This document shows positions 1 through 64,000 of a DNA stretch of 64,000 nucleotides, one piece after another. Position 1 is the first letter of the stretch. Each line of letters begins with the position of its first letter. Under the pieces are notes generated by a model. That model was not told the DNA's origin, did not search any database, and saw only the letters and a program-made list of their open reading frames with translations. This DNA is from Hydractinia symbiolongicarpus (taxonomy: Eukaryota; Cnidaria; Hydrozoa; Anthoathecata; Hydractiniidae). The stretch lies in the NCBI RefSeq assembly GCF_029227915.1, contig NC_079880.1, positions 23,188,501 through 23,252,500 of the forward strand, given 5' to 3'. The position numbers were made by a program, and so were the translations under genes.

Positions 1-1181
1 TAAATACAAGAAGTCAATAAGTATCATATCCCTCGCGCCATGAACAGCTGTAAATCAATTTTTAAGTTTTGTGAAATGACCCCGTATATTTAAAATGTAT
101 TGGTGCAGTGATAATGTGTTTTATTAATTTCAATGACAACTGATAGAAATGACCGTTATCGTGACACGTGACTGTACACTTAAGTTTGCATACAAAGAAC
201 ACATCACATTTTTCTCAAGAACAATAATAATACGTTAAGTGCCCGCTTTGTTGAAAAAAAAAGAAATTTTTGTTGTTACGGAAATATATTCTAAATATCC
301 TAAATTTTCTGACGTCTAAAACTCGTTTCCTAGGTACATATGTAAGATTTTTTTGTTCTTTTCTTCGCCGCTAAGCGAGGAAGCAGCTTATTGAAATTTT
401 TGTTGCGTATTTGTAGGAGCGCTTGTTAGTTCGTGATTATTACAATGCGGTATGTTCTTTGCTCCCGCAAAAAAAAAAAGATCAACTGCTTTTGTTGCAA
501 CAACAGTTTTGATCCCAATTATTCTAAACAAAGTATTACAAACGCGCCTCAAAAAAGTTGTTGAAACGTGAACAGTTTGGTTCATGGCACAAAGTTTAAG
601 CTGGAATTAGATTGATTCTTCATATGTGTACCGTGAACATTTCTTAAAGAGAACAGAAACACGACTTATATAACAAATTTTCTTTGCTTGCCCAATAACG
701 CGAATATTAATACCCAAAAATGCCAATTTTCATTATGATTTATCCAATTTTCTTGAACGGCTGTTTGCAAAAAAAATTGTACTAGTTTTCGCGAAGGAAA
801 GAAAAGCATATCCACTAGTACACCTTTAAAGGTCCTTTGATAATGACGACAGCCTTCAAATTTCTAATTTGCGGGAACTAGATTTCACATTCTTTTTTAC
901 CAATTAACAGAATTTTTTCATTCGCATTAAAGTATATCATTTCACAAATTTAGCCATTTTTTAAAGAAAAGGTTCTGAAAAAAATCGAAAAAATGTTTCA
1001 GATTCCCACTTTGTGTTTTGTAAACTGACAAAATTGAATGTACACCTCATTAGTTTAGTTGCAATACAACGAGAAGAATTGTAGCTAATAAATCTACAAA
1101 ACTTCAACGCTAATATTCCTAAACAACTTAATTAACTCTGGGAGTTCACACATAAAGAAACATGCCAATTTTACAAAAATA
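1..1181. other. Intergenic, no gene seen
   Basis: AT-rich sequence with no coding frame I can support. The longest open stretch (388-585, minus) has no recognisable composition or motif and no splice context. This is the downstream flank of the minus-strand gene that ends at 1255. Confidence 0.5.
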
Positions 1182-1187
1182 TTTATT
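1182..1187 (-). terminator. Poly(A) signal of the secreted-protein gene
   Basis: The plus strand reads tttatt, so the minus strand carries AATAAA about 70 bases past the TAG stop at 1255-1257. The spacing fits a short 3' UTR. The hexamer alone is weak in AT-rich DNA; its position is the main support. Confidence 0.5.
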
Positions 1188-1254
1188 CATTTACAGCTAA
1201 AAAATATCAAGAGAAACAGTACACCAGAAAATGGTGATCACAAGAAATTTGTTA

Positions 1255-4200
1255 CTATTTATCATATTCGTCTGGTAGTACTGATTTTGGACCTCCCATA
1301 CGATGTTGAGGTTTGCTTTCTGCCATTGGCAACAGATTTGGTCGCATTTGTTTAGATGTTTTTAGTTTCTCAAATTTATTTTGCTTTTGAATTTTCTTCA
1401 TAGTTTTTGTTTTTTGTTTCATAATTTTTACGCTTGTTGTTTTACCAACTTTCTTTGGTTTGTCCGCTATGGCAGGTTTGTTCATTTTTTCGTTCAATTT
1501 ATTTTGCTTGGTTTTAACTGGTTGTTTAATGTTTGCAAAACCTGGCGGTGAAGAAGCAGGTCCCACAGCAACTGAGGACTGATGGTTTTGATTCATAGGT
1601 TGCTGTTGACTCGGCTGGGAAGCAGCACTTCCTTGTCCTGGATACTTTCCAATACTACCTGCATCTGGATATCCAGGTATCTGTGCTGGAACGTTGGAAG
1701 GATACCCCGGAAGTGGCATACCTTTAGGGGGTGGCTGACCAGCCCATCCGCCACCACCTCCCCATCCATAACTAGTTTTACCGTATCCATACCCACTACC
1801 AGAACCGTATCCGTAGTTTGGGCCAGGTTTTTTTTCATGATGTCTCGCTGTAGCACCAGTTTGGGCTTTGGTGTTTGCTTTATTGCCGTTTTGTACAGCT
1901 GCATTGGTGTTGCTACTTGCACTAGAAGATGAAGAAGACGACGCTTTAGCTTGTGACTTTGATTTACTGGAAGAATAAACTCCTCTGACTACTGGTGGCA
2001 ACATTTGATTGTAAGCTATACTTGGACCTGTTGGAATGCGCGGCTTTATAAGTGACATTACACTGTTTTGTTTAATCGGAACCTGTTTGATTTTGTTTAA
2101 GTTTTGCTGAGGATATATATTACGCAAGACTTTTGGGTTGTAACGCTGTGGATTGATTCTGAGACCTTTCAAATTATCAGCTGTTGTATGAATTTTACCT
2201 CGTAGATTTCCCTTCTCGGGAGTTATTCTATCCTGATTGGACATTTGGAATGACAGTAATGCACCTGGATTAACGCCAGCTGGCCATACATCAGGTTCTG
2301 TAGATATTTGTGGTGATTGTGCATTGACAAAAGGTGCTCTAGAAATATCTGCCGATAATGGTGCATGTTGATTTACACCTGCTGGCATATCATCAAACTG
2401 GTCATTATTTCCTAGCTGAGTTTTAAATGAAGCAGCATTTGCGTTACTTACTTCAGGAGCTTTGGCTATCTTCTCACCAAATACAGTTTTCTCTTTTGGG
2501 TCTGGATGTGGAGGAGCTTGGGCTTTATCATATAATGGTTTTGTGGTAATAGATGGTTCTTCACTGGTAAGTTCAGCAGGTTGCTGGTTACTCATTATTT
2601 TTACCGCAGCGGTGGCATCAATATTGGATAAATCCTCTAAAGATTCATTTGGTTTCTCCTTTTGATCCTTTGCATCACTAAGTACATTTTGCTGATGGTT
2701 TGTCGCAGCTTCAATTAACTCTGGATTAGGAGGAGATTGTAAAGAACTAGCTTGAATTTGTTGTTTTCCATTTTCATCTTGTGAAGGTACATCAACGGGA
2801 ACTTGAAACTGTACTGGTTCATTCAACATTTTTATTGCATTTCTGTTCTTATTTAAAATGTACTGCGCAGCTTTGATCCGATTGATATCAGCTTGTTTTA
2901 AAGGCAACTTGACATTAGGATCTGCAAGAAGAAAAGTTTTTGGTTTTATTGGTTTCGCAAATAACGGTTTTGGTTTCTCCTGAGGAATTGAAGCTTCCTC
3001 TGCAAGTGTCTCCGACGGTTTAGCAACTAATGGTTCCGGTTTTCCTTGAGTGACCGTAAGTTCTTCTGCAGATGGCTCCAACTGAGATGTGCTCTGTACA
3101 TTTTGCACTGCTTCGTGTGTTAGTGCAGCTGGCTTTTGAAAATGGTGTGCCTTTTGCTCGCCTTCTGGTGCTGGATCAGCAGTGATTGTAATTTGATCAT
3201 TTTCAGGATTTTTTCTTGCGGATACTAATTTTTCGTTTTGATTATCAACAACATCAGGAACATCATCGTCAGCATTCAATTTTAATTTTTGCGTGAGTTT
3301 TACAAGCTCTGGAACATGTGGACTTTCTTGTGGAGGAATAGCCTCTAATGGAGATGCGTTTCTATTGTCATTAAATCTCACTAAGTTATTATTTTCATCC
3401 TCATCTGGTTGGTTTTTTGCTAAATTTTGCGCAGCGTAGTGAAATTCGTTAAAGTTTGGACTAGGATACACTACATTTAAATGATGTTTTTGTTGAGCTT
3501 TTCCTTTGCTTAACTTTTGCTCCTCATATTCGTCTTCCTGGTTTTCTTTATTTTTTCTTGAATTTTGCGCTTGTGCTTTTAGTTTTTCTTTCATTTGAGA
3601 TTTTATTAACATAGCTTGTTTCTCTAAATTTTCCTTTTCTGTTTCAGTGACCTCTTCTTTGTTGCTTTCTTGCGCTGCAGCATTTTCTTCACCCTGTTCT
3701 TGTCTATTCATACCTTGGTTTGCTTTTTGTTCGTCAGCTTGAACTAACTTGCCCAATTTACTTTGAATATTTTTGGCAAGGTGTTGCTTAAATGATGCCA
3801 GATAAGCAGGTTGTAGTTCAATCTTTCCTTCTTGGTCAGGCTGAGAAGAAGCAAAGCCTGCAGGGTTTTCAACTTCATTTTCAGGAATTTTTCTTGTAGG
3901 CTGCTGCTGCATTACATGTGGCTGGACTTCACTGGTTCCTTGATTCTTTGAAATACTTTGTTGAGATTTCGTCTCTGCCTCTTTTGCTTTAGCCTCTTTA
4001 TCATCAAAATTTACTGAATTTAATTTAGTTTGCACAACTAGTGCTTTTACGTGTGGTCGAAAAGTTGATGCTGGCTCGTTACCTAAAAACAAAACGCCAC
4101 CATCTTTCACGCTAGATTGATCCTTTTTAAGTTCTGGCTTTTCCTTTTCAATAAAACCTTGATCCTGTGCATGCTTTTGTTGCTCACGTGCTTTAGCGTC

Positions 4201-7005
4201 TTCAAGCTGTGCAGGAGAATACAGTTTTAAAAATTTCTCTTGAAAGCTATTTGCGTACGATTTTTCGTCTTCTAGATTTTCTTGTGAGTGTGGTACTGGT
4301 TTTGGAACATTAAGAAGAACTTCGGAGGCATTTTTTAGCTTTTTTATTTCCTTCATTTTGTTATTAAGAGCCTGCATGTAGTTAGTCAAAGCAATTTTCT
4401 GGGACTGCTTCTCAGCAGATTCAGTTTGAAGTTTATCATTTGCCTTATTTTTAGGACTATCTATGATTTTTAATGGTTTTTTGTCAAATGTTTCTTTCAT
4501 TTTTACATCTGAGGATTCTACCTCAGCAGATGATTTCGAGGGTTGTTGAGACTCTGCAGGTGCCTGTAGTTGCTCGATGTTTGCTTGTGGTTGCTCTTTA
4601 TTTTGCTGCAGACGTGTTTCTTTTTTCGGGGGTTCTACATTCTGTTGTTCCTTGAATTGCTTAAACTCTTTTTCCTTTTCCTGTGGTAGTGGTGACTGTT
4701 GTTGTTCCTCGGGCGACTGTTCTACAGCATGGGGCGCTTCTTGCTCCTTCTCTTCACTATAATGCGGTCTTGGTGTTTCGTGAGGACTATCATTCTGAGC
4801 TTGTTCGTGTTTTTCACTTTCGGTATTGGATGCAGCAACGATAACATCATTTTCGGTCTTTGGTGCTTCGATATGTTTTTCATTCTCAATCCTAGGTTCA
4901 AATTGTTTGTCTCTTTCTGTTGCTGTAGAGTCCACAATTTTAATATCAGGTGATGCGGGATCTATGTTTAAATTTTTAGGATTCTCGTGTGAGATTAACC
5001 TTGAAGATCGCATGGACATATAAGAAGGTACCTTTAGAATTTTGCTATTCTCGTTGGTGCCAGGAATTGCCTTTGGCACTGTTTCTTTCGTGCGAAATTT
5101 GCTTGAATCATCCGGAGTCTCAATTTCAGGATGGAGATTGTCTTCTGCAAACGACAATTCATCTGGTGCATCAAACGTTATTTGATCTTTGGGATTCACA
5201 AAACCGTACAACTTTCCGGATGCCTTTAACTTTTCCTCAGTTTCAGCTAGTTGTTCATTAATTTGCCACAAGTTAGATGGAGGAGGATACAAGGTCTTTT
5301 TAATGGGTCTGACGGCTTTCTTTGGTATAGTATCACGCACTGCACTTATAACCGATACGTGTCCATGGTGATGATGGTGATGATGACGATTAACTCTATC
5401 ACGATCTCTTTTGTTCACGATTATGATTGTCGGCTCGTCGATGTCGTCCTTTTTTAATGGTAGATGTTTTTTATGGTGTTTGTGTAAATGGCGTTTCGAT
5501 GCATTTTCCTGACTTAAAGTGACACGCTGAATGTCTTCAGAGTTTTTTGGTCGCGTCCTTTCAGGAGTATGAGGAATACGGCTTCTGGACGAACGATGTG
5601 GTTCATCTAAAATAAAATGAAATTGCAAAAAATGGAAAGATGTGAATAAGAAACGAGTTTTATTATTTACATCGTAGATACGCGTATTTTTTATAGGCAA
5701 CTAACTTTTTAAGCAACTGGACTAACATCTAGAAGATTTCTAAACAACTGCAGTATAAGTAATGTAGGAGATAAGCAACGGTTTTGGCAAGGCATTGCCG
5801 AGATTACATTGTTTTTGGCAATGTGTAGCTTCTCTTGATGCTCAATAGGATAACAGTTTATACTCTATATACTAAATTTATAGAACAGCATTCTTTCTCG
5901 ATTTTAAAGCGAATATATAATTACTTTGTGTATAGAATTTAGTGTGAGCACTTGTAGTTTTCGGCCATCTTAAACATAACCCTTTTTAAACAAAGCACTT
6001 TTATAAACTTAAACATTCCAGCAATCGTTAAGCAACTTTACTATCGATTTTGACGCATATTTTTAGTAGTAAGTCAAGTACTAGCGGTTTGTCAAACGCG
6101 AACTTGAGCAAATGTATTTTTTTAATGCCCAATTTGAAAAAGTTTCCGTTCGCGACAGTTTCTTTCAACAGTTGCTAAAATGTAAAGTAATAAGCTTGGT
6201 ATCATTTACGAAATCATTGCTGGCAAAAAAACAGAATAAGAAAGGCAAAGAAATGGCAACACTCTTTCTATAGCTACAAAACTTGGAGGTAACTTGTCTA
6301 TAATTTTATGTTACTTCTTTCTCTCCATTATTAGAATTCACAGCTTTACTGGCGGACAGCGGTTGAAGATTTGCTGCATTCATCGTAGTCAACACGACTA
6401 TTGGCAATACAGCTCTTACAGCTCAGAACGAGTGACATTAAACAACATTGAGCAAATGCATGATTTGACAAGCAACTTAATGGAATTGAGTTGTCGATAA
6501 AGTTTGTGCTGAGAAGAACGTTAAACAAACTTTTTTAAAAAACAAAACCGGCTAAAATCACTCGCACTAAGCGACAATTTGACAATTTTTCCCGCTATGA
6601 CTAAATACATGAAAAAGAAAAAATAGCTGCAGCAGAGGTAATGTCGTGCAATTTTGGACAACAGTAATTTCATTAAAATATCACAGATAACGGTACAGTT
6701 GCCTAAAAAGTGGAGAACGCGTACTAACACTACAAACAGAGCTCTTTTTACAAAAACTAACTGACAGCAGTTTCCTCGAACTGAAAAAGTTAGGTTGAGT
6801 AAATATTCATGAATATTAAATCGGTGTTAAATTATAAAAAAATTCTTTAAAACGTTTTTCTTTTACCTGTCACTAAAACGCTTCCAGATACTATCATATG
6901 CACTGGACTTCCATCTGCGTCATAAAATTCTGTCACTCCTTCTTGTAATGCGCAATTGATCAACGGAAGTACTAAAAAAGCCCAAAAGTACTTGACGTTC
7001 TTCAT
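1255..7005 (-). CDS. Large secreted, intrinsically disordered Q/E/K-rich protein
   Basis: Two exons: 7005-6867 (ATG, 46 codons plus one base) and 5606-1255 (stop TAG). The junction is GT-AG and phase 1 and joins in frame, giving 1496 residues; the 1260-base intron holds nothing recognisable. Residues 1-20 are a signal peptide (hydrophobic core FWAFLVLPLINCAL), so the product is probably secreted or extracellular. The rest is low complexity: a seven-His run near residues 121-127, a very long region rich in Gln, Glu, Lys, Asn and Pro, an internal repeat around KPxPLxAKP, two PAGVN motifs, a Ser-rich stretch, a Gly/Tyr/Trp-rich block near residues 1305-1340 and a strongly basic C-terminus. No catalytic domain is visible. 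A structural matrix or cuticle role is inference from composition only. An acceptor-like AG sits 9 bases before the ATG. Confidence 0.8.
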
Positions 7006-8503
7006 TATTATTACTATAATTTAAAGATACATTTGATAGCTTTGATTTTCTGGTTTCCCTTCTAGGTTTTAATGCTGAATACAGATTGTTTTAATTAAGC
7101 GGCATATGAGTGGACGCAATGATGCGTGAAACAACATTGTGATAAATCTCTGCTGGCAGCTACATGGTTAATAAATACATAAATGAAGGGCAACGGGAAT
7201 GTAGTAATTATAGTTGGAACATTATTGGAATCTTTAATTTTTTGGAGGATTCAAATAATTTTTATGCTTGTGTAAATAAGAATGACTTTAAATTAAATTT
7301 TAAAAAGGGCATGATTTTGTACTTTGAGTTTACCGATTTTAAATATGTGCATAATTTTAAAATTCTTTCTTACCTACCAATTAAAATTAAAGGTACTTGT
7401 CATTTGATAATTTGCTATTTGCTGCTCTCATGGTAAACTTGTAAAGCTTGTTGTTTGCTCTCGTAGTCGAAAAACGTAAACTTTAAATGTAAGCAATATT
7501 TGGTGATTTTTTGACACTGGTAGCCTAAATTGAAATCCACCCTACATTATCACATTTGAAAAGTTAACACCCCCCCCCACCCCCCGCAAATTTAACTCAT
7601 CTAACTGTTTCCAAAAACAACAACCAATTTTCATCACCAATTTTGGTTCAAGCATTGATTTCTACATTTTTAGTCCGCTTTATTCCATCTGTGTTAAATT
7701 AAACTTTTCTCACCAACGATTAAATCCACGTGAGCTTTAATCTACTTAAAGTTGACATTATAGGAAAATTTGAGAATGTGCAACAACATATGATTTTTTT
7801 GTTTATTTAGCGGTATATGGTAAGAAATAGAACCGTTATTTTAAGAAGAATTATAAAATAATTTCTAACTACATACAAAACTATTTTTTTATACTTTAAA
7901 TACATTTTATTTCATACAAATATTAAAAAAAGTATTGAACTTCTTCTTCTTTATATCCTACAGCTGAATTGTCACCTCATTTCAACAGTATGATTACGCT
8001 AAATGTTGTTAATGGATTTCTCAGAGAAGATTAACTTCTCTTTATCATAGGGAAGATTTGTGGATCAATCATAGAAGTACGACTCAATTAAGAAATGGGA
8101 ATAGTTTTAATACAGCTTTCCTGACTAAATTTTTCTGTGTTACGCCAATCTTTGTCTGTAATTAACAAAAGGTAACCCTTAAGTTTAGCGAATTCCGTTA
8201 AGATAAATTTTCGCGAATCAGTCATTTTTAGGTATTTCGAAATTTTTTTTTTTGAATGGACGATTTTACGATATTTTGAGAAGAAATGGATTAAGGAGAC
8301 TACTAGAGTACTATATTTCATCTTAACTTACACTCCGTCTGTCTTCACGACTCACAAGTGTAATTATAATTAAGCCAGTGTTTAATGTTAAAACACGTTA
8401 TCTGTAGATCTGTACGGAGAGTCATAATAAAAAATATATACACCACACACGTCAATCAAATTCGAGGACTAACAACGCAAATTCAAATTAAAAATTGCAA
8501 TTT
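7006..8503. other. Intergenic spacer between two minus-strand genes
   Basis: Spacer between the 3' end of the prenylcysteine oxidase gene and the 5' end of the secreted-protein gene. It contains a C-rich run at about 7569-7587. A minus-strand ATTAAA at 8381-8386 could be the oxidase poly(A) signal. Open frames at 7164-7436 and 8088-8321 look like chance AT-rich frames. Confidence 0.45.
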
Positions 8504-11500
8504 CTACGAACTCTCCTGCGCATTCTCAACAGCTAAGTAATCATTCACCAGCAATGCAGCATTTTTACCTCCAATCACGCTCATCTCCATCGCACTGGCC
8601 GCTCTCTCAATAGCATTCACATAAAACACACCAGTATCTAAGACAAAAGATGTGAACACTTCAGGAGGAGTGTAGTGCGGGTAAGCCAACCAGCTAACAG
8701 CAACACGTTTCGTGCCGTTTTTTTCGTCTATTATAAAGTACTCTTTGATTTCGTCATCGGTAAGTAATTGACGGGAAAAAAGTTTGTATAACGGCGGTTC
8801 GATTCGTTTTCCTGTTACATCGAGCTGCATTCCAATGGTGGAGAACGGAACATTTTCACTCTCTGTCGTGAAAACATCAGTGGGCATGTCCTCCGGTTTC
8901 TCGAATCCAAAGCGTTTATAATTAATATATGCTTGAACAAATGTAGCAACGGTATTTTGGTGACGACCTAATGTCGCTTTATCTGGCCAATTACTACATT
9001 TGTTACATTCAAAATAGCACTGCGGTACTTCCAGCGGCGCCGCCACGACAACAGCATCATATGCTTCCGATTCACCATCTTTATTTTGCAAGTAATATCT
9101 TAAGTTTCCATCTTCAAGCTCTTTTATTATAAAATTAACTCGATGATTCAGATAAACATTAGCATTCGAATGCTTAAGAAGTCGTTCACACACTTGAAAG
9201 TTACCATCTTTCACAGAGAATAAATCGCCTGGCTGTGCACCAGCCATAGAAACATAACCTAAGCAAAAATTAACTTATCAAAGAAACAAATACGTGGAAA
9301 GAAAACAAAAAAAATCTAAAAAAAATAAAATAAAATAGCTAGACGGGCGGACAAATAGACCGACGGTCGGTCGGTCGGTCGGTCGGTCGGTCGGTCGGTC
9401 GGTCGGTCGGTCGGTCGGTCGGTCGGTCGGTCGGTCGGACAAACAGGCGGAGGAATGCACAAATACTAGTAATAACAATAAAAAAGCCCGCGAGATGGAA
9501 CAAAAAAACTTAAAGAAAAACAATAACGCAAACTAAAACCACAATTAAATCACAGAACAAAAAGAGTTTAATACAAATAAATAAACAAAACAAATAATAA
9601 ACAAACACAAAACAAACAAACAAATAAACACCTGTAAATCCGTTGACACCACCATCCTGTCCATAGTTACATCTCGTCACTCCAGTGACAAGCTCTTGAA
9701 TCACCCTTCCACCAATACCATTCCTTGTCATGACCTCCTCGGCTGTCAATTTAGTATACTCAACAAACTCTTCTCCACCCATTGCACGAAGCATGTCATG
9801 GACGTTGCTAAAAAGATAAAACATGCAAAAACAGGGCTTCTTTTAAACTTTCTTATTCATAATTCAGGGTTAACTGCAGAATAGCTAACGAATGTGCAAG
9901 ATTTTTACAGACACTTTAGGGACTTAAAGCACCTAAAAATACATTATGCAACATTCGCGAATACTGGAATTCGGTTTGTCAAATTTAGGCAAGAGAGCGA
10001 TTTTCTTTTGTTTTCTTAGTGTCTTAGGAATAGCAACTTGAAAAAAATAGTTTTTAAAAAACGTTTTGCCCATAAATATAAATAAAGTTCTGATCCTAAT
10101 ATTTTCAATTTTAAAAAGAATAAGTAGCTACCTAAATGCTTTTCCATCATTCTGTAAAGTGTAGATGTTTTGAAAGTCTGTCAGCATTTTTGATAGGGAT
10201 TTATCCAAGTTCCACAAGCTAAACACACCATATCTCCACATCATTTTGATTTTGTTAAACAAGGTAATACTACTCTCAAGGAACACAAAATCCTTCCCAT
10301 TGTATATGCCAAGACGGTTAGGGACATCCAATGCTTTGAATCTTTCCAATCCTACAAATAAGGGTCAATGTTAGGTTTTTATTTCCTTAATCAAGATGAT
10401 TGTTGCACATGTCATTTAGAAGTACACAGATGTTTATTGGTAACTAATTTTGATATTTTTTTGACCGTGCCATAAATATTATCATCAGAGATTATGGGGT
10501 TAACCTGTTCCTTTCCTTGCGCAAATCTTGAAAGGCTATTGAAAATAATGCAAAGGATCATTTGCTTTTGTCAAATGATCTATAATAAATTTGGTTAACT
10601 TTCTTTCAACAAATTTTTGTACTAGGACATTAATAACATCATAAATTGTAACTATTGAAGAGCGAAGTTGCAATCAAATAAATATGATTGATGCAGTAAA
10701 ATCTGCAAAATTCTTATGCTAGGCTGTGAAAATAAGAAAATAAATATGAAAAATACACAACAATGTTTTAACATACCTAAAATATCTGTAAAATTCACCA
10801 TATATCTATTTGAATCATGTATAATTGTACCACCTGATTCAATTGTATGACCATTCAATTCAACAATATTAACACGACCGCCAACTCTTTCGTATTGTTC
10901 ATAAACATCTATTTGGGCAGACGGTCCCAGCAACTCCCTAAGCATAGACATACGAGGAGGATCATCATAACAAGCGCATATTTTCCAACATATATATAAT
11001 TTATAAAAAGATTTTAAGCTAGTAAAACATAAAGTATGGTACGAAAATGAATGCTGATAAAAGAATGCGTCAAAATGTTTGCAAATCAAAGGTTTACGAA
11101 AATAAATGTTTGCAATTTCGATCTTTTCCCTAACTTTTGCAGCATTAATTATTGCCATTTCTCTATCTTGTCTCAATATCTTTCGAAAAAAGTCTTTAAC
11201 GACATACCACTATGGTATATATATATTTTGAGTATGTTTATTAAATCCTTAAAGTATTAAATCAATTTGTTATGTATCAAAATGTTTTTGCACATAGATT
11301 TTGATGACGTTGGTGCCGTAATAGTAAACATCTTAATGCACCAGTTGTAGGTTTCCCTGTTAACAAAGGAATTATACCAGGGTTCATAATATTCTGCATG
11401 CACTTATTTATTAATATACAAAAGGTTTACTTGTCATACATAAATATTATGGTACTCAATTTTGCCTGTTATTATATATACCCTGGGCATAAATACACTT

Positions 11501-14500
11501 ACACTATTCCAGCCCCTTCTAATTTCAGAAATTGCCTACCCCCCACCCCTATCCTTCTTTTATTACTTTTATGCCTAAAAGAGTGGTAAATATGTTGTCA
11601 TATCTAATAGAAAATTTAAAAAAAATAAACAAAACAAAATTATCTCAATTCGATTTAGAAATGTGATGGCATTTCCCCTGATTGTACATGTTCTGATCTT
11701 TTTTAGTGCAGTAGTGCTACGCTTTATCAGGTAGGTATTATTAGTCCATCACAAATAACAAAGGGAAGGCACTTTGGTGATTTTTAGTGATTTTTTATAA
11801 AACAGAAAAAAGTTTTTCCTTTTAACATATCTCATTAATTGCCTTTTTAACAATTGAAATACTTTGTGTTCTCGATTCCCCATGATTCAGTTCCTGTAGA
11901 CATTCTGAAGAATTACGATGATCCTTACTTTTTATAAAAACTAAGAGTTCTATCATCAAATCTTCAATTAACTTTAGAATTTTTTCCTAAATCATGTTAC
12001 CCACTATATATGTCATCATTTGCTATCAAAAGAAAACGTGAAGAAGAAGAATTGACTAACAAACCACTATTTCAAGACATTGGAGCTAGTTGCTGGTGTT
12101 ATAGATTTATAATTTATAGAGGCATTGGAATGTATCTTTAAAACAAAAAAAAGAACTAATTTTTAAGATTAACGCAGACTTGTTTTATGACTGTTTTTTT
12201 CATCTGCAAAAATGTGGCTGCATTTTTATGCAATGTCAGGAGGCAAATCTACCTGATAAACACTTCCTTTTTCAAAATTTTAACTAACTGTATAGTCGAT
12301 AAGCACTTACTTTTGCAAAATTTTAAGTGCCTGTAAAGTCTCCAAGAAAATTCAGGATAAAATGTAAAAAGTGTGAGTGACACATTGTATGAGGTGAGAA
12401 AATGTGGTTTCTGTTAAAATTTTTTACAGTATTGTTCAGTTTGGAACTGATCATTGGTATTAGAACTGATAATTTGAATGAAATGTGTTTTCCTATGGTC
12501 CTTAGTGGCTTCAAGCTGATAGAACAAAAGACAATTAGTTGCGTTTTACAAATCAACTCATGCTGCTTTCACTAGTTGTTTTCAACAGAAAAAGTGTCTA
12601 ACATATCAGTTGCTTATAACTAGAACTTTTTATATATACCTCAAACACCACCACTATGCAACAAAACACAAGAGAAATTTTAAAGCAAGGCTGGTAACAT
12701 TCATGCGATAAATGGTTTTGAGAAATTAATCGTGGCGATGATGCCATGGAAATGTTTTCCTCTATCATAAACGTTGAATGTTTATCCAAACAAGCTTTCA
12801 CCACATGATATTTCAGGCAGCAACATGGTCATTTTTCTTGACATGGTGTTGTCACAGCAATATCAAAGATAAATGTGTAGATGATGTGGTCAAATCTAAG
12901 CACAGTTATGGCTGCAAAATGTGGGAGTACAGCTGAATCCATAAAGTGTCAAACAAATGATATGAAATCTTCAGAGTGATGAAGTCTGCCAGCATGTTAG
13001 ATCTAAACTACATGGTATATGTATTTAACAAAGCAAGCCCTTTGTAATTCGAAGAAAAATCTTTATAATTTTCCCACATGTGCTTGTGTATAATGGAGAG
13101 TGTGGTGTATTCATTTGTTAATGGAACAATGGGGAAAAGCATCTCTTCCTAACAAGATTATATATATAAAGATTGTTGGTTCAGTTGAAGAAACTAGAGT
13201 TCCATATGTTAGCTTTATAATATATATAAATACAGTTTTTAGTTCATTTATTGTTATGGAGCTAAACTGCAAGTTTTGCTCATGTTAATTGTGGTGACAG
13301 AAGCACAGTTCCTTAGCATTGCGGTTAGTATATATTAGGTTTACCTTAGTCATTGAGAATATCATGTAGGACCTGGCACAGTGGGGGTGGTTTCTATCTA
13401 TAGACCTGATCTTAAAGGTTGCCAGGGACAGACACTACTTTTATTTGCCTGTAAAGGAACTGGGCCCTACCCAGGTCTTGATTATTAATGGTTGCATATA
13501 AAAACCCAACACCCCACACTGCCCAAGTTCTTCAGATGTACCTTACAGTTTACAGTTACCCACCCTCCCACCCTTTTTATATATTAATTTTCTTCACCTA
13601 TTTTTCTTTTTTTTATGTCACACGACTACGAATGGTGGATGTGAGATATCAATTCAATTTATCGCCATAGTGCAGCAGAATCGAAATTGAATTATCATGA
13701 ACGTCTCCAATGCAACTAAAGACAACTGCATCACAGCTGTTATGGGAGCGTGCAGCACAACACAACTCGACAAATTGCTTCTGTTTCCCTGGCATTTATT
13801 TTGGCTTATGTTATGTCAGGGTTTTAGTCCAGAGGTAGAAACAACGAGTCTGTAGGTAGCCTCTAATTTAATTGGCGGTATGTCGGGTCTCCTTTGTCAG
13901 CCCCTTAGGCAATTAATTTGTTGATACAAGTGATTGTAGAAACGTACCTGACGCTCAGGGCGTGTATACATGTGTTCACTATATTTTCTGACGCTCATTG
14001 AGGTGCGCTGACGCTCAGGGCATCTCTAGCGTAGTCATCATGTGAATAGGAAACATGCATCTGATGCTCAGGGCATGAAGACGCCTATAATGCATATCCT
14101 GACGCTCAGAATATGCATTATATATTGGGTCATATCCTGACGCTCAGGATTAAATTATATATTTAAACATATGAAGAAGCACGAAGGAGGCACCTTCATT
14201 CCTACCCATTCCCCAAAACATTTTCCATAAATAATCTATGCATACTGAACGTGTTGTATTTACTAATTCCAACAGAAATGCATTATTTCTATCAATTTGT
14301 GTTAGTATTCTGGAACCCAAAGCAATTAAACTAGATATATTTGTTGAAATTGGTGCAAAATCTTTAAACAATAAACCGCAATCAAACAAACCTTGTAGAA
14401 TTATTTTTTCTTTGAGATCTGTCTTGAATTACAGTCAAAAGCTTAATTTTTTTTCTCTCAAAACAAACAAAAATTCAATGGAAAGTGTGAAAGCTAATAA

Positions 14501-14796
14501 TTTATGTTTTATTAAGTTCCTCTTCTTTGTGTTACAAAATAAATACTCACGCAAATCTGTTGGATTTCACACAAACATGTTTGACTGCAGGCGAAAAAAT
14601 TTGTTATTAAAACAAACCTCAAAAAATAAGTTGTCGATGACCCTCCTATGCCACTTCCAATAACTGCAATTTTCTTTTTTGTTTCCAAGGGTTCTTCTGG
14701 CTCTACTTCAGCTTTCAGATATTTTGATTTATTGAACACAATCCAGCCAGCACCAATAGAAGCAATGCTTGTTGCAAAGACTTTTAATTGTAACAT
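8504..14796 (-). CDS. PCYOX1: Prenylcysteine oxidase (FAD-dependent thioether oxidase)
   Basis: Five GT-AG exons: 14796-14618, 10937-10777, 10351-10132, 9807-9632, 9258-8504. Phases agree at every junction and sum to 496 residues plus TAG, close to the family's usual ~500. The enzyme cleaves the thioether of prenylcysteines left by breakdown of prenylated proteins, using FAD, in lysosome or secretory compartments (family knowledge). Seen here: an N-terminal hydrophobic segment (residues 1-21), the dinucleotide-binding GSGIGG at 47-52, VGGR at 78-81, ESGGTIIH at 93-100, then LGIYNG, MMWRYG, NYGQ, WLAYPHYTPPE and, near residue 462, IERAASAMEMS, all hallmarks of the family. ATG 14796 is chosen because it gives a signal-like N-terminus and lies 13 bases after an acceptor-like AG (14811-14810). 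Intron 1 (3.7 kb) holds a short-motif repeat cluster and intron 4 a CGGT microsatellite. Confidence 0.93.
9364..9438. repeat. (CGGT)n microsatellite
   Basis: About 18 uninterrupted copies of CGGT inside intron 4 of the prenylcysteine oxidase gene. It is GC-rich against AT-rich surroundings. The frame reading Asp-Arg-Pro-Thr repeats across it is a translation of the microsatellite, not a gene. Confidence 0.95.
13948..14147. repeat. Six irregularly spaced CTGACGCTCAG motifs
   Basis: The 11-mer CTGACGCTCAG, or a one-to-three-base variant, starts at 13948, 13988, 14008, 14061, 14099 and 14137 in intron 1 of the prenylcysteine oxidase gene. Spacing is 20-53 bases and the DNA between copies is mostly unrelated, so this is not a simple tandem array. 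The motif is itself nearly palindromic (CTGA-CGC-TCAG). Confidence 0.85.
14086..14122. repeat. Hairpin presenting a CTGACGCTCAG motif in its loop
   Basis: Perfect 12-base arms, TATAATGCATAT (14086-14097) and ATATGCATTATA (14111-14122), enclose a 13-base loop made almost entirely of the CTGACGCTCAG motif. Confidence 0.85.
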
Positions 14797-16653
14797 AATG
14801 CAATAGATGCTATACAAATACAACAAAAAAATACACAATAAGGAAGAAATTGCTATTTCAAGAAGTATAGCTTTGACGTAAGGAGAATGCAATATGGAAG
14901 GATTTTTATAATAAATTTTTAAAAATTCAAGATACAAATTAAAGTATAAGATATATACATAGCCAATAATATTAGCTATAACACTTTTTCTTGTATCCAG
15001 GATAACATGTTCGGAATTTTCTAACTGTTCTCTTAAAATGTGAACAACATTATTTGAATTCAGCATCAAAATTTATGGAATAATGCACATTTTTGTACAC
15101 TAAGTACAACTGGTACTATAGCCTATAGCTAGACTATAGGTAGTTGTCAAACTATTAATGTGCTCTTTGAAGAAATGACCACACAAATCAACTGCAGTAA
15201 ATATTGCAGTCAAGCTCTTATAAAATTTATAAACTTTAAATTATAATAACTCCCGTTCTAATAATCGTATGATCTTCTAATTTTCTGTGATAAATTACAA
15301 GTTGTCAATCATTTTCCTCAAAAGTTTCTTGTTTCATTTTCAAAAATTAAAAACGTTAACCCAGATCCAAAAACAAGATTGAGCAAGAAACTGTTGCACT
15401 ATATTGAACTAGGTTAGTCACCTTAAATTGGAGGAATATATACACTCTTTTAATGCCAGTCAAAAAGGTAGTTCTGTCCACCTAGACACAAACCTTGTGA
15501 GGGTCACTTGGGAACCTTTGGGATGGGATGTAGCTAGCTTTAATAATCACTCTACTGACTGACCTACTGATTCTTTGCCTATATTTGACAATAATAAAGC
15601 TGGTGGGTGGGCACGTGGTTTGATTGTGCTTTGACAGTAATAAACCATTAAACAGATGTCAAAATTTCTTTTTGCCGTCTAGACTGTACTTGTTGCGTCT
15701 CTGCCGTATAATCAAATGACCTATCCTGGGTAAAATAACATTTATCAAAGTCAAATAAAATTTATAATCTGCAAAAAAAAGAAAAAGTAAAGCAAACAAA
15801 CATTTTTATACAGGCATGTGAGGCCCTTTAAGTCCCTTTCTTTTAGTGAAGGGCCAACGGCAACACTTTGTTTATGTCACGGGTTTAAAAACGAGGCTAA
15901 AAACAACAAACCATCCTGGTTTCTATTACCTTTTGCAATGTGTTATATGTTTTTATCTAAAGCTGTCCTATTTTTGTGAGAAATGGATACAATTGAATTC
16001 AAAATGTTACGTGACATTTGAAAGTTATATTTCTTAAAGTATTCATAGTACCTTAAGAAATTTTACGCAATGTATTTTAACTACCAGCAGGAACAGTTGT
16101 GGATACACACCTCACATGGTATTAAGTTAGTTTTATACTAACGCACTGTGCGTAAAAAGTTTCTTTTGTGGCTTAGGGGATCTGGTTCGACACTTTCGTT
16201 TTTGCATCAAGTCTTGTGACCTTTGCAGTATAAAATTAGCGCAGACAGAACATTGGATGGACATTATTTTCTGCATTTTACAGGTAAGATTTTTGGTATT
16301 GAAGTTAAAATTAACGGAATTAAAGACAGCTGCGGCTAAAGATCTATTGTGGAATGCTACGAAGCCACTCTCTAGTGTCTTTTATTTGTTTCTAGCTATA
16401 CTTGATGAAATTCTCATGAAGTCACACACAAGGTGTCAAATCAAGCCTTTTACCCTTTATCTTTATTTATATTTTGAGGTTCTAATCTAATTGTGATAGT
16501 TAAATATTTAGAGATATTCCACTTTAGCGACACACATGAAACAGGGCAATAGGACAATGTATATACTGTTTCCTCGTGATATATAATGTTTTGTAATTTT
16601 GTCTTAAGCAAGGAGGGTGCTATCTCGCCGAAAGCGCCGTATATGTGATGTAA
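14797..16653. other. Intergenic, no gene seen
   Basis: Upstream flank of the prenylcysteine oxidase gene. There are short chance frames only (15846-16037, 16257-16490) without recognisable content or codon bias. Confidence 0.45.
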
Positions 16654-18088
16654 GAAGCTAAAATATCGCTGTAGATTGTTTAAAAATTATCAAAACACGA
16701 TCGTTGGAAGCTAATACATCGCCGTAGATCGTTTAAATACCATCAAAACACGATCATATGAAGTTAAAACATCACCGTAGATCTTTTAAAAACCATCAAA
16801 ACACGATCTTATGAAGCAAAAACATCGCCGTAGATTGTTTAAAAACCATAAAAATAAGATGATAAGAAGCTAAAACATCGTCGTAGATCGTCAGGCCTTG
16901 CCATGAGCAAATAGCCTCCCGAGCAATTAATTGCTCGCGTCAGATTGTCTACGCGAGCAATTTTGCTCGCCATATTTTTCGCTAAAAAAACTTTACATTT
17001 ATTCTCTCAGGGCATATTTTTCAGGAGAGGTGTGCGCCTTGGCACACACCTAAATCGTTTCGGGGGTGTGATTAAAACATCCGCCACATTTCCAGTTTGG
17101 TCGGACATGTCCGTAGCTCGTTTCGAACTTTTGTTGGTTAAAACGTCTGATAGATTTCCGTCTTGGTCGGACACTTTTAGATCTCAGAATTATTGAATAG
17201 TCCTGTTCCTTTAAATCCACAAGCAAGCCTATTCATAGCCAACCTGACCATCCTAGCTAATTCACCGACTCCTGACTTAGTTAAAAGAACTACGTAGACA
17301 TAAATCTCTTTTGCCCGACCCCTTCGTCGTTGGTAACCAGGTCTTACATAAGAAATCCAGCCATGCAGTTCTTAACTAATGCGGAGGTGAACGCCAACGG
17401 AGCACGGATGACGCAAGTCTGCAAAACTGCACTTACAGGCGGAACAGACAATTTATCATGGATTCAATTGTACATAATTTCTTCATTTGAAACCATAGCA
17501 GGTCCAAATTTAATGAATTATGTTCTTTATGCCGCAACTGCTATTCAAACAATTTTAAAAACGAAACCCACTTGCGGTATAATTTTTTTTTCTGTATAAA
17601 TTTTATGTGCGTGACGTGTACCTTTTAAAAAGAGATTTTATTTATAAGTCTTATTTAAACCACGCAGATAAAGATTTTTTTAATTTGAAAACGGAGCATA
17701 TCTTTTCCTATTTGCTTGTGATGACCTGAAAAACGAACATTAAATACTATTTCGGACATGTAGAAAAGAAAGTTAAGATTGGTCATCGTGTTTGGGGTTC
17801 ACGATTAAAACGTCCCCCCACTTTTCCACTGCAAAATTAATGCGCAACAAAGATTAACCTTAATGTTCGTATCGCACACGTTTTATAAAATGGCGAATGA
17901 ACTGTTGCACGATGGGTGGAAAATAATCACACCAAATATCTTTTTAGTTATCTCAAAATGTTAATATTTACGCGAGCAATAAAATGCTCGGGTAACGAGC
18001 ATTTACGCGAGCACTACGCGGGCGCGAGCAATTGCTCGCGACTCATGGCAAGGCCTGATCGTTTAAAAATTATCAAAACAGGATCAAA
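16654..18088. repeat. 53-bp minisatellite, about five units, split by an insertion
   Basis: Units begin at 16654, 16707, 16760, 16813 and 16866, an exact 53-base period, each starting GAAG and containing TCGCCGTAGATCGTTTAAAA or a close variant. The fifth unit breaks at 16891 and resumes after 18062, where its remaining 27 bases complete the 53-base unit. The break is the insertion site of the element at 16892-18057. Confidence 0.92.
16892..18057. mobile_element. 1166-bp non-autonomous TIR transposon
   Basis: Ends are CAGGCCTTGCCATGAG and its exact inverted copy. The element is flanked by ATCGT on both sides (16887-16891 and 18058-18062), read as a 5-bp target duplication; a 3-bp TCG reading with longer ends is also possible. 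Just inside each end lie palindromes, CGAGCAATTAATTGCTCG on the left and CGCGAGCAATTGCTCGCG on the right, with further GAGCA/TGCTC copies nearby. No transposase is seen; frames at 16945-17196 and 17330-17599 are short and unrecognised. The CAG end resembles hAT-type termini, but the short duplication leaves the superfamily open. Confidence 0.85.
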
Positions 18089-18589
18089 TATAGCCATAGT
18101 TTCGAAACTACATATGGAAATGGGAAAGGAATGTCTAAAAATAGTTTCAAGCAATTAATTTATCATGTTTTTATTGTTTTTTAATTGTTTTGGGAGAACA
18201 ATTCGCTTCAGAATTCGTTTCGAAATTCGTTTCAAAAATTTTTTCTGCGTGCGTTTCAAAATAGTTTCTGCATGCGTTTCAAAATAGTTTCGGAATCGTT
18301 TCCTGTTCGTATCCCATTCGCTTTCACTTCGTATCATTTTTAAGCTTAGAGTTTAAAATAAAATTAGGGGTGCCTTTCATATCCATTTTGCAACACAACA
18401 AAACATTATAATTCCCTATACTTTGATATTTTTTTGTTTACGTTTGGGCATTTGTGTCATATCCAAACCCACACCTCATATCGATATATTTTGCAAATTT
18501 CCAAATTCCCTCGGCATGTTTGCAACATTATATATATATAGTTTTTCTACACTTGATACAGAGGAAGTTGAGTTGAAATCTAACAAGTC
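18063..18589. other. AT-rich intergenic DNA with a short 25-bp repeat
   Basis: Around 18240-18305 the phrase TGCGTTTCAAAATAGTTTC recurs with a period near 25 bases. Nothing else is recognisable. Confidence 0.5.
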
Positions 18590-18698
18590 TAGATCAGATT
18601 GGATGAGGGTCAGGTCAGATTGGATGAGGGCCCCATCCGACCCATGCTAGCATGGGAAACGGACGTTAAGCCGAGACTGATGATGATGATGATGATGA
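18590..18698 (+). mobile_element. Probable retroposon 3' tail ending in (GAT)n
   Basis: A direct repeat CAGATTGGATGAGGG (about 18594 and 18616) is followed by the palindrome CATGCTAGCATG (18643-18654), GGAAACGGACGTTAAGCCG and then six GAT repeats. A unique segment ending in a short microsatellite is typical of SINE or CR1/L2-like LINE 3' ends. The palindrome recurs at 58763-58774. The family assignment is inference. Confidence 0.45.
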
Positions 18699-18994
18699 AA
18701 GCAAAAACCTGGTTTAGGCAAGAATTAATTTTGTTAGCTATACGATCATTTCAATATTTCTCCTCAAAATTGCATGTGTACCAAGGTTGGTTGACAAATC
18801 TATGCTTCTAATATATTATGCCAGGACACGTGATTTTTGAGAAAAATAACAATGCACATACATAGACTAACTCTAAATAGTTTTTTGTGCACGAACAGTA
18901 AATTGATTATTTTGTAATGTGCATACTTGCAGTGATTTTTAACGGTAATGATTTATTTTAGTTTTGTTAAAATTTTCCAAGGGTAAACCCTGGT

Positions 18995-20200
18995 TATTGT
19001 TTATTTTATTTTATTTTTTTTTATTTTTTATTAAACAAATATTTATACTGGATATACATGTCAACTAAAAGCTGTTATAAATATGTGTCCAGTTAAAATA
19101 TATAAAAAGACATTAAAATATAAATATATATACATAATTAATAAAACCAAGTATGATAGACACACAAGAATCAAGGACTGGTCAAAATAAAGAAGTCGGG
19201 TGAAAAAGAGTTTAAAATAACCTAGGAAAAAAGATTGAAGGCAGAGACAAACTGGGAAACCAATTTAAAGACTGGCTAAAGACCTAAGTATTATTAATAA
19301 AAACTAATTGAAATGTTCATTTAAAAATGTTTTAAAATCAGACATGCCTAAAGAACGGGCCTCTAGAGGAAGCGTATTATAAATTTTTGCTCCCATGAAA
19401 TAAAAACTTTTTCTGGCATACTCCGTTTTAATTTTTGGAATAGTAATCAACTTTCTGTTATTTCTCGTGTTCATTTCATAATTTTGAGCGTGAAAATAGT
19501 TCTGAAAGTCATTTGTTGCAGTACCATCAAGACTCGTTTTGACAACCAAACACGCACGTTTTTTATTCTCATTTACTATTGATTTAAGCCGATTGTTCGG
19601 ATCACTATAATCTCTACAACTATACACAACACGCAAAGCTCTCCTGTGCAGGGAATCCATTTTGTTATGCTGAGTGCCAAGAGATGCAGCCCACAATAGG
19701 TGAACGTTGGCATCACCATACTTTGATAAATTGCCTTGGCGGTTGCAAGTTGGACTTCGTATCTGATTTTCGACAGAAGGTTTAAACGAGATGAGGCTTT
19801 CTTATAACATTTTTCAAAGAAAGTATTCATCGAGAGCGAACTTTCGATAAGGACACCAAGATACTTTTCGTTTGCTATCAGGACGTTCTGATGGTCAACT
19901 GTGATGTTAAAGTTGACCAGCTGATTTTTTACTTTCTTTGATGTTCCAAATAATAGAGCCTCAGTTTTTCCTTTCTTCAGATTAATTATAAGTTCGTTTT
20001 CTTTGCACCACAATGAAACGGCATCGAGATCTGCGTTCATTTTCGTAGTTATGTCTTCAACGTTTTTCGAATTGCAGTACAATACGGTGTCATCAGCATA
20101 TTTAATGAGCTTTGAATATTTAATGACATCACCAAGATCATTGAAAATCAGCAGAAACAATAGAGGGGTTACTCTAATAAACTTTATAAACTTTCAAGCA
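18995..20200 (-). pseudogene. 5'-truncated LINE: reverse transcriptase C-terminal part
   Basis: Reading on the minus strand from about 20200: PLLFLLIFNDL, then the catalytic YADDTVLY, a thumb region with LKKGKTEALLFG and NEKYLGVLIE, then after a frameshift near 19695 the conserved tail WAASLGTQHNKMDSLHRRALR and a stop at 19304. About 270 bases of 3' UTR and an A-rich tail (plus strand 18995-19032, T-rich) follow. These are features of Jockey/CR1/Rex-type non-LTR elements. Fingers, endonuclease and ORF1 are missing, so the copy is dead on arrival. It ends about 70 bases before the first cathepsin B start. Confidence 0.85.
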
Positions 20201-20270
20201 TGAAAATGAAGCTGATTTGTTAATTGCTGGAGATGCAAATATATATATCTTCCTTTAAATTTAGATCAGC

Positions 20271-23200
20271 ATGAAAGGTGTTATACTTTTTTCTCTTTGT
20301 ACTTTGATATCATCTCTTCCGCATGCCATTGAAGAGTTTCAATATATTATTGATGAGGTGAACAGTTTGCAGACCACTTGGAAAGCTGGGCATAACTTTG
20401 AAAATATTGATTTGGAGTATATTAAAGGGTTATGTGGTACTTTAGATGATCCAAATCGCAGCCAACTTCCAGGTAAAGTTTTGTTATATATAAGACTATT
20501 AACTAATGATGACATATAAAAAAGATAGCTTTCCAGAACTTTAGCTTTGTAGGACGTAAGTATTAATTTATAACTTATACTCCTGCTAAATTTAGATCCA
20601 AGTTGATATACGATATGAAACGCTTGATTGATTTTATATTAATGCATAATTGATTTTGTAGTCTCTATGAATTCTTTTAGTTCACCGCAATTTATTTGCC
20701 ATGGATTTACCTGATAGTTTTGATGCTCGGGAAAAATGGGGTGATATTTGCCCTAGTACTAAAGAGGTTCGTGACCAAGGCTCATGTGGCAGTTGTTGGG
20801 TTAGTCCTACCTTTTTAACATTTACATTCTAAGCCTTTATATGTTACAGTACCGCTTAAATCAGGGTTCGAATTGCCATTTTTGTGAATCACTTTGCAAA
20901 GAAAATGACAAGATTGCGAATCGAATATTTTTAAGTGGCGATAGAAATGCTTTTTTAGATCGCATTTTAAAAGTTTAAGAACGAAGAACGGCGATAGAAA
21001 AGTTTTTTTAGATTGCAATATAAAAACTTCAGAACGAAAAGCGGCAATAGAAATGCCATTGCATTTTAAGAACTTAAGAATGAAAAGCGGCAATAAAACT
21101 GCTTTTTTAGATTGCATTTTAGAAACTGAAGAACGAACAACGGCGATAGAAAAATGGTAATTGATCTAAGGTGTTTCCAGGCCACATCTTTACAGAGTGC
21201 TTATATTTTTGCGAACTGACTTTACTTTTCTATTTCGAACCCTGTAAATGTAACTTTACATGCGCATGATATTTATCACCTGCACACGAACCTTCGGTAG
21301 CGTCAGAACTTTCGTTGTTATTGTTAACCTATTGTTAAATACATGAGCTATTTTTGCATGTTGAAAACAATAGAGTTTATGTGTCACACAAAATCTTTTA
21401 CCTTTTACGCATGTTCATTCATTTTTTTAAAAATATATATCTTTTAATAGCTTTTGTGATCGTTAACACTTTTAAACAATAGCGTTCATGTTACATGTAA
21501 GAACAAAAGGATTCATCAAATCTTATTGTTATGACTTGCGCACAACGATAACAATAGAAAGCAATTAAGTTCATGTATAAACAAAAGATATGCGAAGGTT
21601 CTTTATGTAGCCATGAGATCGTTGCACGATGTTTTGAATCTTGGGTTCATGTAAAGTTACATTTAAGTGATACTGTACATGCAAATTTTTCCTATTTTTG
21701 CTTCATTTTATGCTAATGGTATATATATTATTTGTTATTTGTTGATTTTAACTCTATCATTAGAAACAGTTTACTTGCAGTTAAATTAAATCATTGTAGG
21801 AAATACGTAACTGTGATTAAATGCTGTTTTTTCTGTGTTGAAGTATATTCGTTATTTATCATAAATATAATAGTTTTCTTTGTTTGTTAATTAAAAAATG
21901 ATAGATGATTAATCTTCATTTAGTAATAGCTATTTTTGTCTGTTTCTGCGCAAAATAATACCATAATATTGGAGCAAAATGAACGTAGCATATAAAGGAT
22001 GTGCCACTTTGTGGATGCAATTATTTATTTTATTATAACTTTCTTGTTTTCATTTTAAATTTAGGGTGTAGCTCGAAACAAACCTAAACGTTAAACTTAA
22101 TTAAAATGAAGTGTGAACGGTATAACTATGTTGCTATAAAAAATGTATAAAACCATAAATTGCTTATGGAAGTACCGAGTTTGCCAAAATGATCTGTTAA
22201 ATTTCAAAAGCTGTGTTTGCAAAATTTTGTTGACATCTGTTAACAAATTTCCATGGAGTGCGAAAATTGTACCAACAAATACTATTGATGCTTAAAATGC
22301 TGTAAATATCCTCCTTTCATATAAATTCTTTTAGGTCAAGAAGTCCTTATAAAAAACTTAAGTTTATTTTTTTCAGCCTAAAATTTTTTGCTTAGATTTA
22401 AGGTATCTCAGCATAATTGCCTAGATATATGCTTAGACTTAATAAAAAAGTTTTACAACATAAAAAATACCTAATAAATTTTAATATTTCCTCTTATTAT
22501 TTTTATTGATGCACTATATAATAATTTTTTAATTTGTTCATAGGCATTTGGTGCTGTTGAAGCACTAACAGATAGAATTTGTATACATTCAAATGGAGAA
22601 CATAGACCACACATTTCTGCAGAAAATCTTCTGGCATGCTGCGGTATCTGGTGTGGATTTGGGTGCAATGGAGGTTTTCCATCTTCGGCTTGGCGTTTTT
22701 TCGAAAACACTGGTATTGTAACTGGAGGGCAGTATAATTCTAGTCAGGGATGTCAACCTTATTCAATCCCATCATGTGAACATCACACAACGGGACAAAA
22801 AAAGCCTTGCTCTGGAAGTGGACCAACCCCACGATGTGAAAAGCAATGCAGGGAAGGTATGTGGAATTGTGTTTCTCAGAGTGGAAGGAATGAACATAAT
22901 ATAATAAGCTTACATTTTTTAGGGGAAGGGGTTTTCTGATGTATTGTAGGAATCATTAAAACTCTTAAAAGTTATTTGTGTGTTATATACTTGCATTTAA
23001 AAGTCGTTGTGTTAAACAGAAATTTCCACTGTGGAAGTTATTTTTAAAACCAGGTTATTTTTAATTTTGTATGAAAATCAGGTTTTGTGTATTATATATA
23101 AATTGTTGCTATAAATTTTATTAAATTGTTTTATTACTGTTTTCTGTGTATACAGTGGATGGAAACATTGAGTCACCAAGATTAAAGAAAAAAATACTCA

Positions 23201-24178
23201 TGATTTCATGATTGCGCTTTTATACTTTTACTTTGCCACATTTAGCACAAGAGTTCTCATCAAGAGGTGTTGATTCAACATTTTTTGTATAGCTTTGTAT
23301 AGCTTTTTAGGTGTCTCTTTGTTATTATTTTTGCCAGGATATAATATGTCATATACAAATGACAAACATTACGCATCATCACACTATAGTGTATCCAGCG
23401 AACCAGAAGCCATCATGAAAGAAATTTATACCAATGGTCCTGTTGAAGGGGCTTTTACTGTGTATGCAGATTTTCCAAATTATAAGTCAGGTAAATAGCT
23501 TTGTTAGTTTTTAAACTCCGCAACCTATATCACTAATTACCTATTGTTTTGTCCTTATTTTTAAGGAGAGAATGCATATGTATCTAAAAATGTTACTCTA
23601 CTTTTAGGAGTTTATAAGCATGTAAGTGGAAGCCAACTTGGTGGACATGCCATCAAAATTCTTGGTTGGGGAGAAGAGAACGGTACACCGTACTGGTAAG
23701 CTTATAATGGCAACTTCTTTGTCTATAAAAATACTTGCTGTACAGTGGAGTTATGTCTGTCGAGATGGTTGTCAACTATGATTTAGTTCAGTTCATGTTG
23801 ACTGTTTTGGTAAAATATTGAGTTGAGATTCTGGGGTTGACATGTTGTGAGATATGTGACTTACTTTTCTGACAATTCATAGTGCTAAAATTCTGATTAA
23901 AAACCTTTTTTGCTTTTTATTTTACATAGGCTGGTTGCGAATTCATGGAATCCAGATTGGGGAGATAAAGGTATGTATCATACACAAAATTGAAAATCTA
24001 ATATTTTTATTTAAATCTAACATTTTTCTTGTTGTTGTTTTGCTAGTACAACTATTTGAAATTTGCTTTGGTATTTTGCCTGACATGAGGTCTTCATGTT
24101 TTAGGATTCTTCAAGATACTTCGTGGTAGCAATGAATGTGGTATTGAAGGCGGTATTGTAGCTGGCATCCCAAAATAA
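20271..24178 (+). CDS. Cathepsin B-like cysteine protease, copy 1
   Basis: Seven GT-AG exons: 20271-20472, 20681-20799, 22544-22856, 23338-23490, 23608-23695, 23930-23970, 24105-24178. All phases agree, giving 329 residues plus TAA, the usual length for cathepsin B. It is a papain-family (C1) lysosomal or secreted protease with carboxydipeptidase activity (family knowledge). Seen: a signal peptide at residues 1-18, a propeptide with TTWKAGHNF, the active-site box DQGSCGSCW (Cys106), GCNGG, the occluding loop carrying His187-His188 that gives exopeptidase activity, the catalytic His276 in [11 protein letters not shown] and Asn296 in NSWNPDWG. The extra intron at 22857-23337 is absent from copy 2. 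Intron 2 carries a 53-bp repeat. An acceptor-like TTAG lies 7 bases before the ATG. Confidence 0.95.
20937..21157. repeat. 53-bp tandem repeat in cathepsin B copy 1 intron 2
   Basis: Units opening GGCGATAG/GGCAATA begin at 20937, 20990, 21043, 21089 and 21142, a period of 53 except for one 46-base unit. The sequence is unrelated to the 53-bp minisatellite at 16654. The minus-strand frame across it (20815-21117) is only repeat. Confidence 0.85.
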
Positions 24179-25465
24179 ACAGTGACTTGCTGTACTCTCC
24201 TATTAATTTCGTCTTGATAACTTTATTTTAAAAATGCAAAGGACATTGATTTTTGCGTATCTCAAAGATTAATCTTATTATGCAAAATAACACATCATGT
24301 CAAAATTTTAAGGGTATAACCAAGTGCCAGAAAAAAAGCGTGCAGAGTAAAGAAGTGCAGAACCATATACTGCACTTATTCTTTCACAAACGCTCAAAAG
24401 TATAGCAATTAGCACTCATAAGTTCTGCAAGTGTCATCACGAAAATGTAAATTGGATTAGCTAATGCTTAAATACTGCTAAAAGTAACATGAACCTGCAA
24501 AATGACACTAATAAATTCTTCCCTTTCCAGCAATGTTGCCAATTTGTACTAATGATTCCAAATAAGTCTAATAAATTTTGAGAGCTTGTTTTCCTAATAT
24601 ACTTCCTTCTACCATAAAGTGTTCTACTTAATGTAGTTGTAATATCTGTAGTTTGATTATATTTTGAATCTCTCCCAAAGGCGCATTCTGTGTTTTTCTG
24701 TGCGTTGGAAGTCTTAATGACTGCTTATAAATAATATGTTTTCCAGATCTGATTTCGTAAATTATGGATCAATTCTTTAATGTATTCTAAAGGAATTCGT
24801 TTCACACAAAAATGCAGCATCATTTGAATTTGTTTTGAGATAAACGTACACACTAAAAATTCTGTTCTGTAAAGAACAACTGTGGCTTTTAATCAGCCCT
24901 GCTTAATAGTCATTTGATATAAGCTTTGCTTTTTCTTTATGATGATAATTTTGTGTTTTACTATTTTTATATAATAATTTTATATTACATTATAATGTCC
25001 TAATATTTGTAAATTATAAAACACTTGAAAATTTCTTAGGATTTTTTAGAATTATAACAGTGATATTAGATAGAAACTTTTTTACTGAAAAAAAGAAAAT
25101 TTATAAAATTTATTATTAATATACGATTTATTTTTTACTTATTAAAAATTATATATGTAATAATAATGTCATACCGAACCTATAATCATACACCCCTCTA
25201 CCCTAGTAGTTTCAGCATTGATTAACATGTCACAAAACTGCTTCAAAGACATTAAAGTAGGCCAGAGAGGGCGAAATCTTGAGATTAGAAGACTTTTAAA
25301 AATATTTTTTGCTAAAAAATGTATCAACCCTTACCATATTTTTTTTTCACAATATAAGTTAAGGAACACCTTCATTAAAAAGGAAAAGCTCTTTGTGTTT
25401 CCTAAGTTACTGAGATGTAAATTGTTACAGTAATCACTGATTTAAAATCTTAGATCCATAGAAAA
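24179..25465. other. Spacer between the tandem cathepsin B genes
   Basis: It holds the 3' UTR of copy 1 and the upstream flank of copy 2. It is very AT-rich in its second half. No coding frame is supported; 25218-25433 is a chance frame. Confidence 0.5.
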
Positions 25466-28400
25466 ATGTTGGCCATATTATGTCTGGCTTTAGTAGCTTT
25501 CACTCAAGCGAAACCCACCAACGAGTTTCAAGAGCAGATTGATCTGGTGAATAGTTTAGAATCAACATGGGTAGCTGGACACAACTTTGGCAAGTACATT
25601 TCTATGGATTACATCAAGTCACTGTGTGGAGCTCTTGATAACCCAAGCTTGAATGAAAAATTTCCAGGTATGTTGTGTTCTGATTGGATTATAGTGTCCC
25701 TTAAAAGATTTTATACTTGATGTATTTTTCCAAACGCAGATAAGACCAGTGCTGGAACAACATCTGTTTTCAATATCTTTGTTCCATCAAGCAGTCCATT
25801 GTACCCTGAATTTTTATACTGGTCGGAAATTTTAGTCATCGGAATGTGCAAATTTTAAGCGAGATTTTACCTAATTTTCCGTTCTTTTCCTAATTTTGCG
25901 TTCTTTCCCTCTAATTTAGCATAAAAAATTCACATTAGGATACAAGTATAACAATGAGCTATTTAAGTCTGTTTTTATATAATTTATAATTTTCCAATTT
26001 TAATAAAAACGCGCAAAATCTCAATATAAAAACCCTGATTAGATTTTTTTTTTAATTTCCTTCGAAAAATGGATTTTGTCTTTAAAATAGTGCGGAAAGT
26101 CAAATCATTTTTGCCAGAAGTTCATTCAACGTGTATGAATTGGGATATTAAGCATAACAATAAGCTATTTGAGTCCATTTTTAGATATTTTCCTAATTTT
26201 CATAAAAGCACACGCATTTTCAATGTGAGAGAAAAGACACTGATTTGATTTTTTTTCTTCGTTTTTTGATGAAAAATGGATTTTGGCTTTAAAATAGTAA
26301 TAGTGGTAAAAGTTAAATAATTATTGCCAGCAGTTCTTGCGACTGTTGATTTACACTAATGAGAAAAACTCCACGAATTTTAATAAATCAAATTTAAGCA
26401 AACCAAGTTCAATAGCCAAATATTTATATGCAGTGCTATCTTCTAAGATGTTTTTTTAACATTAAATCTTGATGTCCCCTTTTTTAGTAAAACGTTATGA
26501 AGATGTTAGCGATTTACCAACTAGTTTTGATGCACGAGAGAAGTGGGGTAGCATTTGTCCCAGTGTGAAAGAAGTTCGTGATCAAGGATCGTGTGGAAGC
26601 TGCTGGGTAAGATAAGATAGAGAATGCTTGTTGTTTGCACGAGAGAAAGTATTTCCTGAGCTGAAACATATTTTACAGTGCTGCCTGTGCATGCCTCTAA
26701 TTTTTCAGCCAATAATATGTTTTGTTTGTAAAATAATTGACATGATCTGACATCATCTATGACGGCATCAGCTGTAACAACAAAGTCATGTGATGTCCTT
26801 AATTTGTAATGAAATTCGCAAGTAGCAGTAAGTTGAGTTGACTACTGTATACTTCAAAAACGTCAAACGTCCAAGGGTCCAAGGAAATATCGTATGTTCT
26901 AGTGGAATGTTCGTTAACTCGAATTATGGCAAAAAATTGAAAATAAAAATTTTTCTTTGTTTTTATGTTTTACTCCGACTTTTAAGTCAGTTAAAATAAA
27001 AACAGTTAATTTCTTAGATTCTTTCTACAGTATTTGTTTAGAATTCGAGTTATTACGAGGGAGCAACAAAATATTTTGACCAAGCGAATGTTTGGGTTTT
27101 TTTTGGGTTCGAATTATCACTTGATCCAGTTATCGAGGTCATCCTGCACTTACAGCTAGGAAATTTCAGAGTCTTAAAGTTTAATTCTAAAGAGATCAAC
27201 AGTGACTTCCTAAAAAATGCGTTATTCGCGAAATTGAATACGGCATAACAAATGTGTTATCTTTATGCATTTGGAAGTAATGTGGCCATGATTGATTGAG
27301 TTTTTAAAGTTCAGTAATACGACACAAAATATCGTATATACTATGTCTTCCCAGACGTTTGTAACCACGACTGATCGTATATAAATTAAATACTGCAAAA
27401 TAAAGATTCTAAGATAACATGTTATTTCTAGGCGTTCGGAGCTAGTGAGGCCATGACCGATCGTATTTGCATTCACACCAATGGCGCATCAAAACCACAC
27501 ATTTCTGCGGAGGATCTTGCTACCTGTTGTTCATCCTGCGGTTTCGGCTGCAACGGAGGGTACCCATTGTCTGCCTGGCAATACTTTCAAGAGACTGGCA
27601 TTGTGACAGGTGGTCCCTACGATTCCTATGCTGGATGCCAACCCTACCTCATCCCGTCCTGCGATCACCACGTGCCTCATTCTAAGAACCCGTGCAAAGG
27701 GGATCTACCCACACCGGAATGTAAACATACCTGCCGATCGGGCTACAATGTTTCATACAGCGATGACAAACATTTTGGAGTTTCAGCGTACAGTGTAGAC
27801 AGTGAACCAACTCAGATTATGAAAGAAATCATGACCAACGGTCCAGTCGAAGGAGCTTTCTCTGTATACTCTGATTTCCCTAATTACAAGTCAGGTATGC
27901 TGTGGAAACTTTGTTTTCTGTGTAAAGTTGATAATATTTGATCCATTGGAAAATCTTTGCTAGTGTAGTGATTTTTATTTTTTGTTGGTTTTTTTGTTTA
28001 TGCTTTGTTTATCTTTGGCCTTCATATCCTGTAAGAACTCTGGTTTTTATGTTGCACTTCTTCGCAGGTGTTTACCAACATGTAAGCGGATCCATGCTTG
28101 GTGGTCATGCTATCAAAATTCTTGGCTGGGGAGAAGAGAATGGAACTCCATACTGGTTAGTAATTCAAAGTTTATGAACAGCATTGTTAACACTGTCAGT
28201 ATGATAAAACTGCTTTTTTTTTATTAAAGCAAATGGCAACGTTCGCAAAAGAACCTTATCGTTACGTATTTTGAACATATGCTTAACCTTTATAACCCTA
28301 GCCTGAACCTAAATACACTATTCTTTCTTTTTTTTGAAAATATGCCTTTGTAACAACTTAACTTTTTGTGTTTTTGCTTGTGTTTATTTTCTACACAACT

Positions 28401-28899
28401 GAAGTTGCTTACAAATAAAAGTCGTGTGCACTTTTTAGCACCATGCTATGTTTTCTGTTGACATGATCTGATATAAAACGTAGCCAGTGTCCGTGTCAAA
28501 ATGAATTACATATAGTGTTCAATTGGGTTCATAATTTATGTTTGTCCTAGAAGGTACAAAAAACTATTTTGTTCTAATCTTGTTTCTTATTTTTAGGCTT
28601 GTAGCAAACTCATGGAATCCACGCTGGGGAGACGGAGGTGTGTATTTTTCAGAACAGCGGTTTATGTTTTCTTTTTTTTTCCTTGCTTCATTCAAAAATT
28701 TGGTATAATTTTATTTTTGCGTGCCTTTTCAACGCGCTTGCGTTGGTTAAATTAAATCAAAACCTTTATTTACCAAAAACACAGAATTAGGCGTGTTATT
28801 TATTTATTTGTTGATTATTTTTTAGGTTATTTCAAGATTCTTCGAGGTAGCAATGAATGTGGTATCGAAGGCGGTGTTGTAGCTGGTATGCCGAAATAA
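25466..28899 (+). CDS. Cathepsin B-like cysteine protease, copy 2
   Basis: Six GT-AG exons: 25466-25667, 26488-26606, 27432-27894, 28068-28155, 28597-28637, 28826-28899, in phase throughout, giving 328 residues plus TAA. Exon lengths 202, 119, 88, 41 and 74 are identical to those of copy 1, and exon 3 here (463) corresponds to copy 1 exons 3 plus 4 (313+153), so the pair arose by tandem duplication with one intron gained or lost. Seen: signal peptide ([14 protein letters not shown]), propeptide [18 protein letters not shown] (Cys106), GCNGGYP, occluding loop with His186-His187, [11 protein letters not shown] (His275) and NSWNPRWG (Asn295). Likely an active digestive or lysosomal protease. An acceptor-like CTTAG lies 12 bases before the ATG. 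Confidence 0.95.
25938..26345. repeat. ~213-bp tandem duplication in cathepsin B copy 2 intron 1
   Basis: Matching phrases recur about 213 bases apart: ATAACAATGAGCTATTT near 25950 and ATAACAATAAGCTATTT near 26155, and then GAAAAATGGATTTTG near 26065 and 26273. The copies have clearly diverged. Confidence 0.7.
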
Positions 28900-29689
28900 A
28901 CACGCGACTTTTATTTTTAGGCTTGCACAATTTGATTTTTGGTTAAAATTTTTGTGATTCATAACTTTGGATTTTTAATTAGAATTTTGTTGGTTTGTTT
29001 GTTTTTTTCATACTTTTTTAAGAATTAATGTAATACTGAATTAAGAATATGCATCTGTTAATATCAATGCTGCTGTTTTGACTGCGTTCTAAAATATTCT
29101 CAGCCAGTTCCTGCCCATCGACATTAGGTGGAGGTACACCGCCACACTTCTTTATCGAGTGTGGCGGTTTACTTCCGGAACACTGTGAACATTTTCATAT
29201 TATCAAAAATAAAATTTCAAAAATAAGATCAACAAGAACCTAAAAAGTAACACTAATGGTCGAATAAATTGGCATTAAAAGGGGCGAGTTGCAGTGTAAG
29301 TTGCAGTGCCAACTCCTCTCTTAAATGACCTTTCTGCTGAAATTTGACTATTTCATTGAGTACTGATCGTTTTACCAGTGACAACCTCATTTGCTGCAAC
29401 AGAGGACCAATTAGGCGAATTTTGGTCCTCGTGCTCTAACGATCGAAGTGGGCATACAAATATTAAATCTGCATATATAGAGGAATACAAAGAATTTGAT
29501 TTTGTTGGATTTCTGCAAAAAAAACATCTTTGCATTGAGCATAATTTTTATAATTTGGATCCTGATTAGTTCTGTTAAAAATCTTTGACGCAACGATAAT
29601 TGAAAAACTGTTTTAACTCCTTTGACGATCTCAGCATACAGTTCCTGTTATGTAATTTTACGCAAACAAACCTTATGCGCATGCTCACA
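28900..29689. other. Intergenic, 3' flank of cathepsin B copy 2
   Basis: No gene seen. It contains the perfect hairpin listed at 29138-29168. Frames at 29353-29593 on both strands are short and uninformative. Confidence 0.45.
29138..29168. repeat. Perfect 11-bp GC-rich hairpin
   Basis: Arms ACCGCCACACT and AGTGTGGCGGT enclose a 9-base loop (TCTTTATCG), 239 bases past the cathepsin B copy 2 stop. It is far more GC-rich than its surroundings. Its role is unknown. Confidence 0.85.
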
Positions 29690-31012
29690 TCCCAATCGCT
29701 AGAGCCCAAGCTGGAGATCAGCCTTTAGTGATTTTTCCACTATGCTAACGACGTCACTGGTACTAGATATCTGCAAGAGTTGTGTCAATGGTAGGATCTG
29801 CTGATTCTACGTGGTCTGTCAATTGGATATAATGTGAATAAGACCAAAACGTAGCTAACTGTAAAAGAAAAGCCTTTAAAATCGGCAGTGAATATCTCAA
29901 AATATACGGAAAAAAGCACCAAAAATGGCACCAAACATCTGGGAGCAAATATTTAGACGAGCACAATCAAAAACAATATTTTTAAGTAAAATGTTTAGAA
30001 ATGGGTTACAGAAAATTTCTCGCATGGATTGCTTGAGTTGACTAACAACCCACTTTAAGTGCGTTTACACAGGGCTTGAATGATGCACCTTTATCATGAG
30101 AACAGCTCTTGAGATTGAGTTCAGTCGTTAGAAGATTGCATTAAAAACAGATTTCTCTCAGTTTTGACAGAACGACACGTTTGTCTCTACCATGGTGGCG
30201 TATTGATTCTATTGATCCTGTTGCATTCCGTTCAATTTAACAACTTTACACAAGTTACCAAGGCGATGTCTTCGAACAAGAAGAGGTCAAATGTAACAAG
30301 GGAAAAATCAATCATAAATAATAAAGAAGACTAAAATAAAAACGAATCACAAATGCGCACTCATGATTATTTTACTGAGAGCAAAACATACGATTGTTTT
30401 TCGATTCTTCCATTGGACAAGCTTGGATTTGCATTAGATATAAAATATATTTCTGAGATGCTGTTTGCTTTTGATACAGCCTACCACATACTAGATTAAG
30501 GGGACGATATGCATGCGGTTCACCGTTCACTGTACGGCATGTATTAAGCTGTCATACTAGAAGTTTCATTACAACATGACATAATGAATGAAGGGATATA
30601 AGCCCAACTATTGTCCGAAATGTGCAAACAGGTTGAAACAGAGCCGTTGGCTGGCGAGCGAATTCCATCCACAAACAAGTCAAAGCCTGTGTTGGTATTT
30701 AAGCCGAAGACTTCTGGTGTTATAGACAGAGAGAGTATCTTGATGTAATGCTGTTTAACCCACAAGCTTGATATGCTATAGCAATTTTTTTTCTGAAAAC
30801 GGCGATATGAACGAAAAGTCGGAGAAAAGAGCATCTAATGAAAGAATAATCCAAACTAAAGATGATTTATTTACACCACACTCGTTACTAGTGCCAGGGG
30901 AGGAATTCGACAGGATTTTCGTAGATTTTCCACTTAGTTGGCAGAGCAGAGTATTAATGGAGAACAACGAATTTAGTGTAACTTTTAGTTATGTGCGACC
31001 CAGAGTGGACTA
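29690..31012 (+). pseudogene. Decayed reverse-transcriptase retroelement
   Basis: From 29741 the plus strand reads YANDVTGTRYLQELCQW-stop, then GYNVNKTKT-stop, LTVKEK and TKHLGANI. This fits the retroelement type YADDATG...WW...GYxxNxxKTWLxVK...GKRHLGA, with the catalytic YADD mutated to YAND and two Trp codons turned to stops. Later, in shifting frames, AFTQGLN (about 30063), CKQVETEPLAGE (about 30620), EYLDVMLFNP (about 30736) and NEKSEKRASNERIIQ (about 30810) match the downstream part of the same family as I remember it. The copy is inactive. The clade is not assigned. Confidence 0.7.
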
Positions 31013-31022
31013 CAGACTGTTG

Positions 31023-31107
31023 CAAACTCGTCCCCAGGGTCTTCTGTCTCTTTTTTTTACTGGCCGTCAAGTAAAAAAAGAGACAAAAGGCGCTGGGGAC
31101 GAGTTTG
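31023..31107. mobile_element. 85-bp foldback MITE
   Basis: Arms of about 37 bases (31023-31060 and 31071-31107) start CAAACTCGTCCCCAG and end CTGGGGACGAGTTTG, with a 10-base loop. CAGACTGTTG flanks the element on both sides (31013-31022, 31108-31117), a 10-bp target duplication of the size typical of Mutator-like elements. It sits inside or at the edge of the retroelement fossil, so it came later. Confidence 0.85.
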
Positions 31108-31117
31108 CAGACTGTTG

Positions 31118-33518
31118 ATATCGATGATTCTGTCCATAGCTCACGCACGTGCAAAAAGAAGAAAATCATCAAGATGCCCCCGACATAGAACTCGTGCAAA
31201 AGTAGTTAATCTTCTCCCGTTAACTCATCTCGAATTTTGTAATTCTCGTTCCCAGGTATATCCCAGTTTGAGCATGGAATTTTCTCTAACATCTAATGCC
31301 TGCAGCTCTGTATGTGCATTTTGAATGTCCAAGTATATGTAATTTTTTTTTAGTCAATAAGTCTGCAGTACAAGAGCCTAGTTTCATCCTTATGTTATAT
31401 AAAAAACGCTACAGGGCCTGGGATCTAGACTGGGCCCTTTGGTCGGAACGTCTCGGCTTCCTTCTTCTTCCTTATATTACAATATCCTAATCCAACGCGT
31501 ACATATTACTATTGCTTCTTGTCAGTAAGTCAGCATTTTTCCAAACACACAACAGAATTCTAGGAAAAACATTCGGGATTTCATCATGCCAAAACTTCTA
31601 GCCTCACCCATCTGAAGATCAAAGCTCCAGGTAAATCCGATCTAGAAAACAGAAAAAGTGATCTTAAAAAGTAAGAAGGTATTGTCTTGTTCTTGTAATT
31701 TTAATATTAGAATCTATATACAAACTCTTTTCTATCGATTTCGAAAGTATATAGCTATATGTTTTAAGCTGCTAGCTAGGTTGTTCAAGAAAACGCAGCA
31801 TATCAATTTCGTATTTTTAAAGTAGGAAACGATTTTTGTTATATTGCCAATATCCTGTATCACAGCTTAGTTTAGGCATATGTGAGAGAGGTAAATATTT
31901 TCCCTGGTCTCATCATCATTTCATGTTATCATAGTTTTGGATGGGTTTATTAATGGCCTGCACTAGTTAGTGTTAGTTATAAGCATAAATTCAACTTCAT
32001 TTGTTGCTACCGTATTTTCGTATGTTTAAAGGGGAACTGTGATGACTATCAAGTTTTATTTTTGTTAAATACGAAAGCGTAACAAAATGAAAACAATTTC
32101 TTTTATTTGTTTTCTCATCCACTACTAACCTCCAAGACTTTCTCTTATAAAACCACCTGGCAGTGTCAATTTTAATTAGGACTTAACCTTAATGTAAACA
32201 ACCAAACAAACAACCAGAGAACTGACAGCAAACGAAAGGAGAAAGTAGAGAACTGGCAAACTTTGAACTCTGTACCAGAGAGCAGAAACACTAGCTTTTG
32301 AATATTACCAATGCAAAATATATATTTTTTCCTATTTCCAGTTATTTCAAACATTTGAAATGCAACCAGACTGGAAGAATGAGGCCTAAACTTATCGCTG
32401 AAATCACCAACGCCATAGTAATTCGTAACCAATATTCATAAAATTTAGTGATTTAAATGTTAATTTAACTGCCCCGTCATTTACAGTTTAAACATGTTGC
32501 AAAAGGAAATAGTCGCAGTGTTTCTATTGCATTTTTGCAAAATTTAATTTATGTGTCATTTTTAAATCAATTTCTTCTTCTTAAGGATAGCTATTGGTTC
32601 TGTTATTATTGAGGGTTCTGCGAAAAAGGTTATAGTCTGTTCTCCTAGTTGAGCTAACAAAGCCGTGCTAACTCAACAATTGATAATTTAGCAATCTGTG
32701 TTAGATATCAACCCTACTCTCAGCCCTGAACATGAAGGAATGTATTTAGCATAAACCTGTCAGGGTGTGATCTCACAACTTTTTACATTACAACGTCTCA
32801 AGTTTTCACACTGAAACCAAACACTCACTTTATAAAAACCGGTACAATCTTATTTTATGAGCATTTTTCAGGCCGTTATTGCAAATTTTGTTCATTAAAA
32901 TAAGAACACAATTTAAAAATTTAGCTTTAAATGTTTTTATGAGGAATATATTCAAAATACAATTAATAGTCCTCATTGTATATAGGTGAGAAAATTGCTA
33001 GCAAAAAAAGTTATGGATACTTTGAACGAGTGTTGTAAGAGAATTCATATTAAAAAATTGTATCACAGCGACCCAAGTAGTTCGGCAGGTCAACTCCTGT
33101 CTTAACCCCTGTTGCTTGCTTTGTGTTTTCCGTATCAGCGTTGAAATAATCCTGTGCTCTTCATCACAACGTGTTGAGCATATTTAGTGCACAGTTGCTT
33201 TGCAATGTTTTTAAAGGTCTAAATGGTTTCCGTTTGTTCTCCTTTTTTCCACGTTTTTGCTTAGTTGTAACAAATGTATGTTTGCTTAGTTTAATCTAAG
33301 AAGCATGTACTCTGAATGAGCCAGAAACAAGGAATAAGTCCTACATCATTTGGGTTGATTGAAAATGAAAACTCACATAAACATATTGACCCCCACATAC
33401 TATACAGTATACATTTATCATTTTTCTTTTTAGTTCAATACATCAATATGATTTTATAATATGTTTGTATACCTGTTGTTTTGTTCTGGTTATTAGGATT
33501 AGAAAATTATTGCTAAAA
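31118..33518. other. Intergenic, no gene seen
   Basis: Upstream flank of the BTB cluster. The open frame continuing from the MITE to about 31321 is probably more of the retroelement fossil or chance. Other frames (31296-31490, 32172-32432) carry no recognised motif. Confidence 0.45.
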
Positions 33519-34500
33519 ATGTCAGATAGCAGTGAAGAATTGTCCTCCAGTGAAGAAGAAGAAGAGGAACATCGATTTTCAAAATCATGGGATGGTTCAG
33601 ATGTGATTTGTATTGCACAAGATCAACAATTCCATGTTCATTCGTACATCCTTTGTTTTGCTTCCCCTGTTTTTAAGGAGTATTTTAAGGACAACGAAGT
33701 AAAATATTATGATTTTGAAAACAAAAACAAGTCATCAGTGTTGACTTTACTAAATCTCATGTATCCAAATGATTACAAAATAGCAGGTTAGAAATAATTT
33801 ATTTATTTTTTCACTTAGGTCGTCAGGGAACTCATAAAAGAGACATAAAAATGCTATTAAGCACATGAAAAGCATTTAGAAATATAAAATGCATAAAATA
33901 TAAATTTACAAGTAGCCTTTGCTATAATTATAAGAGGTAACTCATTTTAGGATTTTTAGTTGACAATGTAGCAGTAGTTGCTAAAACCAGTCATGTGTAA
34001 AGATATATACATAAATACATGTACTTTTTTTATTTTGCACACCTGTGTCTTGCACATCTTAAACTTTCTTTTTATTAAAAAGACGTGATTTTTTTCTTTC
34101 AGATTTAGATTTTAATTCTTGCAAAGAAGTGTTGGAAATTGCGAGAGAGTACAAAATGAAACGGTTGATTCCACGTGTTGATAGATATGTTAGCAAAAAG
34201 AAGTGTGGATTTAAATGGTTGGAACTGGCGGAAGAGTTTCAACTGGAAAGAACAAAGAAGAAAAATATCAAATTCTTTATTAGAGAGGATGAGAAACGCA
34301 AGTTTACAGAAAGTTGGAATAATATTTCCGATGAAACAAAACTGAATATATTGCTAAGTAAAATAAGTAACTTAGATGTTGATGAAAAATGTTGTAAATG
34401 TAAAAAGAAGTACAAGATTAAGTGCGAGTGTAAAAAAAAAAAAGGGTTACCTTTGGACGAAATAATAGCAGTCAAAAACACTGCTAAGGCATTTGAATAA
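33519..34500 (+). CDS. BTB-domain protein, cluster copy A
   Basis: Two exons, 33519-33786 and 34103-34500, joined GT-AG at phase 1, giving 221 residues. After a Ser/Glu-rich N-terminus, residues ~25-89 hold the BTB core: SDVICIAQDQQFHVHSYIL, FASPVFKEYF and LLNLMYPNDY. Exon 2 starts with LEIAREYKMKRLI, continues with a helical BACK-like part (ELAEEFQLERTKKK) and ends with a Cys-rich segment (CCKCKKK, CEC) and AVKNTAKAFE. BTB proteins of this compact type usually dimerise and often act as cullin-3 substrate adaptors; that role is inferred. ATG 33519 is preferred over the in-frame ATG at 33465 because the sequence between contains an acceptor-like TTAG at 33495-33496 and does not match the other copies. 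Confidence 0.85.
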
Positions 34501-37384
34501 ATCTGCACGTTTTATTTATATGCTTTTTTGTGCTCTTTCTTGTAACAGTTTCCCATTATGCATTTCGTTGCTAAATAATGAATTGTTTATGTGTTGATGG
34601 TAGCTCACAATTGAATTGATATGAAGGAGTATAATTCTTCTGTGTTTTGTGGACACATGATTAAAACCGGATTTTCTGCAATTTTTGGCACTTTTCCCAG
34701 CGGATTATATAAAAACCGAAATATAATTATATATTTTTTACTTGATTTTAACTTGATTTTAGAAACTTCAAACAGAAAAATTCGCTCTAGAACTTAAAGG
34801 GAACCCAAGGTGTAAAATGATGTTGGACTTATATTATACAGGTTAAAAAGTTGATTAGGAAGTCTTTTTAAATTTTCTAAAAAGCTCTTTTTGTTCTAAA
34901 GATATTCACATTTAAAGAATTTCAGATTTAATTATGCTGCATACATTATGATGTCATAATTTAAGTAATAGTAAATTTTGATATTTTTTGCCATCAGTAA
35001 TTTTAGACCTGTTAAGGGATGTGCATTCAAACTTTATCAATGCATAGATATTATAAAGTTTGTTATTGTTATTTATAAAACTTTCTAAGACCACTACAAA
35101 TGTAATAGACAGTTTGTGTCATTCAAATTAAAATGCCAACTGTTACATAGTTACCGTGTTATAATAAGATACAAAGCGTTCTGTATTTTACATGACATGA
35201 CAGGTGGAAATATATCAACAGGGAAAGAATTTTGTCAATAGATTAGAAGTACTCGGTCTTTCTAATTCACGTCAGCATACACCAATTACCGACACAAATT
35301 TAAAATTTCTAACATTAGTATTTCTTTGCCATTTTTTAAAAATTTTTATAATAACATTTTTTGCCACTAAACATTTTTTCCCACTAAAAATTTGTATCAC
35401 TTAAAATTTTATGACTTTTACTTTTTTCGCATTTCTTTAGAGCTGGTTATAAAATCTGAGACAAATAAAAAATAGCAAAAATCATGTCAGCCTTTTGATG
35501 TCAACACTTTAATTTTAACTAGTCACTGTTTCAAATTTCGTAGTCATAGCGTTCGTCATTACGTCAATTCAATAGGGATGGTGAAATTTTCATGCCCCTA
35601 AAAACTATACCTAGTTAAAAATAGGATAAAAAAGTTTAAAACATAGAAAACTTTTGTATTAGTTGGTAAAGTTTATATATCTCGATGCACTCTTTTTTCA
35701 CTCTGATTTTTTTCACTTTACCCCAAACATTATTTAGCTACTTGAAATAAAGTGTCCGAAAAAATTATTTAGTCATTGCCCGGGTATATATAAAATTTTT
35801 TTCATTTTTCAAGTATTTTTCTTTATTATATATATTTTAATATAGATAACAAAGAAAAATACTTGAAAAGTGTAAAAATACTCATGCTTGTTTGTCAACT
35901 AAACGAGTTGTGTAATCAAAAAACCCGATTATAATCGCACCTATAGTCATACTCCAGTCCAACTGTATTGTATTACCTCATGTTAGAGGCAGGCCAAGAT
36001 GTGCAAAGTATTACTATTGTGGAAATATTTGAAAAAAATTGTTTAGTTTGGGATTGATAATAAAAAAAGAGTGCAGTTGTTTTGTTGGTATTTCGAAAAA
36101 ATCGGCAAATAATTCATAGTTTATTATGTGTTTGTTTGTGAAAAAATTCTTTTTTGTTTATTGTTTATTGTTTAACTATTTTTATTATTACAAGAGTTTT
36201 TATTTTTATATTTTGAAATATTTCGACGGATTAGTTCCATAGTGCTAGGGTATTGTTAAATTCAATTACTATACTAAGGGAATAAATTTTTACAAATTTC
36301 ACAAGTTTTTGTCAATTTTACGAAAATTGGTTTCTGCTAAAACAAGTGAGTAGATCACAATAAGTAAAAATTATAGGCAGCAAATTCAGTGATCTTTAGT
36401 TTTTAGAAGTAATGAAGTTTTTACCAATAAATATAATCAGCTCCAACTACAGATATTCTTTTTGACCATAAGGAATAAGTGTATATATTATGTGTGTTAT
36501 AGCCTTCTTTATGTCAACGATACTTTACGACTTTAGTATTTTGTAATATTCTTTTTGTTATTAGTAAAGATTTTTTTGGTTATTTTACGAAATATTTTGG
36601 TATTATTCTTCTATTTGTATTATTTTTTCTTGTATAAAATGTAGTCATCAATTCTTGTATTTTTTGTAGCATTATATTTTTGTTTTAACTCAGAAGTAAA
36701 ATTTATTTGCTATCCAGTTACTCAATTGTCTAGCTAGCTAATCAGTTTGCAATTAAAATTACAAAATAAAAATATATTATGTTAGGTTGATGCATACCTT
36801 TGCTTACTTTACTTTGTTCATAATTTTAAATATTCTTCTCAAGTATTCCATTTTCCTTATAAAACCAATTCTCTTTTTGTTATGATTAAGAAAGTAACTA
36901 ACAATTTTCTGTTTTTGTGACAAAGCTTGTGATTTAGCGAATTATTCCTGCTACAGAAAAGGTAATATCATAAAATAGGAACCTTTCTTTCACTTTATTC
37001 AGCAGATAATATTTGAAGTAACTGATAGCGATGAAAAAGATAAATGTTGAAGCGTTATATGAGTTTTGCATAGCTGTTTTCTATGCTTTTCTTTATACAT
37101 GTCTTAGAAGACTGTACTATTTACGTACATTGTTTGAAGGGAGGGTTGCATAAAGTGCAGCAAATTTAATTTAAATTTATTACCCTTGTCTCATAATACA
37201 ATTTTATGTCATAACTAAACTCTGTCGATGTCCTGAACAGCGGACACTTTATGCCCCCTTCCCCCTTGTCACCTAATACTTTAATGCCAAAAAACCGTAC
37301 TAAATACGGTTAAAATAATTTGCATTCGTTTTCATTTTGACAAAAAGGTTTGCAATGTTATTTTTAGATTAAAAAAAGTAAAAA
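34501..37384. other. Intergenic between BTB copies A and B
   Basis: No gene seen. A hairpin lies at 35809-35866. From about 36465 the sequence is closely similar to 41025 onwards, upstream of copy C, marking a duplicated 5' flank. Confidence 0.5.
35809..35866. repeat. AT-rich inverted repeat
   Basis: TCAAGTATTTTTCTTT on the left pairs perfectly with AAAGAAAAATACTTGA on the right, and pairing continues imperfectly inward. In DNA this AT-rich it may be chance or a decayed MITE. Confidence 0.6.
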
Positions 37385-40353
37385 ATGGCATTGTCCAGTC
37401 AAGAAAATAGCAAAAAACATCAATATTCAGAACCATGGGAAGATTCGGATGTGGTTTTAATTGTTGAAGATGAAAAGTTTTATGTGCATTCCATGATACT
37501 TAGTATCGCATCTCCTGTATTTAAAGCTATGTTATCATCTAATTTCAAAGAAGGAAGAGAGAAGGTGATATATCTTCCAGAAAAAAACAAAACAACAATA
37601 TTGATGTTGTTGGATCTCATTTATCCTACCAGTTTAATAAAAATAACAGGTTAGTTTTCTTGTTCTTTGAACTTTAAATGTAATGTGCCTAAAAAATCAG
37701 ACATAGCATAATAAAAAAATAACATTAGATCACCTTATGTCTGTCTGTCTGCCTGTCTGTCTATCGCTTAGTCGTGTTGCACAATATATCACGCAGTGAT
37801 TAATGATAATAAAAGAAAGAAATTTAATATGCATCATCAAAAATCTACCATGGCTGATTACAACGTGTTGCTTTCATTTAATATAGGCGAGCAGTATGAA
37901 GACACTGCTGTGTAAAAATATGTGCGACTGCATGTTTTTAGGTGCGGCTGCGTGTTTTTAGGTGCGGCCAAACGTTCTTAGGTCGGCCACGTGTTTCACC
38001 GCCAGTTTCTAAAACTGGTCTGCAGAATGTCAAAGTTAAAACAGGTGCTAAAAAACGTGGCAGCGCCTTTTGCTGCTGATTTTGCCGCTAATTTCAAGGT
38101 AAAACAGGCGGTAAATGATTCGATCGCGCAGTTTTCCTTGAGATTTGATTCGATGTGGCCCTGAGAGTTCCACCATTAAATGGTGAAAATGTGTTTACTC
38201 TTAGTGAAAGATGGATGCTATGCCAGTTGGTGTCGATGTGTCATTGGAAGATATAGTGGCGTATTATCATAGCCTACGACCTAAGTTGAAGTATTTAAGA
38301 ATATGTATGGTGATTAACAAACTTTATCACAAGTCCAAATCTATGAGAGAGTTTCAATCAATATGCACAAGATTGGGCTTACGTTGAAATAGCATTTTTT
38401 CTCGCAGTATCCTGGTAGATATTATCAAGAATGAGTTGCAAGTGTCATCTTCAAGTTTCGGTTACCGCCAAATGACAGAATTGATAGCATTGAAGTATGA
38501 CGTGATTGTTGCTAAGGAGACTGTGCGAACTATATTGAAGGAGGTGGATCCGTCAGGAGTAAAAAAAGAGGCTTGGAAAAGTGATTACACAGCGTATATA
38601 TGATAGCAAAGGTCCTTGTGACATATATCATATAGATGGAAGTGACTCATTTCTTTGTTATATTCCCGTTTTACAGAGAGAATTCAATGTTTTGTCATCA
38701 CATGGAATTCATGAAACGTACGCCAGTCATCAAGTGCATCGGGAGATCGTCCAGACCTATTTCATATTCCGTCAGCAAGTGGCTATTCAAATCAAGGGTT
38801 GCTTGTGGATAGCACTGAAGAATCTATCACTGAAAATGTCATGGGAATTGATCATCATCCAGTTTTCAAAAAAAAAGATTTGCATGATTTATTGATTTGT
38901 TATACATCACTTGCAAGCACCCATGGACGCATAACAATCATTGGAAACATATATGTGGAATTACTTGAATTTTTGAGGAATGGCGGTTTTATAGTTTAAC
39001 AAGATAAACAAAAAGAAACATTTATATAACTTTTAGAAGTCTCTTTGCTGAAACATAACATGCAATAAAATATCACACATAAATCATGAGAATAATATAA
39101 AATTAACTTTGGTTGTTTTTCATTGTATATTTTGATATCTTATCTTTACACTTCAATCCAACATTAACTATGTAGGTTTCTCCTACAGTTATCGGACGGT
39201 TATGAATATCATATTTCCCAGAGTGGGCTCTTTTCAATATATTTCTTAGTTCACCTTCCTTTTTCGTGATAGGACTTCTCTTCAACCACAGGGAGTGCAA
39301 ATATCAGCTGATATCATAATAGGTCTCCATACGCCAATCCTAGCTCCACAAGCTTTTGTTGTTCAACTTGAGGAGCCTTCAATTTTGTTAATGATGAATG
39401 AATTTAATAAATACTCTATACCTCTGGACTCAAGTTGATTGTTTACCTTTTTAAAGCTTCCAGCTGTAGCTGCCATTTTCTGTGAGTTTGGAGAAGTAAC
39501 TTTCTAAAAATTCCGTTCTAGTGTTCGGGGCTCTAATTTGCAGACCAAAACACTCCGCCCTTGGTCACATGCCGCTGTTTTTCGAAAATCTTCTGCGGAA
39601 AGAAACGACCACCTGTTTTACCTTGAATTTAGCGCCAAAATCAGTGGCAAAAAGTGCGGCCGTGTATTTCAGTACCTCTTTTAACTGCCACATTCTGCAG
39701 ACCATATTTAAAAACTGGCGGTAAAACGGACGGTTAAACACGCACCCGCTGCAATAAAGACGCGCCCGCGCTTTTTAAAATGTGGCCGCACATAATTTCA
39801 CGCCACCGCGTCTTTCACAGTGCGCCTATTATAAATGAAAACAAAACGTTATAATCAGCCACGGTATAAATCAGACAGAAACCCTCATCTTTCATGACTT
39901 TTTTTTTCTTTACGCCTAATTTAAACTTTTAAAATTTTTTCTTTAATTTCAGATTATTCAGACTGTCCAACGTTACTGGAACTTGCGAGAGAGTATGATA
40001 TAAAAAAAATAATGCCACAAATTGATGATTATTTGCATCACGAAGTTGAATGTTCATACGAAGTATTGCTACTGGCTGAAGAGTATCGTCTTGAGAAAAC
40101 GAGAGAAAAACATGTTAAATATTACATCACAAAAAGCGATAATTCCATGAATAAAGTGTTTAATGAAAAGTGGAATGGTGTATCAGACCAGACAAAATTG
40201 AAGATATTATTAGGTAAAATAAGCGATTTGAGAATTGGCAACAAGAATTGTAAATGTAACAATTGGTCATTGAGCTATTGTGTCCATCCCACTACTCATT
40301 TAACTTGGGAAACAATGCGAACACTTCATAATGCAGCAGAAGCATTTAAATAA
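37385..40353 (+). CDS. BTB-domain protein, cluster copy B
   Basis: Exons 37385-37649 and 39953-40353, GT-AG at phase 1, giving 221 residues, the same length as copy A. Residues ~20-88 form the BTB core (SDVVLIVEDEKFYVHSMIL, ASPVFKAMLSSNFKEG, LLDLIYP). Exon 2 encodes LLELAREYDIKKIM, LLAEEYRLEKTREKHVKYYI and the Cys/His tail CKCNNWSLSYCVH, ending in LHNAAEAFK. The reading frame is intact despite a ~2-kb transposon that fills most of the intron. Exon 1 could alternatively splice to the orphan exon 2 at 42230, which has the same phase. An acceptor-like TTTTTAG lies 17 bases before the ATG. An adaptor role with cullin-3 is inferred from the family only. Confidence 0.87.
38211..38998 (+). pseudogene. 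Broken integrase-type (DDE) transposase
   Basis: Fragments in three frames. 38211-38387 reads SLEDIVAYYHSLRPK and stops. About 38411-38600 reads FGYRQMTELIALKYDVIV and ETVRTILKEVDPSGV, then stops. About 38590 onward reads GPCDIYHIDGSDSFLCY, where HIDG carries the first catalytic Asp. This order is typical of animal 'integrase core domain' transposases (ELVAYYF..., GYR, ETVR..LDP.GV, GPNY.WHIDG.D). Frameshifts and stops make it non-functional. The last part (to 38998, ending RNGGFIV) is not recognised. Confidence 0.75.
39103..39300 (-). other. Possible captured fragment of a Cys-loop receptor
   Basis: This minus-strand frame inside the transposon reads ELRNILKR, YDIHNRPITVGETYIVNVGL and SKYTMKNNQ. 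The order resembles the start of a ligand-gated channel ligand-binding domain (LxxxLLxxYDxxxRPxxxxxxxxVxxGL). It is only 65 codons and the likeness is weak. It could be a host exon carried by the element, or chance. Confidence 0.25.
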
Positions 40354-42229
40354 AACAATTTATTATTTTTTTTGTTTTAATGTGTTTTTGTTCATGATAT
40401 GATAATATTAATATGATAATATTTAGGATAAAGGTTTATGCACATTTGAAATATTAAAGAATAATAAGCTGTTGGCTTGTGAGAAAATCAAATTTCGTGC
40501 ATCTCTAGCATATAGTAGTGATTTACAAACAAAATTAATTAAAAACAAAATTTTGCTGCCTCACCCATAAGTATTTCGTACTAGCTTATCGTTGGATTGA
40601 TCAATTATTTTTACAATATTGTTAACTAGAGATACAATGTCTGAAATGGATTTCATCCAAAAAAGTTAACGTTTTAAAATTATAAGTATATATTTTCTTA
40701 AAGCCACATAAATTTCGCTCGACTGTTTTTTTTTTTTTTTTGCAAAGGATAATAAACCGTGAAGACGTAACACCTTTTCCGAGTTGCTGACTCCCAGCAA
40801 TCAAATCTACTCCACTTAACTACTAAAGCAATGGTAAGCATTGTGTTATATTTTTGACTATTGTTTGAAATGTATGTAGGAAAAAAGAATGATGTTTTGT
40901 AATATGTTTATGATCAAGGAAAACAGTTTCACTGCATGTCGCATTTCCTCGAATTGTGTGCAGCTGTGTCAAAATCTTGATGAGTAACAGAAACAAAAGT
41001 AATAAACTCCAACTAGAGATATTCTTTTCGACAATATAAGTAGTAAGTGTATATATTATCTGTGTTACAGCCTTCTTCATGTCAACGATACTTTACGACT
41101 TTAGTATTTTGTAATATTGTTTTTGTTATTAGTAAAGATTTTTTTGGTTATTTTACGAAATATTTGAGGTTCATATTATTATTTAAACATTATATATAAA
41201 TTCTTACTTCACTTTTGCATTTCACACCGTTGTTGAAAATGTATAAAAGAGTGCTAATGTCTTCAGTAATTCTTTTATTTTTTATGAAATTATTTTTGTG
41301 TTTGTAGCCAGAAAGAAAATTTATTTGTTATTTAGTTACGCAATTTTGTAGCTTGCTAATCAGTTTGTAACGTTCTTAAAAAGTTGAAAATAAAGCTATG
41401 TTATTTTAGAGCGAAACCTTTTGCTAACTTAACGTCTGTCTGTTAATTTTGTTTACTTACTGTTTTTGATAATTATTCCAGCAAAATCTTCTTCTCAAGT
41501 TTTTCATTTTCCTTATATAAAACTAATTTTTTCCTTATGATAAAGAAAATACGTACCTAACATTTTTCTCCTTAGCGAATTACTTAGGATAGATTTTATT
41601 GTCCATAGAAAAGGAACGTTTTTTCACTGTATTTAGCAGATAATGTAATTGTATCCATTTTTTCTTCATTTTTTTTCTACATGTGTTAGAAGACTGTACT
41701 GGAAGTAATTTGTTAAGCATTGTTTAAGTACATTGGTTAACTATATTCTGCCCACGTCAAATTTTCGCGCAATCAAACTCGCAATAATCATGTTTTTGGC
41801 CTAAAAAATTGTTTGGCAGAGACTCTCTGGACACTTATAAGCCTATTGTATTCACTTTTGATGTATTCCTACATGTATTTACAACCTTTCTTGTGGTTGT
41901 GACGTTACTTCAAAATAAGCTGTTTGTCGTTTAGCATATAACATATTGTTTCTCGCATACATTTAAGGAAAAAAATGTAAATTCAGAATTGATTTTTACA
42001 AACAGACGCAGTCTTCCTACTGTTATAAATAAAAACACTTGTTTACCATTATTTTTGTTAGTATTTATAAATATAAGCGTTCCAAACGTAAACATTAAAT
42101 CTGCATGTTTGTAATAAGATCTTGCAGTTGCAAAATTAAGTTCTGCAGTTCGTATAAAGTCGTGAAAATTTTTTTCGCGAAAAAAATTATTTTTTAGCTT
42201 TCTCAATCATTTCTATTATTTTATTTTAG
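40354..42229. other. Duplicated flank between BTB copies B and C; no exon 1 found
   Basis: 40622-40804 resembles 60405-60605, the 3' flank of copy F. 41025-41560 resembles 36465-37000, the 5' flank of copy B. Where exon 1 of copy C should follow (about 41750-42200) no BTB core can be read in any frame. Confidence 0.6.
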
Positions 42230-42618
42230 ATTATTCATGCTGCAGATCTTTGCTTGAACTAGCAAGAGAGTACGAAATCAAGAGAATTCTGGAACACATT
42301 GATGATTTTATTTATCATGAGGTCAAATGCTCTTTCGATGCATTGCAACTGGCTGAAGAATTTCAATTGATGAGGGCTAAGAAAAAACATATTGAATATT
42401 ACGTTAAAATGAATGTTACATCATATCTTGATGACAAATGGAATACGGTGTCAGATAAAACAAAGCTTCAAATATTGTTAGGTAAAATAGACGCAATGAA
42501 AGTTTATTCTGGTCGATGTTCATCGTGTCGTTCGTATAAATATTGTGAACATTGCACTGACTCTACAATCTGGGAAAATGCGCGAGACCTTAAGCATGCT
42601 ACAAAATTATTCAAATAG
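42230..42618 (+). pseudogene. Orphan BTB-family exon 2, copy C
   Basis: After TTATTTTAG the exon opens in phase 1 and reads LLELAREYEIKRILEHIDDF, ALQLAEEFQLMRAKKKHIEYY, the tail CSSCRSYKYCEHC and ends LKHATKLF-K-stop. The frame is fully open, but no matching exon 1 lies between copy B and here. Either the partner exon was lost and this is a remnant, or it is an alternative last exon for copy B exon 1 (37385-37649). The intact frame favours continued use or recent loss. Confidence 0.7.
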
Positions 42619-43711
42619 ATGTGAAGCGTGGATGGCAATATTCGATAGAGTTAAGGAGCAATCACAAAAAGTGAAAAAGGTTTTTTTAAAAAGACACCTT
42701 TGACTTTCTAAGACTAGTATTTCAAAATCTAGTCCAGTAGTGATTTATATTTAATACGAGTCTCACTAACTAAACGATTTTTGTGTTTTTAATGTAACAT
42801 ATATACCTATATATGTAAATGTATGTCACTAAAGGAGTGACGATTTTAGTAAAAAGAAAGCATTAAATGTTGTACTATTATGTGGAATCAGCTACCACTG
42901 CAAGTATTCGTGATATGTTGAATATTAAAGGATAATTTTTTTTTCCAGTTTTTATTATTTGTTTGTTACACTTTTTTGGAAAATACAAACTGTTGATACG
43001 AATCTAGTATTTCGTAATAATTTTTTCGTTTTGTTGTTAATACAATTTTGATACGATTTTTGAAGTTTTATTAAAACCTTTTTATAATTTATTTTTTTAC
43101 AGCCAAAAAGGAGTACTGCTTTTCAGTATTCAATTTTTCTTATATATTTTTGCTACTTAAACGCAATTCACAATTCTTCTACTCAGACGTGGAGCCACTT
43201 GGTTTTGTGTGCCATGTAACTAAACTGACCTGTTATTTTTTTTCATCAGAGAAATGAGATTTAATAACATCAATATTGATCAGCTACTTTCTCCATTAAA
43301 GATTAATCGTTTTTTCCTTCTTTGAAATTAGATGACAAAAAGGGTTAGAAAAACACTTTGTTTTGGAGATTTTTGGTTAAACGTATTTGTATAGCTAAAT
43401 ACACACTTTCTAAACATACTGTGTAAGAATGAAAGACGATATATTTAAAACAAATTTACTCTTAATAATACCTAATGTATTATAGTTTTGTCTAGTTTTT
43501 CTATTTTCAACATTTTTATTATCACTATTCTGAAGATTTTAGTTTCCTGTGTAGAAAATTACAAAAATTACAACTTGTAAAAATACAAAAGCCAACTTTC
43601 GTCTGACTGTCTGATCGTACTTTATTTTCACAGAAATTTGATATATTTTTATTCTTTTATGTTTTGTGTTTAGTTATACATAATATCTACTGTGTTTAAA
43701 TACTTACAAGA
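42619..43711. other. Intergenic flank between BTB copies C and D
   Basis: 42840-43110 resembles 61020-61230; about 43380-43711 resembles the flanks just upstream of copies F and G. No separate gene is seen. Confidence 0.55.
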
Positions 43712-46622
43712 ATGGCGGTATTCAATAAAACCGAAGAGAAAAAGCACCAGTATGCAGAACCATGGGATGATTCTGATGTGATTTTAAAAGTTGAAGATGA
43801 AAAGTTTCATGTACATTCAATGATACTTGGTTTTGCATCACCTGTTTTCAAAGCCATGTTGTCCTCCAACTTTAAAGAAGGAAAAGAGAAGGTGATCAAT
43901 CTGCCAGGGAAAAATAAAAGAGATATTGTGACTCTATTAAATATCATTTATCCAACTGATTTTATGATTACAGGTGAGTAAACGACAAATTGAAAAGCTC
44001 GTGGATAAATCCACATGATTAGGAAACTTAACAATTACAGTGATTCATATTTGCATTAAGAATAATAACTCATCAAAGGCTGATAAATAAAATATATTAG
44101 ATTTTGCTTTTTTGACGAACCGTTATGAAGGTGTTAGGGTTTAAAGTATTTTGATTACGTTATCCGCACTGTCCTTTCCATTACGGATGGGTTAACTCAG
44201 CTCCAACATGTTCACCTTATTATCACCCCAAGTGGTCCCTAGTTACTTGCACCCATTTCCAACTTATTATTACTGAAACTTAAATGTGCTATAAAACAGC
44301 TTAACTAACGTTGCTCATTTTATTACCTTCGGTGTGATGCATTCACGTGCCGTAACGTCACACACAATTGACAAATGAGACTTTTTTCACCTACTTCAAG
44401 AAAAAATGGAGAAATAAGTGGAGCCTTGCCTGTCACAGACGAGCTAGCCAGCCTAACTACACATATCTAAATCAAAAGTTGCATTACATCAAGTAACCTT
44501 TGTAGGTTTTAATAAGAGAGAAAATTTAATTAACGTAAAAGGACCACATATGGTAGCTAGCTAGCTATATGGGTTAATTAGTAATTTTTCAGGTATATAT
44601 AAAATTTACTCCATTTTACTGTATAAGATTGCATTAGTTTTAATAAAACAAATATGTATCCCAAACCTAAGTTCGGAATAAAATCGAAAGTTCATCTAAC
44701 CTAAGAACCGTATAAATTTTCTGTTGTTAAGAAGTATGTATGTATGTCTTCACAGAAAGGTTTTGAATTATAATTACATGTTACATACGAAAAGAAATTT
44801 AGCAGATGCTTTTGCAAGAACTTTTTCAAACAATAGCCATTTATAATAGCTTTTTTAAAAGTCACATATTTAAAAAAAAACATTGCGTTGATAACATGGA
44901 TTTATACCTTATTTCGACTGTAAATTAAAATAGTGGATATAGGCATAAAATAATAATAATAGTAGTTGTCTTGTCTATTATCTACTAGTCGTTGTGCAAG
45001 ATTCTCTGTCATTAATTTTGTTCTCATCCAGTTAAACTGATGAATTCTGCTCCAGCTGTGGTCTGCACTTTTGTTTTACTTCACATCTCCGTTTTTCATT
45101 GCGCGCATAACTTATGCGCGCAATGAAAAATGAAAAACTCGGTCCGTGATTTTTCTTTTTGTTTCGCCTATATATAATGCACGACAATCTTTACATGTAA
45201 ACAACATTACTTTAACTCTTTCGAGTTAACAATGAATTTATTGTATGTTGCTTTAAAACTTGACGAAGGATCTCGCTGGCACCTGGTACAATCCTTATAA
45301 ATGCTGATACGACGAATTACTCTGATGTTATAATTTTTTTTCTTTGCGTGATGACTTTCTAAGTGTATCGATCTTTGATTAATGCATACTACACATGTCC
45401 AATCTCTTGTTTCCTCCCTTTTTCGTCACTGACTATGATGTTGGCACGACTTAGTACTGGTGAGATGACACGTGTTTTGCAACATTTCTAATGGTTTGAT
45501 AGATAAGGTACTGGGCAGTGTGTTGGAGTCGATGGCTCTTTCAGCTTATCCATCATGTCTATTTTTCATGTTAGAGTTGCTGTTGGGATCTGTAATTACG
45601 CCATGAATCAAAGAAATCTTTGCACTATATGATCGGACTAGCAGAAATATTTTTATCTTGTTATGCATAGATGTTGTTGTTCTCGAAAAATATCGTCATA
45701 TTTTTTTCGTTTTTTAGTTCTCGTATATTTCACTCTAAAGGCTCGTGAAATATGTAACAAGAACATAAAAAACCCCAAAATATTTCCGATATTTTTCTCC
45801 ACACTGTGCGATAACTACTACGTATCATATTTAATAACTTTACGCGAATAATATATCGTCCAAAACGCCCTTTAAGAAGCTTTTATTTTATTTTATTTTG
45901 ATAAGTTATTGTTCTACCGTTTTAGCTTGTTGAGTCCCTTCAACGTGCTAGAAAACATTTCTGCCAACTTTTTTTTTCGGTGGGAGAGACTTATTTACCC
46001 CCTCCTAACACTGGTCATACAGAGTGCCCCTTTTCCAAAATCTCATCCGGAATTTTTTGTTCATAAACAAGTTTTTATTCTTGCACTGATAGATTTTGGA
46101 AACCATGACTTGGTTGATTTATAAAATTGGATCATGTGTTCACACCACCTGTTCCATTAAATTAAGTGTAATTTTGGCATGACTTTGTCTTTTTTTAGGA
46201 GATTCGAATTGCACAGGTCTACTTGAACTGGGAAGAGAGTACGATATTAGAAGGATATCACTTCTGGTGGATGAGTTTCTTTGTCACGACGTTAAATGCT
46301 CCTAGATGCATTCAAACAAGCTGATGAATATAGTTTGACGAAAACAAAGAAAAAATGTATCGATCATTATATTAGTTTAAGTAATCACGGAAGATCTGCT
46401 CACGAATTTAATGGTGATTGGAGCAACATTTCTGTTGAATCAAAATTTGAAATACTATGTGGTAAAGTACAGGCAATTACGAAAAATGAAAACATATATT
46501 GCTCTGTTTGTAAGGCATTAAAAATGTTCGCAACTAGCTGCGAACATTATTCGTCAACCGATATTCGCATAAAAGACTATTACTCGCTTCGGAAGACTGT
46601 GCGAGTTTTCTCTACCAGTTGA
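43712..46622 (+). pseudogene. BTB-domain gene copy D, frameshifted in exon 2
   Basis: Exon 1 (43712-43973) is intact, encoding HQYAEPWDDSDVILKVEDEK, FHVHSMILGFASPVFKAML and LLNIIYPTDF. Exon 2 (46199-46622) starts in phase with LLELGREYDIRRISLLVDEF and VKCS, then hits TAG at 46303-46305. Compared with copy C, one base is missing just there (TGCTCCTAGATGCA against TGCTCTTTCGATGCA); after it the other frame continues DAFKQADEYSLTKTKKKC to the Cys/His tail CSVCK...CEH and a stop at 46622. A spliced message would encode 122 residues, still a whole BTB core. It could be a pseudogene, a truncated BTB-only protein or an assembly error. Confidence 0.75.
45092..45130. repeat. Perfect 39-nt palindrome
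   Basis: TTTTTCATTGCGCGCATAA, one central C (45111), then its exact reverse complement. It lies in the intron of BTB copy D. Confidence 0.95.
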
Positions 46623-47429
46623 GTAAATTTTTTATCATTTGTTTATTTCACTTTTGTGAAAAACAAAGTGTTACTAATGCTAATATTAATGCTTTTGTTT
46701 TGTTGTTAATGCAATTTCAATACGATTTTTCATATTTTGTTAAAACATTTTATATAAGTATTATCTACCTTTTTACACACTATGTTCAAAGCCGTACATT
46801 AGTGTTGGTGTGTCTACTTTACTTGGTTCTATTTAGTAATATTTTTATGTAATACTTTGTAATATTTTGAGGAGTATGTTCAGGAGAAAAAAAATAGTTT
46901 TATTTGTGTACTTATTTGTACAGGTTAGATTATAAAGTTTGGAAACAATGCAATCCTGCATTTTTAATAATTTTTGCAGCAGTTTTTTTATTAATTGGAC
47001 AATGCACTTATTTCAAATACCAGCGTAAAAGTAGCAAATTTCTCAGAGTATTACTTGCTACAAAAATTGAGCTTGCAAATTAAGCAAAAGACAGAAATTA
47101 ATACATTCTAGAAAATTATGTTATCCTCATTAGTCTACTCTATATTAGTACCTTCCTGTTCAACAGGATGAAAGTACCTAAATATTGTTTAGTAAAGGAT
47201 TTTTGGCTCAAAATCAGTGGGATAGTTAACTCCCTTTTTTATACATGAAATTAAATTTAGACTTTCCTACAAATATGTCAAATTTACGTTAGCAGTTTCA
47301 TATGTTTTCTCAATGAAATTAGTTTGCAAAATGTCCAGTCATATGTTCGAGTCTATAAGTCTGTAAATCCCTTCTTTCTCTGTAAAAGATTTGCATTATT
47401 ATTTCTATTCATAGATTGAAAAGTGAAAA
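46623..47429. other. Duplicated flank between BTB copies D and E
   Basis: 46740-47380 is closely similar to 61190-61800, upstream of copy G, marking another unit of segmental duplication. No gene is seen. Confidence 0.6.
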
Positions 47430-47612
47430 TGTACTGTTTAGTGAAACAGAAGAAGAAAAACATCAATATGTAGAGAAATGGGATGATTCTGATGTGATTT
47501 TAAAAGTAGAAAATGAAAAGTTTCACATTTAATGTACATTCAATGATACTTGGTTACCCTTCTCCATTTTTTAACCATATTGTCATCTAATTTCAAAGAA
47601 GGAGAACAATAG
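47430..47612 (+). pseudogene. Ruined BTB exon 1, copy E
   Basis: From about 47433 the plus strand reads FSETEEEKHQYVEKWDDSDV, ILKVENEKFH, then a stop at 47530. After small shifts it continues VHSMILGYPSPFFNHIV and a diverged FKEG segment, with more stops. There is no exon 2 downstream. It is a clear dead copy of exon 1. Confidence 0.85.
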
Positions 47613-50049
47613 ACTCGTAAATGTGACGTATATATAACGGGCCCATATTGCCTAAATTCTGTTTCATTTTTGTTAACTTTGACCGTTGCAATGATATTTT
47701 TTATGTCATTTTGGGTATATATATATATATTGTATGCATATTTGTTGTTTGATAAGCTCCAAAGATCTGGTATACTTCTACACATATGTTTATATTTGTG
47801 TAACTAATTTTTAAGTTAAAGAGTGGAACTGATTGATTTTCTTAATCAAGAGTTGGTTATTTTTTGGTTTCTATTTCTATTTACAGTTGTTTTAATCCTT
47901 TATTAATTACAAGCTCGTGAGCTTGTATTAAAACGCAAATGTGTCCTACAAGAATGGAAATTTTTGCCTCTCTGAGCACCGACACGGGAGTAGTCGTGTG
48001 TTCGAATCTCATCTTGGTAACTATTTTTACTTTTTTATTTCTTTTTACTAACTCGTAACTAACTATGTCCGAAATAATCAATTGCAATTTTGATTTTTGT
48101 CACTTAACGTCATTTTAGGCCAAATTGGTCCAAAAATTAAAACTATTTTAGACAAAACTTGGCAAAGTTAACAAAAAAAGTAAGCCGAACATGGTGACAT
48201 TAAAATTTTGATTTTTTGTCACCTAAATGTCATTTAAGGCCAAAATTGGTTCGAAAATTAAAATACTTTATTTTCGACAAAATTTGGCACAGTTAACAAA
48301 AAAAGTATGCTGAATATGATAGTGACATCAAAGTTTTGATTTTTGTCACCTAAATGGAGTTTAAGCTCATAAACGTTTCAATCGCGCGACTTTCAACCAT
48401 GAATGATAGGCTGTATTTTTTGTTAGCAGAAATTGTAAAATTGGGTTGCATTGTGGATGTTTCATAGTTGTGCATTTTCAATAGCGAGCGCCTGCATATT
48501 GTTTATTTTTTAAAAAGATAAGATTAGTGTTCACAAGCTTTATTTAACTAACTGGTAAAGTAAAGGTGTTTCCACCAAAGTTTTCAAAAGTGAATATAGG
48601 CAGAATTAAGGTCTCCCCAAATGCCTGGGAAGTAGTCTGCGAAAAATAAAATTTCCACAACAATACGTAAGAGAAAAACGAAGACGCTACACCATATATA
48701 AATAATTACGAGAACGAAATGCTTTTTGTAGCGAAAAGAATTTCTCGTTTTCGCTTTCTTCTTTCTGTCAGTCAGTTTACCCCAGACTGACCCAACGAAA
48801 ATTGAAATTTCGAGGAATTTTCCGTTCAAGAAGATCTACAAATCAATTTTGAAAAATAACTGCGTAGTCCACAAGAAATGTTATTGCCCATCTGAATAGC
48901 AAAATATGTCGTGTCTAACTTCGTAACAGAAATCACAATTTAATAGACAGCTTTTTGTAAACTTTATTCGCGAGGTTGTTTACGTATATCATACGTCTTG
49001 TTTGTTTTAATTTACATATTTTCGATAATAACTAGCACTGTCACTATTCATTATTTAATCTAACCTTTTTTCGATAGAATAGATTGTGTTGTTTAAAACA
49101 TAAGTTAATTAACAAATCCAAATAGATCCATTAAAGTTTAGCTTCTTATGACTGCGTAGGTTAAGGAATACTAATGGAATGTTTTTGTTACTTAGGAACT
49201 AACATTACCTTTTTATGGTCATACTCACTTAAATTTCCATTTTAAGTATCACTATAACAAATAATCTTTTGGCTTCTTTAATACTTGCGTAATCTTAGAA
49301 AGTGGAGACCAACATCATGTTCCTTTATCGTACATACAACTTTGTTTAAAACAATATGGGAATAACAACAGTTAAACAGTATGTCTGCTCATGTGTGAGT
49401 AGACACCCAATTTATGTGGCTGAATATCTGCCTTGTATTTTCATTATCACCTAAACAATTTCATTTGGTTAATAGGTTTGATTTTAAGAACTGTGGATTA
49501 TACCAAGGTAATTAATAACAACACCATACTGCGTAAAAATCAATTAATTGCAAGAGACATATTTTTGTAGTGTTATTCTTTAGCCCCGTTACAATGCAGT
49601 CCTAATGTCACTTGACATACTCATGTTCTCGTCAGAATTTTTTATCACCGTATCACGTACTTGTATAGCTACTACGCAATTTTGAGCGTACAACAAGGAA
49701 TGAAAGACGCTAGTTTCAACAGTTTTTACTCTTATTTATTTATTTATTTATTTGTTATGTAAAACTAAACAATCTGTTTTTAAATGTGTAATTTTTCCAT
49801 TTCTACATTTTCATAATAGCCATTCTAAAGGGTTTAGTTGGCAGTGTAGAAAAGTACTCACATTGCAACTTGTGAAGATGGAGAGAAAAAAGCTCTATTA
49901 GCTACCACATCCTTTACCAACTTTCGTCTGACTCTCAGCTAGATAACAATCTAGCTGAGGGTTTTTTCTACAGAAATTGAGACATTTTTATTTTGTTATG
50001 TTTTACATTTAGTTATAGAAAAATGTGCTGTGCGTAAATTCTTACAAGA
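47613..50049. other. Intergenic between BTB copies E and F
   Basis: Contains the ~120-bp tandem repeat at 48088-48358 and, near 47996, GTTCGAATC, which resembles a tRNA-type B box but has no cloverleaf around it. About 49790-50049 resembles the flanks before copies D and G. Confidence 0.5.
48088..48358. repeat. ~120-bp tandem repeat, 2.2 copies
   Basis: TTTTGATTTTTGTCAC-like starts occur at 48088, 48206 and 48334, each followed by a TAAxGTCATTT-type stretch, GGCCAAA and AGTTAACAAAAAAAGTA. Units are 118 and 128 bases. Confidence 0.8.
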
Positions 50050-53000
50050 ATGGCGGTATGCATTAGAACAGAAGAAAAAGAGCATCAGTATGCACAACCA
50101 TGGGATGATTCGGATGTGATTTTAATTGTTGAAAACGACAAATTTCATGTGCATTCAAACATACTTGGTTTCGCTTCTTCAGTTTTTAAAACGATGCTGT
50201 CATCTGAGTTTAAAGAAGGAAAGGAAAAGGTGATTAATTTTCCAGGGAAAAGTAAAGTATCAGTTTTAATATTATTAAATCTGATTTATCCATTTGATTT
50301 TACAATAACAGGTGATATTTTGCACTTCTTTTTTTAACATAACAAATTTAATACATTATCTTATATATTAATTCCCTTGCGTGAGTAAAACTGTGAGTCC
50401 ACGACACGGAAATCACGGGTCACTTTCTTATGACGTGGCTGTACGCTAAAATTTAACTAAAAAGATTAGGGATGTACTTCATAGAAATCGCACATAAGCT
50501 GTAAATAAATAACCCGCTGCTAATAACGATATAAATATATATACCCTTATGCCAAAAAACTCTATGTTAGCATATATATATAGGTATCGCTACATATGAA
50601 ACGGTATTAGATATTCACAAAGCATACGGACTGTTAAATGAAGTTCCCAGCATAAAACGGAAGTTGTGTTTACGAAAAAGATGACTGTTCTTTTTGAGTA
50701 TTCTCTACTCTTTCATTCAAAATAAATCTTTAAAAAAACATTTGAAGAAGAGCATGGTTTTATAAATTAATCATAGCAAGGTTCTGTAAGGTTTTTTCAT
50801 GTTTTATTTTCAGTTTTGATTATATTATTGTTGCCAGACATGTTTTATAGCTAGCATCATAAAAAGCCAACCACCACCAACAATTAGCTAGCTAGCTAGG
50901 AATATATATATATATATATGTAGCCATGTTCTTTCAAGGCGATTAGAAGCTCACATTATACATAATAACAAATTCATTAACACGTCGGTTCAGAAGGGTT
51001 GTATGGAGAAAGTCCCAGGATGCTGGGAACACATGTCAATGGTTTGGTCTGCACTTAAAGAGGCCCGGGCCAACAAATCACACCTTGCAAATATATGGCT
51101 GGATATTGCAAATGCATATCCTTCAATTCCACACAAGCTTATATTTTTTGCACTGGAAAGGTATGGAGTCCCTCAGAGTTGGATATCATTCATTAAGTCA
51201 TACTACGTTGGTTTATATAGCAAATCGTTTTCTTTGTCTGCACCAAGCAACTGGCACAAGCATATGCGAGGTATTTTTGCAGGTTGCACTCTTTCCATCA
51301 TTTTGTTTCTTGCTGGTATAAACATTATTCTTGAATACACTATTGCCGCACCGGCCCCAAATTATATTACTTCTAAAAACGTGCCCCTTCCTTTAGTCAG
51401 AGCTTTTATGGATGATATCAACCTAATGTCATCCTCTGTCTGTGGAGCTCAAAGCCTCCTTTCCAGGTGCGTCACTGCTTTAAAATGGGCTGGCATGAGT
51501 TTTTGCCCTCGTAAGTCAAGGAGCATAATCCTTATAAAAGGTAGATCTGTAAACTCCACACCTTTTTCTGTGTCTCACATCTCGTCACAAACCGACTTCT
51601 CTTCATTCATCCCGTCAATCCATTCATCGCCAGTTCGTTTTCTCGGTCGCATTATTGATGGTACGATTTCAGATGCTAAAGCAATCGACGAGCTAGATAA
51701 TAAGCTAATAACCGGTCTTACAATCATAAACGGTTCGTGTTTCAAAGGGACCCAAAAACTATGGATTTTGCAAAACCTTCTAATTCCTCGAATCCAATGG
51801 CCAATTCTTATTTATGAAGTTCCAATATCTCGGGTTACAAGGCTGGAGCAGAAGATATCAACTTTCATTAGAAAATGGCTATCTCTGCACAATTCCACGT
51901 CAAATATTTGCCTATATAGCTCCTGCTCGCCTTGTCCAATGCCAATTAAGAGCTTGACGTCATTGCTTACATGCTCTAAAATAAGTGGTCATTTACTTTT
52001 ACGCGACTCCAAAGATCCTCTTGTGTCTAACAGTGCACCTACTTTGAAAGTTGGCATGTGGAAAGTGGACAACGCAGTAAGAACAGCAGAGGCAGAGGTG
52101 AAAATAAAGTCAGTCGTGGGAACTCCCCAGTATGGAAAAGCAGGCCCAGGGATCAACAAATCTTTCAAAATTCCGATTTCAAAACAGTGCTATGCGTATC
52201 GTAAATTAATATCGAACACAGCTAAAGATATCGATGAGGAAGGCAACATGGGTAGAGCATTGCAGTTGCAAGTGCAGGGTCAGTGGACGAGATGGGAAAA
52301 TTACACAAAAAACGATCTATCTTGGAAGTCCATTTTTGCCATGTCCCCACACTTGCTTTCCTTCTGTCTTGCTTCTACTTACGATGTTCTTCCCTCACCT
52401 AGCAATTTAAAGCGCTGGAACGTTTGTACTGAATCTGCTTGTGCCTTATGTTCCAAACAAGTATGTACAACAGCGCATGTTTTAGGCGCTTGCAAGGTTG
52501 CTCTATCACAAGGAAGGTTCACTTTCCGACACGATGCTGTGCTTCGCGGGCTCCTGTTAAGTCTACAGCGTTTTTCATCTGAAGTTGTCCCGGAAACGAA
52601 AAAGCACCTTAAAGTGTCATTTGTAAAAGCAGGTAGCTATTCCTCCGCTAAAAGATCAAAACCAACTGGTCTATTCCACCATGCTAGTGACTGGGTGATG
52701 TTAGCAGATCTGAATGAAGGATTTGTGTTTCCTGGCCATATTGCGATCACATCCCTCAGGCCAGACATTGTAATATACTCAAATTGTTCTAAGCGCATCA
52801 TCATTATTGAACTTACTTGTCCTTGTGAGGAAAACATGGGATCCTGGCATTCCACCAAGCTTTCCAAATACTTCCCTTTGGTCGAGGTAATACGTAGCAA
52901 CGGGTGGTTTCCGCATCTTTTTGCAGTAGAAGTGGGTGCTAGGGGCTACTCTTCAAGGTCTCTAACTTGCTGTCTAAAAAGCCTCGGTTTCGCTAGCAAA

Positions 53001-56000
53001 TCTGCGTTTTTAACCGCCCGCAAGCTTGGCGATATAAGCATGAAAGCATCCTTTTGCATTTGGATTGCACGAGACTCACCACATTGGTCACAAGATCTTA
53101 CGCACTGCAGTCCGCCAACATTGTCACGACCAAAGGATAGTATACCTCATGAAAAATCCTCGTCTGTTACCAAATCCATTAAAAGTCCATCTTCAGCCAT
53201 CTCTGACATGCCAAACCCACGGAACACCATAACCTTAGCCAGGAACTTAAACAAAAGGTGAGCATCGTTCACGCTGGTTTGATAAACAAGGGGAACACAT
53301 GCTACGCAAACTCCATTTTGCAAGCATTAACGGTTCTTCCAAGACTTTGGTCTCAATTACCATCAGAGTCCTCTTTGTCATCTCCTCTAGTAAAGTCTAT
53401 AGTCCTAAATATGTCACTACTGAATCGTTCTCGTTCACCAATTGATCCTTCCAATTTCTTACGAGCACTGCAAAACAGAATGCATGCTCTTAACAATAAC
53501 GCGTTTTATCACAATCACCAACAAGATGTGCCCGAGATCCTTCAAGTTGTTTTTGACGAAATTATTGGATCTTCCCCTTTGGTTGACAATCTACTGTCTG
53601 TAACGGTGACCACAACAACGTCATGCAACTCCTGTTGTTTCTCCACTTCCAGAGAGCAAAAGGATTCAATTTTAATTTTACCAACGTGTAAGTCAATAGC
53701 AGACTCTTTTAACAAATTTTTACAACCTCAAGAACTTCTAGGTGACAACAAGTGGTTCTGCCCCCAGTGTTCATCGCATCAAGAGGCCACAATTGAAACT
53801 CAGATTTCTAATTGCGGCGACTTCCTTGTTGTACAATTGTTAAGATACACATCAGTAAATGGGTCTTCTTTTAAAGACAACAAGTTAGTCAATTGCTTGC
53901 CTAAAAAACATCATGTCTTAAAGGTAGCATCTCACCCAACTGACGATGTGTCTTTCAACAACAAGTATAACTTGGTTGCTACCATTAACCACTCAGGTAC
54001 ATTAAAAGCAGGTCATTACTGGGCCTTCATTAAGGACCAACAAAACACCTGGTTCAAATGCAACGATCGCTGTATTTCTCAAGTAGACACATTCCACTTG
54101 AATAATTCTTCGTCATACATACTTTTCTTTTCCAGAAGTTAGCTTATTTGTATGTCACACAACAAATGGGGGAGGGAATCCATGACCCTAGCGGTTTTAT
54201 TTACCCCAGCTGATTTATGTTGGTCAGTGCACCGTGAAAACGGAGTTTGCTCACTTCTCTCTTTTTATAGAGACAATGTAAGAAGCACAGCAAGGGGGCT
54301 TGATATCATATCTTGTCTTTGGGTTTAACGATCCCACTTATTACCCCAGTCCAGTAGGGAGGCAGAGTTTGCTCACTTTGCTTTCAGGATTGACAATCCT
54401 GCTGCCCTTAGTCATTTTAGAAGAAGCTTTGCAAGGGGGTTACATTTTCTTATCTGGTCTTCGTGGTGTTACGCCCACGCATATAACCCCAGTTATGACA
54501 GGCTGGTACTGTCATTAGGCAGGTCCACAGCAACAATTATCTGTGTAAGGCTGAGTGTTGGAGCTCCATAACACATGTGGAAAGCTACAGCCAGGGTCAC
54601 AAGTCCTGGCGCGCAGATAGTTGTTTGCTTCTTAAACACATTCTCTAAAGAATAATTTTAAATTTATCCGTTTAAGGATATTCACGTTATGATAAGTTTT
54701 ATTTATCTCATTTGTACCTATTCAATTCATTTTGAATTGCTTTAATATTTATTTTTTAGTGTTGTGTTCTGTCGCTGTTGTATTTTTCTGCCTTTTACGG
54801 TCAATGTTTTTAGGAAATCCTTGCAAAAAGGGGGATTTTGCTTTTTTGAAAAATCTCTAGAGGGTTGCAACCTCTAACTATAGTAGAACCAGCTGTCATT
54901 AGACAAGAAATATCATTACAGCTAGCTGTTTTGTCACCTCATCATCAATCATTAAGTGACTAGCTATTAGCTACTGTAGCTAGCTAATGCTAGCTTTAAA
55001 CTAAAGATTCCCAGTATATATATTCCCACAAAACCCATCAAACGTTATTAACCCTGAAGACTTTAAACATTTTCCTGTTTTTTTTTGGTTTGCGAAGTTC
55101 TTTTCCTCCAAATATTCTGAAAATAAAGTTCAGAAATTACTTATTTTTAAAATGTAAATATAATTTGTTTCAAATTGTGGTTTTGACATTTTCATGTAAG
55201 AATTTGTGGGCAAAAACCTTAATTAGCATGCTAAAAGAACTGACTTTTCTTAATTTAGAATTACTAAACACAACCATTTTCTTACATTTAGTGTAAACTT
55301 TTGTGCGTATGGCTTATATTTAATACACCAAAAGAGCTACTTTGTTGATTTCAATTTTATACTCTTTGTAAGCTATTTTTTTCTTCTTTTTGACATTTTG
55401 AATTAACTTATTGTTGTAGAAGGCATATAATATACATGCATATAAAAAAATGGAATTTTGCAAATTTCTGTTTTACCACTCAATTTTTACATTTTATAAG
55501 TTATTTGGAACAGAATGGTATGAAATAGACCAAAATACCTGATCTTAGTTGTTTTTATTTTACAGGCTGTGTCTGTGAAACTTTAAGGGGAACATTTGGT
55601 GTGACATATACTGATAGAACTGATTTTTGTTGTGTTAGATGTTATATCTGAACCTTTTTGACATTTTATGTTAATTTTGCGTAAGGACCATATATATATA
55701 CACAGAAGAAGAATTCAATTTTACACCTTGCAAGCTTTGTTTTTCTATATTTTGTATAAATTCTTACTGGGGAGGACTCGGTGCAATATATCGAAATGAC
55801 TGATCCTTCTCGATTTAAATTTGATGTGTTCTAAATCGTATATAGTTTTGGAAATTTTGTGTAAGATTTAATGGGTAGATGCAATATGTCAAAAAAACTT
55901 TTTTTGTTGAATCAGAAGCACTCCCTACAACCATTCTTTTTTTTACAGTTTGTGAAGCTTTTGTGAGGAAAGAGTGTATGCAATATTATCGAAATAACTG

Positions 56001-59000
56001 ATTTTTGTTGCAAACTGTCTTTCTTAGGCATTTTGGATTAAAATATTGTTTTAGAGGGCATATGCAGTAGATATATGTACCGAAATAATTAAATTTTGCA
56101 AACTTTGATTTTGTCGTTACCTCTCATTTTTTACATTTTGATTAAACTTTTGTGGGAGACCGTCGGTATGCGAAGGACCAAGAGATTTTAGTATTATTAT
56201 TTTTGATTAAACTTTTGTGGGAGACCGTCGGTATGCGAAGGACCAAGAGATTTTAGTATTATTTAGAATTTGTATTTTGTGTTGCAAAATTGGTGCAAAA
56301 ATTGACATAAAATGAACTTATATACAGATTGATTGCTGTTGTTTAACATGACTCATTATGACTTATATATATATTTTATGAAAATTTGTGACAGAATACT
56401 ATGTGAGATTTGAAATTTTGTTTACTTTATTGATGGTAAAACAGCATGCAAATTGCTAAAAGGACTTTATTAATTTTAGATTTAAACACCGTTTTTTGTT
56501 GGCATTTTATCTAAAGTTTGGTGAGGAAGGACCATATGCATTATATCAAAAAACGTTTTATTGCAATATAATTTAACCTTGCAATCCCTTTGTAACACCT
56601 TAGATAAAAATTTCTACTTAGGCAAAATTTATTGTTTATTTTTCGCATTTTGTGTCAACCTTTGGCAGGGTTTGCAATAAACTAACTGATTTTAACATAT
56701 ACAATGAGAGAGATTTGTGTTTGACATTGATCAGCTTTTTTGTATATATGTGGCGTTTTGAGTGGTTGAAATTTTATGGGTGAGATGTATGTTCAAATGC
56801 TTTTAAAACCCTTTTTCCGAATAATTTTCGCATTTGTCAGATGGTCAGAGCAAGTAATTTTAGTAGATTTAGATTTTAAACGTCACATACATACTGCAGT
56901 TGTTGAAAATCTTTAATTTTTTTGGTCATTTATATAATAATGCAGATGTAAGATGCGCACTGCTGTATTGTTTGTTTTTTGATGGACATATATCTGCTAC
57001 ATAAATTAAATGGAATACAGTGGATTCTTCCACGGGAAACAGCTAGTATACATTATATACATTACTCTGTTGTTGTAATAACTTCAGTCAAAACAGAATT
57101 TTGAGTTATTCATTGCTGCGTTTTTTTCCACACATAATCTATAGCTCCAAAGTAAAGAAATAACACTAAACATTGCAGCCTTTAACTCTTTCCGGTTTTA
57201 CCCTCAAATTTTAGCTACACCGCAAGCACTGACAAAAAACGATACAATTGACTTTTTTTCTTGAAAGTTTAATATTTTATGCAGCTAGAACGGGCTAAAC
57301 AGCCATATGACAAACCTGGGGAACTTGAAAGAGTCACAAAGTTTCATAGCTTTAAACGTCTGGGAAAAGTTAAGCAATTCTGTTGCACAAAACTCAGTAG
57401 TCAATAATGTAAATGCAAATTGAATATTGCTTAGAAATATTTTCTTTGGCAAAAATTAAGGGAAAATTATTTTAGTCATGGAAAATTCTAGGAAAGTGAA
57501 AAAAGAATATTATTGCAGTGTCTTGAAAACTTGTTAGCTGCAAATATTTTTATATTTTTTTAATTCACGCATACAGTGAAAACTTTTAAAAGAATAACAT
57601 AAGTCTGGTTCTTTACCGTAATATCTCTTTAGGAATTAAAATATACATTTCCATTACACTTTGATTTTGCCAGAAAAAAATCTCAAAAATACTCAATGGT
57701 TTAAAGAAGTCAAATTCCAAAGAAGTTATAAATTTTGCTGTACTAATTTTGGTGAATGACCGTTTTTTATAATTGTTTCTAAACTTAATTTTTCCCATTT
57801 GGTCCAAAATAACTGCTTGTGAAATTTTTTCTTATGGACAGTGTAAACTACGGTTATGATTCCTTGCTGTGTCGCTGCGTATAATTTCAATCTTTCAGTA
57901 TTTCGAAAGTGGAAATTTAAATGGATAAACATCGTTAGAACAATTAAAATAGCTGGTTTTATTTGTCGATGTTAGAAAACCTGTCGAGAGGAGTACATCT
58001 CCCAGTGAAAACAGGAACATGCCAGTGATGTCGCACTAATGTTGCTTCCAAGTTGCAAATAGAATCGCGACAACGTTGTTTCGTGACGTTGTTACAACGT
58101 TACTTTGTGACGTTGTTACAACGTTACTTTGCGACGTTGTTACAACGTTGCTTTCGTACCCTGCTTGCACTATTCACAGCATGCGGATGGCGTTGCTACA
58201 ACGTCATAATACCCTGAAAGTAACCGTTAACAACGCCAGACTCAAACATGACGTTGCAACAACGTCGAAAAACCTGGTACGTAATCCATACGGTGTTTAT
58301 AGGTAATCTTAACAAATGAATGACGAAAAACTTTGAATAATATCAATCTTTATAAAACTTTATAAAAAATATACACATAAATATTACATACATATATACA
58401 GTAAATTGTTATATTATTATGGTTAACTACATTGAAATATATTGTGGAATCAATGTAAAGACTTTATAACTCACTGAGCACTGTGAAAAATAAATACAGA
58501 ACGTATACAAGTAAAAAAACTGTAGACACTTTTTAAAAAGAATGCATCAAAAAAAAGAGGTAAACGAGGATCGATGTGCACTAGTAATGACGTGCAATAG
58601 TTTCTCGATTTTGTAGTTTCAAAAATGACATCACGTGGTCGCATTATACAAATCACGAATTGTCAAGGCTACACATATGGCTTCAAAAACTTGCGATTAT
58701 TATAAATATATTGTTGTACATTGATTCATGGATTTAAGGTGATTAACATCCCCCGTGCAATCCATGCTAGCATGAAAGTGAGAATGATAACAATGATGTG
58801 TGACAGTGCTTATGAGATTTTTGATAAAGAAAGTTCGAACCTCCCTGATTAAAACACTTTTTAATTTACGCAAATGTTAAAAAACAAACAATAAAAAATC
58901 TACAAGAAATTTAATGAATGATAAAATCAAATCAATTTGGTGGGTTCATGACATCTTCTTGAGCAATTCTTCCGTTGCCGCTATCCCGGTCTGGATCATA

Positions 59001-59657
59001 CTTCAATATCGCTATCATTTATTTTTCTATTTCGGCGCCATTCCTACGTATCAACGTATCAACTATCATTATCATTGCTATGAAGTTAAGGGTTATATCG
59101 TCATGTATAAACATTTTTGTCGCTTTTTAGCCAATGATTGCTACAGATTTCTTGTATTACTCAAAAATAGCAAACTGTTTATACCTTTTTAATAATCTCA
59201 ACATTTGAATGTTTGATGTAATTAATATTTAGATTTCTCCTGCTGTGAATCACTACTCGAGTTAGCAAGGGAATATGACATAAAAGGAATAATGCTGTTG
59301 GTTGACGACTTTCTCACTTTTCAAGTTAAATGTTCATTTGATATTCTGAAAATGGCTGATTCGTTTGATTTAACAAAAACACTGAAAAAACATGTCGAGT
59401 ACTATGGCGAAACAAAATATACAAAAAAAGATACCTTTAGTAATTTCGTTTTCGCTAACCAGGATTGGGGCGAGATCTCACAGAAAACAAGGCTGCATAT
59501 TTTGTACAAGAAAACAAAAAAATTTAATTATGGTAAATATGTCAAACTGCATTGTGACAGCAAACTTTGCGATCATGTTCTGCCTGTATCACCACATGAA
59601 GTGGTTTCTCTTGTTGAAGCAATAGAAGCTTTCGGAAAAATGTATGAGTCAGCTTAG
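50050..59657 (+). CDS. BTB-domain protein, cluster copy F
   Basis: Exon 1 50050-50311 and exon 2 59233-59657 join GT-AG at phase 1 to give 228 residues. The BTB core reads SDVILIVENDKFHVHSNIL, FASSVFKTMLSSEFKEG and LLNLIYPFDF. Exon 2 reads LLELAREYDIKGIMLLVDDF, KTLKKHVEYY and a tail with HCDSKLCDH, ending AIEAFGKMYESA. The 8.9-kb intron contains a whole 3' portion of a non-LTR retrotransposon, a degenerate satellite and palindromic repeats, so efficient splicing is not certain. Pairing of these exons rests on order, phase and the absence of other exons between. An acceptor-like TTTAG lies 38 bases before the ATG. Function as for the family; an adaptor role is inferred. Confidence 0.75.
51003..53261 (+). 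CDS. Reverse transcriptase with restriction-like endonuclease (LINE ORF)
   Basis: 752 codons from the first ATG; the frame is open upstream to about 50915, so the ATG is only the first one in a truncated protein. Domains in order: RT motif A IWLDIANAYPS (Asp34), motif B RGIFAGCTLS (~89-98), motif C AFMDDINLM (Asp137-Asp138, an FMDD variant of YxDD), thumb, then a CCHC knuckle CALC...H....C (from ~480), RHD (~500) and a restriction-like endonuclease core RPDIVIYS...IIIIELTCP (Pro587-Asp588, Glu603). This layout fits the R2/NeSL/HERO-like group of site-specific or early-branching LINEs, which nick target DNA with the endonuclease and prime reverse transcription from it. The stop TGA (53259-53261) overlaps the next frame. 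Confidence 0.88.
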   Translation: MEKVPGCWEHMSMVWSALKEARANKSHLANIWLDIANAYPSIPHKLIFFALERYGVPQSWISFIKSYYVGLYSKSFSLSAPSNWHKHMRGIFAGCTLSIILFLAGINIILEYTIAAPAPNYITSKNVPLPLVRAFMDDINLMSSSVCGAQSLLSRCVTALKWAGMSFCPRKSRSIILIKGRSVNSTPFSVSHISSQTDFSSFIPSIHSSPVRFLGRIIDGTISDAKAIDELDNKLITGLTIINGSCFKGTQKLWILQNLLIPRIQWPILIYEVPISRVTRLEQKISTFIRKWLSLHNSTSNICLYSSCSPCPMPIKSLTSLLTCSKISGHLLLRDSKDPLVSNSAPTLKVGMWKVDNAVRTAEAEVKIKSVVGTPQYGKAGPGINKSFKIPISKQCYAYRKLISNTAKDIDEEGNMGRALQLQVQGQWTRWENYTKNDLSWKSIFAMSPHLLSFCLASTYDVLPSPSNLKRWNVCTESACALCSKQVCTTAHVLGACKVALSQGRFTFRHDAVLRGLLLSLQRFSSEVVPETKKHLKVSFVKAGSYSSAKRSKPTGLFHHASDWVMLADLNEGFVFPGHIAITSLRPDIVIYSNCSKRIIIIELTCPCEENMGSWHSTKLSKYFPLVEVIRSNGWFPHLFAVEVGARGYSSRSLTCCLKSLGFASKSAFLTARKLGDISMKASFCIWIARDSPHWSQDLTHCSPPTLSRPKDSIPHEKSSSVTKSIKSPSSAISDMPNPRNTITLARNLNKR
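53258..54142 (+). CDS. Ubiquitin-specific protease (USP) frame of the retrotransposon
   Basis: 294 codons counted from GTG 53258; there is no ATG at the start and the frame is open back to 53207. It has a complete USP catalytic layout: Cys box GLINKGNTCYANSILQAL (Cys15), QQDVPEILQVVFDEI, two zinc-binding pairs (CNSC and CPQC), then the His box INHSGTLKAGHYWAFIKD (His253) and WFKCNDR (Asp270). USPs cleave ubiquitin from proteins; here the substrate is unknown. The frame is -1 relative to the RT frame and overlaps it by four bases, so it is probably expressed by frameshifting or reinitiation as part of the element. A captured host USP gene is the alternative origin, but no intron is visible and the frame sits exactly at the RT stop. 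Confidence 0.88.
   Translation: MSIVHAGLINKGNTCYANSILQALTVLPRLWSQLPSESSLSSPLVKSIVLNMSLLNRSRSPIDPSNFLRALQNRMHALNNNAFYHNHQQDVPEILQVVFDEIIGSSPLVDNLLSVTVTTTTSCNSCCFSTSREQKDSILILPTCKSIADSFNKFLQPQELLGDNKWFCPQCSSHQEATIETQISNCGDFLVVQLLRYTSVNGSSFKDNKLVNCLPKKHHVLKVASHPTDDVSFNNKYNLVATINHSGTLKAGHYWAFIKDQQNTWFKCNDRCISQVDTFHLNNSSSYILFFSRS
54243..54500. repeat. 122-base repeat in the retrotransposon 3' UTR
   Basis: GAGTTTGCTCACTT occurs at 54243 and 54365, each followed at similar distance by AGAAGC, GCAAGGGGG, a TCTT-rich stretch and ACCCCAGT. A third, weaker ACCCCAG-containing piece precedes them near 54205. Confidence 0.7.
55040..56900. repeat. Degenerate ~100-bp satellite-like array
   Basis: A loose pattern recurs many times: ACATTTTG-type start, then AACTTTTGTGGG, a GTATGCAATAT-type piece, TCGAAATAACTGATTTTTGTTG and TTGCAAACTTTG. 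Clear instances are at about 55775, 55960, 56060, 56140 and 56520. A nearly exact 65-base tandem duplication is embedded at 56136-56265. It lies in the intron of BTB copy F. Confidence 0.65.
57011..57046 (+). mobile_element. Possible Helitron-like 3' end (weak)
   Basis: The hairpin GTGGA-TTCT-TCCAC (57020-57033) is followed nine bases later by CTAG and a T. The phrase resembles the stronger candidate at 62052-62083 (GTGGATTTCCCCACGGG...CTAG). Probably a decayed relative. Confidence 0.3.
57047..58066. other. Intron DNA of BTB copy F, nothing recognised
   Basis: AT-rich sequence between repeats. Overlapping minus-strand frames at 57613-57932 have no motif I recognise. Confidence 0.45.
58067..58265. 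repeat. Array of ACGTTGT-T-ACAACGT palindromes
   Basis: Three exact copies at 58086, 58110 and 58134 (24-base period). Variants follow at 58190 (GCGTTGCTACAACGT) and 58251 (ACGTTGCAACAACGT), and a half-copy lies near 58067. The frame reading CDVVTTLL repeats across it is an artefact of the repeat. Confidence 0.92.
58730..58800 (+). mobile_element. Second CATGCTAGCATG-containing retroposon tail
   Basis: CATGCTAGCATG at 58763-58774 is followed by AAAGTGAGAATGATAACAATGATG, a diverged version of the sequence after the same palindrome at 18643-18654. Probably another copy of the same repeat family with a decayed GAT tail. Confidence 0.4.
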
Positions 59658-61986
<2,329 letters not shown>

Positions 61987-62083
61987 ACGCAACGTAGCTT
62001 AGCTGCGCAAGTAGCGAGACAGACGCAATGCGGTATAAAAAGGACGGGCGAGCCCGTGGATTTCCCCACGGGCCACCGACTAG
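61987..62083 (+). mobile_element. Helitron-like 3' terminus next to the microsatellite
   Basis: Hairpin GCCCGTGG-ATTTCC-CCACGGGC (62052-62073), six bases, then CTAG (62080-62083) and T. A GC-rich hairpin shortly before a CTRR end with insertion before T is the usual Helitron 3' signature. The upstream piece (CACGCAACGTAGCTTAGC...) and perhaps the TCTG tract would belong to a short non-autonomous copy; the 5' TC end is not defined. Confidence 0.5.
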
Positions 62084-62684
62084 TTTAATATAAAAAACAT
62101 ATTTCTGTATTGTTATCCGTCCTTTTTGTTAGGTCTATTGCAACTCAGTCCTTAATTTCACTTGACATATTTAAGTGCACCACTGAATGGAGTGGTTACT
62201 TTTGTTGAAAAATGCTTTACTAAGTAGCCGTAAGAAGGCAATTAAATACCTCTAAAAACATTTTTATTTATTCATGTTCTACAATTCTAACACTGTGCCT
62301 ATTTCCCTATTCTATTTTCTTCGGCTTTATCGTAAAACGATATGTAATATATTGTGTATCATTCACCTTATGTGATAAATATTTGGTAATGTTGTTTTTG
62401 TGCTGTGTTTGTGATATTTATGTGTTTCGTTTCTATTGGAAATTTTTGGTTAAATGATCACGTATTTGTATAGATAAGTACACATTTTCTGAACTTTAGA
62501 CGCCACGCCTAAAAGTTTTTACGCTGTTAAGATACAGAGAAAGTTACTCTAACTATTACATTCTTTACAAACTTTCGTGTGACTCTGATAGAACTTTATT
62601 TTCGCAAAATTTGTTATACTATACTACTGTTATGCTTTATATTTAGATATAGAAAAAATATACTATTCTCAAATTGTTAAAAGA
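62084..62684. other. 5' flank of BTB copy G
   Basis: About 62440-62684 resembles the flanks before copies D and F. An acceptor-like TTTAG is at 62645-62646. No other feature is seen. Confidence 0.5.
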
Positions 62685-62945
62685 ATGGCAGTATTAATTA
62701 AAACAGAACAAAAGAAATATCAGTACACACAACCATGGGATGATTCTGATGTAGTTTTATTTGCTGAGAACGAAAGATTTTATGTACATTCAAGCATTCT
62801 TCGTTTCACATCTCCTGTTTTTATATCAATGTTATCCTCCAATGTAGAAGAAGAAAGTGAGAAGGTGATTAATTTACGTGAGAAAAGAAAAAAGATATTT
62901 TGAATCTTTTAAATATAATTTATCCAGTTGATTTTGCAGTTAGAG
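62685..62945 (+). pseudogene. BTB exon 1, copy G, with a one-base deletion
   Basis: The frame starts like copies D and F (YQYTQPWDDSDVVLFAENER, FYVHSSILRFTSPVFISML), but ends early at 62900-62902. One base is missing in the A-rich run AGAAAAAAGAT (about 62887-62893); past it the other frame reads DILNLLNIIYPVDFAVR and reaches the donor G|GTACTT at 62945. The exon is 261 bases against 262 in copies D and F. It could be a pseudogene or a homopolymer sequencing error. Exon 2 would lie past the window. Confidence 0.75.
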
Positions 62946-64000
62946 GTACTTTACTACATTTTGTGATAGTGTTTGCATAATACTTTAATATTACGTATTA
63001 TTAACTGATGACGAGCAGTTTTATTGGCCATAATGTCCCATGGACGGGCCTTTATATTGCGCTATGCAATTTTTAACTTCGTAAAATGTTAGCCTATGGG
63101 AAAAACCTCAAGTTATGATTTTTAGCTTTTATTGCGTAGCACTTTCAACGCGAACCAGAATATTATGCACGAAGGTGTACTTCCTAAAACAGTTAGGAAA
63201 TATCGGGGTTAGATTCTTTATGAAGATGTCAAACATCCATTGCTTTTAAAACATGTATAAATAAAAGTATTGTTTGTTCAATTGGTGCACCAGGTGAGAC
63301 AATGCGGAAGGAAACGTCAGTTCTTTCCATGGGTTGTCAAGTTATTGGCTCTGTATCTTATTCCATATTAACGTCAGATTAAACTGTGTCATAATGCAGC
63401 CTCAAAAGAGTTAACAGATGAAGTTTAATCTTTCGAGGGCGTTAAGAAAAATGTAACTTTGCTGCCGGAAGTAAAATCAAACCTGCTATAACAATCACCT
63501 GTATAAGACAGCCACTTGTCTTAGCATACCACATTTGAGCCCCTCGATGTGCTATATGGTCATTTACCACTTTTTAAAACCACCATCTACCTAAAGTGAT
63601 CAGCGACCGCTATTTGCTAATTCCTAAAGAGATAACAGATAATAACAGCGTAAGAGGGTCTTATCATCGCGTTTTGAGTTCTCGATTTCAAACTTCACCC
63701 ATATCTCTTACGCAAAATAGGAATTCCATAACTTGAGATCACAGCGCTTGCATACTTTCACATAAGTGATTGTATTCCACAAGTTGTGGTGAAAAAAACT
63801 AAAGAACTAAGCGTAAAAAAACTATCTGAGATTGCGACGTCGGAGCTGACCTTGCAGAGATGTTTTATAATACGATCACCTGCCTAAGGCTTTCTTAATT
63901 TCCATAACTGCCATCTTATATAGGTTTAACTGTAATTGGAAGACCCGGGACAAAACCACTTTCGTAGAAGAACAGAGAAAATGCTTTCGAAAGGACTTAA
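62946..64000. other. Probable intron or flank of BTB copy G, nothing recognised
   Basis: No exon 2 with the LLELAREY motif is seen before the window ends. The sequence is less AT-rich than elsewhere in the cluster. Confidence 0.45.

Follow-up and report, generated by a model that had tools for sequence, protein, structure and literature searches.

A ubiquitin-specific protease encoded by an R2-like LINE of Hydractinia symbiolongicarpus

The stretch of DNA analysed here (the window: 64,000 nucleotides of Hydractinia symbiolongicarpus, positions 23,188,501 to 23,252,500 of contig NC_079880.1, assembly GCF_029227915.1) carries a damaged, 5′-truncated R2-like LINE with a reverse transcriptase (RT), a CCHC zinc knuckle, a PD-(D/E)XK restriction-like endonuclease (RLE) and a ubiquitin-specific protease (USP). 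We regard this anatomy, together with the membership of the USP in the element, as close to certain. The explanation that we favour overall, and consider probable, is an RT-CCHC-RLE-USP polyprotein whose USP was gained by the ancestor of its clade, was kept as an enzyme and acts on the element's own RNP. Most likely, the USP is enzymatically active, removing ubiquitin while tethered to that RNP, for which we infer substrate and function.

The window copy lies on the forward strand, as do all the features described below, and belongs to family A. It shares 97.8–99.3% identity with other copies over ~4 kb, and the alignment of copy ends places it at positions 50917–54953, its 5′ junction falling somewhere between 50917 and 50937 and the 5′ part of the element missing. 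The initial annotation had placed the element at 51003–54142, which is too small, as the similarity to other copies extends from ~50,917–50,937 to ~54,953. Its two frames, one with RT, CCHC and PD-(D/E)XK parts and the other a USP with intact catalytic boxes, are confirmed. The RT domain (PF00078, RVT_1, E = 5.9e-13) occupies 50973–51650, with F-M-D-D at 51405–51416, and the CCHC zinc knuckle is found between the RT and the endonuclease at 52440–52493, its four ligands being kept in 32/32 aligned proteins. The RLE spans 52671–53066, with Pro-Asp at 52761–52766, Glu at 52809–52811 and Lys at 52857–52859. A poorly conserved linker (53067–53272) leads to the USP domain (PF00443, peptidase C19; 53273–54130), which was delimited by Pfam, an AlphaFold2 model, Foldseek and residue counts, and which matches the Pfam UCH profile at E = 1.5e-34. 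Its catalytic codons are those of Cys (53300–53302), His (54014–54016) and Asp (54065–54067), corresponding to Cys32, His270 and Asp287 in the numbering of the USP frame, and its zinc Cys codons are at 53624, 53633, 53759 and 53768. The 3′UTR and 3′ end, defined by genome matches and a comparison of ends, follow at 54143–54953 (~810 bases) and terminate in ...GTCACCTCATCATCA.

The USP frame had been described as following the RT-RLE frame without a gap. The two in fact overlap: the RT-RLE frame runs to 53,261, and the USP frame, in a different register, is already open at 53,207. The cause is a single-base difference within a short stretch of A close to 53,212, the point in the linker where the frame of this copy changes. 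This difference is absent in 5/5 aligned copies. RT, RLE and USP share a single frame in the family A copy L021 (1,422 codons) and in the family B copies L027–L032 (1,426 codons each), and unbroken RT-RLE-USP frames are found on several chromosomes. The split into two frames is a peculiarity of the window copy, which is itself unable to make the RT-RLE-USP fusion. A programmed frameshift between RLE and USP in family A is ruled out, since the five aligned copies lack the frame change and the longer copies are in one frame. The element would encode a single protein of ~1,410–1,420 amino acids, in the order N-terminal region, RT, CCHC, RLE and USP.

A genome search with the 3′UTR (54143–54660) returned 40 places in 41 rows. 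Copies with the same 3′UTR that lack the USP would have counted against the initial annotation, but such copies were found to carry it: it lies upstream in 29/32 complete copies among the matches listed, and in 31/32 once the remaining ones had been searched with an HMM. RLE ends in the genome are likewise coupled to a USP. Three loci are exceptions: L046, in which the USP is absent between the RLE end and a UTR-like sequence; L056, which has the 3′UTR without a USP; and L043, which breaks directly after the Cys box. The alternative that some host USP gene resembles this frame more closely than element copies do found no support, the best 12 genome matches of the USP frame being element copies of 97–100% identity. 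The same enzyme occurs in copies with less damage and in many distant relatives, so that the USP appears to be an enduring component of the element rather than something that lies beside it by chance. A host USP gene lying behind, or co-mobilised with, a dead LINE at the window locus could account for the two frames being out of register and for the host USP names under which NCBI lists some of the proteins, but we give it almost no probability: the unbroken fusions on several chromosomes and the linkage of 3′UTR and USP in the complete copies rule out both chance adjacency and capture of a host gene, and relatives in other genomes share the RT-RLE-USP architecture. The NCBI annotation names pieces of the element as Hydractinia USP genes, a warning to annotators that fragments of its USP can pass as host genes.

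The RT is of the LINE type, with F-x-D-D (Pfam RVT_1) and a catalytic Asp pair in 32/32 aligned proteins, and the P, D, E and K residues of the endonuclease are present in all 32 as well. The best PDB sequence matches of the RT-RLE half are 9nl2, 9nl3 and 9dou (E ~1e-19), followed by 8gh6 (1e-7), and in fold comparison the structure model of residues 1–723 can be aligned with R2 chains, the alignment extending through the C-terminal part of those chains. Element copies share a common 3′ end and are 5′-truncated at varying positions, which is the copy structure of TPRT. The 3′ flanks of seven family A ends, the window's own end and ten family B loci are mutually different, so that there is no single 28S-like target site; insertion at one site in 28S rDNA, the strict hallmark of R2, was not found among the family A and B ends compared. 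Within the LINEs, the element can be placed at the level of R2-like, RLE-bearing elements. An NCBIfam search matched no family.

The domain is modelled as a USP fold with zinc-binding fingers (AlphaFold2 pLDDT 87.3, pTM 0.85). Foldseek matches it to USP35, USP36 and USP2 (E ~1e-26 to 1e-25, TM ~0.8), and identity to solved USP structures in this search is 18–24%. PDB entries are matched by sequence for this half of the protein as well. Across 109 element USPs, the catalytic Cys is kept in 107, His in 109 and Asp in 103 (with Asn in another four), and the zinc Cys are kept in 106–107. The USP is very probably an active deubiquitinase. It resembles cellular USPs (USP2, USP8, USP15, USP21, USP35 and USP36) in its fold, Cys-His-Asp triad and four zinc Cys, but differs from them in being fused to an RT-RLE.

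In public protein sets, a USP is found in 88/136 RT-RLE relatives and is C-terminal in 88/88; one of the searches used a query that included the USP, so the USP-bearing share of its hits is inflated. With a USP-free query (residues 340–1080), the best 120 of 186 relatives comprise 83 with a USP and 37 without, the latter being an upper count because some such proteins are cut short or show a Cys box by eye (P0183, P0229). A tree of the RT-RLE half was built from 93 of the 136 relatives and two proteins from the window's genome, after 14 doubtful rows, counted as lacking a USP, had been dropped. The USP is present in 54/54 rows of one clade, 15/33 rows of its sister and 0/8 rows of the outgroup. 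In a tree of the USPs, the 50 testable members of the 54/54 clade are set apart from the rest by a single branch (SH-aLRT 86), as measured against five non-element USPs (two partial) that stand in for the host USPs of Hydractinia. Against the same yardstick, the sister-clade USPs fail to group together, so a single origin is unsupported there, and the absence of the domain from 18/33 sister-clade rows indicates that it is dispensable for some relatives. The USP was probably gained by an ancestor of a large LINE clade, retained as a working enzyme and later lost in one sub-branch.

Of the enzyme domains in the protein, the USP shows the lowest conservation (median pairwise identity 0.36, against 0.47 for the RLE and 0.58 for the RT) and may in part be weakly constrained. 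The median end branch is 0.43 in the USP tree versus 0.2 in the RT-RLE tree. The RLE-USP linker has a median identity of 0.118 in 29 aligned proteins and a median length of 54 residues. The dN/dS comparison proposed in the initial annotation was partly informative: the window copy against the L039 family gives 0.10, but this is the one informative pair and its dS of ~1.7 is near saturation. The other 17 pairs listed give 0.32–1.06, in line with decaying copies.

R2 and related RLE-bearing non-LTR retrotransposons likewise encode RT, CCHC and PD-(D/E)XK endonuclease in one ORF; compared with R2, the window element has an added C-terminal USP of ~290 residues. NeSL and Utopia are also RLE-type LINEs with an extra cysteine protease (PMC4640811), but theirs is N-terminal and Ulp1-like (SUMO/ubiquitin-like family, clan CE), whereas the present one is a C-terminal peptidase C19. 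Pfam found no Ulp1 domain in the L021 and L029 ORFs, and found UCH at the C-terminus instead. Fusions of mobile-element enzymes to ubiquitin or ubiquitin-like hydrolases are described for Ginger1 transposases (OTU or Ulp1) and Helitrons (OTU), and a Trichomonas protein that combines transposase_11 with Peptidase C19 provides an earlier example of C19 in a DNA transposon (PMC2836005). Those cases are DNA transposons, with one protein named for C19, while here the carrier is a LINE and the carriers form a large clade. No LINE-encoded USP was found in an open-access library, which leaves out most subscription journals and apparently Repbase Reports. That LINEs and DNA transposons can carry accessory proteases (Ulp1 in the NeSL and Utopia LINEs, OTU or Ulp1 in the transposons) has long been noted, with no job assigned to them (PMC4640811, PMC2836005). 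A LINE clade that keeps a USP beside sister lineages without one offers a natural with-and-without comparison for the part of ubiquitin in retrotransposition.

The initial annotation had suggested protection from the proteasome or action on chromatin ubiquitin at the target, and both are plausible. We tentatively prefer protection of the element's own RNP as the main role. The USP would be covalently joined to an RT/endonuclease that stays on its own RNA, and through this link would act at the RNP, stripping ubiquitin from the element's protein or RNP and sparing it proteasomal disposal between translation and integration.

Somewhat less probable is that the USP targets chromatin or repair proteins at the insertion site (ubiquitinated H2A/H2B, PCNA, FANCD2) and thereby aids TPRT or second-strand synthesis. 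The USP is placed after the endonuclease, the inferred holder of target DNA in R2-like proteins, but the long and unconserved RLE-USP linker implies no fixed geometry. Fold matches include SAGA Ubp8 on a ubiquitinated nucleosome and USP1 on FANCD2; both are far from the top of the 378 matches at E ≤ 0.001, and since USPs fold alike, rank says nothing about substrate. A repair-related job has been proposed for transposon OTU/Ulp1 domains (Bao et al., PMC2836005). The fuller scenario is unlikely: an R2-like LINE branch would have acquired a deubiquitinase once, and its RT-endonuclease would bring the USP to the nick, resetting ubiquitin on chromatin or repair proteins and letting TPRT finish. 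Ubiquitin at the site of insertion would then be under the control of the inserting LINE itself.

Less likely still is that the USP blunts host defence by deubiquitinating innate-immunity or silencing factors in trans. Its sequence changes more quickly than those of RT and RLE, with the active site kept constant, but faster change would fit relaxed constraint too, and there is no known host target. Returning to the element's own protein, a processing protease that cleaves the polyprotein is very improbable: USPs require a ubiquitin moiety for recognition, and Pfam shows no ubiquitin-like domain above its cut-off, despite the precedent of protease domains in other LINEs, NeSL and Utopia of Trichinella (PMC4640811). 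An encoded ubiquitin-like moiety for self-processing was considered on an APG12 match (E = 0.0046) and rejected, as the match is below its cut-off and lies in a helical stretch of the model.

For the family B 5′ end, an Rfam search of L029 positions 1300–1900 found no HDV-like or other known ribozyme near the gathering score. All 11 complete family B 5′ ends (11/11) adjoin the 3′ end of another copy, forming [truncated][full] dimers, for which LTR- or PLE-like repeats were considered as an explanation. At L027, one family B 3′ end is followed by another copy.

The copy of the element in the window, an R2-like LINE, extends from approximately 50,917–50,937 to approximately 54,953. Two open frames lie here on the plus strand. 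The first (50,892–53,261) holds the reverse transcriptase (RT; Pfam RVT_1, E = 5.9e-13). The initial annotation had placed a ubiquitin-specific protease (USP) directly behind the frame of the RT and restriction-like endonuclease (RLE), and the second frame (53,207–54,142) is indeed a USP over its entire length (Pfam UCH, E = 1.5e-34, covering the whole profile, positions 1–254 of 254). Both parts are present, but what had been read as a junction without a gap is an overlap of the two frames. A single-base difference near 53,212, seen in none of the five aligned copies, puts them out of register. Using phmmer and a profile of relatives, the second frame was found to match the PDB sequences of USP15, USP36, USP21, and USP8. 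Its predicted model (pLDDT 87.3, pTM 0.85) resembles USP35, USP36, and USP2 (E = 3e-26 to 1.5e-25, TM ~0.8) at 23–24% identity.

We searched the 480.9-Mb Hydractinia assembly with the USP frame, which gave at least 131 matches, and took 20 genomic regions around matches for comparison. Locus L021, belonging to the same family as the window copy (family A), has a single open frame of 1,422 codons. Each of six loci of a second family (family B, L027–L032) has an open frame of 1,426 codons, and family B copies share 99.3–99.8% identity with L029 across long matches. In the L029 frame, Pfam places RVT_1 at 334–604, zf-RVT at 823–887 (below its cut-off), and UCH at 1132–1418. Head-to-tail arrays were also observed, one of five copies (G000:C13:23678939-23700977; spacing 5,296/5,305 bases) and one with three USP matches (G000:C14:1996252-2007930; spacing 5,514/5,529 bases). 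L040 carries two neighbouring family B copies in opposite orientations (1110–4131 and 4657–7172).

That copies sharing the 3′ UTR carry the USP was borne out by a genome search with window positions 54,143–54,660, which returned at least 41 matches at 40 places. Eight of the listed matches start within the UTR and were excluded. Among the 32 extending to its first base, 29 adjoin a listed USP match, and HMM search recovered a USP in two more (L055 and L057); the last, L056, has none next to the UTR by HMM. The RT-RLE frame had 86 genomic matches, 59 of which extend to the end of the endonuclease, and 41 of these have a listed USP match within 1.5 kb downstream. For the other 18, we examined 14 regions, with L053 representing a five-copy array whose other four members were left out. 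A USP was detected by HMM in 12 of the 14; L043 has the start of a USP with its Cys box, which then breaks off, and L046 has no USP detectable by HMM downstream of the RLE end.

In public protein sets, the USP frame as sole query matched 310 proteins under a length limit that shuts out full fusions; 42 of the 120 listed also match the RT-RLE frame. An RLE-USP query found 79 proteins (62 with RT-RLE and USP, 15 with RT-RLE only, and two with USP only). RT-RLE alone found 186, of which 83 of the 120 listed have a USP and 37 do not; among the best 69 of the 186, 62 have one. Combined, 88 of 136 RT-RLE relatives bear a USP, C-terminal in all 88, behind a linker with a median of 54 residues (22–444). 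USP-bearing relatives with a named source come from Hydractinia or from two metagenome bins labelled Pseudomonadales, whose RT-USP proteins (P0149 and P0210) are probably eukaryotic contamination. NCBI names some element pieces as Hydractinia USP50, USP51-like, USP2-like, and USP27-like (P0003, P0033, P0036, P0089, and P0120); the RT-RLE frame matches two of these as well (P0003 and P0036). Pfam labels C2H2 zinc fingers in relatives P0242 (N-terminal), P0245, and P0248; Pfam found none in the L021 and L029 ORFs.

Active-site residues were counted in a set of 109 near-complete element USPs, made up of the window frame, 53 sequences from the USP-frame search, and 55 from the RLE-USP search. Of these, 107 retain the catalytic Cys, all 109 the His, and 103 the Asp, four more having Asn in its place; the four zinc Cys are kept in 106–107, and four of the 109 fail one catalytic test. 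Median pairwise identity among 29 proteins is 0.58 for RT, 0.59 for CCHC, 0.47 for RLE, 0.42 for the N-terminal region, 0.36 for USP, and 0.12 for the linker. The USP therefore evolves faster than its neighbouring domains and far slower than the linker, with its active site fixed. Leaving out pairs with dS >2 or <0.02, dN/dS between the window USP and the family of L039 is 0.10 (233 codons; dS ~1.7, near saturation), and six more family A copies give 0.10–0.11, values not independent of the window pair. The decayed copy L051 (nine stops) gives 0.88–0.95 against family B, and the remaining pairs, recent same-family copies, give 0.32–1.06.

On a quick maximum-likelihood RT-RLE tree of 95 rows, the USP is present in 54/54 rows of a large clade, 15/33 of its sister clade, and 0/8 of the outgroup, which includes the fish sequence P0187. 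This distribution requires at least four changes; one gain with three losses would account for it, as would other mixes. In a USP tree that included five non-element USPs, a branch with SH-aLRT 86 separates the 50 testable large-clade USPs from all others. The 13 sister-clade USPs are not a single group, and the fungal USP P0199 falls weakly among them. This grouping supports a single USP origin for the large clade; in the sister clade there may have been one origin or several.

The element encodes a LINE protein with a C-terminal USP that has stayed intact across long times. The domain would be expected to cleave ubiquitin and, being tethered to the RT, to act on whatever the RNP encounters. 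The simplest role for this putative deubiquitinase would be to protect the element's own protein and RNP, with two close rivals: an effect at the nick on chromatin or repair proteins, and interference with host defence. Self-processing of the element polyprotein is unlikely, since no ubiquitin-like part was seen. Among the elements covered in the available text of earlier reports, NeSL and one Utopia family carry a protease that is Ulp1-like and N-terminal (PMC4640811), unlike the C-terminal USP of the Hydractinia element. Other cases are Ginger1 transposases with OTU or Ulp1, some Helitrons with OTU, and a fusion of a transposase with Peptidase C19 in Trichomonas (PMC2836005). Ubiquitin does not occur in the available text on R2 in animals (PMC13188248) or on accessory domains (PMC6338049). 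The Hydractinia genome paper likewise does not mention it in its main text (PMC11067881), and we found no open-access paper on a LINE-encoded USP.

At all 11 family B 5′ ends counted (match from base 1 at ≥94%), the exact 3′ end (...CTTTTTCATC) of another copy directly abuts the element. Six are on the plus strand (L027 2400, L027 7767, L029 1445, L031 1591, L032 1689, and L040 4707) and five on the minus strand (L028, L030, L034, L058, and L059); no free full-length 5′ end was seen among them. The junction is identical across these cases, without variable extra bases, and the upstream copies are 5′-truncated to varying length where measured (111 to 2,452 bases). Two of the five 5′ ends of a diverged tandem array were examined, and both abut another copy's 3′ end, as does the sole family A 5′ end examined (L026). 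End-to-end template jumping is a property of R2. Such jumping, multimeric transcripts or a circular template could have made these junctions.

Elsewhere in the window, a frame with a BTB/POZ domain lies a short way upstream of the element (50038–50334, plus strand; E = 1.1e-11) and is likely a host exon. A minus-strand frame at 19576–20193 has, by eye alone, a YADD-type reverse-transcriptase look and is probably a fragment of another LINE. The minus strand also has, at 1255–5700, a frame of 1,481 codons with a high content of Gln, Glu, Pro, and Lys.
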